From a virus: a DNA stretch of 38,690 nucleotides. Of this stretch, positions 1 through 38,690 are shown in pieces (positions within the stretch are counted from its first letter, which is position 1; each line of letters starts with the position of its first letter). The position numbers were made by a program, and so were the translations under genes. The notes beneath the pieces were generated by a model that saw only the letters and a list, made by a program, of their open reading frames with translations, searched no databases and was not told where the DNA came from. The stretch is taken from IMG/VR virus record IMGVR_UViG_3300037587_000213, positions 1 through 38,690 of that record. The stretch is one strand, 5' to 3'.

Positions 1-127
1 GCTATTCTTTCCCATACCTCAACAGTTAACTCTTCGCCAACTTGTCCTCCTTCTACTAATTCACGATAATGGCAATGCGGGCATTTAAATTCCATATCAC
101 TATCCTTCATCTTTCCCCTCCTGTTTT
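1..127. repeat. Terminal direct repeat, contig circular overlap
   Basis: Bases 1-127 are identical to bases 38564-38690. A perfect 127-bp end overlap is the usual sign of a circular (or circularly permuted) phage genome assembled with a 127-mer, so it is probably not a biological terminal repeat. The gene starting at 38673 begins inside the second copy, and the gene ending at 107 ends inside the first, joined by an ATGA overlap, so coding continues smoothly across the join. Confidence 0.93.
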
Positions 128-304
128 AAACCGTAGACCGCAGTACGGACAAAAGTAAATAACCCACGCCGCTTGCTCGTATTTTGGAGCAAAAACCCAA
201 TCACCTTCACGATCACAATATATCTCTACGTCCGGCCCCCACTTAACGGTTCCAATTCCACTTTCTAATAACCAGTCTCTACCTTCTTCGCATATATGTT
301 TCAT
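107..304 (-). CDS. Small zinc-ribbon protein
   Basis: A 65-residue protein of unknown function. The C-terminus carries a single CPYCGLRF knuckle, typical of half a zinc ribbon; an additional Cys lies near residue 5 and another near residue 30. The ATG at 304 is chosen over an in-frame GTG at 316 because GGAGG sits five bases upstream of it. Its TGA overlaps the ATG of the next gene across the contig join (107-110, equal to 38670-38673), so it is translationally coupled to that gene. It belongs to operon C. Likely an early phage accessory protein; nothing points to a specific target. Confidence 0.75.
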   Translation of the reverse strand: MKHICEEGRDWLLESGIGTVKWGPDVEIYCDREGDWVFAPKYEQAAWVIYFCPYCGLRFKTGGER

Positions 305-316
305 AATATCCTCCAC

Positions 317-423
317 AATCCCCTGTAACGTCTTTTAGCTCTCTACCCTACCCGATATACCTATTTACTGTTTTACTCGGCTCTACCGTAACCCTGCCTC
401 GCGTGCATGGAAGATAGAGGGGC
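317..423. other. Non-coding gap in operon C
   Basis: About 107 bases between two operon C genes. The minus strand holds only an 11-codon ATG frame and no convincing gene, promoter or terminator. Confidence 0.5.
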
Positions 424-564
424 CTACGAGTACCATAAATACCATATCAGCAATATCCACCCGATAGGAGTACCCATTAAGGCTATCACGATAATAAATA
501 CGGTGCCGAGTAAGGCCGACGCTATTATTCCTAACCACGCGCCGATTTCTTTAAGTACGTCCAT
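424..564 (-). CDS. 46-residue membrane protein
   Basis: A short hydrophobic protein, beginning MDVLKEIGAWLGII and ending in WYLWYS. It has a hydrophobic helix at about residues 9-28 and a second aromatic-rich segment at about 32-44, so it probably spans the inner membrane once or twice. Its ATG shares a TAATG overlap with the stop of the DnaC-like gene and has an AGGAGG about eight bases upstream. No family recognised. It lies in the replication operon, far from the lysis genes, so a holin role is less likely than superinfection exclusion or host takeover, but this is a guess. Confidence 0.65.
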   Translation of the reverse strand: MDVLKEIGAWLGIIASALLGTVFIIVIALMGTPIGWILLIWYLWYS

Positions 565-1439
565 TATCCTTTCCTCCTATGGCTATCCCAATTAAACCGT
601 ATATCCTGGCCTCCGCCGGCGTACCGATCAAGTATGCGAGGGCCAAGGAGCTTATCAACGGCCGCCTTGTCCGCGTTACCACAGATTATCGTGGGCTTAA
701 GCGCGGCATAGCGCGTGTCGAATATGTCTGTAAGGGCCTTAAGTTCAAAAGCTGTCTCGCTCTGTACGCCCAGTTCGTCGATTACGAGTATATCCGGGTC
801 GGTATAGACCTTGACTTGTTTCATAAGACTGCGCGCCGGATCGTTCCGGGCGTCGTTAATCTCATTGAAAATATGCCAACACCGTGTATATAGCGGCGTG
901 TAGCCCTTCTTAAGTGCGTCGTTCATGGAAGCCGTGGCGAGGTGAGTCTTACCGTTCCCGTTATTGCCGCGCATCAAGAGTCCCGGCCCGGCCTCGGTTA
1001 AAGGCTTAGATAAAAAGGCGCTCACGATCTGTAAGGCTTTCTTCTGGCCATCGTTCTCGGCCCAGTAGGTATCGAGCGTGCAGTCCTTGAACATCGGCGG
1101 TATCTCGGCGGCAATGATTCTACTTTTAAGGCTTTCTTCTGCCCGGCGCGCCTTACGAGCCTCGGTACGGACTTTTTCATCTTTCTTTTCTTGTTCAAAC
1201 ACCTTTGATTCATCTTTACGGCATAGCGAACAAGAGAGCATATCCTTACCGCCGGGTATAGGGTTCTTTATTACATCAAACCGCTGGCCTTTATGTATAA
1301 GACAGCCCTTTTCTATAGCCTTATCGCGGATAACTTTACCCTCGGCGTTTTTCTTGGCGTCCTCGGCTTGCATCTTCGCAACCGTCTTATCAAGATTAGA
1401 AGGCTGGGGCGTCATAGTCTGGCTCTTTGGTTCCGGCAT
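564..1439 (-). CDS. DnaC-like helicase loader, AAA+ ATPase
   Basis: A 291-residue protein. Residues 1-110 are a charged, coiled region with a CSLC pair (about 70-73). An IstB/DnaC-type AAA+ domain follows, with Walker A GNNGNGKT at about 158-165 and Walker B ILVIDE at about 217-222. The C-terminal GPRILDRYAGGG segment fits the sensor/arginine region of loaders. Proteins of this family load the host replicative helicase DnaB onto the phage origin. The gene directly follows the O-like initiator and overlaps it by 44 bases, the classic lambda O/P or DnaD/DnaC arrangement. A GGAGG six bases before the ATG supports the start. The phage has no helicase or polymerase gene, so it likely recruits the host replisome through this pair. 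Confidence 0.88.
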   Translation of the reverse strand: MPEPKSQTMTPQPSNLDKTVAKMQAEDAKKNAEGKVIRDKAIEKGCLIHKGQRFDVIKNPIPGGKDMLSCSLCRKDESKVFEQEKKDEKVRTEARKARRAEESLKSRIIAAEIPPMFKDCTLDTYWAENDGQKKALQIVSAFLSKPLTEAGPGLLMRGNNGNGKTHLATASMNDALKKGYTPLYTRCWHIFNEINDARNDPARSLMKQVKVYTDPDILVIDELGVQSETAFELKALTDIFDTRYAALKPTIICGNADKAAVDKLLGPRILDRYAGGGQDIRFNWDSHRRKG

Positions 1440-2115
1440 TACTACCTCCGTCTTTTAATGGGAATATTCCGCGCCACGATCGCTCGGTGGATTGGTCGAG
1501 TATCTTTCCAACATCGACGCCCTCTTTTTTAAAGGCTTCGAGTTTTTCAATAATAAGTTCCATAGCCCTATCCGTTAATGGAGCTTTTATTCTTTTTCTC
1601 ATATCTGTAAATCCCTTCCAAGCGTCTTTAGGAATCCAAGAAGGAATCTCTATATCTTTCTTCTTATCATTCTTTTCATTCTTCTCATTCTTGTTTATAG
1701 TGTCGGTACTCTGTGGCTTTCTTGTGGCTTTCGTGTCTGCGGTATAGTTCTGGCTTTCGTAGTTCTTAGGGTTCTGATAATACTCGTAATTACATATAGT
1801 TATAAGTAATCCCCGTGTGGTCTTCCTTGTGGCTATCATCGTGGCTTTCTTTAACACCTTCATAGCTTTTTCGCAGTCCCACTTCGAGTAGGTCATTTTA
1901 CGCCATCCGACCATCCAATGTAGAGCGTCACGGATATCATTGTAAGTACATAAAACCTCACCCCGGTTGTACGTCTGGCCGTGTTTTTTTACGGTCTTAT
2001 GGTTGGCCTCTTTAAGTAGCCAGTCCCATATTTCCCTGACGTGAGGTGGCGCGTGTGCGATCTCACTATCTTGGATGCACCGCGCCTTTAAATAATATCC
2101 GCCCTTAATTCTCAA
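1396..2115 (-). CDS. O-like replication initiator (replisome organiser)
   Basis: A 239-residue protein. The N-terminal GGYYLKARCIQDSEIAH is typical of phage replisome organisers: a winged-helix DNA-binding domain fills roughly residues 1-110. A polar, Asn/Lys-rich linker (about 125-155) and a helical C-terminal domain (PSWIPKDAWKGF onward) that probably contacts the helicase loader follow. I place the start at a TTG at 2115, which overlaps the stop of the ASCH gene (TTGA) and has GAGG eight bases upstream; a GTG at 2145 is possible but would overlap more. The phage origin may lie inside the gene, as in lambda O, though I see no clear iteron array. Confidence 0.78.
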   Translation of the reverse strand: MRIKGGYYLKARCIQDSEIAHAPPHVREIWDWLLKEANHKTVKKHGQTYNRGEVLCTYNDIRDALHWMVGWRKMTYSKWDCEKAMKVLKKATMIATRKTTRGLLITICNYEYYQNPKNYESQNYTADTKATRKPQSTDTINKNEKNEKNDKKKDIEIPSWIPKDAWKGFTDMRKRIKAPLTDRAMELIIEKLEAFKKEGVDVGKILDQSTERSWRGIFPLKDGGSNAGTKEPDYDAPAF

Positions 2116-2867
2116 CCGACCATCCTCTTGAAAGTTATTACCCACACCCAGGGGTTCTTATCCCAACCGAGGCCGCGCTTCTTATAGACGGAGTCCCAAA
2201 GGATATGAAAAGCTCTCTGTGCTGTCTCATAAACATAACCGTGGTCAATGCTATGCCGGTATCCACTATGCCCTACACCTAAACCATCGTGATACAATAT
2301 ACCCTCTGCCATAGCATCCTCTGCATTTATCCCCTGCACCCTCTCTACCCGGATGTCCGTTATCTCAAGGACTGTACGGCAAGCCCAACGCGGCATATGG
2401 ATGGAGGGACGTTTATTCCACCAATAAGGAATATCCGTATGTATGTTTGCCGAGCCTCTTCTATCTTCAAGAGCCTCTTCTGTAGACGGGGCTTTATCTG
2501 TTGCTATATATTGCACGCGGTCTATAGGAAAACCGTCAGGCCATGCTTCTGGCTTTAGGGATACTCGGTGGCCACAATCTTTTATAGCCCATGTCTCGCG
2601 TACCCATAAAACATCACCGACGACACCGAAGGGGCACTCGAATAATGAGGCAATATTTGTCTTCTTATTCTTTAAAGAGGCAACCGTAACATCATGTGCG
2701 TTCTTGGCGCGAGAGGCTGTTTCCGTAACAAAGATGTCGAACACTTCCCAATCGTCAGGGCTCTCGTTCACCTTCTTTAAGCCGTCAAGCCTCCGCGTTT
2801 GGTCTTTCCGACCCTCGCGCTCAGCTCTCACCATAGTGGTATTGAATAGTACGCCGGTCTCTTTCAT
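2112..2867 (-). CDS. ASCH-domain phage protein
   Basis: A 251-residue protein that matches a widespread phage family with an ASCH (PUA-like) fold. Diagnostic segments are TTMVRAEREGRKDQTRR at the N-terminus, GDVLWVRETWA mid-protein, RPSIHMPRWACR, and the terminal NPWVWVITFKR. ASCH domains are thought to bind RNA or modified nucleotides, but this phage family has no settled function. It is the first gene of operon C, directly behind structured leader RNA C, with AAGGAGGG before the ATG, so it should be among the first proteins made. A role in RNA or nucleotide handling during takeover is an inference from the fold. Confidence 0.82.
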   Translation of the reverse strand: MKETGVLFNTTMVRAEREGRKDQTRRLDGLKKVNESPDDWEVFDIFVTETASRAKNAHDVTVASLKNKKTNIASLFECPFGVVGDVLWVRETWAIKDCGHRVSLKPEAWPDGFPIDRVQYIATDKAPSTEEALEDRRGSANIHTDIPYWWNKRPSIHMPRWACRTVLEITDIRVERVQGINAEDAMAEGILYHDGLGVGHSGYRHSIDHGYVYETAQRAFHILWDSVYKKRGLGWDKNPWVWVITFKRMVG

Positions 2868-2885
2868 AATCCCTCCTTAAAATAA

Positions 2886-2983
2886 AGAACCCCCACCGTG
2901 TTATCCAATCTGCGAGAGAGGGCTTTCGGTGAGGGTTCTGATTCCCCAAAGGGAAACTCTATTAAATTGTAAGCCTCACTCGC
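2886..2983 (-). ncRNA. Structured leader RNA C (candidate pseudoknot/attenuator)
   Basis: Read on the minus strand from the predicted +1 (about 2983). P1 5' strand 2983-2971 (GCGAGTGAGGCTT) pairs with 2925-2912 (AAGCCCTCTCTCGC) with one U/U mismatch and one bulged C. Hairpin P2 UUCCC/GGGAA is at 2955-2942. P3 5' strand 2939-2927 (AGAACCCTCACCG) pairs with 2898-2886 (CGGTGGGGGTTCT), 13 bp with one G-U. The 3' strand of P1 lies inside the P3 loop, so P1 and P3 would form an H-type pseudoknot or compete. P3 is followed by TTTATTTT, so it could also terminate transcription. The same order of elements occurs at 9898-10006. No known riboswitch class is recognised. Confidence 0.6.
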
Positions 2984-2989
2984 ATTATT

Positions 2990-3018
2990 AATCTATCAAA
3001 TCACGCCGTGTCTGTCAA
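2990..3018 (-). promoter_or_regulatory. Sigma70-type promoter of operon C
   Basis: TTGACA at 3018-3013, 17-base spacer, then TAGATT at 2995-2990 preceded by TGA (extended -10, TGN). The predicted start lies at about 2983, exactly the first base of leader RNA C. The -35 box begins two bases after the stop codon of the last operon B gene (3021-3023). Confidence 0.72.
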
Positions 3019-3020
3019 GA

Positions 3021-3281
3021 CTATTCGCCGGGCCACGTAAAACTAAAAGGCTTAAGGCGGTTGAGTAGTTTCGAGTTACACTTTATGAGATACTGCAAGT
3101 TCGGGGTCTGCTTCCTATCGAGCATGTCGATATACCAGGCGAGCTTCTCTACCACGTCGTTTCTTAGGATGGTAAGGTCAAAGAAAAACTGATAGCGTTC
3201 TTTTCTTGTGCGTTCATGGTCTTCGCGCTCGTTCTTCAACTGCTCCCTGAGCCTTTTTATTATTTTCTTATCGTCTTTCAT
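3021..3281 (-). CDS. Hypothetical coiled-coil protein
   Basis: An 86-residue, highly charged protein (KIIKRLREQLKNEREDHERT) whose first 35 residues are predicted coiled coil; the rest is helical and ends SFTWPGE. No family recognised. It is the last gene of operon B, one base after the RusA stop, and its TAG lies right next to the operon C promoter. Its role could be in the recombination complex encoded around it, but nothing in the sequence proves that. Confidence 0.6.
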   Translation of the reverse strand: MKDDKKIIKRLREQLKNEREDHERTRKERYQFFFDLTILRNDVVEKLAWYIDMLDRKQTPNLQYLIKCNSKLLNRLKPFSFTWPGE

Positions 3282-3282
3282 C

Positions 3283-3645
3283 TTACGCCTCCTCTATAGT
3301 TATAACCGTCTCGTTCTTGTCGTGTCCTTCGACCACCTCTACATAATGACCCTTGACGTATTTAGTATTGTCGTCGGGAAGGATGCCTTGTTTTACAAGG
3401 CCGTCTTCTGCGAGCTTCGCCGCCGTAGCCCAGTTTATTGAGTCCCGGCCCCTCCTGTCTTTAAAGTATGTTATCGTACTGATCTTAACGGGAAACTTGG
3501 TTATCGGTTTTATCTTGTCCTGCTTACATACCAACCACACTTCTTTGCGCCAAGCGTCCTTTGCTTTCTTACGCTCACTCCAATGCTTACCGGCGTACCA
3601 GTCGTTCAGGGAGGGGGCGGTTATGGGGATGGTGAGGGTGATCAT
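3283..3645 (-). CDS. rusA: RusA-family Holliday junction resolvase
   Basis: A 120-residue protein, the usual RusA length. RusA dimers cut Holliday junctions and branched DNA formed in replication and recombination. Acidic residues of the active site are visible: Asp68 in DRRGRDSINW, Asp81 in AEDGLVKQG and Asp91-Asp92 in LPDDN. The second Asp of the Escherichia coli D-x-D pair is Ile70 here (DSIN), a deviation I believe occurs in some phage homologues. Start chosen at the ATG at 3645, which overlaps the preceding stop (ATGA) with GGAAGG upstream; a GTG 15 bases further upstream is less likely. Fits with Rad52-like, SSB and NinB genes in the same operon. Confidence 0.88.
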   Translation of the reverse strand: MITLTIPITAPSLNDWYAGKHWSERKKAKDAWRKEVWLVCKQDKIKPITKFPVKISTITYFKDRRGRDSINWATAAKLAEDGLVKQGILPDDNTKYVKGHYVEVVEGHDKNETVITIEEA

Positions 3646-4478
3646 TTGTAATCCTTCCACGGAACGCTCTTAAATATAGCCTTATGATTTACCCACCTGG
3701 CAAAGCGTTTCTGGTAGGGGTCTTTCTTGTTAAAGGCCATCACAAAGGGATCCACACCCAAGGCCCGAAGTTTCTCTACACGATAAAGGTCTTCTTCCGG
3801 TGTGCTGTCATATCCTATAAGAACGTAAACCATTATCTTCCATGCCTTGAGGCCATACTTAATTGCGGTATTAAGTCCAGCGAGAATTGCTTTCTCGTCA
3901 TTTACCGAATCCCAGGCAAAGTGTACCTGACCATCCCACCGAGTACGCGCCAAGGCTTCGGAACGTTCCTGATTTATTAATCGTAGGTCGAAGCCGCTTA
4001 TATCCTTGAACTTAAGGTCTGCCTCCCATATCTCTCCGAAGGTCTCGCGCCAACGCGGATCCTCAAAGGTGTTATTATTGAGTAACGCGATCTTCTTAAA
4101 CTTCTTATCGTGGAAAGACCATATTGAGTGGTGATCTGTAGACTCGTTCATATCCTTAACCTTGCAAAATTCACATCCTCGATGGCAAGCTCTATAAGTA
4201 TAACCGAGTGAATAATCCATATCATAAAGGTCATAATCTGGACGGCAAATATCAATCTCTTTAGGAAGTCGTATTGCAGGGTCAACCCCTGGGCCTCCAA
4301 GTACATCTGCAATCGGCTTATGGGTCTTTTCAAAAAGAATCGAAGCATAAGTTTTATGAGCAGGCATGAGAGGCATATTAAGTATCACCGTATCACCCAT
4401 AATTTTATGATATGTCGATATCTTCATGGCCGCGAGGTTTGGCATCTTACTGTCCGGCGTGAGGATCGAGACCTTCAC
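3642..4478 (-). CDS. Radical SAM protein of operon B
   Basis: A 278-residue protein with a CxxxCxxC motif (Cys98, Cys102, Cys105 in ACHRGCEFCKV) that ligates the 4Fe-4S cluster used to cleave S-adenosylmethionine. The N-terminal ~80 residues (MKVSILTPDSKMPN start) resemble the cobalamin-binding-like half seen in some radical SAM proteins, but I see no DxHxxG motif, so no B12 binding is claimed. No SPASM cysteines follow. The start is a GTG at 4478 overlapping the previous stop (GTGA) behind GGAGGGGG. Substrate unknown. Neighbours are a 45-residue Cys protein, a DNA methyltransferase and RusA, so nucleic acid or small-protein modification are both possible. Confidence 0.78.
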   Translation of the reverse strand: MKVSILTPDSKMPNLAAMKISTYHKIMGDTVILNMPLMPAHKTYASILFEKTHKPIADVLGGPGVDPAIRLPKEIDICRPDYDLYDMDYSLGYTYRACHRGCEFCKVKDMNESTDHHSIWSFHDKKFKKIALLNNNTFEDPRWRETFGEIWEADLKFKDISGFDLRLINQERSEALARTRWDGQVHFAWDSVNDEKAILAGLNTAIKYGLKAWKIMVYVLIGYDSTPEEDLYRVEKLRALGVDPFVMAFNKKDPYQKRFARWVNHKAIFKSVPWKDYK

Positions 4479-4612
4479 TCTCCCCCTCCTATCGGCTCGC
4501 AATCTTTATGCCAGTAATTATATTTAATAGGATAACCCTTACCTTTACATGACGCCCATTGAATATACCACTCATCACCCTTGATCTCTTTTAGGCATAT
4601 TCCGCATTTCAT
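4475..4612 (-). CDS. 45-residue Cys-rich protein
   Basis: A small protein (MKCGICLKEIKGDEWYIQW start) with a CGIC pair near the N-terminus and Cys/His residues (SCKG, HKDCE) later, consistent with one zinc site. AGGAGA sits nine bases before the ATG, and its TGA overlaps the GTG start of the radical SAM gene, so the two are translationally coupled. It could be a metal-binding partner or a substrate of that enzyme; coupling is seen, function is inferred. Confidence 0.65.
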   Translation of the reverse strand: MKCGICLKEIKGDEWYIQWASCKGKGYPIKYNYWHKDCEPIGGGE

Positions 4613-4650
4613 CGGGTTGTCTCCTGTGTTGTAGGTGACTCGGCAGTTAG

Positions 4651-5406
4651 TCATATCAGCCTATCCTCGGTTTCTTCTATGCGCTTCTTGGCTATCTTGA
4701 AATAATCTTTGTCAAGTTCAATGCCGATAAAATCTCTCTTAAGATTCTTACACGCCACACCTGTCGTGCCAGAGCCCATAAAAGGATCAAGAATAACATC
4801 GCCCTTATTAGACCAACTTAATATATGGTCTTTAGCTAATTGTTCCGGGAAAGGTGCTGGATGATTTTGCTTTATATCTCCGGCGTACTGCCAGATATTT
4901 GGTAATTTACCCCCACCTATATTATATGTGCCTTTAGTTATAGTGCCATTTCTACCCCTGCGAGAAGTTTTAGCTGTCTTACCAGTTTTAGGGTAAGTTC
5001 TTATAACTCCTTTATCAGGCATACCTTTTGAGAATACAAACATATATTCAAAAGACCCACCGTATCGGTGTGCTTTATGGGGTAGACCAGAGCCAAATTT
5101 TTGGTATATCATAGTGTCATGTAAGTTGAATCCGCAATCCATAGCGTATAGTGCCTGTTTAAAAGAGGTTCCAGTTTCACTGCCTTTTATCGTGGCATCT
5201 CCTACAACCCATACGACAACACCGTTTTCTTTCGTTACCCTATATAACTCAGCTAATACTTCCACCCAAACACGCGCCCCCCATTGGTCGTTATTGCCAT
5301 TGTAAGCCCGTAAATTATCATAAGGAGGACTCGTCACGATTAAATCTATAGAGGCATCGGGCATCTCTTTCATAAACTCTAAGCAATCACCTTGTAATAG
5401 TCCCAT
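4651..5406 (-). CDS. DNA methyltransferase, N4-cytosine/N6-adenine, beta class
   Basis: A 251-residue enzyme. Catalytic motif IV TSPPY is at residues 25-29 and the SAM-binding motif I DPFMGSGTTG at 207-216; motif IV before motif I defines the beta class of amino-methyltransferases. SPPY leans to N4-cytosine but N6-adenine cannot be excluded. It transfers a methyl group from SAM to a short DNA target, probably protecting phage DNA from host restriction. The ATG at 5406 is chosen because GGAGGTGTTGAG precedes it; the frame stays open upstream but that part is antisense-like and basic. No cognate restriction gene is present, so it is an orphan. Confidence 0.9.
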   Translation of the reverse strand: MGLLQGDCLEFMKEMPDASIDLIVTSPPYDNLRAYNGNNDQWGARVWVEVLAELYRVTKENGVVVWVVGDATIKGSETGTSFKQALYAMDCGFNLHDTMIYQKFGSGLPHKAHRYGGSFEYMFVFSKGMPDKGVIRTYPKTGKTAKTSRRGRNGTITKGTYNIGGGKLPNIWQYAGDIKQNHPAPFPEQLAKDHILSWSNKGDVILDPFMGSGTTGVACKNLKRDFIGIELDKDYFKIAKKRIEETEDRLI

Positions 5407-5407
5407 C

Positions 5408-5620
5408 TCAACACCTCCTATCCCTATATCCCATCGTGTGTTCTTGCGCCTTGTGCTTCCAACAATCTTCACTCTTCTTCGCTTCCACAACGTCCCTCTC
5501 CAACCTCTCGATGACCGCCGTCGTCCCCTCTGTATCGTATAGATTCCTGATACCCCAGGTAACGTTAGCAAGGGCAAAGGCGAGGAGGAAAACAACGGCG
5601 TATCGGTCGAGGGCGGTCAT
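5408..5620 (-). CDS. Small membrane-anchored protein
   Basis: A 70-residue protein with an N-terminal membrane segment (about residues 7-23, AVVFLLAFALANVTWG) and a charged helical tail (TAVIERLERDVVEAKKSEDC). The layout resembles a short i-spanin, but it sits in the DNA metabolism operon and not with the lysis genes, so I leave it as unknown. Its TGA lies one base before the methyltransferase ATG. Confidence 0.6.
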   Translation of the reverse strand: MTALDRYAVVFLLAFALANVTWGIRNLYDTEGTTAVIERLERDVVEAKKSEDCWKHKAQEHTMGYRDRRC

Positions 5621-5622
5621 AA

Positions 5623-5919
5623 CTACCGTTTGCTTACTCTAAGAATCGGCGGGTCATCCTGCTTAAGTTCCATAACATGTGTAATATTATCAAACTCTGG
5701 CACGCTTTCTTTTGTGAGCTTTTCAAAATGCTCCCATGCCTTCTTTGTGTCTTGAAGTTGTCGCGCCTTGGCCTCTATGAGATCCTCTAATAATGCGCGT
5801 AGAGCGGTATTCTTCATAAGAGCCGTGACATAAGGAGCATCAATCAATCTGCTTACCGGTATCTCTATTGGAAGCGAAGTTTCTTTCTTTTTTGTTTTCT
5901 TTACTATTTTCTTAGCCAT
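5623..5919 (-). CDS. Hypothetical Lys-rich protein
   Basis: A 98-residue protein with a basic N-terminal tail (MAKKIVKKTKKKE) and a helical body (ALRALLEDLIEAKARQL). AAGGAGG precedes the start. No family recognised; the basic tail could bind nucleic acid. Confidence 0.55.
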   Translation of the reverse strand: MAKKIVKKTKKKETSLPIEIPVSRLIDAPYVTALMKNTALRALLEDLIEAKARQLQDTKKAWEHFEKLTKESVPEFDNITHVMELKQDDPPILRVSKR

Positions 5920-5939
5920 TAGAACCTCCTTGTTTAAGG

Positions 5940-6191
5940 TTAAAACGCCAACATCCTACGCTCGGTTATCCTCCGTTTATTCTTGGTCATACCTTTATAC
6001 CGGGTTTCTATGCGATAACCGAACTTCTTGGTAAGCAAGTGTACTGTCTTGGTTTCGCACAGATCGTTTGTAGCGCGTGCAATGGCTCCCGTGGTATGCC
6101 ACACACCATCACAAAGGTAGTCTATCATCTTCTGTAGACGTGGTGTTATCTGTGTAGGGTTATGACTTCTCTTCTTACTCATGGTCGGCAT
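5940..6191 (-). CDS. Small winged-helix-like protein
   Basis: An 83-residue basic protein. Residues 16-50 (RLQKMIDYLCDGVWHTTGAI) look like the first helices of a winged helix-turn-helix as in small phage regulators. GGGAGG six bases before the ATG supports the start, which overlaps NinB by 17 bases. It could regulate an operon or assist the recombination proteins. Confidence 0.55.
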   Translation of the reverse strand: MPTMSKKRSHNPTQITPRLQKMIDYLCDGVWHTTGAIARATNDLCETKTVHLLTKKFGYRIETRYKGMTKNKRRITERRMLAF

Positions 6192-6591
6192 GGCGTTCCT
6201 CCCTTTTACTTAGAGCTTCGTAGTAAGTATCCGCAGGATGCGGCAGATTCAACCCTAACTCCGTTGCGGCGAATATCTCTATCTGGTTCAGGTAGTCCGT
6301 GAACTCCTTGACATTCAGAGACGACGTGGACTTAGCCGACACGATCTTACGTCCACCCCACTCTACCGTTACCGGGGGCAGAAACTTAAGTGCCAAGACC
6401 ATGTGCATCTCGTCACGAAAGTATCCGAGCTTCTCACCGATGCCGGTAATCCACATCCAGTAAAGAGAGTTCTGGGAGAGACTACGGTTGCGCTTATACT
6501 TCTTTACCGTCACGACCCATTTTATATCAGGGTCGAGAGCGCGTATCTCTTCCACCATTTCCTCTCTGGTCTCGTCGTTATGGACTATCAT
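6175..6591 (-). CDS. ninB: NinB/Orf recombination mediator
   Basis: A 138-residue protein matching lambda NinB (Orf), which helps recombinase or annealing proteins to load on SSB-coated DNA. Family features include the KRNRSLSQNSLYWMWITGIG segment, the middle KFLPPVTVEWGG and a C-terminal helix LPHPADTYYEALSK. The ATG overlaps the SSB stop (TAATG). Position directly behind SSB and a Rad52-type protein fits its known role. Confidence 0.85.
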   Translation of the reverse strand: MIVHNDETREEMVEEIRALDPDIKWVVTVKKYKRNRSLSQNSLYWMWITGIGEKLGYFRDEMHMVLALKFLPPVTVEWGGRKIVSAKSTSSLNVKEFTDYLNQIEIFAATELGLNLPHPADTYYEALSKREERHADHE

Positions 6592-7001
6592 TAGAAGGGT
6601 ATATCCTCCATATCAGGCACATCGTCCGCCGGAGGGTCTATCTCCGAGCTTGTATTCGACGGCGCATCGTCTTTGTTGCCGAGCATTTGCATCTGATTAG
6701 CTACAATCTCGGTTGTCCACCTATTGATGCCGTCCTTATCTTCCCACTTACGGGTTTGAATTCTACCCTCTATATAGACCTGTTTGCCCTTGTGAAGATA
6801 ATCGCCACATACTTTAGCAAGGTTACCGAAGACCACGATCTTATGCCACTCGGTCTTCTCCTGCCTCTGGCCGTCCTTGTCCTTCCAGTTCTCGCTCGTC
6901 GCCACGGTGAAGTTCGCAACGGCCGCCCCACTTGGCGCATAACGGACTTCGGGGTCGCCTCCGAGTCTTCCAATAAGTAGTGCCTTATTTACACCTGACA
7001 T
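6591..7001 (-). CDS. ssb: Single-stranded DNA-binding protein
   Basis: A 136-residue SSB. The OB fold runs from [20 protein letters not shown] to about residue 108, with [14 protein letters not shown] and [16 protein letters not shown] as core strands. A disordered linker then leads to the acidic tip DMEDIPF, the bacterial-type tip that docks partner proteins. It coats ssDNA during replication and annealing. It follows the Rad52-like gene by one base and is coupled to NinB. Confidence 0.95.
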
Positions 7002-7002
7002 T

Positions 7003-7731
7003 TTACTCTCCTCCTTCTATGTTTGCTTTACGCATATCTTTGGCTACACTTAGCTCGTTCTGCTGTTCTTCGGATAAGAGCTGTATGGCCTCCCAATTAT
7101 TCTTCCATACTGTCTTAAGAGCATTTAGTGTTTCAGCTCCCTTAATTGCGGTCATTATTGCAGTCATCATATCCTCGGTTGTGGTTTGGCTAACCGAATT
7201 ACCATTTTCTTTAGAACCTTGCTCTCCCTTTGGCAACGCCCACTTCGGTAACTGCGGAGGCGTCCACTTGAAGTAATGAATTTTTTTCTTGTCCACCTTA
7301 TCCTTAAACGAACCATCAAGCTCTCCGCCTTCTGATACTTTAGCCCAGTTCTCTTTAATGTTATAAAGGTAGCGGCCGATACCCCACTGAACTCCTGCTC
7401 TCTTCATAGAACCTGATAGACCGCCCTTCACCGCATCAATGGCTGTCTTCTCCGCACCGTCCCATTTTGTAATCCATTCGCCGTTAATACGGATAGAGAT
7501 ACCACAAAGAGTACCACCTTCGGGGGCAGGGGCGTATTCATTGCGCCAGTTTTCAGGACCGCACACTTCGTCAAGCCTATCCATGATAGCTCGGTTGGTA
7601 ATATAGACCAAGCACTTCGCCCAAATAGCTTTATCCCTCTTAAATCCTGCGCTCTGTATCCGCCACTCTACATCAAAGAGGCTGAACGGGTCCTTTAACT
7701 TTTCAAGCTCCATCTTCTTCTCTTCGCTCAT
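7003..7731 (-). CDS. Rad52/22-type single-strand annealing protein
   Basis: A 242-residue protein resembling the Rad52/Rad22 superfamily found in phages. The core covers about residues 15-140, with [20 protein letters not shown], the GIGRYLYNI motif and the [15 protein letters not shown] helix typical of the fold. A low-complexity linker and a helical tail ([16 protein letters not shown]) follow. Such proteins form rings and anneal complementary ssDNA in phage recombination and end repair. GGAGG six bases upstream supports the ATG. With SSB, NinB and RusA it makes a complete annealing-resolution set; no RecE/Exo-type exonuclease was found nearby. Confidence 0.87.
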
Positions 7732-7879
7732 CTTCTACCTCCGGCTTATCGTCCCATACATCGGCATTACCTATGCAACCGTGGGGACTTGTCCTTACTA
7801 CATCCACTCCCTGTTCCAGTAAGCTATAATACAGGGAGCGACTATTGACTCGTATGGTGTCTTGACCTTTAAGTTCCAT
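7703..7879 (-). CDS. Hypothetical 58-residue protein
   Basis: An ATG frame at 7879 (MELKGQDTIRVNSRSLYYSL) that fills the gap between two genes and overlaps the upstream gene by 11 bases and the Rad52-like gene by 29 bases in another frame. The acidic tail is forced by the SD region of the next gene. It is probably real because the gap would otherwise be the largest in operon B, but no family is recognised. Confidence 0.55.
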   Translation of the reverse strand: MELKGQDTIRVNSRSLYYSLLEQGVDVVRTSPHGCIGNADVWDDKPEVEDERREEDGA

Positions 7880-8066
7880 TAGGGGTCTCTTTAATGGCGT
7901 GTATGCAAGATAATAGTTGGTCGTATGTCAACACTATCTCTGTGGCATCGTGGTATTTCGGTACTTCTACCGTTAATGATACCGCGCCAGTTATTTCTCC
8001 GTCTTCTGTTTTAACTTCGCATATTTCCTGTTCTACAATCGCCTTGTCATCAAAATATCTACTCAT
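7869..8066 (-). CDS. Hypothetical 65-residue protein
   Basis: A small acidic protein with a beta-rich middle (GEITGAVSLTVEVPKYHDAT) and no recognisable motif. GGAGG-type site precedes the ATG. Operon B. Confidence 0.55.
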   Translation of the reverse strand: MSRYFDDKAIVEQEICEVKTEDGEITGAVSLTVEVPKYHDATEIVLTYDQLLSCIHAIKETPNGT

Positions 8067-8080
8067 CCCTCTTCTCCCTC

Positions 8081-8581
8081 CTATTTAACCCTTAGATTGG
8101 TCTTGTCGTCCACGAGGATAGCCCCTGACACCTCTTTACCCGCTTTTAGGGCTACCAGTATGGCTTTCTTGTCTACGTGCGTTGTGGGGCGTATCTCGAC
8201 ATATTCCGCCGGTAGCGCCTTTTCGTCTACGATCTTGGCCGAGGGTGGGTTTTTGGCTATGGATATCGTGAAGGTCGGAGCTTCTATCTTGGTTATCTTC
8301 GTGCGCTCCATATTCTCCTTGAGGTATCTCTTAGCCCAATCACTCTTATTCCCCTTCACCCTCTTTAACTGCTGTAACCGTGATATCTCTTTGTCTATAG
8401 CGTCTATGTTTCCGTCAAGGTTGAGATAGAAGTGTACGAGGTTTTCACCCTTGGCCTTTAAGGATGCTTGCCCTTGGTCAAACCGTTTCTCCAGTTCTTC
8501 CGTAAGCTCACCGCCGTTCTCCATGATAGCTTCTATGGTGTCAACAAGGTTGTCGGATATCTTGTATAGGTGTTCGGTCAT
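8081..8581 (-). CDS. Siphovirus Gp157-like protein
   Basis: A 166-residue protein matching the phage Gp157 family (PF05565). Family features are a long helical N-terminal half with a GNIDAIDKEISRLQQLKR segment and the C-terminal beta part with SIAKNPPSAKIVDE and LPAEYVEI. Gp157 proteins sit in recombination/replication clusters; the family has been linked to phage resistance in Streptococcus thermophilus but the molecular role is unclear. Here it lies two genes upstream of the Rad52-like gene, its usual context. Confidence 0.88.
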   Translation of the reverse strand: MTEHLYKISDNLVDTIEAIMENGGELTEELEKRFDQGQASLKAKGENLVHFYLNLDGNIDAIDKEISRLQQLKRVKGNKSDWAKRYLKENMERTKITKIEAPTFTISIAKNPPSAKIVDEKALPAEYVEIRPTTHVDKKAILVALKAGKEVSGAILVDDKTNLRVK

Positions 8582-8584
8582 TAT

Positions 8585-8890
8585 TTACCTTCCTTTCTTG
8601 AAAGAGTGACAGTATCCACTTAAGCTTAAATCAATTTTGTCAGCGTGACACCTATCACCTGTGTTGTTTTTACAGTAATCAACCAAACAGGCTATCGTCT
8701 TTTCGTTAGGCAGACTCTTCTTAATAAGCCAACGCACTAAGTAGTAATGTGCCACAGCTCCTATAATAAGCATCCATGTTATATTACGAGAACACCCTTC
8801 AACACACCTGTCTGCATAAAGGAATGCTATAGGCAAAAAGGTGGTAAGCGCAGATATATATTTAAAAAAGACTTTCTTGAATTCACCCAT
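8585..8890 (-). CDS. Hypothetical membrane protein, Cys-rich tail
   Basis: A 101-residue protein with two hydrophobic stretches (about residues 9-25 and 39-52) and a Cys-containing C-terminal half (CLVDYCKNNTGDRCH). Probably inner membrane. No family known to me. Confidence 0.55.
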   Translation of the reverse strand: MGEFKKVFFKYISALTTFLPIAFLYADRCVEGCSRNITWMLIIGAVAHYYLVRWLIKKSLPNEKTIACLVDYCKNNTGDRCHADKIDLSLSGYCHSFKKGR

Positions 8891-8905
8891 CCTCTCTCTC
8901 CTTTC

Positions 8906-9106
8906 TTATCGGTGTATTGCACCACTCTTAAGCATTAAGCAAATAGCATATTGCCACTTGGCTCTCTCTGTGAGTGCCTTATTACGCTTGACCCCAACAC
9001 GGTCTATCCATTGAAAGAGTAGATACAGCATATACAGAATTACTGCGCTACCTACGATGATGTAAAGTATGTGAAAGGTTCTGAATAGTATTCCGTGGTC
9101 TATCAT
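8906..9106 (-). CDS. Small membrane protein
   Basis: A 66-residue protein with one membrane helix (about 8-31, ending YLLFQWIDR) and a basic tail. ATGA overlap with the gene upstream. Unknown function. Confidence 0.55.
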   Translation of the reverse strand: MIDHGILFRTFHILYIIVGSAVILYMLYLLFQWIDRVGVKRNKALTERAKWQYAICLMLKSGAIHR

Positions 9107-9378
9107 AGCGACCTCCCGTCCTTAGCTTTATCAGCAACGTGTTTTCTTAGAGCCTTTGGCGAACATTGAATACAATTATTACGGTCACGTATGGTTAGAT
9201 GGTCTTCATCATGATGGAGATTGTATATTGAAGGATTCCTTTTAGGCCTCCTACATAAATAATACTCTGGCAACCACTTTTCAACAAGCCACCGCGCTAT
9301 CCTTTTGCGCCAACCCTTTACAGCATACTTTGACCACTTGGGCGCATATGCTCCAATACTTAGTCTACCAGTTTTCAT
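9103..9378 (-). CDS. Hypothetical basic protein
   Basis: A 91-residue, strongly basic protein with a Trp-rich N-terminal half (WSKYAVKGWRKRIARWLVEK) and possible metal ligands (YYLCRR, HHDEDH, CIQCS). ATGA-type overlaps on both sides couple it to its neighbours. Unknown function. Confidence 0.55.
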   Translation of the reverse strand: MKTGRLSIGAYAPKWSKYAVKGWRKRIARWLVEKWLPEYYLCRRPKRNPSIYNLHHDEDHLTIRDRNNCIQCSPKALRKHVADKAKDGRSL

Positions 9379-9629
9379 CCTAACCTCCTCTCGTTAGCTT
9401 CGTTCATATCCGCATCCTCATTTAAATCCTCGTACCAACCCTGACACCTCTCGCAATCGTACTTCTCCGTGCAATCCTTGATATGGTCTAAGATGTCTTC
9501 CTCTTCGACATCGGGTTTCTTGAATATCTCCTTACACTCTGCCTTTATCTTGGCAAGTTGCGCCTGTGCTTCACGTTGGCGTGGTGTGTTGAAAAAATCT
9601 TTTATGTATTTTGTGCTTGGTACCTTCAT
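9375..9629 (-). CDS. Hypothetical acidic Cys protein
   Basis: An 84-residue protein, mostly helical, with CTEKYDCERCQGW near the C-terminus suggesting one zinc site. Overlaps both neighbours by four bases. Unknown function. Confidence 0.55.
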   Translation of the reverse strand: MKVPSTKYIKDFFNTPRQREAQAQLAKIKAECKEIFKKPDVEEEDILDHIKDCTEKYDCERCQGWYEDLNEDADMNEANERRLG

Positions 9630-9877
9630 TTGGCCTCCATTCTCATAATATCCGAGTGGATACGTCTATATTCATTAAACGAAGGATAAATGTGTATAGG
9701 TATTTTATACCCATAACGCCTCTTTTTGCCATGCCTTTTATCTACTACGTATATAACATGATCGTCCCACTGCCTATAGGGAACAAAAGTAATGTCTAAC
9801 CACGCATACTCACTACTAAGCCTTTTTACTAACCAATTCCAAAGCGCTGTTTCCTTTTCTCCAAGTATTTCGTTCAT
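9626..9877 (-). CDS. Hypothetical protein, first gene of operon B
   Basis: An 83-residue protein (MNEILGEKETALWNWLVKRL). The body has alternating hydrophobic and basic strands (HGKKRRYGYKIPIHIYP). It is the first gene behind structured leader RNA B, with AAGGAG before the ATG, and is coupled to the next gene by an ATGA overlap. Unknown function. Confidence 0.58.
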   Translation of the reverse strand: MNEILGEKETALWNWLVKRLSSEYAWLDITFVPYRQWDDHVIYVVDKRHGKKRRYGYKIPIHIYPSFNEYRRIHSDIMRMEAK

Positions 9878-9897
9878 AATGACTCCTTAAACATAGA

Positions 9898-10006
9898 AAA
9901 CCCCCTTGCGCGGCAGTTATGGCTAACGTACACACAAGGGGGTTTCAATGTTCCTCCCTTTCGGGAAGCTGTAAAATCTGTAATCTGCCTTTAATACGTT
10001 AGCCAT
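9898..10006 (-). ncRNA. Structured leader RNA B (candidate pseudoknot/attenuator)
   Basis: Read on the minus strand from the predicted +1 (10006). P1 5' strand 10006-9995 (ATGGCTAACGTA) pairs perfectly over 12 bp with 9930-9919 (TACGTTAGCCAT). P2 is a UUCCC-GAAA-GGGAG hairpin with a GNRA loop near 9967-9954. P3 5' strand 9945-9935 (AAACCCCCTTG) pairs over 11 bp with 9908-9898 (CAAGGGGGTTT). The P1 3' strand lies in the P3 loop, giving an H-type pseudoknot order. A further GGCAG (9990-9986) / CTGCC (9916-9912) pairing is possible. P3 is followed by TTTTCTATGTTT and could act as a terminator. Element order matches leader RNA C. Confidence 0.65.
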
Positions 10007-10012
10007 ATAAAT

Positions 10013-10041
10013 AGATTAGCATAACGTATTGGCGTTGTCAA
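10013..10041 (-). promoter_or_regulatory. Sigma70-type promoter of operon B
   Basis: TTGACA at 10041-10036, 17-base spacer, TAATCT at 10018-10013 with TGC just upstream (extended -10). The predicted start is base 10006, the first base of leader RNA B. The -35 box starts three bases after the TAG of the last operon A gene. The spacer contains TACGTTATGC, similar to the P1 strand, which could mark an operator. Confidence 0.7.
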
Positions 10042-10044
10042 GTC

Positions 10045-10251
10045 CTATATCGGCGTCCACGTAGTAGCGCCGTTACCTATGTCCGTCCATACCGGCGCGG
10101 CTTGAGGTACGCCAAAGTAAAACAGAGGCCACCAAAGATAGGTCAGAGGCCAGTAACGCACGGGCCAGTACGCCGTCCCGAAGGTAGCGGCCGACCGACT
10201 TAAGTCAAGCCACGTAGCGGTCGCCGTACCCGAAGCGTCCGTCCACGTCAT
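10045..10251 (-). CDS. Small aromatic-rich virion-region protein
   Basis: A 68-residue protein extremely rich in Trp, Tyr and Phe (YWPVRYWPLTYLWWPLFYFG). Its ends (WTDASGTATATWLD and WTDIGNGATTWTPI) resemble repeated WTD motifs seen in small phage appendage proteins. The start overlaps the stop of the preceding gene by one base. It is the last gene of the structural operon. Unknown role; a virion surface or fibre accessory piece is inferred from context. Confidence 0.6.
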   Translation of the reverse strand: MTWTDASGTATATWLDLSRSAATFGTAYWPVRYWPLTYLWWPLFYFGVPQAAPVWTDIGNGATTWTPI

Positions 10252-11180
10252 TAGGTACCATCCAAGATTATGGCCGAGCGCTTACCGTTCGCGTCCACGG
10301 TAGCCACGATCCGATTGGTAGAACCGTCAAGGCCCTTGAAAGATACGGTTGTCGTGCCTCCGCCCGAAGACTCCCCACATAAGGCCGAGGCCGTAAGGCG
10401 TAGTATATGACGGAAAGTATAAGCACCCTCCACCGTGTCGTCCAGTATAGCATCGACCCCGGCGGCAGATAAGGCGTAACCCGTCTTATCGTTATTCGTG
10501 TTGAGCGTGCCTATGGTAACGCTTGATTGGTCAGCGGCAAGGCTAAACCCTGCCTTATCCGTCAAGGCCCTCGTAGCGACCGACCAGACCGCCGTGGCAT
10601 CGTGCGTAGACACCGTTGATATAGCCGCGTCCAAGTTGTCAAGGTTAGCGGCCCTGGCCGAAGTATAGGCCGAAGCATCGGCGCGTGAGCTTATCGTGGC
10701 ATCCACATTATCGGCCAAGAGTTTACCTACGCTACCCACCGCCGTAAGTGAGGCTGTGTCTTTATCCCATATCTCTGTAACCCCGGAAGCAGATAGTCCG
10801 CGCGTAGCAAATGACCAAACATCGGAGGCGACCGCTTCAACATCTGCCGCTATGGATGCTCCTGTCGGCGCCCCTATACGGTCGTAGACGTCCTGTCTCG
10901 TAGTACCCACAACCGTAAATATCCGTTCTCCGGCATCGGCACTTGTCGCTGTACAACGAAAAATAGCCTCGCCGACCGTATCTACGTGAGTCGGGAATAC
11001 TTCGACGCGATACCACCCATTCGATACCTCGGCGACCGAAGCCGTAGCCGTAGCAAAGGCCCCACCGTTCTTTGAGGCCAGTACCGTCAACGTCAGTCCC
11101 GTTTTGTCGCTTACGTGATCGGCGGCGTCTACCATCTTAACGCTGAATTTTGCCGTTACGGATTGTTCAAGTTCTCTCAT
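10251..11180 (-). CDS. Appendage protein with Ig-like start and repeats
   Basis: A 309-residue protein. Residues 1-95 form a beta-rich domain (GLTLTVLASKNGG, NGWYRVEVFPTHVDT) like the BppU/Ig-type heads of phage appendage proteins. The middle has degenerate repeats: VWSFATRGLSASGV and VWSVATRALTDKAG, and SSRADASAYTSARAANLDNL, a phrase common in phage appendage proteins. The C-terminus is a small strand-rich domain (RIVATVDANGKRSAIIL). Likely a structural or receptor-contacting protein at the tail. Follows the LamG-like gene by one base. Confidence 0.65.
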   Translation of the reverse strand: MRELEQSVTAKFSVKMVDAADHVSDKTGLTLTVLASKNGGAFATATASVAEVSNGWYRVEVFPTHVDTVGEAIFRCTATSADAGERIFTVVGTTRQDVYDRIGAPTGASIAADVEAVASDVWSFATRGLSASGVTEIWDKDTASLTAVGSVGKLLADNVDATISSRADASAYTSARAANLDNLDAAISTVSTHDATAVWSVATRALTDKAGFSLAADQSSVTIGTLNTNNDKTGYALSAAGVDAILDDTVEGAYTFRHILRLTASALCGESSGGGTTTVSFKGLDGSTNRIVATVDANGKRSAIILDGT

Positions 11181-11181
11181 T

Positions 11182-11943
11182 TTACACCCCTCCGTTATTT
11201 ATAAGCATACTACGATTTAAGGGTCCACTTATATGCGCCGTGTTAATCAATCGCCCACGGGCTAAAGCCAAGCGAGCATGATATTCGTCTACTTGGGCTT
11301 GCGTCCAAACCGTATCATCTATATAAAGGTCATCAAGCAAACCTTTAAAATAAAATTCCCCGCTTGCCTTACCTATGCGATATTCATTCGCCTGGAATGC
11401 ACCGAAGTTACCCGCCGATACGGTATCTGCTACATTTATAGCATCTATATATATTTTAAGTGTGGTTAAATCCGGTGTGCCACTACCATCATACGTGATA
11501 ACTCCTGAATGAAAAGCATTATTAAGTGATTGCCCGCTTGCAAAAACATCAACTCTACCGGCAATATTATTATCAGCTCTGTGAAAAATAGCCTCAATTC
11601 TACTGCTGGCCTGACTATAAATAATATTTAATAAAAAATTAGTACCCGTAGCAACTCCAAAGGTAATTATAGGGTGAAAACTGGCAACAGGAGAGATACA
11701 ATGCTGTTGCCATGCAACGGTAAACGCCTGTGTTTTGAAATTTATATCGCCAAAGGAAGATACCCCATCGGCATAATCATTTAATCCATCAAAACTTAAA
11801 CAGGCCGGCCCTCTTTTTTGATTGGTCGTCTCCCATGTAGCCCCTTGTAGGGTGGCGTCGTTACCATTACCAGACGTATCGGTAGCTGTCGGCCCCGATC
11901 CATCATCAAGGAGATGTAATAATTTTGAGGCAGTAAGCGTCAT
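11182..11943 (-). CDS. LamG/concanavalin-like carbohydrate-binding protein
   Basis: A 253-residue protein with a Laminin-G-3/concanavalin-type fold spanning about residues 8-225. Typical features are GNGNDATLQGATW, CLSFDGLNDYADG, and LKIYIDAINVADTVSAG followed by FKGLLDDLYIDDTVWTQAQV. Such domains bind glycans, and in phages they occur on tail appendages. Low GC compared with neighbours in its middle part hints at separate acquisition. The ATG overlaps the preceding stop (TAATG). Likely virion-associated and involved in host surface recognition. Confidence 0.78.
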   Translation of the reverse strand: MTLTASKLLHLLDDGSGPTATDTSGNGNDATLQGATWETTNQKRGPACLSFDGLNDYADGVSSFGDINFKTQAFTVAWQQHCISPVASFHPIITFGVATGTNFLLNIIYSQASSRIEAIFHRADNNIAGRVDVFASGQSLNNAFHSGVITYDGSGTPDLTTLKIYIDAINVADTVSAGNFGAFQANEYRIGKASGEFYFKGLLDDLYIDDTVWTQAQVDEYHARLALARGRLINTAHISGPLNRSMLINNGGV

Positions 11944-12098
11944 TATGCACCCCTCATATCTAAGCCCATAGCTTTAGCTCTTACGATTACAGCCTTCAAG
12001 TTGGCCTGTGGTGGCAAATTGGTTATCTCTGTCTTTTTGCCGTCCTTGTCTATATGCGTGGCCTTGCCCGTGGACTTACTTATCTCTATTTTTATCAT
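11943..12098 (-). CDS. 51-residue protein between structural genes
   Basis: A short protein (MIKIEISKSTGKATHIDKDG) that overlaps its upstream neighbour by ATGA and its downstream neighbour by TAATG. Beta-strand-rich start, helical end (LKAVIVRAKAMGL). No family recognised. Tight coupling on both sides makes it very likely expressed. Confidence 0.65.
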   Translation of the reverse strand: MIKIEISKSTGKATHIDKDGKKTEITNLPPQANLKAVIVRAKAMGLDMRGA

Positions 12099-12436
12099 GG
12101 CACTACCTCAAATATCGTCTCGACCTCGCAAGGCTTAAGTTCGGTCGCGGGGTCGTGGTGGCAAATAAGTAACCGTATCCACGTACCTATCTCGCACGTT
12201 GTAAACATTCCTTGTAAAGCCGTTATGATATCGCTAATATCGTCCCTGTCGGTACTGTTGTGAAACCGTATCATGGCCGTAGAAGTCTTGTATCCGTCGT
12301 TGTTAATCTCTTCCGTCACGGGTTCATACTGTACGCCCCATACCCGGCTATCGGTTTTATCGGGCAAAGATGCTTTTACCAAATCCAACGTAGCCTGGTC
12401 ATTGCAAATTATATTAACGGCGAGTTCGTACTTCAT
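12095..12436 (-). CDS. Hypothetical protein of the structural operon
   Basis: A 113-residue protein (MKYELAVNIICNDQATLDLV) with alternating strands and helices, ending in CEVETIFEVVP. Ferredoxin-like layout is possible. Coupled to the lipoprotein gene upstream by ATGA and to the 51-residue gene downstream. Function unknown. Confidence 0.6.
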   Translation of the reverse strand: MKYELAVNIICNDQATLDLVKASLPDKTDSRVWGVQYEPVTEEINNDGYKTSTAMIRFHNSTDRDDISDIITALQGMFTTCEIGTWIRLLICHHDPATELKPCEVETIFEVVP

Positions 12437-12642
12437 TTATCCACTCCGCACGTTTCGTAGATACGATGCAAATATCCCTTGTCTAAGCAGACCTTTGTGT
12501 CGTCCGTTGGATGCGCGGTTACTACCTCGCTATCATTTAGGACCACGACCTTTCGCGGCCAGCACCCGCCCAAGTTTACGCTTAAGCAAGACAGAAACAG
12601 CAGTAAAATCGTTATCCGCAAGAGCTTTTTTGATCTCGACAT
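12433..12642 (-). CDS. Small lipoprotein, o-spanin candidate
   Basis: A 69-residue protein. A basic start (MSRSKKLLRITILLLFLSCL) leads to a hydrophobic signal and a lipobox ending VNLGGC, so the mature protein begins at Cys27 as an outer-membrane lipoprotein. The mature part (PRKVVVLNDSEVV, then a DKGYLHRIYE motif) is like small lipoproteins in phage lysis cassettes. The gene overlaps the preceding 67-residue membrane gene by 110 bases in another frame, as Rz1 does with Rz. The start at 12642 is chosen because it gives a clean signal peptide. Confidence 0.65.
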   Translation of the reverse strand: MSRSKKLLRITILLLFLSCLSVNLGGCWPRKVVVLNDSEVVTAHPTDDTKVCLDKGYLHRIYETCGVDK

Positions 12643-12736
12643 TATCTTCCCGCACCTTTCTTGCCGGGGCAGACTTACCACGCTCCGAAAGTATAGTAAG
12701 CCCCATCGACAATATTGTTAGAATAAGCCGTATCAC
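12533..12736 (-). CDS. Small membrane protein, possible i-spanin
   Basis: A 67-residue protein with an N-terminal membrane helix (MIRLILTILSMGLTIL) and a basic helical tail. It overlaps the lipoprotein gene, the standard spanin arrangement, but is shorter than usual i-spanins (about 90-150 residues) and its periplasmic part is very basic. It overlaps the end of the holin-like gene by four bases. i-spanin is a tentative call. Confidence 0.5.
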   Translation of the reverse strand: MIRLILTILSMGLTILSERGKSAPARKVREDNVEIKKALADNDFTAVSVLLKRKLGRVLAAKGRGPK

Positions 12737-13005
12737 TTCTTTATCAGCCCGGCGATAAAGCGGTATGCGACCTTAACGACTACATCGACGCCACCTATGA
12801 TACCGGCGTTGGCTAATAGATACGCCTCATAGTTCTCGGCGGTTATCGTGTAGCCTTTGACGTAGGCTATAATCCCAAGGACGATACCCACAGCCAGCGT
12901 TCTGGCGAGTTTGAAGGGCTGGAACTCTTCCTCTTTTTGTAGCTTGCCAAGATATATTGTAAGTGATATCGTTATCGCTATTCCAAGACCTATCAGTATC
13001 TCCAT
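12733..13005 (-). CDS. Holin-like membrane protein
   Basis: A 90-residue protein with three hydrophobic segments (about 2-19, 36-50 and 64-85), a charged loop KLQKEEEFQPFKLAR and a KK C-terminus. Size, topology and position next to the amidase fit a class I holin that forms lesions in the inner membrane at lysis. No specific family assigned. GGAGG precedes the ATG. Confidence 0.6.
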   Translation of the reverse strand: MEILIGLGIAITISLTIYLGKLQKEEEFQPFKLARTLAVGIVLGIIAYVKGYTITAENYEAYLLANAGIIGGVDVVVKVAYRFIAGLIKK

Positions 13006-13024
13006 GATTCCTCCAGTTTAAGGT

Positions 13025-13459
13025 TTATACTAAGCGCCCTAACGCAGTTCTCAATAGAACTGCATCTATATTCGGACACGTTTTGCCGGTATTAAACTCG
13101 CTATGAGCGTACACATCATTTGCCGTCAACCCGTATTCCTTGCATAACGAAGCTACGAGCGCAGGTAAGGACTCCAATAACTGATTTGCCGAGAATTTAT
13201 ATTTACCGATAAGACATATACCTATCGAGCGCTTGTTCTGCCCGAAGCAATGTGCGCCTACCTTGGATATATGGCGACCGGGTTCTATGACCCCATCGTT
13301 GCATTTATCATAAATACCTTTCTTGACGTAGCCGTTCATTATAACGTAGTGATATCCTATACCGTCCCATCCACGGTCCCTATGCCATTGATCTATCAGC
13401 GCGGCGTCCCCGAAAGGCGAATCGGAGCAATGGATTATGATTTTCTTAATCTCGCGCAT
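13025..13459 (-). CDS. N-acetylmuramoyl-L-alanine amidase (endolysin), T7 lysozyme type
   Basis: A 144-residue amidase_2 enzyme. It cleaves the bond between muramic acid and the peptide stem in peptidoglycan. Zinc ligands of T7 lysozyme are visible as His10 (IIIHCSDS), His119 (YAHSEF) and Cys128 (GKTCPN), with Tyr36 (GYHYV) and Lys126 in the catalytic positions. No signal peptide or wall-binding domain is present, so it needs a holin to reach the wall. Neighbours are a membrane-anchored coiled-coil protein and a holin-like gene. Confidence 0.94.
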   Translation of the reverse strand: MREIKKIIIHCSDSPFGDAALIDQWHRDRGWDGIGYHYVIMNGYVKKGIYDKCNDGVIEPGRHISKVGAHCFGQNKRSIGICLIGKYKFSANQLLESLPALVASLCKEYGLTANDVYAHSEFNTGKTCPNIDAVLLRTALGRLV

Positions 13460-13733
13460 TATGCCTCTTTTCTATGGCGTCGTAAATACGGTGTATCTCT
13501 GCGAGTGTCTGCGTTGCTTGACGACGAACCTCTGCCGTTACTTTTTCTTCTACTTCCTTGATAGACTTTTCAAGTCTTGCTATAACCCGCGCATTATCGT
13601 TCTTCATTACATATTCCTTCGGTAAGTCAAAAACCCGCTTAGTCAATATTGCCCAAAGAGCGCCGATAAGCATGGCCGCGATACTAAGCGCCCATTGCAG
13701 GGCGGTGAGATTCGAGGGGTCCTTTTCGGGCAT
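13446..13733 (-). CDS. Membrane-anchored coiled-coil protein, lysis region
   Basis: A 95-residue protein. One membrane helix (LQWALSIAAMLIGALWAIL, about residues 11-30) precedes a charged coiled coil (ARLEKSIKEVEEKV). The start at 13733 overlaps the tail-fibre stop (TAATG); an upstream ATG would overlap further. Shape resembles a short i-spanin or a holin-associated protein, and it lies directly before the amidase. This gene fits the i-spanin layout better than the 67-residue gene near the lipoprotein, so either could be the partner. Confidence 0.6.
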   Translation of the reverse strand: MPEKDPSNLTALQWALSIAAMLIGALWAILTKRVFDLPKEYVMKNDNARVIARLEKSIKEVEEKVTAEVRRQATQTLAEIHRIYDAIEKRHNARD

Positions 13734-14962
13734 TACGGCGTCACCTCCGTTATAGTTATACAAGAAGCTAACAGGCCAGCATACTTTCTGACACCACCCT
13801 CTCCGTTAAAGGTTGTAGTTCCCGCCCCATTAATACCTGCCCTTATTTTAAAAGTTATAGCCGATATAGTTCCCGCGACTATCCTTTTTTTAAGATTGAC
13901 CGGCATAATTTCATTAACATCATTTCCATTCCCCCGCCCTACGCTTATAGCATCAGCGCCACTATCTTTAAATAAAGTCATCGTCATTTTACCAGTAAAA
14001 TTGCTTGCAAAATAGCCTTCGGCCTCTATGTATAAAATATTGGAGGCATCATCGGGCGTAATGGCCAACGTCATATATTCATCACCTTCAGTATTTTGCG
14101 GAATATTATCATCGTGAGGAATCTGAGTCGTCCCCGTAGCAACCGCACCGTCTTGAACATGAACGATCTGTACAACCTTACTTGTCGAAACAAGAGCGCC
14201 GCCGCCGGCCGCATCGGCATGATCGTGGGTGGAATTTGTAAAGTCCGATATAGCAGGTGAAGCGCTAAAGCTAACCGTATCGCCGAATTTAACGGCGCCA
14301 GTAAAGTTGGCCGTAGCACTTACATCTATCCCTTCATTAAAAGCCACACGGGAACCGAAAGAAGCTGTACCGCTTACAGCCAGCGTTTTACCGATTATGA
14401 CACTCTCTGTCAGGTTCGCCGTTCCGCTAACGTCTATGCCGGCGTTAAAGGCCGCTCGACTGGTGAAGCTCGCCGTGGCGCTATGCGTGGTCGCCGCTCC
14501 GAAAGTAACGGGAGAGGTAAAGTTCGCCGAAGCCGATAGCTCCGCAAACGTACCGCGCGGCATAGAGTGATTGTCGAAAGACAATATCCCGACCGCTACA
14601 GACGATAACGAAGACGTTAGATTGCCCGAATCGAGCGTAACCGACACCTTCGTATTTGCGGTGTAGGTCGAAGATGCTATATATCCATAAAAAGTAGTTC
14701 CTCCGTCAAAAGCCTTGATCCTACGCCCGGCGTGATAAGTCGAGGCGTAATCACCCGATATAGTGAATATCGAAGCCGTGGAATAAGACGGAGTATCCCC
14801 TAAATCCTTCCACTCGGCATCGTCATACCACCGTCTCGTTGCGGCCATTTGTTCCCGTGCGGCATCGTTTACCCCGGAAGGTGGCATACCTTCGGGGAAG
14901 CCGTCGGGGGCCGCCGAGGTATTACCTCCTGCGCTTGCACTCCAATTCTTTATATCTGACAT
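13733..14962 (-). CDS. Tail fibre with five 18-residue repeats
   Basis: A 409-residue protein. The N-terminal NWSASAGGNTSAAPDGFPEG and VNDAAREQMAA segments are typical of podovirus tail fibres attached to the tail hub. Residues 143-232 are five tandem 18-residue repeats with pattern S-x-[TS]-A-x-[FL]-x5-[FI]-[GN], which probably form a trimeric beta-helical shaft. A HDHADAAGGG linker then leads to a C-terminal beta-rich head (about 260-409), the likely receptor-binding part. It follows the ejection genes by three bases and is coupled to the lysis genes. Confidence 0.8.
   Translation of the reverse strand: MSDIKNWSASAGGNTSAAPDGFPEGMPPSGVNDAAREQMAATRRWYDDAEWKDLGDTPSYSTASIFTISGDYASTYHAGRRIKAFDGGTTFYGYIASSTYTANTKVSVTLDSGNLTSSLSSVAVGILSFDNHSMPRGTFAELSASANFTSPVTFGAATTHSATASFTSRAAFNAGIDVSGTANLTESVIIGKTLAVSGTASFGSRVAFNEGIDVSATANFTGAVKFGDTVSFSASPAISDFTNSTHDHADAAGGGALVSTSKVVQIVHVQDGAVATGTTQIPHDDNIPQNTEGDEYMTLAITPDDASNILYIEAEGYFASNFTGKMTMTLFKDSGADAISVGRGNGNDVNEIMPVNLKKRIVAGTISAITFKIRAGINGAGTTTFNGEGGVRKYAGLLASCITITEVTP
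14267..14536 (-). repeat. Five tandem 54-bp coding repeats in tail fibre
   Basis: Five in-frame 54-bp units encode residues 143-232 of the fibre. Units begin SASANFTSP, SATASFTSR, SGTANLTES, SGTASFGSR and SATANFTGA. Units two and four are most alike (FNAGIDV against FNEGIDV), suggesting a recent duplication of a two-unit block. Confidence 0.75.
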
Positions 14963-14965
14963 ATC

Positions 14966-16507
14966 TTACCTCCGTATATCGAATGGTAGGGGTTTGTACC
15001 CTCTACGTTCTGTTACTTTATCGAGTTTACGCCCTGTCGCCTTTGCTACTCCGTAGCGTCCGAGCTGTATAATCATCTGCTTTTTTATCGTATCTGGTAC
15101 TGCCGCTTTCATAATCTGCTTGGCGATTATAGACTTAGACTGTGGTCCCGTCAGTATTTTAGATAAACCACCTCCGACGGCCGCGCCTCCTAAACCGCCT
15201 GACGAAGCGCCAACCGATCCGCCCATAAAGTCAAGAAGACCGAATATCTCCCGGTTGCCTGCGCGCCCGGCGGCACGTTCAAGGACTTGGGCAAAGTCTA
15301 TAAGTTCGGCCGCTTCACGATTAATCGGGCCGGTAGCAGGATAAAGATTTTCAAGCTCACTCTTTATCGCCCGTGCCACTCCCTTTTCCGCTTCTATCTG
15401 GGCAGGGGCGACCACCGCACTCCCCGGCTTGTAATACCGTTCCGCCATACGGTAAATCTGCTTCTTCATATCAAGAGCGGCGTCTGCCGGTATAGACGAG
15501 CCATGCTCTTTTATAAGCTGGTCTTTTAAAGCGTTTAGTTTCTCAAGGTCTCTTTTTGGGAAAGGCCCCTTGCCAAACTGTGATTCTGCTATATCATCAA
15601 TGGCGTCGGCGAGCTTCTTTATCGGAACCTTGTCGCCTTTCTTTGCGCCTGCCTTAACCAGCTCATCGGCCTTGTCAACAAGGTTATATATCTTTTTCGA
15701 GATCTGGAAAACGTGCTTTTCGGTCGGGCGGTACGGCTCGCCCTTTACAGCCAGCTCCAAGCCTTTTTTTATAACCTTCTCGCGCGCCTTTGCAGGCATA
15801 GACGGAGGTGGTTTTAACGCGCTCTCGTAGAGTTTACGCGCTACGGGAACGGCCTTTTGAACTCCAGCCTGTATACCTTTCCCGATCACTTGTCCGCCCA
15901 TCTCCGCCATGGCGCCGGAGGCGATATCTTTACCTGTTTGCTTAAACTCTTCTCCTACCGATACGGGTGGTTCTACTCCGAGAGCGCGACCCATACCACG
16001 ACTAAGGGATTCACCCCCTGCGTATCCTAAACCTCCGCCCGCTATCGCTCCGGGGATAGCTCCTACCCCTCCCGCCGCCGCTCCTCCGGCCGCGCCAATA
16101 GCGCCACCACCAATTAACCCCGCCAGACCTAAAACCGGCTTCACCGTCTCGTAACCTGCGCCTGCCAAACCGTAAAGAGTCGGGCTTTTCTGTCCCCATG
16201 CCGGGACGGTAGGCTCGAATGGCGCCTGTGGGGGCTGTGCGCCCATCTGCGCCCCCATTGGCGTTGATTGGATAGTAGGTGTTGTCTGCGGTATTGAAGG
16301 GCCTACGGGCGCCTGTAGGGATGGAGAGCTTTTTATAGACGTTAAGATATCGTCAGGCGAATACTTGCCTTTCTGCGCCTGCGTTATCTGCGCCGATACG
16401 TCGGCATACTTCGGGTTATCCGCGATCGCCTTAAAGACGTCCTGTGTGGAATAACCCTGATTCTGTGCATCGGATATTTGCTTTATAAGTTCGGGTGTTA
16501 CGGGCAT
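14966..16507 (-). CDS. Ejection-type internal virion protein 3
   Basis: A 513-residue protein. The N-terminus contains two SAP-like or degenerate helical repeats (GYSTQDVFKAIADNPKYADV, then KYSPDDILTSIKSS). A Pro-rich linker and a long Gly/Ala stretch (GLAGLIGGGAIGAAGGAAAG, about 130-190) able to insert in membranes follow. Then comes a helical Lys-rich domain, and another Gly-rich stretch near 430. This composition fits podovirus ejection proteins that build a channel through the envelope. It lies with two similar genes between the nozzle and the fibre, where such proteins are found. Confidence 0.65.
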   Translation of the reverse strand: MPVTPELIKQISDAQNQGYSTQDVFKAIADNPKYADVSAQITQAQKGKYSPDDILTSIKSSPSLQAPVGPSIPQTTPTIQSTPMGAQMGAQPPQAPFEPTVPAWGQKSPTLYGLAGAGYETVKPVLGLAGLIGGGAIGAAGGAAAGGVGAIPGAIAGGGLGYAGGESLSRGMGRALGVEPPVSVGEEFKQTGKDIASGAMAEMGGQVIGKGIQAGVQKAVPVARKLYESALKPPPSMPAKAREKVIKKGLELAVKGEPYRPTEKHVFQISKKIYNLVDKADELVKAGAKKGDKVPIKKLADAIDDIAESQFGKGPFPKRDLEKLNALKDQLIKEHGSSIPADAALDMKKQIYRMAERYYKPGSAVVAPAQIEAEKGVARAIKSELENLYPATGPINREAAELIDFAQVLERAAGRAGNREIFGLLDFMGGSVGASSGGLGGAAVGGGLSKILTGPQSKSIIAKQIMKAAVPDTIKKQMIIQLGRYGVAKATGRKLDKVTERRGYKPLPFDIRR

Positions 16508-16517
16508 CGTCTGCCTC

Positions 16518-17714
16518 CTATCGCATTATTAAAGGTTGCTTTTTAGCCCCAAACAGAGGATTAGCCTCTACAAATGCTTTCCGTACTTTAAGGAATCCTC
16601 TATCTAATTGGCCTTGCTCCTCTTCGTATATAGCGGCCATATTGGCTAAGTCAATCTCTCTCCCTGCTACTTTTCTCTGATATTCGATTAATTTCCTATT
16701 CCCTTCGGGTGTACGCTCAATTCCTGATACCGCGCTCCTGTAAACCTCGAAGTCTTTATCCGTCATAACACCGCTACCGGGTTTTCTCATGCCAAGAGCC
16801 ATTTGGTTAGATAGGGCAATAGACGCCTCTTTATTGCCGAGATTCGGGTCTATATCCATTCCGGCACGCTGTAAATATCGAGCTATCTGCGTGCCCGTTT
16901 CCGCAAATGCGCCAGTCTGCACCCCTTCCATTAGTTGCGTCATTCTATCTAAGTCGGCTATCTTATTCTGCGCTAACTCTGCGTTGGTTTGATAATCCTC
17001 TGCCTTTTTAGCCCAACTCTGGCCTCGCGCCTTTTGATATGCTCCCTGCTCGGCGCCGACACTAACTTTTACACCACCGGCCTTTTTCTGTGCGAGGAGA
17101 TAGTTTAAAGCAACCTTCGCCTGCTGATCACCCCCGGCCGCCTGCATAGCCAAGTCTTGTATATTAAGACTTTTAGGGGCCTTTGGCTGTAATAGCCCTA
17201 ATCCTGCACCAGGTTCTATCTGCCCCGATCCTATCCCAGCGCCTACAAGCTCGGCCAGACCGCCTTGCGGTGCGCTCGGCGTTACTCCGCCCGGCGTAGG
17301 CCCACCCATCATGGCTGGCGCTCCTATCCCTACTCCTACCCCTGTATCCGTAGGTACGGCCGTAGGCGGAACCCCTGGCGTCGGCATCTGTGGCGTCTGT
17401 ACGACCCCCGGCCCACCATACATTCCAGAGACTTTCTCGCCGAACTTTCTACGCGCTTCTGCCTGTGCCTGCGCCTGCGCCATCTGTTGTGTCGCCTGTA
17501 TCTGTGGTAAGGCCCCCTGTTGTCCCTGTTGGAAGCCCTGCAAGCCTTGTCCAAGAGCGTGAGCCATAGAACCTGACCGCGGATCAAAGGACGGCGCGCC
17601 TGCCTGCAACATCTGCGCCCCCATACCCATAATACCTTGCCGGAGCATAAAGTTACGCTCTTCCTCTGAAAGTCCTGCGCCTCCAGGCGCAGAGCCTATG
17701 TCGAATATACCCAT
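16518..17714 (-). CDS. Ejection-type internal virion protein 2
   Basis: A 398-residue protein. Met/Gln/Ala-rich N-terminal part (GFQQGQQGALPQIQATQQMA, coiled), then a Gly/Pro-rich low-complexity stretch (about 95-170), then a helical C-terminal half. Composition and position match podovirus internal or ejection proteins. No enzyme motif is visible. SD present; start ten bases after the preceding stop. Confidence 0.62.
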   Translation of the reverse strand: MGIFDIGSAPGGAGLSEEERNFMLRQGIMGMGAQMLQAGAPSFDPRSGSMAHALGQGLQGFQQGQQGALPQIQATQQMAQAQAQAEARRKFGEKVSGMYGGPGVVQTPQMPTPGVPPTAVPTDTGVGVGIGAPAMMGGPTPGGVTPSAPQGGLAELVGAGIGSGQIEPGAGLGLLQPKAPKSLNIQDLAMQAAGGDQQAKVALNYLLAQKKAGGVKVSVGAEQGAYQKARGQSWAKKAEDYQTNAELAQNKIADLDRMTQLMEGVQTGAFAETGTQIARYLQRAGMDIDPNLGNKEASIALSNQMALGMRKPGSGVMTDKDFEVYRSAVSGIERTPEGNRKLIEYQRKVAGREIDLANMAAIYEEEQGQLDRGFLKVRKAFVEANPLFGAKKQPLIMR

Positions 17715-17724
17715 CGTTTCCTCC

Positions 17725-18747
17725 TTAGAATAATCCCATTAAACCGCCACCTACGCCACCTATGGCCGCGCCCCAAGGGCCACCTACCGACGCGCCCAAC
17801 ATAGCCCCAGATAATGCACCGCCTAAAGCTCCGGCACCCGTATTGCTATACATCGGCGCGGACTGCGCGCTTGTTGTTTCACCATATCCTTGCCCGCCCT
17901 GCAATAAAGCATTGTAATTTCTAAGCATTTCGAGTTCTTTATTCTGCTCGAACTCATGGCGCTGTATATCGGCGTTTATCAACTGCTGTTGGTATGCCTG
18001 CCTCTCGGCTCCTACACCGCCCAACTGCGCGATATCGGCGTAATCCTGCTGTGCCATCTGTCCGGCGAAAGGCATAGCCCTCATCATTTGCATACGTTCT
18101 GCCTGATAAGGGGCGCTTAAAGCCTGTGCGGCTTGCATCTGACGCCCTCTTTCCTGCCCGTAATCCTGCCCGTATATGTTCGTAGCCATACCGCTTAAGG
18201 TCTCTCCAAGACGCCCGGTGGCTCCCTCTATCGCCTGCTGTTCCGCGCCGCTACCGCTACGACCGGCAAGAGCAAATCTTGAAGCTATCCCCGGCATAGC
18301 GATATCGCGGAACTGTTCGCCGACCTTGCCCGCCGCCTGCTCGAACATCTTATCCAGGTACGGATTGGCGCCTAAATATTCTCCGCTTGCCGTAGGCGTT
18401 AGATATTGAGAAGAGGGGTCGGCACCCAAGTAACCACCGCCTAAAGTTTTGCCGAGTTCTGCCTGCGCGGCGCCCGTAAGAGGCGATCCACCCAAAGCTC
18501 TCTGCGCGGTAAGCGCCTGTGCCATCTGTGTCTCGGGCGCCTGCCCCGCTATTGTGGAACCCCCGAAGTATTCAGGGCCTCCAGCGGCCATCAGATGTTG
18601 GGCGCGCCTAAAAACGCCAGGCTCGTAAAACTCCCCGCCTCCCTCGCTCATCGTTGCGCCTTGCAAATACGGCGTGAGTCCTGCCCACGGCGTAATCGTT
18701 TGCGTTTGTGTCCCCGTGCTTGCGCTTTCACCGCCTCCGCTACTCAT
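17725..18747 (-). CDS. Ejection-type internal virion protein 1
   Basis: A 340-residue protein rich in Ala, Gly and Gln. The start (MSSGGGESASTGTQTQTITP) and the C-terminal Gly-rich membrane-like stretch (about 305-340, ending GVGGGLMGLF) are typical of phage ejection or internal core proteins. The middle has coiled-coil helices (QLINADIQRHEFEQNKELEM). Overlaps the GNAT-like gene by eight bases. Likely packaged in the capsid and released with DNA. Confidence 0.65.
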   Translation of the reverse strand: MSSGGGESASTGTQTQTITPWAGLTPYLQGATMSEGGGEFYEPGVFRRAQHLMAAGGPEYFGGSTIAGQAPETQMAQALTAQRALGGSPLTGAAQAELGKTLGGGYLGADPSSQYLTPTASGEYLGANPYLDKMFEQAAGKVGEQFRDIAMPGIASRFALAGRSGSGAEQQAIEGATGRLGETLSGMATNIYGQDYGQERGRQMQAAQALSAPYQAERMQMMRAMPFAGQMAQQDYADIAQLGGVGAERQAYQQQLINADIQRHEFEQNKELEMLRNYNALLQGGQGYGETTSAQSAPMYSNTGAGALGGALSGAMLGASVGGPWGAAIGGVGGGLMGLF

Positions 18748-19207
18748 AGCTTATCTCCTTTTTATATACTGTATATTTAGGTTTTACACCAAGAGAGGCC
18801 GCCATACGCTCCCACCCCGTGCGTCCCACTATCTGTATCGCCACGGCGCCTATTTGACGCCCCTGCTCTGTAAGTACGTTATCTACCATGTGTCCCCATT
18901 CAGGGAACTTATCGCCACTTAAGGTTACTACCCTGATCTCTGTTCGTTCAGGGTAACGCACTATCTCTGCCGTAAATACCCCGACGATATGGCTATCCTT
19001 ACGAATAACCCATAACTGCATACTGCCCTGCGCGATAAGCCAGTATATATTCTCCGCCGTAAGCTCGCCGTCGGCCTGATCTAACGCCCGCTCGATAAAC
19101 GGCACTACTGAAGGCCATACCGTATCGACTGCCCGAACGTTGCAAATCGTATATTCAGCCGTAGATTGCGTAGGCAAATGTTCTATCGCCGTTTCCGTTG
19201 TTTGCAT
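18740..19207 (-). CDS. GNAT-like virion protein (T7 gp13-like)
   Basis: A 155-residue protein with a GNAT-like layout: ENIYWLIAQGSMQLWVIRKD, a central strand HIVGVFTAEIVRYP and RTGWERMAASLGV near the end. Similar proteins occur at this place in T7-like and related podoviruses (gp13 group), where they aid virion assembly; no acetylation is known. Overlaps the upstream gene by 53 bases. Catalysis is doubtful because the acetyl-CoA loop (Q/RxxGxG/A) is not clear. Confidence 0.6.
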   Translation of the reverse strand: MQTTETAIEHLPTQSTAEYTICNVRAVDTVWPSVVPFIERALDQADGELTAENIYWLIAQGSMQLWVIRKDSHIVGVFTAEIVRYPERTEIRVVTLSGDKFPEWGHMVDNVLTEQGRQIGAVAIQIVGRTGWERMAASLGVKPKYTVYKKEISYE

Positions 19208-19457
19208 GAGTCACCGTAAAAGTTCCATTACCTCGCGCCGATACATACATCGAGTTCTTATCCACCGCCGCGTTTGCCGTTATTGGCATAAATTCCATTA
19301 CGCTCTTTATACCCACGCGGGGATTACTTATAGCCGTTGCCGCCGTCCCCGAGCTTAAAGTCATAGTATATGTTTCTTCATTGTTTATGGCCGCGGCGAG
19401 TTGACGTACCGCCTCTTCCCACGACCTGAATCTTGTTTGTAGCTTCGGTATCTGCAT
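19155..19457 (-). CDS. Small structural-operon protein
   Basis: A 100-residue protein: helical start (RFRSWEEAVRQLAAAINN) and beta-rich remainder (MYVSARGNGTFTVTHAN). Coupled to the nozzle gene by TAATG. Such small proteins between nozzle and internal proteins are usually virion components, but no family is recognised. Confidence 0.6.
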   Translation of the reverse strand: MQIPKLQTRFRSWEEAVRQLAAAINNEETYTMTLSSGTAATAISNPRVGIKSVMEFMPITANAAVDKNSMYVSARGNGTFTVTHANNGNGDRTFAYAIYG

Positions 19458-20920
19458 TAATACCTGCCTGCCGGTGCGGCGCCTACATCTAAGCCCTGCG
19501 CGTGTTCAAAATCACCTGTAATCTTAGTCCTAAACCGATGATAACGCCCTTCGGCTGTTACGGGGGCCTCGCCATCGCTATTTATCGAAGTTGCTACCCC
19601 ATATACCTCTGTGTCGCTAAATAGATTGCGCGTACCGACCTCCACCGTTACCACGCCACCATCTACGATAGGACGGATATTATTAACCAATGCACGGTTG
19701 TTGGGAATCATCTGCCTCTCTGTCGTCTCGATAGTAGCATCCATAGCTGACCCGGTAAGGGTATTTAGCTTATGCGTCATATCAAAACACGCCGCTGATA
19801 AAGCACCGCCCGTCCATACGCTTGAGTCTAAAGATTCCGTAAGGGCATCTATTGATCCGCTCACCGAATCCAGCGTATCTAATGTATAGCCCGGCGCCAT
19901 GAACTGACAAAGGATCTCAACATCCTGTTCTACCAACGCCCAACGACCGAGCGCCCAGTTATAGACGAGTATCTTATTCGGATTACCACCCGTATTACCC
20001 GCGCCCGGATAAGCCCACAAGACCAACTGTTTGGCCGGTACTATCGTCGCCGATATCTTGTGGTAATATGCCGTATCTAAGTCCTCTATAAATGTGCGGT
20101 AAACCTTGTTATTCCCGATAGGCGTAGAGGACGCGCCGTTAAAGGCATAAAAGTCGTCCTGTCCTAAGTAGAATATTAAATGTCCGAGACTTATAACGCT
20201 ACCCGGCGCAGGCGTTCCGCGTCCCGGCTCCACCTCGTCGAACTGAAACACAACGGGCGAACCCACGTAAGTCATGCGCCATATAGACCGCTGTTGGAAG
20301 ATAATACCGTACTCACCCCCTACGACGCGCTGTATCGGCCCCCCTTCGCCTTGTAGGGTTTGGAAGTCAGCTTGCGTAGCGGCCGCCGGTTCATAAGTCT
20401 CAATATTATCAAAGCCCGACCAATGCACCCTGTTAGACACTGCCGCCGCCGTGGAAAAGTCCGTTACGTTACCAAGAACGAGAAAATCCTTAACTACGGC
20501 CACGTGGCGCGCCCTTGGGGGAGTACCGGCTAAAGCCGCGAAGTCGGAACTGCCCATATCAATGACCTGCACATCGTCCGTATAGTTCGTAGCGACCACC
20601 TTCTCACCCCAATGCGCGAATTCCCATTGATCATTCGAGGCCGTCGTATAATCCCCACTTCCGCGCGTAGCAACCGTCCATGTGATATCAGATAACCGGT
20701 AAAGGTCGGAAGCATCGCCTGCGTAATTAAAGACATTACCATCCGAATCCTTGGCGGCAATAAATCCACGCGCCACGCCCGCGAGAGCGCCCGTATATGC
20801 TACCGGCGAAGGAAACGGCCCATAACTCGTAGCATACGGTATTACGTTCGTAGCTACGGTTACGCCGGGATTCTCTAAGTCCGGCAAATCGGGCAAATAT
20901 TCTCCGAAAGCAAGTATCAT
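19457..20920 (-). CDS. Tail nozzle / stabilisation protein (P22 gp10-like)
   Basis: A 487-residue protein with a beta-propeller-like layout: opening LPDLPDLENPGVTVATNVIP, then DVQVIDMG, VVKDFLVLGNV, IIFQQRSIWRMTYVG and ILVYNWALGRWALVEQ. This is the pattern of phage stabilisation proteins that cap the portal-adaptor and form the tail nozzle. The start at 20920 overlaps the adaptor stop (TAATG); a GTG six bases upstream is also in frame. Position after the adaptor matches P22-like gene order. Confidence 0.75.
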   Translation of the reverse strand: MILAFGEYLPDLPDLENPGVTVATNVIPYATSYGPFPSPVAYTGALAGVARGFIAAKDSDGNVFNYAGDASDLYRLSDITWTVATRGSGDYTTASNDQWEFAHWGEKVVATNYTDDVQVIDMGSSDFAALAGTPPRARHVAVVKDFLVLGNVTDFSTAAAVSNRVHWSGFDNIETYEPAAATQADFQTLQGEGGPIQRVVGGEYGIIFQQRSIWRMTYVGSPVVFQFDEVEPGRGTPAPGSVISLGHLIFYLGQDDFYAFNGASSTPIGNNKVYRTFIEDLDTAYYHKISATIVPAKQLVLWAYPGAGNTGGNPNKILVYNWALGRWALVEQDVEILCQFMAPGYTLDTLDSVSGSIDALTESLDSSVWTGGALSAACFDMTHKLNTLTGSAMDATIETTERQMIPNNRALVNNIRPIVDGGVVTVEVGTRNLFSDTEVYGVATSINSDGEAPVTAEGRYHRFRTKITGDFEHAQGLDVGAAPAGRY

Positions 20921-21525
20921 TACCACCCCGATCGTTTTAGTCGCCCGGAAGTCATACGCGACCGATTTATTCTATCCAAGCTCATACGTGCTTCTTCTTC
21001 ACTCTGTTTCGCCAACATAGCCGCCTCAGGGGACTTTAACTTATTCTGGTATATATCCCATACGGCCCTATGTCTTATAAGCTCCTTGGCGTCTGTCGTC
21101 CATGCGTTGCTACCAGTATCGCCCAACGTAGCAAGGCTCTTATGGTAGGAAAGCGTTAAAGTATAGACGTCGTTCGGCGTAGGATAGAGACGTATCTGGT
21201 CGCCATAATAAGCCCACTGCGTTGGCGTCCCCGTATAAGCCCCCGTATCCTCTTCGTCTATCGTCCTGTAATTGACCTGACGTAGACGGTCGCGCGACCC
21301 GCTTAAGGTAACGAGAAGCGTATCGAAAGCCAGTAAGTCCGTAGGAACATCATAAAACGTCTGATCGTTTACCGTTGACGTCGTGGCGCGGCCCTCAAGG
21401 AACCACCACCGCGTCCGTTCGTGATGTTGTATGGCCGCCACTATCGCCCTTGCGATATTGTCCGTCTGATCGTTGCGGTGAAGGTCACCCGCTATCTCTG
21501 TTTTAAGCTCCGCTAAAGTAGCCAT
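20920..21525 (-). CDS. Head-tail adaptor protein
   Basis: A 201-residue protein: MATLAELKTEIAGDLHRND start, an AIVAAIQHHERTRWWFLEG helix, QTFYDVPTDLLAFDTL and the LYPTPNDVYTLTLSYHKSL segment. These match the podovirus adaptor that attaches the nozzle to the portal ring. The usual Arg/Lys-rich C-terminal tail (SRMTSGRLKRSGW) is present. Directly followed by the nozzle gene. Confidence 0.75.
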   Translation of the reverse strand: MATLAELKTEIAGDLHRNDQTDNIARAIVAAIQHHERTRWWFLEGRATTSTVNDQTFYDVPTDLLAFDTLLVTLSGSRDRLRQVNYRTIDEEDTGAYTGTPTQWAYYGDQIRLYPTPNDVYTLTLSYHKSLATLGDTGSNAWTTDAKELIRHRAVWDIYQNKLKSPEAAMLAKQSEEEARMSLDRINRSRMTSGRLKRSGW

Positions 21526-21533
21526 TTATCCCC

Positions 21534-22475
21534 TTATTGGTAAGCGAGACAGTTTTCGCAAACCGTCCCTTTAATGTCTTTCTTTAAGTGTGCGCGCCGT
21601 GTCTCTTGGAACATTGTCGAATTCCAACCGTCCATAAACGATACGTCGTTAAGGTCAGCGGCTACGAAACACTCGTCCGGCCCGTGTCCGAAGCAACAAA
21701 TACTCATCTTACCATCGTAGGTTATATGGGCCTCTTTAAAGGCCGACCAACACGGTAGAGGCTGACGTAACGCGCCCAACCGTCCCTGATTCCCCGCCGT
21801 CGGGGCGTAATCAAAGCCCTCCTGCTGTCCACCGAAGGAATAAAGCGGAAGCCAGTAATGCTCGTCCACATAAGGCGTTATCTTGTCAACGGCGGCCTGC
21901 ATACGTTCGTGCTGTATGCCGTCGTATTGTATAGAGCTGGCGTAGAGCTTGGTCTTATAGCCACCCTTCTCACGCACTTCCCATGCGCCCTTAATATTAT
22001 CGTTAAGGATGTCGAACCACTTAGGGCTTACGGAAGTTATCGCCTTGAACTGCTCGGCGTCGGCGTTGTTGTAGCTGAATTTAAGACTATCGAGTCCCGC
22101 GGCCATTAAAGCCTCTGCTTTCTCCGGCGTAAGTAACGAACCGTTGGTCGTCAGGAATACATACGGAAAGCCGACCTCTTTGGCGTAAGCCACGGCCTCC
22201 GGCAACCAATCGCATAATAGACTCTCGCCGATATAGAATAAACCAAGCTCTTTAACTCCGGCCTCGTGCATCTCCTTAACGACACGCTTGTAAAACTCCT
22301 TGTCCATGTCGCCTTTTTGTACGGTACTCGTGCCGTGGGCACAAAACCCGCAACTAAAATTACAGCGTCGCGTCAGTTCAATCTTACACGACGGCGGGGC
22401 CGGTAATACCTCCTGCTCGTACTTGTCCTCTATCAGTGTGATATTGTCTATACGATTAGCGATACTCTCCGTCAT
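21534..22475 (-). CDS. Radical SAM/SPASM enzyme within the virion operon
   Basis: A 313-residue protein. The radical SAM cluster ligands are Cys38, Cys42 and Cys45 (RRCNFSCGFCAHG); a GLFYIGESLLC stretch follows at the usual place of the SAM-contacting GGE strand. A C-terminal SPASM-type region holds Cys260, Cys261, Cys269, Cys306 and Cys309 (ICCFGHGPDEC, VCENCLAY) for an auxiliary cluster. SPASM enzymes modify peptides (thioether, C-C or epimerisation) or sugars. It lies between the adaptor and a structural gene, in a place where no structural role needs it. A virion protein or a phage-made glycan could be its substrate. Start ATG at 22475 with GGAGG upstream. Confidence 0.85.
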   Translation of the reverse strand: MTESIANRIDNITLIEDKYEQEVLPAPPSCKIELTRRCNFSCGFCAHGTSTVQKGDMDKEFYKRVVKEMHEAGVKELGLFYIGESLLCDWLPEAVAYAKEVGFPYVFLTTNGSLLTPEKAEALMAAGLDSLKFSYNNADAEQFKAITSVSPKWFDILNDNIKGAWEVREKGGYKTKLYASSIQYDGIQHERMQAAVDKITPYVDEHYWLPLYSFGGQQEGFDYAPTAGNQGRLGALRQPLPCWSAFKEAHITYDGKMSICCFGHGPDECFVAADLNDVSFMDGWNSTMFQETRRAHLKKDIKGTVCENCLAYQ

Positions 22476-22496
22476 AAAGCCTCCATGAATTAAAGG

Positions 22497-23285
22497 TTAT
22501 CCGTTCTTATCTTTGCCGATTATTACAAGTTCAAACCAACCCGATACATCCGAACTATCGGCCGAAGGCGTGGAATCCATCTTTATAAGGCTCTTTGAGC
22601 CTATTTCTTTAGGTACTTTATACGGGATATTCCCCATACTTGACCCGTTCGTTCCCGCTGACCAGTAGTGCTTTACCTGAAAGACTTCGCCAAACGGTTT
22701 GACGAATAACCGCAAATCGGCAAACCTACCCGTACCACCCGTCTTGTGCATAGAGCCGCCGAACCCTACAAGATACCCAACCTTATCGGCGGGTATTTGA
22801 TATATCGCCATGAGCGTCTGACCATTACCAATACTTATCGCCGACGTGGTGGTTCCATCCGTTTTGGCCGTAGCCTTTATTTTACCGGCATTAGTTTCCT
22901 TACTCCCCGCCGACCTTACCACCATACGGTGTATCATGATGTATGAAAAGCTGGTTGTAACGGTAGCCGTTGCGTCCAGTGAAACTATCTCGGTCGCTTC
23001 AAGATGGTTGGCGTCAAGTCCGTATACCTGCACCGTTCGCGCCCCTGCTCCGCTTGCTGAATCACTACGCTCGGAAGAGTACACATAATGCAACCGCGCC
23101 ACAGTAGGCGCCGTCCACGTCCCGGACTCGTCCCAGATATCATCCCCGGACGAGTCGTTATTCGGTTGGCGTCCAAACTTATGCACAGAGGATATAATGC
23201 TACTATAACCTCGTGCGATACAAAGTCCTTCTATATCAACAGCTTCCACAAATTGGACTGTTGCCTCACTTAATGGTTTAGTCAT
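22497..23285 (-). CDS. Structural protein with GARTVQVYGLD motif
   Basis: A 262-residue beta-rich protein. SSVHKFGRQPNNDSSGDDIWDESG, SASGAGARTVQVYGLDAN and GKIKATAKTDGTTTSAISIGNGQT are phrases shared by a family of virion proteins of marine and environmental podoviruses, often annotated as head fibre or decoration proteins. No enzyme motif. Function is inferred as capsid or tail surface protein. Confidence 0.65.
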   Translation of the reverse strand: MTKPLSEATVQFVEAVDIEGLCIARGYSSIISSVHKFGRQPNNDSSGDDIWDESGTWTAPTVARLHYVYSSERSDSASGAGARTVQVYGLDANHLEATEIVSLDATATVTTSFSYIMIHRMVVRSAGSKETNAGKIKATAKTDGTTTSAISIGNGQTLMAIYQIPADKVGYLVGFGGSMHKTGGTGRFADLRLFVKPFGEVFQVKHYWSAGTNGSSMGNIPYKVPKEIGSKSLIKMDSTPSADSSDVSGWFELVIIGKDKNG

Positions 23286-23296
23286 AACAAATCCTC

Positions 23297-23590
23297 CTAA
23301 AAGACAACTACACGGTACGCGCTGTCGGCGCTGTGCGTTATCTTAATTTTATTTATATCCATGTGGTCGAGGCTTTCTCTCTCGCCTGACTTCATGGTAA
23401 ACTGACCGCCGTAAGTAGTACCGTCGGTCGATATCGCCACAAGGATATCACCTGCGCCGTCGCAAATAATATGTCCCATAGCACCACACAGCCCTAAATC
23501 TGTCTCGACGTCCAACACGACGGGACTCTCGCCTACCACAAAACCAGCATCCTCGTATGTTACGGGCTTAATTCCTTTTCTATGTGGCAT
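23297..23590 (-). CDS. Small putative virion protein
   Basis: A 97-residue beta-rich protein (GESPVVLDVETDLG, AGDILVAISTDGTTYGGQFTM) without known motif. It shares the style of the adjacent structural genes and abuts the next gene upstream by one base. Likely virion-associated. Confidence 0.58.
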   Translation of the reverse strand: MPHRKGIKPVTYEDAGFVVGESPVVLDVETDLGLCGAMGHIICDGAGDILVAISTDGTTYGGQFTMKSGERESLDHMDINKIKITHSADSAYRVVVF

Positions 23591-24004
23591 TTAATCCTCC
23601 TCCACGTATTGTATGCTGTAAAAAACCTTCGACCCATTACCTATGCTGGCAGTCGAAAGGGTTAAAACTTCATCTACCGCACCTTCCACATGGGTCGGGT
23701 GCGGTATAGACTGTCTCTCGTTAGAAGCATATAACCGCGCCACCTTTATGGCAGAACTGACATAATCGAGATTGACTACTCCGCTTGAGCCATCGGTATG
23801 AATATACATGACATGAACCGATAGTTTTTTATCGCTCGAAGGTGTTAAGATAGCCGTTGCCGATATATTACCAGAAGCATCGGCCGTCTTCTCGCCCGAT
23901 ATGGTTATGTGGTGTTCTTCGGGACAAGTCCTTAGCGCACCTCCAGGCGAAAACCGTAACTGCCCGAATATCCGTGCTATATCTGAATCGAAGGCGTCTG
24001 GCAT
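23591..24004 (-). CDS. Putative virion protein
   Basis: A 137-residue beta-rich protein (HHITISGEKTADASGNISAT, KLSVHVMYIHTDGSSGVVNL). Domain style matches phage decoration or head-fibre proteins. One of three similar-sized structural genes in a row behind the modification cassette, so it could be a carrier for modification. Confidence 0.58.
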   Translation of the reverse strand: MPDAFDSDIARIFGQLRFSPGGALRTCPEEHHITISGEKTADASGNISATAILTPSSDKKLSVHVMYIHTDGSSGVVNLDYVSSAIKVARLYASNERQSIPHPTHVEGAVDEVLTLSTASIGNGSKVFYSIQYVEED

Positions 24005-24007
24005 CGC

Positions 24008-24163
24008 TTAATATCCCTTCTTGCCTATTTTCTTCTTGTTCTTCTTATCGTTCGCACTGGCCTGTGCCAACATCGAACCAAACATCTTGGTCTTCCCTCG
24101 CCCCTGCGGACCTTTTTTATTTAACTCTCTAAATATATCTCTTGTCGCCTTATCCCAAGCCAT
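24008..24163 (-). CDS. 51-residue Lys-rich protein
   Basis: A very basic small protein (MAWDKATRDIFRELNKKGPQ) with a Lys/Asn-rich C-terminus (NDKKNKKKIGKKGY). GGAGG precedes the ATG. It sits directly after the methyltransferase of the cassette. Could bind DNA within the capsid or be a modification substrate; nothing definite. Confidence 0.65.
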   Translation of the reverse strand: MAWDKATRDIFRELNKKGPQGRGKTKMFGSMLAQASANDKKNKKKIGKKGY

Positions 24164-24173
24164 GATAACCTCC

Positions 24174-24680
24174 TTATGGTTTTATAGCCTCTACCCGCAT
24201 ATCACGTGAAGCAAAGTGATAGATAGGCTCTTTTATCTCAATATCCCTCGCTCCGAGGGTTTTCAATATATGCGTAATCTCTTCTATGCAGTAACACCAC
24301 TTATGGACCATGTGTTCGTTCTTGTAGTTCGGATTGCCATAAAGCGCCCATAAAGTCTTAGACATACTTACAGGCCCCGGCTTATTAAAATGCTGTAATA
24401 CCTTATCGAGACAAGGCATCTCCAAGACCAACTTACCACCTGGCTTAAGGACCCGGAACCACTCTTTTAAAGTATCCTCGACCTCATAACGCTGTATATG
24501 CTCCAAGCTATGGATTGCGTGCGCTTCGTCAGCATAATTACTCTCTAACGGCAGACAACGTATATCCGCCGCGACGTCAGGCTTCATTTGCGCGCTGTTG
24601 TCGGGAAAGTCGATATTAACCCACCCATCTTTCTTCGGAAAATGCTTATGTCCGCACCCGATATTCAGTAAGATGGGCAT
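24174..24680 (-). CDS. SAM-dependent methyltransferase of the decoration cassette
   Basis: A 168-residue class I methyltransferase of the Methyltransf_11 type. Motif I LLNIGCGHKHF is at residues 4-14, the acidic SAM ribose ligand is in GWVNIDF, ADIRCLPLE is the post-II strand, AIHSLEHIQRYE is motif IV-like and FRVLKPGGKLVLEMP the motif V/VI region. Similar enzymes are common in glycan and lipopolysaccharide loci. The start at 24680 follows the sulfotransferase stop by 13 bases with GAGG upstream. Acceptor unknown; context suggests a sugar. Confidence 0.8.
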   Translation of the reverse strand: MPILLNIGCGHKHFPKKDGWVNIDFPDNSAQMKPDVAADIRCLPLESNYADEAHAIHSLEHIQRYEVEDTLKEWFRVLKPGGKLVLEMPCLDKVLQHFNKPGPVSMSKTLWALYGNPNYKNEHMVHKWCYCIEEITHILKTLGARDIEIKEPIYHFASRDMRVEAIKP

Positions 24681-24693
24681 ATCTATATAATCC

Positions 24694-25314
24694 TCAGCAA
24701 GGGAACTCATAGCCGAACTCCTTAATGTCGTCTTTATACATCTCTGCAACCGTCTCTTTGGCCTCTGTATCATAATAAAAGTCCATCTTATTACGTGCGC
24801 TTGCCTTACAATGTAAGACAGGGCCTCGCCCCGCCCCTACCTGTGCTAAAATCTCCTTAAAAGTATCCTGGTAGTCCTCGAAGCGCCATATACGGTCAAG
24901 CAATACCTCCCCGAACTCGTCCTTTATAAAGTTTACCTGTGGCGCCCAATGTACGTGGTCTTTCTCCTTTATTCGTTCAAGATAAGTCTTGAACTCCGTA
25001 TCGTTGTCTATGTCCAAGAACTCCTTGAGCCGTGCTGTCTTTTTCGCGTGCGCGTAACTCGAAACAGCCTTATCCCAAGGATTCCGCACGATCGTAAATT
25101 TAAAGTATCGCCCGAATCTGTCCCCTACGGCCTCGCGTATGTTCCGTGCGTACAGATGTTGCAGGCCGTCCGTCTGGTATTCGTTATTAAAGCGGCCTGT
25201 GAAGCCCTGCCAGAGGTCTTTCTCCTCTTTACGGGGCCAGAGTACCGTTTCTATGCTACTGCCCCCTGTGCGCGGTATATGGACGAATATACACTCGTGC
25301 TTATCAGATATCAC
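24694..25314 (-). CDS. PAPS-dependent sulfotransferase
   Basis: A 206-residue sulfotransferase-family protein. The 5'-phosphosulfate loop is HIPRTGGSS (residues 12-20) and the 3'-phosphate site is IVRNPWDKAVSSYAH (Arg77, Ser85). The HIPRTGGSS type is that of Sulfotransfer_2/heparan-type enzymes, which transfer sulfate from PAPS to a carbohydrate hydroxyl or amine. The start is a GTG at 25314 overlapping the glycosyltransferase stop (GTGA). PAPS would come from the host. Carbohydrate sulfotransferases are uncommon in phages, and placement in a virion operon is notable. Confidence 0.83.
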   Translation of the reverse strand: MISDKHECIFVHIPRTGGSSIETVLWPRKEEKDLWQGFTGRFNNEYQTDGLQHLYARNIREAVGDRFGRYFKFTIVRNPWDKAVSSYAHAKKTARLKEFLDIDNDTEFKTYLERIKEKDHVHWAPQVNFIKDEFGEVLLDRIWRFEDYQDTFKEILAQVGAGRGPVLHCKASARNKMDFYYDTEAKETVAEMYKDDIKEFGYEFPC

Positions 25315-26297
25315 TCGCCCGCCGCCTTTCCCCACATACACTCCGTGCATAGAGTCTTGTCCTTATAAGCCGCCGCAGGCTTCACGGCTTCGCCCTTTTT
25401 TATAAGATCGCACCTATAACAAGTCTCACCCCGCAATACTTCTTCCCAAAGTTGGGCTATATTCTCCGGGTCATAGACGTCCCGAACGTAAGCCTGTGCG
25501 GCCGCTATGCGCGATGGTATCTCGTCCCGGTGGTTCTTTACCCACGCGATGCCCTCTTTAATATCGCCTATCCACATCCAGTCTTTAAATTGTTCGTAAG
25601 CCGGAATAGGGTTGGCGATAACGAATTTGCCCTGCCTTATGGCCTCAACCATACGATTCGTTGATTTAACGACCTTACGCGGGCTGTCTATCGAGGGTAT
25701 GAAGACGCAATCTGCATCATCAAAAGCCGCCTGCATAGCCTCCGGCGACCACACGGTAAAGGGTATCTTCAAGACCCTATCCGCCTCCGCGCCGGTTACG
25801 ATCAAAGCCAACTCGCCCTTTATATCACCCCAATGCTTAATAAGGCTGTCAAGGTTAGAGGGGTGGCCGTACCAGAGGAGCTTTAACGGTTCGCCCGGCT
25901 TATGCGGTTCCCGCTCCGGGTACTCGTAGGGGTCAGGTATTACTACCGCCTCGCGCCCCGTCTCTTCTTTAATAATGTCGGCCATAGCCTCGGTCGATGC
26001 TGTTACCGTATCCGCCAGCTCTATCATGGCCTTATAATGAGCCTTATGTTCAGTTTCAAAATGATTATCGCAGACGTCGAATATCACGCGCTGGCCTAAT
26101 TGCCTACAAGCAATGGCGACATCCAACTCTCCGTAGTTGAAATGCTTGGAAAAGACAACGGAATCCGTAGCCGACCGTAGATACTTCGAGAACTCTACCT
26201 CGTGACCACGCACCCTTAAAGCCTCCCCCGGTATCTGCATACGGTAGCGGAAAGAAGCGAACGTCTCATCCATCGGTGATATATAGTTTATCTTCAT
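25311..26297 (-). CDS. GT-B glycosyltransferase with C-terminal zinc knuckle
   Basis: A 328-residue protein of GT4-like GT-B fold. The N-terminal Rossmann half starts MKINYISPMDETFASFRYRM and contains RVIFDVCDNHFE; the C-terminal half has LKLLWYGHPSNLDSL, DADCVFIPSID and the nucleotide-sugar binding TNRMVEAIRQGKFVIANP (E in the ExE region). An added tail has four Cys (293, 296, 317, 320) that could bind zinc. The ATG at 26297 has AAGGGG upstream. Followed by sulfotransferase and methyltransferase genes with overlap or short gaps, suggesting one modified-glycan pathway. Confidence 0.82.
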   Translation of the reverse strand: MKINYISPMDETFASFRYRMQIPGEALRVRGHEVEFSKYLRSATDSVVFSKHFNYGELDVAIACRQLGQRVIFDVCDNHFETEHKAHYKAMIELADTVTASTEAMADIIKEETGREAVVIPDPYEYPEREPHKPGEPLKLLWYGHPSNLDSLIKHWGDIKGELALIVTGAEADRVLKIPFTVWSPEAMQAAFDDADCVFIPSIDSPRKVVKSTNRMVEAIRQGKFVIANPIPAYEQFKDWMWIGDIKEGIAWVKNHRDEIPSRIAAAQAYVRDVYDPENIAQLWEEVLRGETCYRCDLIKKGEAVKPAAAYKDKTLCTECMWGKAAGE

Positions 26298-26351
26298 AAT
26301 CCCCTTATAAAAAGGTGGGGAAGAGGCCAAGAGACCCCTCCCCCATCCAAT

Positions 26352-26792
26352 CTAACCACCTTCGTCGACGGTGTAACTGACGACAAGCGATATGGCGCCG
26401 GACTTTGTGCCGGTGCCGGTAAAATCAGACGCCTTTATCTCGACCATAGTGAATCTGACCGAAGCGTCGTCTGATATATCGTACCTCTTACCCAAGCCTG
26501 CGGCGTCTACGCCCCACACCCTATTGGCTGTGGCAACGCTTGCCGAAGCTATAAGGCCATCGTGATCAGCACGGATGCCAACATTCAGCTTCCCTGCCAC
26601 TCCTACAGCCACCTCATGGCCGAGATGGACATCTACAATGCGCGCCCCATCGGGGAGCTTACACATCTGTATGATATCAGCGGCCGCAAGGGTTGCCGTA
26701 AGAGAATATACCGATCTTACGGCGTTTACGCCAGCGTGTACCGCCTTGGGAGATACGCCTGACTTTGCCTGTGATGCTATAAGTGTAGCCAT
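26352..26792 (-). CDS. Putative capsid decoration protein
   Basis: A 146-residue protein directly after the major capsid gene, as decoration proteins usually are. It is rich in Ala, Gly, Val (AADIIQMCKLPDGARIVDVH, GVAGKLNVGIR) with a beta-sandwich layout and a C-terminal LVVSYTVDEGG. No specific family claimed. If the cassette decorates the capsid, this and the capsid protein are the nearest acceptor candidates. Confidence 0.6.
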   Translation of the reverse strand: MATLIASQAKSGVSPKAVHAGVNAVRSVYSLTATLAAADIIQMCKLPDGARIVDVHLGHEVAVGVAGKLNVGIRADHDGLIASASVATANRVWGVDAAGLGKRYDISDDASVRFTMVEIKASDFTGTGTKSGAISLVVSYTVDEGG

Positions 26793-26810
26793 TTTACGTT
26801 CCTCCTTTCA

Positions 26811-27902
26811 TTAAGGCGCCGGTGAATAGGTGGAGACCGCTATGGTCGCAAAGTCGTCGTCGTTAAAGACAGACTTCTTGAGGCCATAGATGAGTCCTCC
26901 TGCTACACCGAGCTGATTACCGTAATCAAACAGTTCTTCCCTCCACGTGGAGTCCAACCCTTCGCTCGTCTGACGACCCGTACAGAGACAACCGGCCTGC
27001 GCGCCACATACTATCGCGCGGGCTACGTTGGATACGCCGAGGTCGGTATCGACCCTCGCAAGGGACTGTGTGGCGGCATCGCCCCACGGAACCCTGACAG
27101 ACTCGTGCAAGATAACACCGTTATACTCGGCGATCGCACCGGTATATATCGGGTTCTTACTGATCTGTCCGCCCTGTATGGCCGCTTTCTGTATGTCCAT
27201 ATACTGCGCCGTGTTCGTGTTCGTCCGTAACTGGAAGTGCTGATACGGATGTATGAACATCACGAGCTTATCCTCGCCGTTTATCTTTATCGGGCGTATC
27301 TCGGGCGAGATGGTCTTCGCCTTAACTACGGCCTTATCGATAAGGGTAAGCGAGAATACAGACGAAGCAGACAAGGACGATTCGTTATCCGTCCCGGCTA
27401 CGCCTGTGGCGAGCAACCAATGATCATTGTCCGGGGCCGAAGTCGAGTTATTACCCGAAAACTTCGTATCGGACTGGTTGGTATTACCCGCGATCTGGTT
27501 CATGAAACTGGCGTCAAGCCTGTCGGCCAGCCAGTCTGATAAACCCTGTCGTGCCTCCTCCCTCATGCTATACGGTACGCGCTGTTCGGACATCTTACCG
27601 TCCGACCTTACCGCGTGGCGTAGCTGATTGAGAAGTATAGAATCGCTGTAGAAAGTAAGAGCTTCCTCGTTACCTTCCAGCGTTGCATCCCCCTGGACGC
27701 CATCTCCACTCAAGAGCATACGAAGTCCGTAGGTGAGCTTATCGCCGGTATTCTTAAGCTCCGGGTTAAGCTGTATTACGGAATCCGAACTTTTACCGAG
27801 GAACTTCTTAAACCAAGTGGCCTTAAGAGCCTCGTAAAATAGCTTTTTTGAGAAGAGTTTGACGGCTAATGGATGATTTACACCGAACTGTGTGTTAGCC
27901 AA
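26811..27902 (-). CDS. Major capsid protein (DUF4043 / N4-gp56 type)
   Basis: A 363-residue HK97-fold capsid protein. NTQFGVNHPLAVKLFSKKLF, KSSDSVIQLNPELKNTGDKL and LRHAVRSDGKMSEQRVP are hallmark phrases of this family. I place the start at TTG 27902 because GGAGG is eight bases upstream and family members begin MANT-FGVNH; the in-frame GTG at 27911 abuts the SD and is too close. It follows the scaffold gene after a 189-base leader with repeated hairpins (27997-28095), a likely reason for its high expression. Confidence 0.92.
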   Translation of the reverse strand: MANTQFGVNHPLAVKLFSKKLFYEALKATWFKKFLGKSSDSVIQLNPELKNTGDKLTYGLRMLLSGDGVQGDATLEGNEEALTFYSDSILLNQLRHAVRSDGKMSEQRVPYSMREEARQGLSDWLADRLDASFMNQIAGNTNQSDTKFSGNNSTSAPDNDHWLLATGVAGTDNESSLSASSVFSLTLIDKAVVKAKTISPEIRPIKINGEDKLVMFIHPYQHFQLRTNTNTAQYMDIQKAAIQGGQISKNPIYTGAIAEYNGVILHESVRVPWGDAATQSLARVDTDLGVSNVARAIVCGAQAGCLCTGRQTSEGLDSTWREELFDYGNQLGVAGGLIYGLKKSVFNDDDFATIAVSTYSPAP

Positions 27903-27996
27903 AACAAACACCTCCTTTTAGTGTTATAGGTTTATATGATTCTCTATGACATTGTAACGCTATGTCAGCGAATCCCCGTAACGCTGGAGGTGCGAT

Positions 27997-28095
27997 CCTA
28001 TTTAACGCATAGGTGCGGAAGGTAAATCTATATATATGGCTCGCGCTTTACACCCGCCGGTGAGCCTATTTACGCATAGGTGCGTATAAATCTAT
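27997..28095 (-). repeat. Two imperfect direct repeats with hairpins upstream of capsid gene
   Basis: Copies at 28065-28095 and 27997-28031 share cctattt(a)acgcataggtgcg and end in taaatctat (plus-strand reading). Each copy holds a CCTAT/ATAGG inverted repeat with a 6-7 base loop. Between them a GGCT/AGCC stem (28038-28066) encloses a CACC/GGTG hairpin. The distal copy overlaps the scaffold stop codon. Could be RNA processing, stability or promoter elements for the capsid gene. A third weak aggtgcg occurs at 27988-27994. Confidence 0.6.
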
Positions 28096-28997
28096 GTTCC
28101 AAAGAGCTGTTTCCAACCCTCATCAAAAGCATCACCTTCAAGACTTAAGAGTCCCTCGGCTGTTACCTTACCGCCTGTATCGCCGCCCTTAGAGAGTGTC
28201 TTTGATACCGCCTCCCCTTTACTTACGTCGGCGAGTGTGTTCGTAACATCGGACGCGGAGTCAACCGTGTCGGCGGGCTTTTCTCCTGTCTTATATCCGT
28301 ACTGCTGGGCCAGCTTATATATAAGCTCTGCGGGGTCTCTGCCCTGCTGTAACGCTCCGGCGGCCACCTGAAATGCGTCCTGCGCTATATTCTGGCGAAT
28401 TATGGCCGGATCCGTTACGCCGAAGAGCTTAAGTTCGTTCGAGCGGAAGGCGCTTAAATAGTTTACCGCCTCCTGGTAGTCAGGCGCGCCTTTAACAAAC
28501 TCGACCTCCGCCGCCGTTATCTGATTTACAATATTGTGTTGTGCTACCTGTTGTGCGTCTCTCTGATCCCTTGCCGCGTTATCTTGCAAGAGCTTGGCGT
28601 TCTGTGCCTCAACGTCAGCCATACGATGGTCGACGTTACCAAACGGATCATCTCCGAAGTCCGGGGTGGTCGCTGGAGGCGGGGTCGCGACCTTATCCTG
28701 CGTGGCCTTAATCTCGAGAACCTGACGCTTAAGCTCGTCAACGTTACCCATCTTACCCTTGAGGTCTTTAATCTCGGCGCGAGCTTCCTGTAACGCCGCC
28801 AGAGGTACTTGCTTCTGGTCAACCGGCTCCGTTGGTTCGGCGGGTTCGGTCGGTTCGGTCGGCTCCGTAGATTCCTCGGATTCGGTAGATTCCGTAGTCT
28901 CTTCGGTAGACTCTTCCGTAGTTTCCTCGGTTGTCTCCTCTTGGAGTGCCTTTTCGTCCTCTTCCGTTACCCCTAATTCGTCAAGTACGTCCGTCAT
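28092..28997 (-). CDS. Capsid scaffolding protein
   Basis: A 301-residue acidic, helical protein between portal and capsid genes, the standard scaffold position. An N-terminal Glu/Thr/Ser/Pro low-complexity tract covers about residues 18-60 (TTEESTEETT, then TEPTEPTEP). A coiled coil (ALQEARAEIKDLKGKMGNVD) follows, and a C-terminal region ends in EGWKQLFGT, which may be the coat-binding end. The scaffold directs procapsid assembly and leaves before packaging. Confidence 0.8.
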   Translation of the reverse strand: MTDVLDELGVTEEDEKALQEETTEETTEESTEETTESTESEESTEPTEPTEPAEPTEPVDQKQVPLAALQEARAEIKDLKGKMGNVDELKRQVLEIKATQDKVATPPPATTPDFGDDPFGNVDHRMADVEAQNAKLLQDNAARDQRDAQQVAQHNIVNQITAAEVEFVKGAPDYQEAVNYLSAFRSNELKLFGVTDPAIIRQNIAQDAFQVAAGALQQGRDPAELIYKLAQQYGYKTGEKPADTVDSASDVTNTLADVSKGEAVSKTLSKGGDTGGKVTAEGLLSLEGDAFDEGWKQLFGT

Positions 28998-29010
28998 AAA
29001 ACCTCCTTTT

Positions 29011-30906
29011 TTAGCGTCTCGATACTTGCGGGTTCATAGCTTCTATTATGATTGCCTGTGCCCGCGCCTTTGAGTATTCTGCATCTGCGATATTATCCAT
29101 CGCCTCTGTCTCTGATTCTCGTATCTTAGCCTGTTGCTCCGCTACGTCACGCTGTTCTGCCTGCTGTTGCTCTGGCGATGGCCCTTTCTTAAGTTCGGCC
29201 TTCCACTTCTCTACCAGTGACGCCGGTAACGGGCTGTAATCCAATATCTCCGGCGGTATCGATATGCCCTGACGCATAAGCATCGGTGCTATCTGCGTGA
29301 TAAAGGCCCATGTGATATTCTTATTATTCTCGGACTGCGGGGCCTCGGTTACGATTATATCCGTACTTTGTAGGTCTATATTCTTGATCGCAGGGACGTA
29401 CTGTTTATACTCGTCCTTAAGCACGCTGGCTATACGACGCGCCGGTATATATTCCTTTATGAACTCAAGCATCAAAAGGCCCGTATCCTTACGGTAGAAC
29501 CTCAAGCTATCAAAGAGCGTCGCCAGTATAGTATAGGCCGAGCGCTTCCGTGTCTCTTCCAATACGCCGGGCTGTTGCCTGTCGGCCATACCTAAGACCT
29601 CAAGGTTTATACCCACGACCTCACGTATAGACGATACGGCAAACTGCATAAGCCTGTCAAGTCCTTGCGGGTAAACAGCTACGGGTTTAGGTATAAGGCG
29701 GCCGTTAGCTATCGACCCCTTCTTAACCATCGTAATACTGTCTACCGACGACCACTCCTCCTCGGCCGAGCGCTGATCGACAAAGACATCCTCCTCGACG
29801 ATAAGCCCGCCCTTCGCATTGCTATCCATGATATCCATTATCTGGCTAAAGAACTTATTAGACCAACGGGCCGGGTCTTTCATAACCCGAACAAGACCAT
29901 ACCACTGTTTACCAATATGATCGCGCTTACCCGTCATACACTTAAAGGTAAAGCCACGCTGTGAGGGACACTTGCCCTTCTCCAACAACTCGCTACCGAC
30001 AACAAATGCTTGATGATATGTACGCTTACGCTGTTTAACATACTGCGCGCCCCCGGCGTCGAGTATCTCCTGTGCGTCCGCAAACTCCTTTATCGTAAGC
30101 TCTACTATCTTACCCGTATTAGGGTCTTGTGCGCGGTATATCGGCGTAGACTCGTACCACTGATACTGTAGAACTGTAAGCCCATCGGTCGTCTTAGACT
30201 CATCCCCAAGCCCTTGGTCGTCATACCGATTGCCCGGGTCAATGTGGTGTATCCCTGTATTTGCGCTCTCCAACACCTCATCATGGTCGTCGGTAATGTT
30301 GGCGTCCGGCCAAAGCTCCAGTATCTCGGACTTCTTCATCTTCTTGGCATGAGCTACCCAACGGGCATCCGAGAGATTACGCTTACGAGCCGCAGGGTCC
30401 CAGAACATCTCAAGCGGAAACATCCTATCCTCGATAAACTTACCATCCAGGTCTACCTCGTAGTCCATGCGCGCCTCGCCCCAACCCATACCGCATATCG
30501 TAAGGTCTTCGAAGGACTCGGCCTCTTCCATGTCCGTGTTACCGTAATCACGAAGCCATTTACCTGTCTCGTTTATGGCCTCCGAAAGACCAGTATCAGA
30601 CGTCTCACGGGCTATGAACGACGCCTCTGTCCTCTGGTTTGCCTCTATACCCAATACCGCAGAGATTATCGTCCCGACCCGGTTAAAGGTAACAGGGATA
30701 CGATCTTTTTCGCTCATCTTGGCGATATCCTCTTCGTCCCACTGGTGGCCGGCAACGAAGTTATAGTCCTCTTCCGCCTCTGTCCGCCAATCACCCGAAT
30801 GTATCTTGGCTTTCTTATAATCGCCCCAGATACGCTCGGTAAGATCGACGTCTTCGAGTTTAGACATTATCTTCTCGTCGTTATCTTGTATGTTCTTTTC
30901 TGGCAT
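29011..30906 (-). CDS. Portal protein, P22 type
   Basis: A 631-residue protein resembling the P22-like portal family. Features are an N-terminal AEEDYNFVAGHQWDEED, the RIPVTFNRVGTIISAVLGIE helix, QTPxF-like GFTFKCMTGKRDHIGKQWYG, and a long helical C-terminal barrel (DPARWSNKFFSQIMDIMDSN, later a Gln/Glu-rich coil). The ring of 12 is the DNA gate and terminase docking site. The ATG overlaps a 47-residue gene stop by TAATG. Length is close to P22 gp1 (about 725). Confidence 0.88.
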   Translation of the reverse strand: MPEKNIQDNDEKIMSKLEDVDLTERIWGDYKKAKIHSGDWRTEAEEDYNFVAGHQWDEEDIAKMSEKDRIPVTFNRVGTIISAVLGIEANQRTEASFIARETSDTGLSEAINETGKWLRDYGNTDMEEAESFEDLTICGMGWGEARMDYEVDLDGKFIEDRMFPLEMFWDPAARKRNLSDARWVAHAKKMKKSEILELWPDANITDDHDEVLESANTGIHHIDPGNRYDDQGLGDESKTTDGLTVLQYQWYESTPIYRAQDPNTGKIVELTIKEFADAQEILDAGGAQYVKQRKRTYHQAFVVGSELLEKGKCPSQRGFTFKCMTGKRDHIGKQWYGLVRVMKDPARWSNKFFSQIMDIMDSNAKGGLIVEEDVFVDQRSAEEEWSSVDSITMVKKGSIANGRLIPKPVAVYPQGLDRLMQFAVSSIREVVGINLEVLGMADRQQPGVLEETRKRSAYTILATLFDSLRFYRKDTGLLMLEFIKEYIPARRIASVLKDEYKQYVPAIKNIDLQSTDIIVTEAPQSENNKNITWAFITQIAPMLMRQGISIPPEILDYSPLPASLVEKWKAELKKGPSPEQQQAEQRDVAEQQAKIRESETEAMDNIADAEYSKARAQAIIIEAMNPQVSRR

Positions 30907-31049
30907 TATCCCTCAAACTCTTCAATTATTTCCAGCACTGCACGGAATATAAAACCTACGATATCTCTAAGCACTACACCGGCGAAGACCCCTATAGCGA
31001 TAACCCCGGCCCAATGCAGGTTAGCGTAAATCAACTCTAACGTCCCCAC
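30906..31049 (-). CDS. 47-residue membrane protein between terminase and portal
   Basis: A GTG start at 31049 with GGAGG six bases upstream gives MGTLELIYANLHWAGVIAIG, one membrane helix (about 13-31) and an acidic C-terminus. Its stop overlaps the portal ATG (TAATG) and its start overlaps terminase by 13 bases. Such small TM genes between terminase and portal are unusual. Role unknown. Confidence 0.6.
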   Translation of the reverse strand: MGTLELIYANLHWAGVIAIGVFAGVVLRDIVGFIFRAVLEIIEEFEG

Positions 31050-32572
31050 GCCGTACCTCCACGTGCATGACGACGGGTCTTGGCGTATCTATCACGCTTT
31101 ATCTGCGCCATAGGCCACGTCAGCTCCATATCCTCGTCCGTTATCCGAGCAAGCGCGTCAAGTAGATCGTCGTGTACGGGAACGGGAAAAGGCTTAAACT
31201 CCTGCTCTACAAAGACACTGACCAAGTCGTCAGTCTTACCCTCATAGTCCGTCTTAAAGCATGACTGCGGCATCCATATCTTACCCTGCTCGAATAGCGG
31301 TATCAAACGCCGTATGCGGTCGAGCTTGCTAAGTTTACCGGCCAGCTCCGTTATCGTAAAGTGATAGTTCTCGCGCCCCATGCTCTCCTCGATATGCTGT
31401 ATATCGGCCTGCATACCGTAACGCTCGTACCCGACGTTTACCGGCGACCACTTACGATGTAGGTTAAACAGCGTCCGCGTCCGCTCCGTCAGATTAAGCC
31501 TGTCGCGTACAATGTCAAGGACGTAGTAGTTCTTATCCGTCCCGAGGCCGATTACCCACATGGCCGTATAATCATTATCTTTACGCTTGGAGTTCGCCGG
31601 GTCGACCACGATATAGATATTCATACCGGCGCCCGTTACGTTCGTGTCGTAATACTTGACCCACTCATACTTAAAGCCCTGCGTATCGTCAGCGATCGGG
31701 TTAAGGAGCATCTGGCTTGCGAAGGTGTAAGGCCCCTGGTCGCGCCTCTTCTTAACCAATACATCCTTCGGTAGCAATACCGGCTCACCTTCGACCGTAC
31801 CGTCTACTGTGGCTGTGTAGATACGCTCCTTGACACTCTTACGCCTTAACATCTCGGCATAGGTATCGTTGTAATGGTAGCGCGTCCCGGCGTACCTGGC
31901 AACACCGTCGACCGTACCAAGACTCTGGGAAAGCTCCCACGCCTCGGTAGTCTTACGGATCATATCAGGTGTCGTTACGGATTCACGGGTAACGATATCG
32001 TCGTAGACCCGTAATTTGAAGTGTTTAGAGGTAGGCTGACCATCAATAAGGCCCCACGCTTCGATCGTAGACTCCTTGGGATTGCCCTTGCGCTTAACTA
32101 CAAGACCGTCGTCCTCCGACCATTTAGGCGCCTCTTTACGAGGGTTACGCCATAATACGTCAGGAAAGGTGTCTTTAAGGAACTCGTTAGATTCGAGTTC
32201 GCGCTTGATTTGTCTTAGGAAGCCCTTGGCAATAGGGCGTGTGTGGCTAAATATGCCAACGGTGAGTTCAGGATTTGCGAGTATATCTTGCAAAGTAAGC
32301 CCCAAAGTTATAATAGTGGATTTGTAATGCTCTCTTGCCCATAAGTCCAAATACCCTTCCGGGTCGGCCTGAACCTCCCGGCAACGATCAAACAACCAGT
32401 CGTTCTCAATGTCCGTCCTCTGGAGACCGTACCGAAGCAGAAAGTACAAGTCGTTCAGCATCCACGTCTGTAATCGCGCTCTCTGTTCCTCTTCCGAGAG
32501 AGTCGTTAAGCCATCCAACAAAGACTGATACTGGCTCCGATTTGTGGGTAACGCTTCCGTTAATATTGACAT
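31037..32572 (-). CDS. terL: Terminase large subunit
   Basis: A 511-residue packaging motor. ATPase: a Walker A variant REHYKST (about residues 80-86) of the AREHxKST type, and Walker B LRVYDD near 188-192. Nuclease: IYIVVDPANSKRKDNDYTA (first Asp near 324) and the terminal VHDDLLDALARI carry RNase H-fold acidic residues. It cuts concatemers and pumps DNA into the procapsid. The ATG at 32572 has GAGG upstream; this start overlaps the preceding gene by 167 bases, so a later start (Met at 32461) cannot be excluded. Confidence 0.92.
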   Translation of the reverse strand: MSILTEALPTNRSQYQSLLDGLTTLSEEEQRARLQTWMLNDLYFLLRYGLQRTDIENDWLFDRCREVQADPEGYLDLWAREHYKSTIITLGLTLQDILANPELTVGIFSHTRPIAKGFLRQIKRELESNEFLKDTFPDVLWRNPRKEAPKWSEDDGLVVKRKGNPKESTIEAWGLIDGQPTSKHFKLRVYDDIVTRESVTTPDMIRKTTEAWELSQSLGTVDGVARYAGTRYHYNDTYAEMLRRKSVKERIYTATVDGTVEGEPVLLPKDVLVKKRRDQGPYTFASQMLLNPIADDTQGFKYEWVKYYDTNVTGAGMNIYIVVDPANSKRKDNDYTAMWVIGLGTDKNYYVLDIVRDRLNLTERTRTLFNLHRKWSPVNVGYERYGMQADIQHIEESMGRENYHFTITELAGKLSKLDRIRRLIPLFEQGKIWMPQSCFKTDYEGKTDDLVSVFVEQEFKPFPVPVHDDLLDALARITDEDMELTWPMAQIKRDRYAKTRRHARGGTAWGR

Positions 32573-32816
32573 CCACGACCTCACGTTTTACGTCTACCAC
32601 GCCAAGTATCTGACGTTGGTGGGTAGAAAGGGCGATGTAATCCTTAACCGTTCGGATATCAACGCCACTCTCTTCGTACTTACCGAGCGCCGTTTCGATA
32701 GTAATCGCACGGCCTAAGAGGTTCTGCTTAAGTTCTTCGGTACGCTTTAAGAGTATTGCTTGCGTCTCTTTCTGTACTATCGCTTGCGCCTCTTCTTTAT
32801 CTGCGCGGCTACTCAT
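32406..32816 (-). CDS. Small terminase candidate, first gene of operon A
   Basis: A 136-residue protein with a helical, charged N-terminus (EEAQAIVQKETQAILLKRTE), middle KDYIALSTHQRQILGVVDV and a short beta part (REVVDVNINGSV). Position immediately before the large subunit makes small terminase the likely role; a DNA-binding helix-turn-helix is not clearly visible. The last 60 residues are in a region shared with terminase in another frame. Start lies at the predicted transcription start (see promoter). Confidence 0.62.
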   Translation of the reverse strand: MSSRADKEEAQAIVQKETQAILLKRTEELKQNLLGRAITIETALGKYEESGVDIRTVKDYIALSTHQRQILGVVDVKREVVDVNINGSVTHKSEPVSVFVGWLNDSLGRGTESAITDVDAERLVLSASVRSPEDGH

Positions 32817-32822
32817 AAGTAA

Positions 32823-32851
32823 ACCTAATCACATTCTGTCGTATTTGTCAA
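32823..32851 (-). promoter_or_regulatory. Sigma70-type promoter of operon A
   Basis: TTGACA at 32851-32846, 17-base spacer, TTAGGT at 32828-32823 preceded by TGA (extended -10). The -10 is weaker than those of operons B and C. The predicted start falls at or within a few bases of the ATG at 32816, so the transcript may be leaderless or nearly so, unlike the other operons. Confidence 0.55.
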
Positions 32852-32884
32852 GCGAAAAGTGTATCGGTAAAAGGGTTATATTAA

Positions 32885-33007
32885 TTACGGAAGTTGTCTC
32901 TCACAATCACGGCATATATCTATGCCAAATTTACCCCTCTCGATTGAACGGACTATACCTATGCCTTTAGGAAAGGTATCTCCGCAAATTTTACATGCTA
33001 CCTCCTC
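32885..33007 (-). other. -1 frame zinc-ribbon extension of the 33153 gene
   Basis: A 40-codon open stretch (EEVACKICGDTFPKGIGIVR onward, ending CRDCERQLP) lacking its own ATG, GTG or TTG. It contains CKIC and CRDC, a complete four-Cys zinc ribbon. It is joined in the -1 frame to the preceding gene at GGGAAAG (33013-33007), a sequence of the X XXY YYZ type in the right register. The fused product would be 89 residues. An assembly indel is the main alternative. Confidence 0.5.
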
Positions 33008-33153
33008 TTTCCCCTCCTCCTGACGACCTTCAATTCGCCCGCTCCTGTGGCCTTCAATACTTTCTTAAGCGCTTCCTCCGATGTATCAGCATAAACGGTA
33101 TGGTCTATAAATCCTTCGCACCCTACGACGCATCTTATCGTCCACTCGTACAT
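32998..33153 (-). CDS. 51-residue protein, possible frameshift donor
   Basis: Starts MYEWTIRCVVGCEGFIDHT with GGGAGGG upstream and ends at TAG 32998 after an Arg-rich run. The zero frame reads G GGA AAG near its end, a slippery heptamer (also the one used in lambda gpG-T). Slippage -1 would add the zinc ribbon that ends at 32885. AGGAGG lies just upstream, which could stimulate or simply serve as SD. Unknown function. Confidence 0.6.
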   Translation of the reverse strand: MYEWTIRCVVGCEGFIDHTVYADTSEEALKKVLKATGAGELKVVRRRGKRR

Positions 33154-33154
33154 A

Positions 33155-33220
33155 TCAACACCCTCCCGTTTCGGTTAGAATCTCTGTAACTAAGGCTATA
33201 AGCTCAAGTAATATATACAT
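33155..33220 (-). CDS. 21-residue peptide ORF
   Basis: MYILLELIALVTEILTETGG is encoded after AAGAGGG, its ATG overlapping the stop of the preceding gene (TAATG). The peptide is hydrophobic and short. It may be a real micro-protein or only a ribosome-coupling device that hands translation to the next gene. Confidence 0.4.
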   Translation of the reverse strand: MYILLELIALVTEILTETGGC

Positions 33221-33423
33221 TATACCCTCTTCTTTAGATGTCGACGCATACTTACAAGATTATACGCCTCAATGTTGAGTACCGGCCGCGTGTCCTCGTA
33301 GACCAACATACCGAGCTTTTCCAACTTACTGCGCGCGGTGCGCCAGTTCTTGACGTCCAGGAGCTTGCATATCTCAATCCACCCCCGGACTTCGACGCGC
33401 TTTATCTTAGGCTGACGCGCCAT
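33220..33423 (-). CDS. Small helix-turn-helix DNA-binding protein
   Basis: A 67-residue basic protein (VEVRGWIEICKLLDVKNWRT) of the MerR/excisionase-like HTH_17 type: KEICKLL-V-RTARSKLEKLG is the helix-turn-helix and the last part the wing. It could be a regulator or an early DNA-binding protein. Overlaps the upstream gene by 17 bases. Confidence 0.65.
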   Translation of the reverse strand: MARQPKIKRVEVRGWIEICKLLDVKNWRTARSKLEKLGMLVYEDTRPVLNIEAYNLVSMRRHLKKRV

Positions 33424-33667
33424 TTTCCCTTGACTCTCTATATATCTCGTCTGTTATAATCGTAGCGGCGCCGTGCTGAGAAGCTACAAGTGCGGCCTTT
33501 AGCTTAGAATACACACCACCCGTCCCATAGTCCCCTGCGCCGGAGTTCTCCTTGGTAAAGCGGAGACCACAAAACGCCTCGCCATCGGCAAAGAATCCAT
33601 CAACTACAACATCCTCACCCCCAAGCTCTATCGATGTTATTGCCCTAATTAACCTTGCATCGCTCAT
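33407..33667 (-). CDS. Hypothetical protein
   Basis: An 86-residue protein (MSDARLIRAITSIELGGEDV) with a Gly-rich loop (ENSGAGDYGTGGVYS) and no recognised family. Three bases after the TPR-glycosyltransferase stop. Confidence 0.55.
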   Translation of the reverse strand: MSDARLIRAITSIELGGEDVVVDGFFADGEAFCGLRFTKENSGAGDYGTGGVYSKLKAALVASQHGAATIITDEIYRESRENGASA

Positions 33668-33670
33668 GGC

Positions 33671-35071
33671 TTATTCTACCACATTACCCTTCAAAAAGCC
33701 CTTTAAATCTGCCGTAACCTTGTCCATTACCGGCCCCCATTCACCCTGTTTCTCCTGCTCGTAGAGCTTAACCGATCCATACCACGGCACACCCTTTCCG
33801 TCCGCCGACCAGTAGCGCCACGCCTTGGCCTGTGGGGTGAGCGTCCAACATTCCTTACCGAGGCCCCCAGCGAGGTGGTGTATCGAGGTATTAACGGTGA
33901 TTATAAGGTCAAGAGCCTCTACAAGAGCCGCGGTCTCCATGTAATTCTCCGCCTGAACCGCCGACGGCCAATGATATATACGGCAATCAAACAGGTCTTC
34001 TACCTCTGCCACCGTCTTATAGCCCTCCGGCGTATACTGTAGGCTAATAATGTCGACGTCCTGCTTAAGTATGCCCTCCCATAGCTCAAGCGGAACCGTG
34101 CGGAAGTCCTTGCGGGTCTTTAAATACCCCCCTGTCCACGATATCCCCACCTTCGGACGATTACCGAGCTTAGCCAACTTCTTACGGTAATGCTCTACAC
34201 GTTCCGGGTCGGCCTTTAAGTATGACGCGCCGGAGAAGTCGGCCGCGTTACGTCTAAAGAACCGTCCTAAGTCGCCTATGGCTATCTTAGCGTCTATCTT
34301 CTCGGTATAAGGCCACTCGATAAAGGCATCCTTGCGCGTACCGTAGACCTTGGCGCTGGGGAATGACGCCTTGAATATATCGGCGAGGCGCGGGTGGCAG
34401 TCAAATATTACCTTATCGGCTAGCTTAAGCGCTTCCGGCAACATACTGGCGAACATAAGCTCGTCCCCTATCCCCTGCTCGCCCCACACAACAAGCGTCC
34501 CTGTCTTCTTACCGTCCCATAGTTCATGCTTGCCACCATACGACCTATTCAGGCGGTTCTTGGTCTCAAAGCCCGCCGGGTAAAGATCAAAGCCCGCGCC
34601 GTATTCTCCCTGTTCGAGATGTAAAAGGGCTTTATTCCACTTGGCGTCAGAGTGATTAGGATCCAACTCAAGCGCCTTATCCACGAACGGCACGCCCTCG
34701 GCCGGTGCCCCGGAGTTTATATGTAGCGTAGCCAGGTTGTTATATATATCGGCATACGACCCCTCTGGGCGCCCTTTTATCTCAAGTGCGGTCTTAAAGC
34801 ATGCCTCGGCGTCTGTCTCCTTATTCGCCGCCTTGTAGCAGTTTCCAAGGTTATTCCATGCCTCAAAGTGATCCTTTTTCGTTAGTAGGCACTGTTTAAA
34901 AAGGTTCGACGCGAGGCCGACCATGTTCCGTTGCACGTAGATCGTCCCGAGTAGATAAAGCGCATCGGCACAATCGAAGTCCTCGGCCAGTACCTGGTGA
35001 TATAGCTTCTCTGCCGCGTCCAACTTGTTTTGCTTATGTAGCGCTATGGCCTTATTTAATACTTCTGACAT
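33671..35071 (-). CDS. TPR glycosyltransferase-like protein
   Basis: A 466-residue protein. Residues 1-160 are about four tetratricopeptide repeats (LHKQNKLDAAEKLYHQVLAE, FEAWNNLGNCYKAANKETDA). Residues 175-466 are a GT-B/heptosyltransferase-like domain: GTLVVWGEQGIGDELMFASM, KVGISWTGGYLKTRKDFRTV, DLIITVNTSIHHLAGGLGKE. Similar TPR-GT proteins occur in environmental phages and proteobacteria. Substrate unknown; TPR-GTs glycosylate proteins in some systems. The ATG at 35071 has GGAGGAG upstream; the frame stays open further upstream without good support. It lies late in operon C. Confidence 0.82.
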   Translation of the reverse strand: MSEVLNKAIALHKQNKLDAAEKLYHQVLAEDFDCADALYLLGTIYVQRNMVGLASNLFKQCLLTKKDHFEAWNNLGNCYKAANKETDAEACFKTALEIKGRPEGSYADIYNNLATLHINSGAPAEGVPFVDKALELDPNHSDAKWNKALLHLEQGEYGAGFDLYPAGFETKNRLNRSYGGKHELWDGKKTGTLVVWGEQGIGDELMFASMLPEALKLADKVIFDCHPRLADIFKASFPSAKVYGTRKDAFIEWPYTEKIDAKIAIGDLGRFFRRNAADFSGASYLKADPERVEHYRKKLAKLGNRPKVGISWTGGYLKTRKDFRTVPLELWEGILKQDVDIISLQYTPEGYKTVAEVEDLFDCRIYHWPSAVQAENYMETAALVEALDLIITVNTSIHHLAGGLGKECWTLTPQAKAWRYWSADGKGVPWYGSVKLYEQEKQGEWGPVMDKVTADLKGFLKGNVVE

Positions 35072-35072
35072 A

Positions 35073-35282
35073 TTACTCCTCCTTTTCTTTAGGTATATAA
35101 CAACTAAAATCGTGTTCCATCTCTTTCGCCATACAAAGACGTACTCCATTAAAATTCCCAAGTCCATCCATAATTACACGCGGATCCCATTGAGTACACT
35201 CTATGCACGGAGGACCATCTACTTCTATACGAACCGGCGCCTTACCAGAATATTTTGTCCAAGGACTAAAATTATTTCCCAT
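35073..35282 (-). CDS. Small Cys-containing protein
   Basis: A 69-residue protein with four Cys (GPPCIECTQWD, VRLCMAKEMEHDFSCY) likely binding one metal. Directly before the TPR-GT gene. Family common in phages as hypothetical protein; no role known. Confidence 0.6.
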   Translation of the reverse strand: MGNNFSPWTKYSGKAPVRIEVDGPPCIECTQWDPRVIMDGLGNFNGVRLCMAKEMEHDFSCYIPKEKEE

Positions 35283-35291
35283 TCTCTCCTC

Positions 35292-35573
35292 CTATTGTTC
35301 CACGTGGAACGTTTTAGCCATATATTTAGAAGTCCTATTAAATTCACCGATCAAAGCTCTATATAAATCATAATCTGGCTTCGCGATTTTAGCGAAGTAC
35401 TCTATTCTAAGCCAAGCATCCTCTTCCTCATCCCCAAAGCATCCCAAGAAGAGCTTAACAACTATACGGGACGCCTTGAAGTTAATCCTTACAGCGTTAT
35501 TCCCTAAATCACACCTCAACTTCCTTAATACCCACCTCCAACGGATCACTGTCTCATCCTTTTCACTTAGCAT
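35292..35573 (-). CDS. Hypothetical protein
   Basis: A 93-residue protein (MLSEKDETVIRWRWVLRKLR), basic and helical, with a short acidic stretch (GDEEEDAW). Overlaps the HNH gene by 11 bases. No family recognised. Confidence 0.55.
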   Translation of the reverse strand: MLSEKDETVIRWRWVLRKLRCDLGNNAVRINFKASRIVVKLFLGCFGDEEEDAWLRIEYFAKIAKPDYDLYRALIGEFNRTSKYMAKTFHVEQ

Positions 35574-35916
35574 CCCATACCTCCTTTAGCCTCTCGGCCT
35601 CTTCTTTAAGGTCTACCTCGTATTTAGCTTGGAAAATCTTTTTGCCTTTGTCGTGTATCTCTCGGTGATGCTCGTGGCATAAGGGGGCTGTCTCGTAGTC
35701 GGAGCATTTAGTACCCATACCACCTGTGGATATATGGTGGGCTACCGTTTGCCCTGTACAAATGAAATTACGCTCCACAAGGCACAGGTGAAGCCTCATC
35801 CACTCAAGATACTTCTTGTCTTGTACTCGCTTCGGTTTTGGGAAAGATATGTTGTCAAAGTTATCGTCAAACTTCACCGTGTCCTCCCCCTGTCTGCGGT
35901 TGCTTCCCTTACCCAT
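35563..35916 (-). CDS. HNH-type nuclease
   Basis: A 117-residue protein of the DUF968/phage HNH kind. Cys45 and Cys53, the HH pair at 60-61 (TVAHHISTGGMGTKCSD), and CHEHHREIH (80-88) form a zinc-bound beta-beta-alpha core. GTKCSDYETAPLCHEHH is the diagnostic phrase. Such nucleases cut branched or ssDNA and often sit with RusA or replication genes. The start at 35916 (MGKGSNRRQGED) overlaps the preceding stop by one base; upstream in-frame residues are not needed. Confidence 0.83.
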   Translation of the reverse strand: MGKGSNRRQGEDTVKFDDNFDNISFPKPKRVQDKKYLEWMRLHLCLVERNFICTGQTVAHHISTGGMGTKCSDYETAPLCHEHHREIHDKGKKIFQAKYEVDLKEEAERLKEVWDAK

Positions 35917-36068
35917 TAACCCTTGCCTACAAATTCTCCACACCACTTAATAGGGGTGGGTTCGCCTCCTACAAGTATAGGCGTTGGGTATCTTCGACAA
36001 AAAACATCTGTATTATATTTGATGCGGTAAATACAATCCTCACACTTTTCGATTCTCTCTTTCTCCAT
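35916..36068 (-). CDS. 50-residue four-Cys protein
   Basis: MEKERIEKCEDCIYRIKYNT opens the protein; it continues with CRRYP and KWCGEF, a pattern (CxxC...CRRYP...WCGEF) seen in many small phage proteins. Probably one zinc site. Its stop overlaps the HNH start by one base, so the two are coupled. Confidence 0.65.
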   Translation of the reverse strand: MEKERIEKCEDCIYRIKYNTDVFCRRYPTPILVGGEPTPIKWCGEFVGKG

Positions 36069-36069
36069 A

Positions 36070-36255
36070 TCACTTCACCTCCATTACTTTATCCCAAGCG
36101 TTGATTGCCTTACGCTTAGTGTCTCGGACAGGGCCTACCCAACAATTACCGCAAAAAGGACTGCCTGACACACACCTTACCCACCATCTGGGTGAAGTGT
36201 TACTACACTTCATGATAGCTTTTTCTCCGCACCTACACTTCACTGGCTCTTTCAT
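36070..36255 (-). CDS. Lar-like restriction alleviation protein
   Basis: A 61-residue protein with zinc-knuckle CRCGEKAIMKCSNTS, a WWVRC middle, CGNC and the C-terminal KAINAWDKV. The AxxAWN-type end with four or more Cys is typical of Lar/C4 zinc proteins that soften type I restriction. Assignment by pattern only. Close to a C5-methylase-like gene, giving an anti-restriction theme. Confidence 0.7.
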   Translation of the reverse strand: MKEPVKCRCGEKAIMKCSNTSPRWWVRCVSGSPFCGNCWVGPVRDTKRKAINAWDKVMEVK

Positions 36256-36267
36256 GGTGTCCTCCTG

Positions 36268-36867
36268 CTAGCCCCATTGATCAGCCATTGCATCGGCTAT
36301 CCCCTGAAAAGTTTTGCTTCTATTCACACTCCCAGATACAGTTCCATTGTTTTTATCAGTGCCTTTATATCTGCTCGTTCCACTTGGTAAATAAGTTCCA
36401 ATTTTTTCAACAATATTTGTCGGAACAAGTCTTGGCAACCCTTTTAACCAAAGTCTTGTTTTTTTACTAAAAGGATGTCCGAACTCATAAGGTTGAATTT
36501 CCTGTGTATGTATCGGTAATTGGAATATTCTGCTTGAGACAGGATTTTCAACCGCTATTTTTTCACAATCGGCATTAATAAATTGCATAAAAAACTCTTT
36601 TGCTTCCAACCCCTTTTCGTATCTTTCTTTGTTCAATTCTCCCTTACGGGGGTATAATCTACACGCTCCGGCATTACTAAGGTATGTACATGGGGGGAAT
36701 GCTATAACCATATCCCAACCGTCATTCAATATATCAAGAATATCACCTTGGTAGTGCGGCCCAGGCTTAGACGTAGGAAGTATATCACAGGACATAGCAT
36801 CGTGCCCTTTAGCAATAAAGGCATCACGTACGGTTCCACTTTCCTCACAAGCTACAAGTATCTTCAT
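36268..36867 (-). CDS. C5-cytosine methylase-like protein
   Basis: A 199-residue protein, shorter than full C5 methylases. Motif I region ILVACEESGTVRDAF replaces the canonical FxGxG; AFPPCTYLSNAG is motif IV with the catalytic PPC; KIAVENPVSS is motif VI (ENP). This compact family is common in phages and often annotated as DNA cytosine methyltransferase, but target and activity are unproven. Coupled by ATGA to the gene upstream. Confidence 0.78.
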   Translation of the reverse strand: MKILVACEESGTVRDAFIAKGHDAMSCDILPTSKPGPHYQGDILDILNDGWDMVIAFPPCTYLSNAGACRLYPRKGELNKERYEKGLEAKEFFMQFINADCEKIAVENPVSSRIFQLPIHTQEIQPYEFGHPFSKKTRLWLKGLPRLVPTNIVEKIGTYLPSGTSRYKGTDKNNGTVSGSVNRSKTFQGIADAMADQWG

Positions 36868-37238
36868 CTCTCCCTCCCTTCTATGTATGAGGCGAGCTTA
36901 GGTGCGCCCACGGATGGGTCGAGGAAGTCAGTTCGTATATAATAATCAAACCTATTATAGCCAATACAAACTTTATGCCCGTACCTCTGTATCGTTGATA
37001 AAAATTCAGGCCACCAGTCCTGTTCCTTCGCCCACGCCATAGCCTCTAAGTAAGCGGTGGGGTCGGTGTAGTCAGGGTTACATTCCACCTTACTATGGTC
37101 TTTTCTTTCCTCCCCAGTCCACCCACAAGAAAATTTAGGGCGGCTGTCATTGTGACGATAGTCGGTTATCCTTAGAGATGTACACCAATGTAACCCTCTC
37201 GCTTCATGTATAATTTGACTATCCGTTTTCTCGCTCAC
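36864..37238 (-). CDS. Hypothetical phage protein
   Basis: A 124-residue protein with CNPDYTDPTAYLEAMAWAKE, a phrase seen in phage DUF2591-like proteins, and a C-terminal FDYYIRTDFLDPSVGAP. Also conserved Trp and Cys. Function unknown. Confidence 0.6.
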   Translation of the reverse strand: MSEKTDSQIIHEARGLHWCTSLRITDYRHNDSRPKFSCGWTGEERKDHSKVECNPDYTDPTAYLEAMAWAKEQDWWPEFLSTIQRYGHKVCIGYNRFDYYIRTDFLDPSVGAPKLASYIEGRER

Positions 37239-37254
37239 TTCTCACCTTCCTTTC

Positions 37255-37404
37255 TTAATGCGTAAAGATTTTTACCACACAATATGTCGTTCCATGCCCT
37301 ACCTTTTTACAATCGCCATACTTATATACCGTCCACCATATACCCAGCGACAATATTACAAGCACCGCAATAACTACTAAAATCATGTCTAATTTATCTC
37401 TCAT
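37255..37404 (-). CDS. 49-residue membrane protein
   Basis: MRDKLDMILVVIAVLVILSL starts a single membrane helix (about 7-27), then YKYGDCKK and a short tail with two Cys. SD AAGGAGAG upstream. It overlaps the preceding gene by 11 bases. Unknown role. Confidence 0.6.
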   Translation of the reverse strand: MRDKLDMILVVIAVLVILSLGIWWTVYKYGDCKKVGHGTTYCVVKIFTH

Positions 37405-37576
37405 CCTCTCTCTCCTTTCTTATAAGCTCCTCGTCGCACTCACAATGATATTCTTTGAGATGTTTTACCATACCCTTAACATACATCTCGGCTACATGGT
37501 TATTTATCCACACACTTATATTATCGCCAAAGGTTTCACAATCCTTACAGGCTTTACATTTCTTGCTCTTCTTCAT
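37394..37576 (-). CDS. 60-residue Cys-rich protein
   Basis: MKKSKKCKACKDCETFGDNI contains CKACKDC, and CECDEEL comes later, so one or two zinc sites. Helical between. No family known to me. Confidence 0.55.
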   Translation of the reverse strand: MKKSKKCKACKDCETFGDNISVWINNHVAEMYVKGMVKHLKEYHCECDEELIRKEREDER

Positions 37577-37597
37577 CCCTCCACCTCCTCTAAGCTC

Positions 37598-37876
37598 TTA
37601 GGTTTTTCTTTGTGTTGACTCTAAACCTTCATCTATATAATGTTTCTCACAAAAATCACAGCGCCGAACATTAACCCGATAGATATATCCTGGTGAGCTG
37701 TCCGCCTCAATCTCATTAAAGATTCCACATAGATGGGTCTGGTCAAAGGGGTGTTTGCATCTTATTCTCTTCTTAGCTAACCTGTCCTTCTTTATCTCAT
37801 CTATTATGTCCGTCTTGAAGTCGCTTATCCATTTGTCTATCCAACGCCTTAAGAACCATTTGCGCTCCTCACCCAT
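37598..37876 (-). CDS. Hypothetical zinc-site protein
   Basis: A 92-residue protein with RCKHPF, HLCGIF and RCDFCEKHY, a C-x-H/C-x2-C zinc pattern, after a basic helical start (WFLRRWIDKWISDFKTD). Coupled by an eight-base overlap to the gene upstream. Confidence 0.58.
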   Translation of the reverse strand: MGEERKWFLRRWIDKWISDFKTDIIDEIKKDRLAKKRIRCKHPFDQTHLCGIFNEIEADSSPGYIYRVNVRRCDFCEKHYIDEGLESTQRKT

Positions 37877-38363
37877 TATACACCTCCAAGCATTTTCCTA
37901 ACTGTTCCCTGTAGTGGGCTTCCGCTTGGGCTTTGCCGTCTTCTATGGAGGTGCAAGTGGCCTGATATTCGTTATCTCGGAACCAATCCCAACCATTCTT
38001 AGAATATGTGACCTCGTAAAACCCAAAGGGTGTCTTTGCTAAAAAATACGGAGCATCAGGAGACATCTCCCACTCCAACGGCTTTATAGTGTGGAGGGTG
38101 GGCTTGATTTGAGATACAACATATCCTGTTATATTGTCCATATCAAATGCCTCGTAAGACCACCACCCTTCTCGTGACGTTTCTATATTGCGCTCTTTGA
38201 GCCACTTGTCATATTCACCTTCGTGATAACTTACAGAACTTTCTCCAGTTGCCTTACACAGATAATCTATAAGATAATGTCCTTCCTTCATACAGGAATC
38301 ACAACTACCCTTTGTACATATCTTATGAGTCAATATCGGTTGACGTACTATCGGCTTATCCAT
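37869..38363 (-). CDS. Hypothetical phage protein, IKPLEW family
   Basis: A 164-residue protein. The C-terminal half (LHTIKPLEWEMSPDAP, then FGFYEVTYSKNGWDWF and DGKAQAEAHYREQLG) matches a very common phage family of unknown function. The N-terminal half has CTKGSCDSCMKEGHYL, an extra Cys-rich part. ATG at 38363 with GGAGGG five bases upstream; it overlaps the gene before it by eight bases. Confidence 0.68.
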   Translation of the reverse strand: MDKPIVRQPILTHKICTKGSCDSCMKEGHYLIDYLCKATGESSVSYHEGEYDKWLKERNIETSREGWWSYEAFDMDNITGYVVSQIKPTLHTIKPLEWEMSPDAPYFLAKTPFGFYEVTYSKNGWDWFRDNEYQATCTSIEDGKAQAEAHYREQLGKCLEVYNG

Positions 38364-38673
38364 CGTTGCCCTCCAGTTTGGAGAGGATAGATTCAACCTC
38401 ATCACATAACTTATGGTATTCGTTATCAGACTGACAATTACCTTCCCAGAAAATATCTATAGCTTTTAATATTGTCACCATCTCCCCCACTACACCAGAG
38501 GATAGGGCTTTGACAGAAATGTCAGCGCAAGCCTTAACGGAGGCATCGGCGCGTCTAAGCATAGCTATTCTTTCCCATACCTCAACAGTTAACTCTTCGC
38601 CAACTTGTCCTCCTTCTACTAATTCACGATAATGGCAATGCGGGCATTTAAATTCCATATCACTATCCTTCAT
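38356..38673 (-). CDS. Hypothetical protein with zinc knuckle, spans contig join
   Basis: A 105-residue protein. MKDSDMEFKCPHCHYRELVE carries a CPHC knuckle; the rest is helical and ends KLEGNDG. Its first 37 codons lie in the 127-bp end repeat, and its ATG overlaps the stop of the gene at 107-304 when the contig is closed (ATGA), so those two genes are neighbours in operon C. Confidence 0.72.
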   Translation of the reverse strand: MKDSDMEFKCPHCHYRELVEGGQVGEELTVEVWERIAMLRRADASVKACADISVKALSSGVVGEMVTILKAIDIFWEGNCQSDNEYHKLCDEVESILSKLEGNDG

Positions 38674-38690
38674 CTTTCCCCTCCTGTTTT
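38564..38690. repeat. Second copy of the terminal repeat
   Basis: Identical to bases 1-127; see the first copy. One copy should be removed to obtain the circular genome of about 38,563 bp. Confidence 0.93.

Follow-up and report, generated by a model that had tools for sequence, protein, structure and literature searches.

Stem-loops of the ompA type at the 5′ terminus stabilise mRNA; the put element of phage HK022, which acts on polymerase, is a tandem pair of hairpins carrying conserved residues; and HDV-like ribozymes are built on interlocked P1 and P2 helices, with a catalytic C located in the joining region ahead of the final strand. The nearest described phage case to the leaders reported here is that of T4 gene 32, in which a pseudoknot ahead of the gp32 start is bound by gp32 itself (PMC3014915) and which a 2010 review considered possibly the only viral pseudoknot in translational autoregulation (PMC3014915). 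Our subject is a pair of leaders, A and B, in a virus record of 38,690 nt (IMGVR_UViG_3300037587_000213; the whole of it is called the window), and their counterparts in other phages.

Like the T4 leader, each is a predicted pseudoknot in a phage mRNA leader with an A/U-rich linker and a downstream ribosome-binding site (PMC3014915); the T4 pseudoknot, however, is small, is bound by gp32 and sits ∼67 nt ahead of the start codon, whereas the present leaders span from the predicted +1, have stems of 9−17 bp and precede first genes unrelated to SSB. The gene 32 arrangement, in which the pseudoknot immediately precedes the gene of its own ssDNA-binding protein, is not that of leaders A and B, the first genes being an 83-aa orphan (A) and a phrog_874 family member (B), with SSB lying inside the operon. 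In the ompA type, as is predicted for the present leaders, a helix sequesters the 5′ end and guards against 5′-end-dependent decay, but there it is a simple hairpin, whereas in these leaders P1 would be closed over another helix with which it interlocks. As with HK022 put, two phage transcripts each carry one element close to the start; the put sequence is conserved, though, and its hairpins are adjacent and not interlocked, whereas here sequence is not conserved and the P1 3′ arm lies within the P3 loop, so the put-like element suggested in the initial annotation was set aside. Another of its suggestions, a riboswitch, was not supported in the sense of a ligand riboswitch because there are no conserved aptamer nucleotides: P1 arms, L2 and L3 are at chance similarity between leaders, and no motif is common to the phages. 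An HDV-like ribozyme was rejected as well, the L3 joining region being 0−1 nt in several leaders and Rfam giving no match. Attenuators based on intrinsic terminators likewise place a GC-rich hairpin and a U-rich stretch ahead of the first gene, downstream of the promoter; the present leaders differ from them in that no antiterminator arm overlaps, the P3 loop is very large and P1 is anchored at the predicted +1.

At the curated gathering cut-offs of Rfam 15 no leader was matched, in the window or in four other leader-carrying loci, in line with the earlier remark that no known class is recognisable; matches below cut-off were at chance level (e.g., His_leader at 16.4 bits, with 49 needed). The open-access literature that we searched held no description of such a leader, and the kind is apparently undescribed. 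Phage transcripts have to withstand host RNases and at the same time pass terminators, and a recurrent leader defined by geometry alone would mean that a layer of phage gene control has been overlooked, one that is hard to detect with sequence searches, nested-structure tools or homology-dependent covariance tools. Such a leader would also serve as a portable part for 5′ UTRs.

Leaders A and B in the window

Both leaders adjoin the two top-scoring sigma70-like promoters of the window's coding (minus) strand (Table 1). The elements of leader A run in the order P1 5′, P2, P3 5′, P1 3′, P3 3′, with a P1 of 12 bp (13 bp counting one extra U−A pair), a P3 of 11 bp and, after it, the U-rich tail TCTATGTTTAAGGAG (RNA form UCUAUGUUU). 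The initial annotation had placed the predicted +1 on the first base of P1, had picked out a GNRA hairpin (CTTCCC-GAAA-GGGAGG in the DNA) and had described a GC-rich P3 with the 3′ strand of P1 inside its loop, and the sequence agrees on each point. The −35 and −10 elements of promoter A together score 14.1 bits by weight matrix, within the window's top three; a simple consensus scanner run on the window missed this promoter. The gene upstream stops at 10045 (minus), with TTGACA directly after it, and the nested fold of leader A has z = −3.8. The second copy, formerly placed near 2886−2983, is leader B (2886−2984), which repeats the plan of leader A, L1 hairpin included; both close with a U-rich stretch, AAGGAG(G) and then ATG. 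Two strong sigma70-like matches (TTGACT...TATAAT) at 33460 and 37641 on the plus strand, opposite to the main genes, are without a pseudoknot leader.

Table 1. Positions of leader elements and adjoining genes (window coordinates for leaders A and B; coordinates of the named locus for the other phages)
Feature	Position	Strand	Basis or remark
−35 of promoter A, TTGACA	10041-10036	minus	sequence; 17-bp spacer to −10
−10 of promoter A, TAATCT	10018-10013	minus	sequence, promoter scoring
P1 5′ arm, leader A, ATGGCTAACGTA	10006-9995	minus	first base is the predicted +1
P2 hairpin, leader A, CUUCCC-GAAA-GGGAGG	9968-9953	minus	GNRA loop; sits in long linker L1
P3 5′ arm, leader A, AAACCCCCTTG (RNA form AAACCCCCUUG)	9945-9935	minus	sequence, helix scan, fold
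P1 3′ arm, leader A, TACGTTAGCCAT	9930-9919	minus	within P3 loop
P3 3′ arm, leader A, CAAGGGGGTTT (RNA form CAAGGGGGUUU)	9908-9898	minus	sequence, helix scan, fold
Shine-Dalgarno, leader A, AAGGAG	9888-9883	minus	sequence
First gene of operon B, 83 aa	9877-9626	minus	ATG at 9877
−35 of promoter B, TTGACA	3018-3013	minus	sequence, promoter scoring
−10 of promoter B, TAGATT	2995-2990	minus	17-bp spacer
P1 5′ arm, leader B, UGCGAGUGAGG	2984-2974	minus	sequence, helix scan
P2 hairpin, leader B, UUCCC-UUUG-GGGAA	2955-2942	minus	sequence, energy estimate
P3 5′ arm, leader B, AGAACCCUCACCG	2939-2927	minus	sequence, helix scan
P1 3′ arm, leader B, CCUCUCUCGCA	2921-2911	minus	sequence, helix scan
P3 3′ arm, leader B, CGGUGGGGGUUCU	2898-2886	minus	U-rich tail, then AAGGAGG
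First gene after leader B, phrog_874 family	2867-2112	minus	family match
G001 leaders	L075 5450-5536; 18244-18170	plus; minus	start-codon-anchored scan
G003 leaders	L079 15717-15629; L078 17428-17536	minus; plus	start-codon-anchored scan
G002 leaders (a, b)	L008 10383-10468; 11557-11660	plus	promoter-anchored scan
G029 leaders	L130 17040-17128; about 239-326	plus	promoter-anchored scan

No family match was found for the 83-aa first gene of operon B, nor any homologue among viral contigs. Within the early operon lies a gene of the radical SAM family (phrog_9298, 3642−4502), with an N6/N4 DNA methyltransferase gene (4651−5595) nearby.

The whole window was scanned for pairs of interlocked helices with Turner stacking, one irregularity being permitted per helix; an earlier version with lenient mismatches was discarded because it left the real sequence inseparable from shuffles. 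On the minus strand the first rank fell to 10007−9897 (−56.5) and the second to 2984−2886 (−46.0), and in 20 shuffles the per-strand best totals fell between −37.7 and −48.2. By score alone leader B would not stand out; its identical plan, its promoter and its paralogy to A support it. The interlocked P1/P3 leader architecture is real and more than chance.

In leader A, GGCAG of L1 (9989−9985) and CUGCC of L3 (9916−9912), both minus, could form a third interlocked helix of 5 bp. The spacer of promoter A contains a 9-mer, AATACGTTA (10030−10022, minus), complementary to 10002−9994, that is, to the P1 5′ arm and the next bases (p < 0.002). Such a third copy would suit a reading of the inverted P1 arms as DNA operator half-sites instead of RNA helices, but P1 differs in sequence in leader B and all the others, none of which has a third copy of comparable strength, and the P3/P1 interlock order is always identical; we regard this as the least credible of the explanations considered. 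AATACGTTA and the P1 5′ arm would occur together only in read-through RNA from upstream. Sequestration of the P1 arm in such RNA was rejected as a class feature, the complementary stretch being present only in A and weakly in B.

Recurrence and covariation

Phage DNA amounting to ∼2.4−2.9 Mb was fetched through relatives of the terminase, the phrog_874 protein and Erf, as whole contigs where possible, and was searched with both a start-codon-anchored and a promoter-anchored scan. The former returned six sites of at least 40 bits, two each in the window, G001 and G003, against 0, 0, 0, 1, 0 and 0 in six shuffles. With the G002 and G029 leaders, the architecture is present in four further distant phages, two copies apiece, which gives ten leaders when the window's pair is included. 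Interlocked pairs of at least 40 bits with P1 3−9 nt past the −10 made up 7 of 13 in the real DNA and numbered 0, 0, 1 and 0 in four shuffles (2.9 Mb). P1 begins 4−9 nt past the −10 in 8 of the 10 leaders, by prediction at or next to +1 (6 nt in A, 5 in B, 4 in G002a, 6 in G002b, 7 and 6 in G029, 8 in G003−, 9 in G001−), a count to be read with the caveat that the G002 and first G029 leaders were recognised by eye, partly via their promoters. For the six sites picked blind to promoters, the top promoter inside 160 nt precedes P1 by 5, 6, 8, 9, 12 and 34 nt. The best promoters of G001+ and G003+ lie further upstream, which would leave unpaired 5′ bases.

Across phages a U-rich tract follows P3, with a ribosome-binding site 7−19 nt later. 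The five phages range in G+C from 0.38 to 0.66 and have little in common beyond a phrog_874 gene, itself the fetch query for four of them; distant genes are common to G003 and the window, and to G001 and G003. Because it recurs in pairs in four distant phages, we take the architecture to be real and apparently an undescribed mRNA shield or switch.

Leader B and one G029 leader (gene L130 351−989) each precede a phrog_874 gene, and some relatives of this family carry ASCH-domain or RNA-binding annotation. Together with the SSB, the Erf-like annealing protein and the other replication proteins encoded in operon B, and with the gp32 precedent, this could point by analogy to a translational operator bound by a phage protein. 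Yet nearly every leader precedes a different first gene, a leader stands before just 2 of the ∼40 phrog_874 genes with upstream regions examined (G029 and window B), and the loop sequence is not conserved across phages; an operator of the T4 style is quite unlikely. A link between leader and phrog_874 was rejected, the common presence mostly reflecting how the loci were fetched, as was a link to the G001 downstream gene, homologues of which occur in Pseudomonas phages Dolphis and Jeremy without the leader.

Searches of cultured phages found no DNA similarity to the leaders, only short gene fragments for the flanking genes and no clear copy; HK022 (early region only), VpV262, CVT22, RothD and L3 were scanned and gave no clear leader, and a terminase-based prophage search found nothing. 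Alteromonas phage PB15 (KX982260.1, L225) has a 44-bit interlocked candidate at 16577−16455 (minus), with a GCAA hairpin in L1, before a small gene. We note it as a lead only, since it has no clear promoter and is not retained at a comparable place in the relative XX1924.

Covariation in related leaders, which the initial annotation had proposed to look for, is found between paralogues. Judged by their sequences, leaders A and B are paralogues: the promoter region (p = 0.0015), the P3 3′ arm (p = 0.03) and the region from tail to start (p < 0.0005) are alike, and the P1 arms are similar only at the shuffled level (p = 0.78 and 0.92) with pairing retained. The two G001 leaders are alike in the upstream region (p = 0.0055), the P3 arms (p = 0.02−0.04) and the tail (p < 0.0005); their P1 arms (p = 0.62−0.63) form ten perfect pairs in each. 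L2 and L3 show chance-level similarity between paralogous leaders. P1 covaries, its arms wholly different between paralogous leaders and its pairing intact, in the window and in G001. Because the A/B and G001 pairs behave alike, two independent duplications have replaced the P1 sequence yet kept its pairing; retention of pairing rather than sequence would be expected for a mechanical role.

Helix geometry and the role of the leader

Whether the two helices interlock or compete had been left as alternatives in the initial annotation. Interlocking is borne out; competition is doubtful, as P1 and P3 arms share no bases and, in 9 of the 10 leaders, L2 and L3 together measure 8−23 nt and L1 at least 12 nt, enough to span P1 and P3, respectively. 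P1 is 10−14 bp across leaders. L1/L2/L3 are 12/17/0 and 21/18/0 nt in G001, 15/20/1 in G003−, 49/4/10 in A and about 34/5/12 in B, with L2 long where L3 is short and vice versa, as if one strand had to bridge P1; G002a, whose L1 is short as scored, is the one poor fit to this geometry. By a rough sum in which the penalty is an estimate, the nine leaders tested all have a pseudoknot energy lower than their nested minimum. Because the arms do not overlap and the linkers span the helices, coexistence of P1 and P3 as a pseudoknot is sterically possible.

The most likely role, which we put forward tentatively, is that of a stability shield that seals the mRNA 5′ end, akin to the 5′-end protection structure listed among the options of the initial annotation. 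Each leader would be a 5′-terminal H-type pseudoknot filling almost the entire 5′ UTR: the first transcribed bases would pair with the downstream strand of P1 once the nascent RNA is long enough, and the GC-rich P3 would next close across that strand, locking the 5′ end in a helix. Nothing but a brief A/U-rich linker and the ribosome-binding site would stay single-stranded, and the compact fold may insulate that site. The benefit would be mechanical, a base-paired 5′ triphosphate being a poor substrate for 5′-end-dependent decay, whether by RppH followed by RNase E or by RNase J. Single-stranded 5′ ends are what RppH and RNase E require, and mRNAs are stabilised by hairpins at the 5′ end (PMC3997798). 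We favour the sealed 5′ end because P1 is in register with the predicted +1, which a switch would not need, and because P1 is kept independent of sequence; taking the predicted start sites, the first transcribed base is paired in most leaders. Against a shield, a plain 5′ hairpin would suffice, so the interlocking of P3 and the U-rich tract are left unexplained, and the predicted starts of G001+ and G003+ leave 5′ bases unpaired.

The U-rich tract fits better with a promoter-proximal conditional terminator, which we hold to be possible, if less so. P3 and the tract would act together as an intrinsic terminator immediately ahead of the first gene; P1, forming early, would tie the P3 loop to the RNA 5′ end and hinder completion of P3 before polymerase passes, both helices being about one turn or longer, and a factor acting on P1 or the polymerase speed would set read-through. 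The terminator-like character of P3 and its tail, remarked on earlier in leader A, extends in part to the other leaders: at least 5 of the 8 nt after P3 are U in 8 of the 10 leaders (background 0 of 99), the mean is 5.3 of 8 against a background of 1.9, and A, B, G001+, G001− and G029-1 reach 6−7. Nested folds prefer P3 over P1, and terminator hairpins directly ahead of Shine-Dalgarno sites are common in phages. U runs are short (1−3) in 6 of the 10 leaders, however, the longest reaching 4 or more in only four, and P3 loops are mostly 24−34 nt, an unusual size for terminators; a scanner limited to short loops finds none, and just about half of the leaders resemble good terminators. Since no P1 arm overlaps a P3 arm, there is no classical antiterminator, and a terminator/antiterminator pair with arms competing for bases is therefore disfavoured. 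The +1 register would also be unnecessary. Shield and conditional terminator stand close and may both hold together. That the leaders form a sequence-independent class, in which the geometry of the knot does the work and ligand, protein and base sequence play no part, with the 5′ end threaded into the loop of a terminator hairpin to give topological control of termination and mRNA life, seems rather unlikely to us. A sealed 5′ end and a terminator-like 3′ end would also suit a stable small RNA of ∼110 nt terminated at P3, but no seed or other sequence is conserved between copies and the ribosome-binding site is closely coupled, which makes this very improbable.

A pattern search with the A and B tails matched just ordinary terminators ahead of Shine-Dalgarno sites. 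In many phages (L195−L221, pattern GGGTTNTNTATTTTAAGGAG) an ordinary intrinsic terminator stands directly before Shine-Dalgarno and ATG, and its U tract enters AAGGAG.
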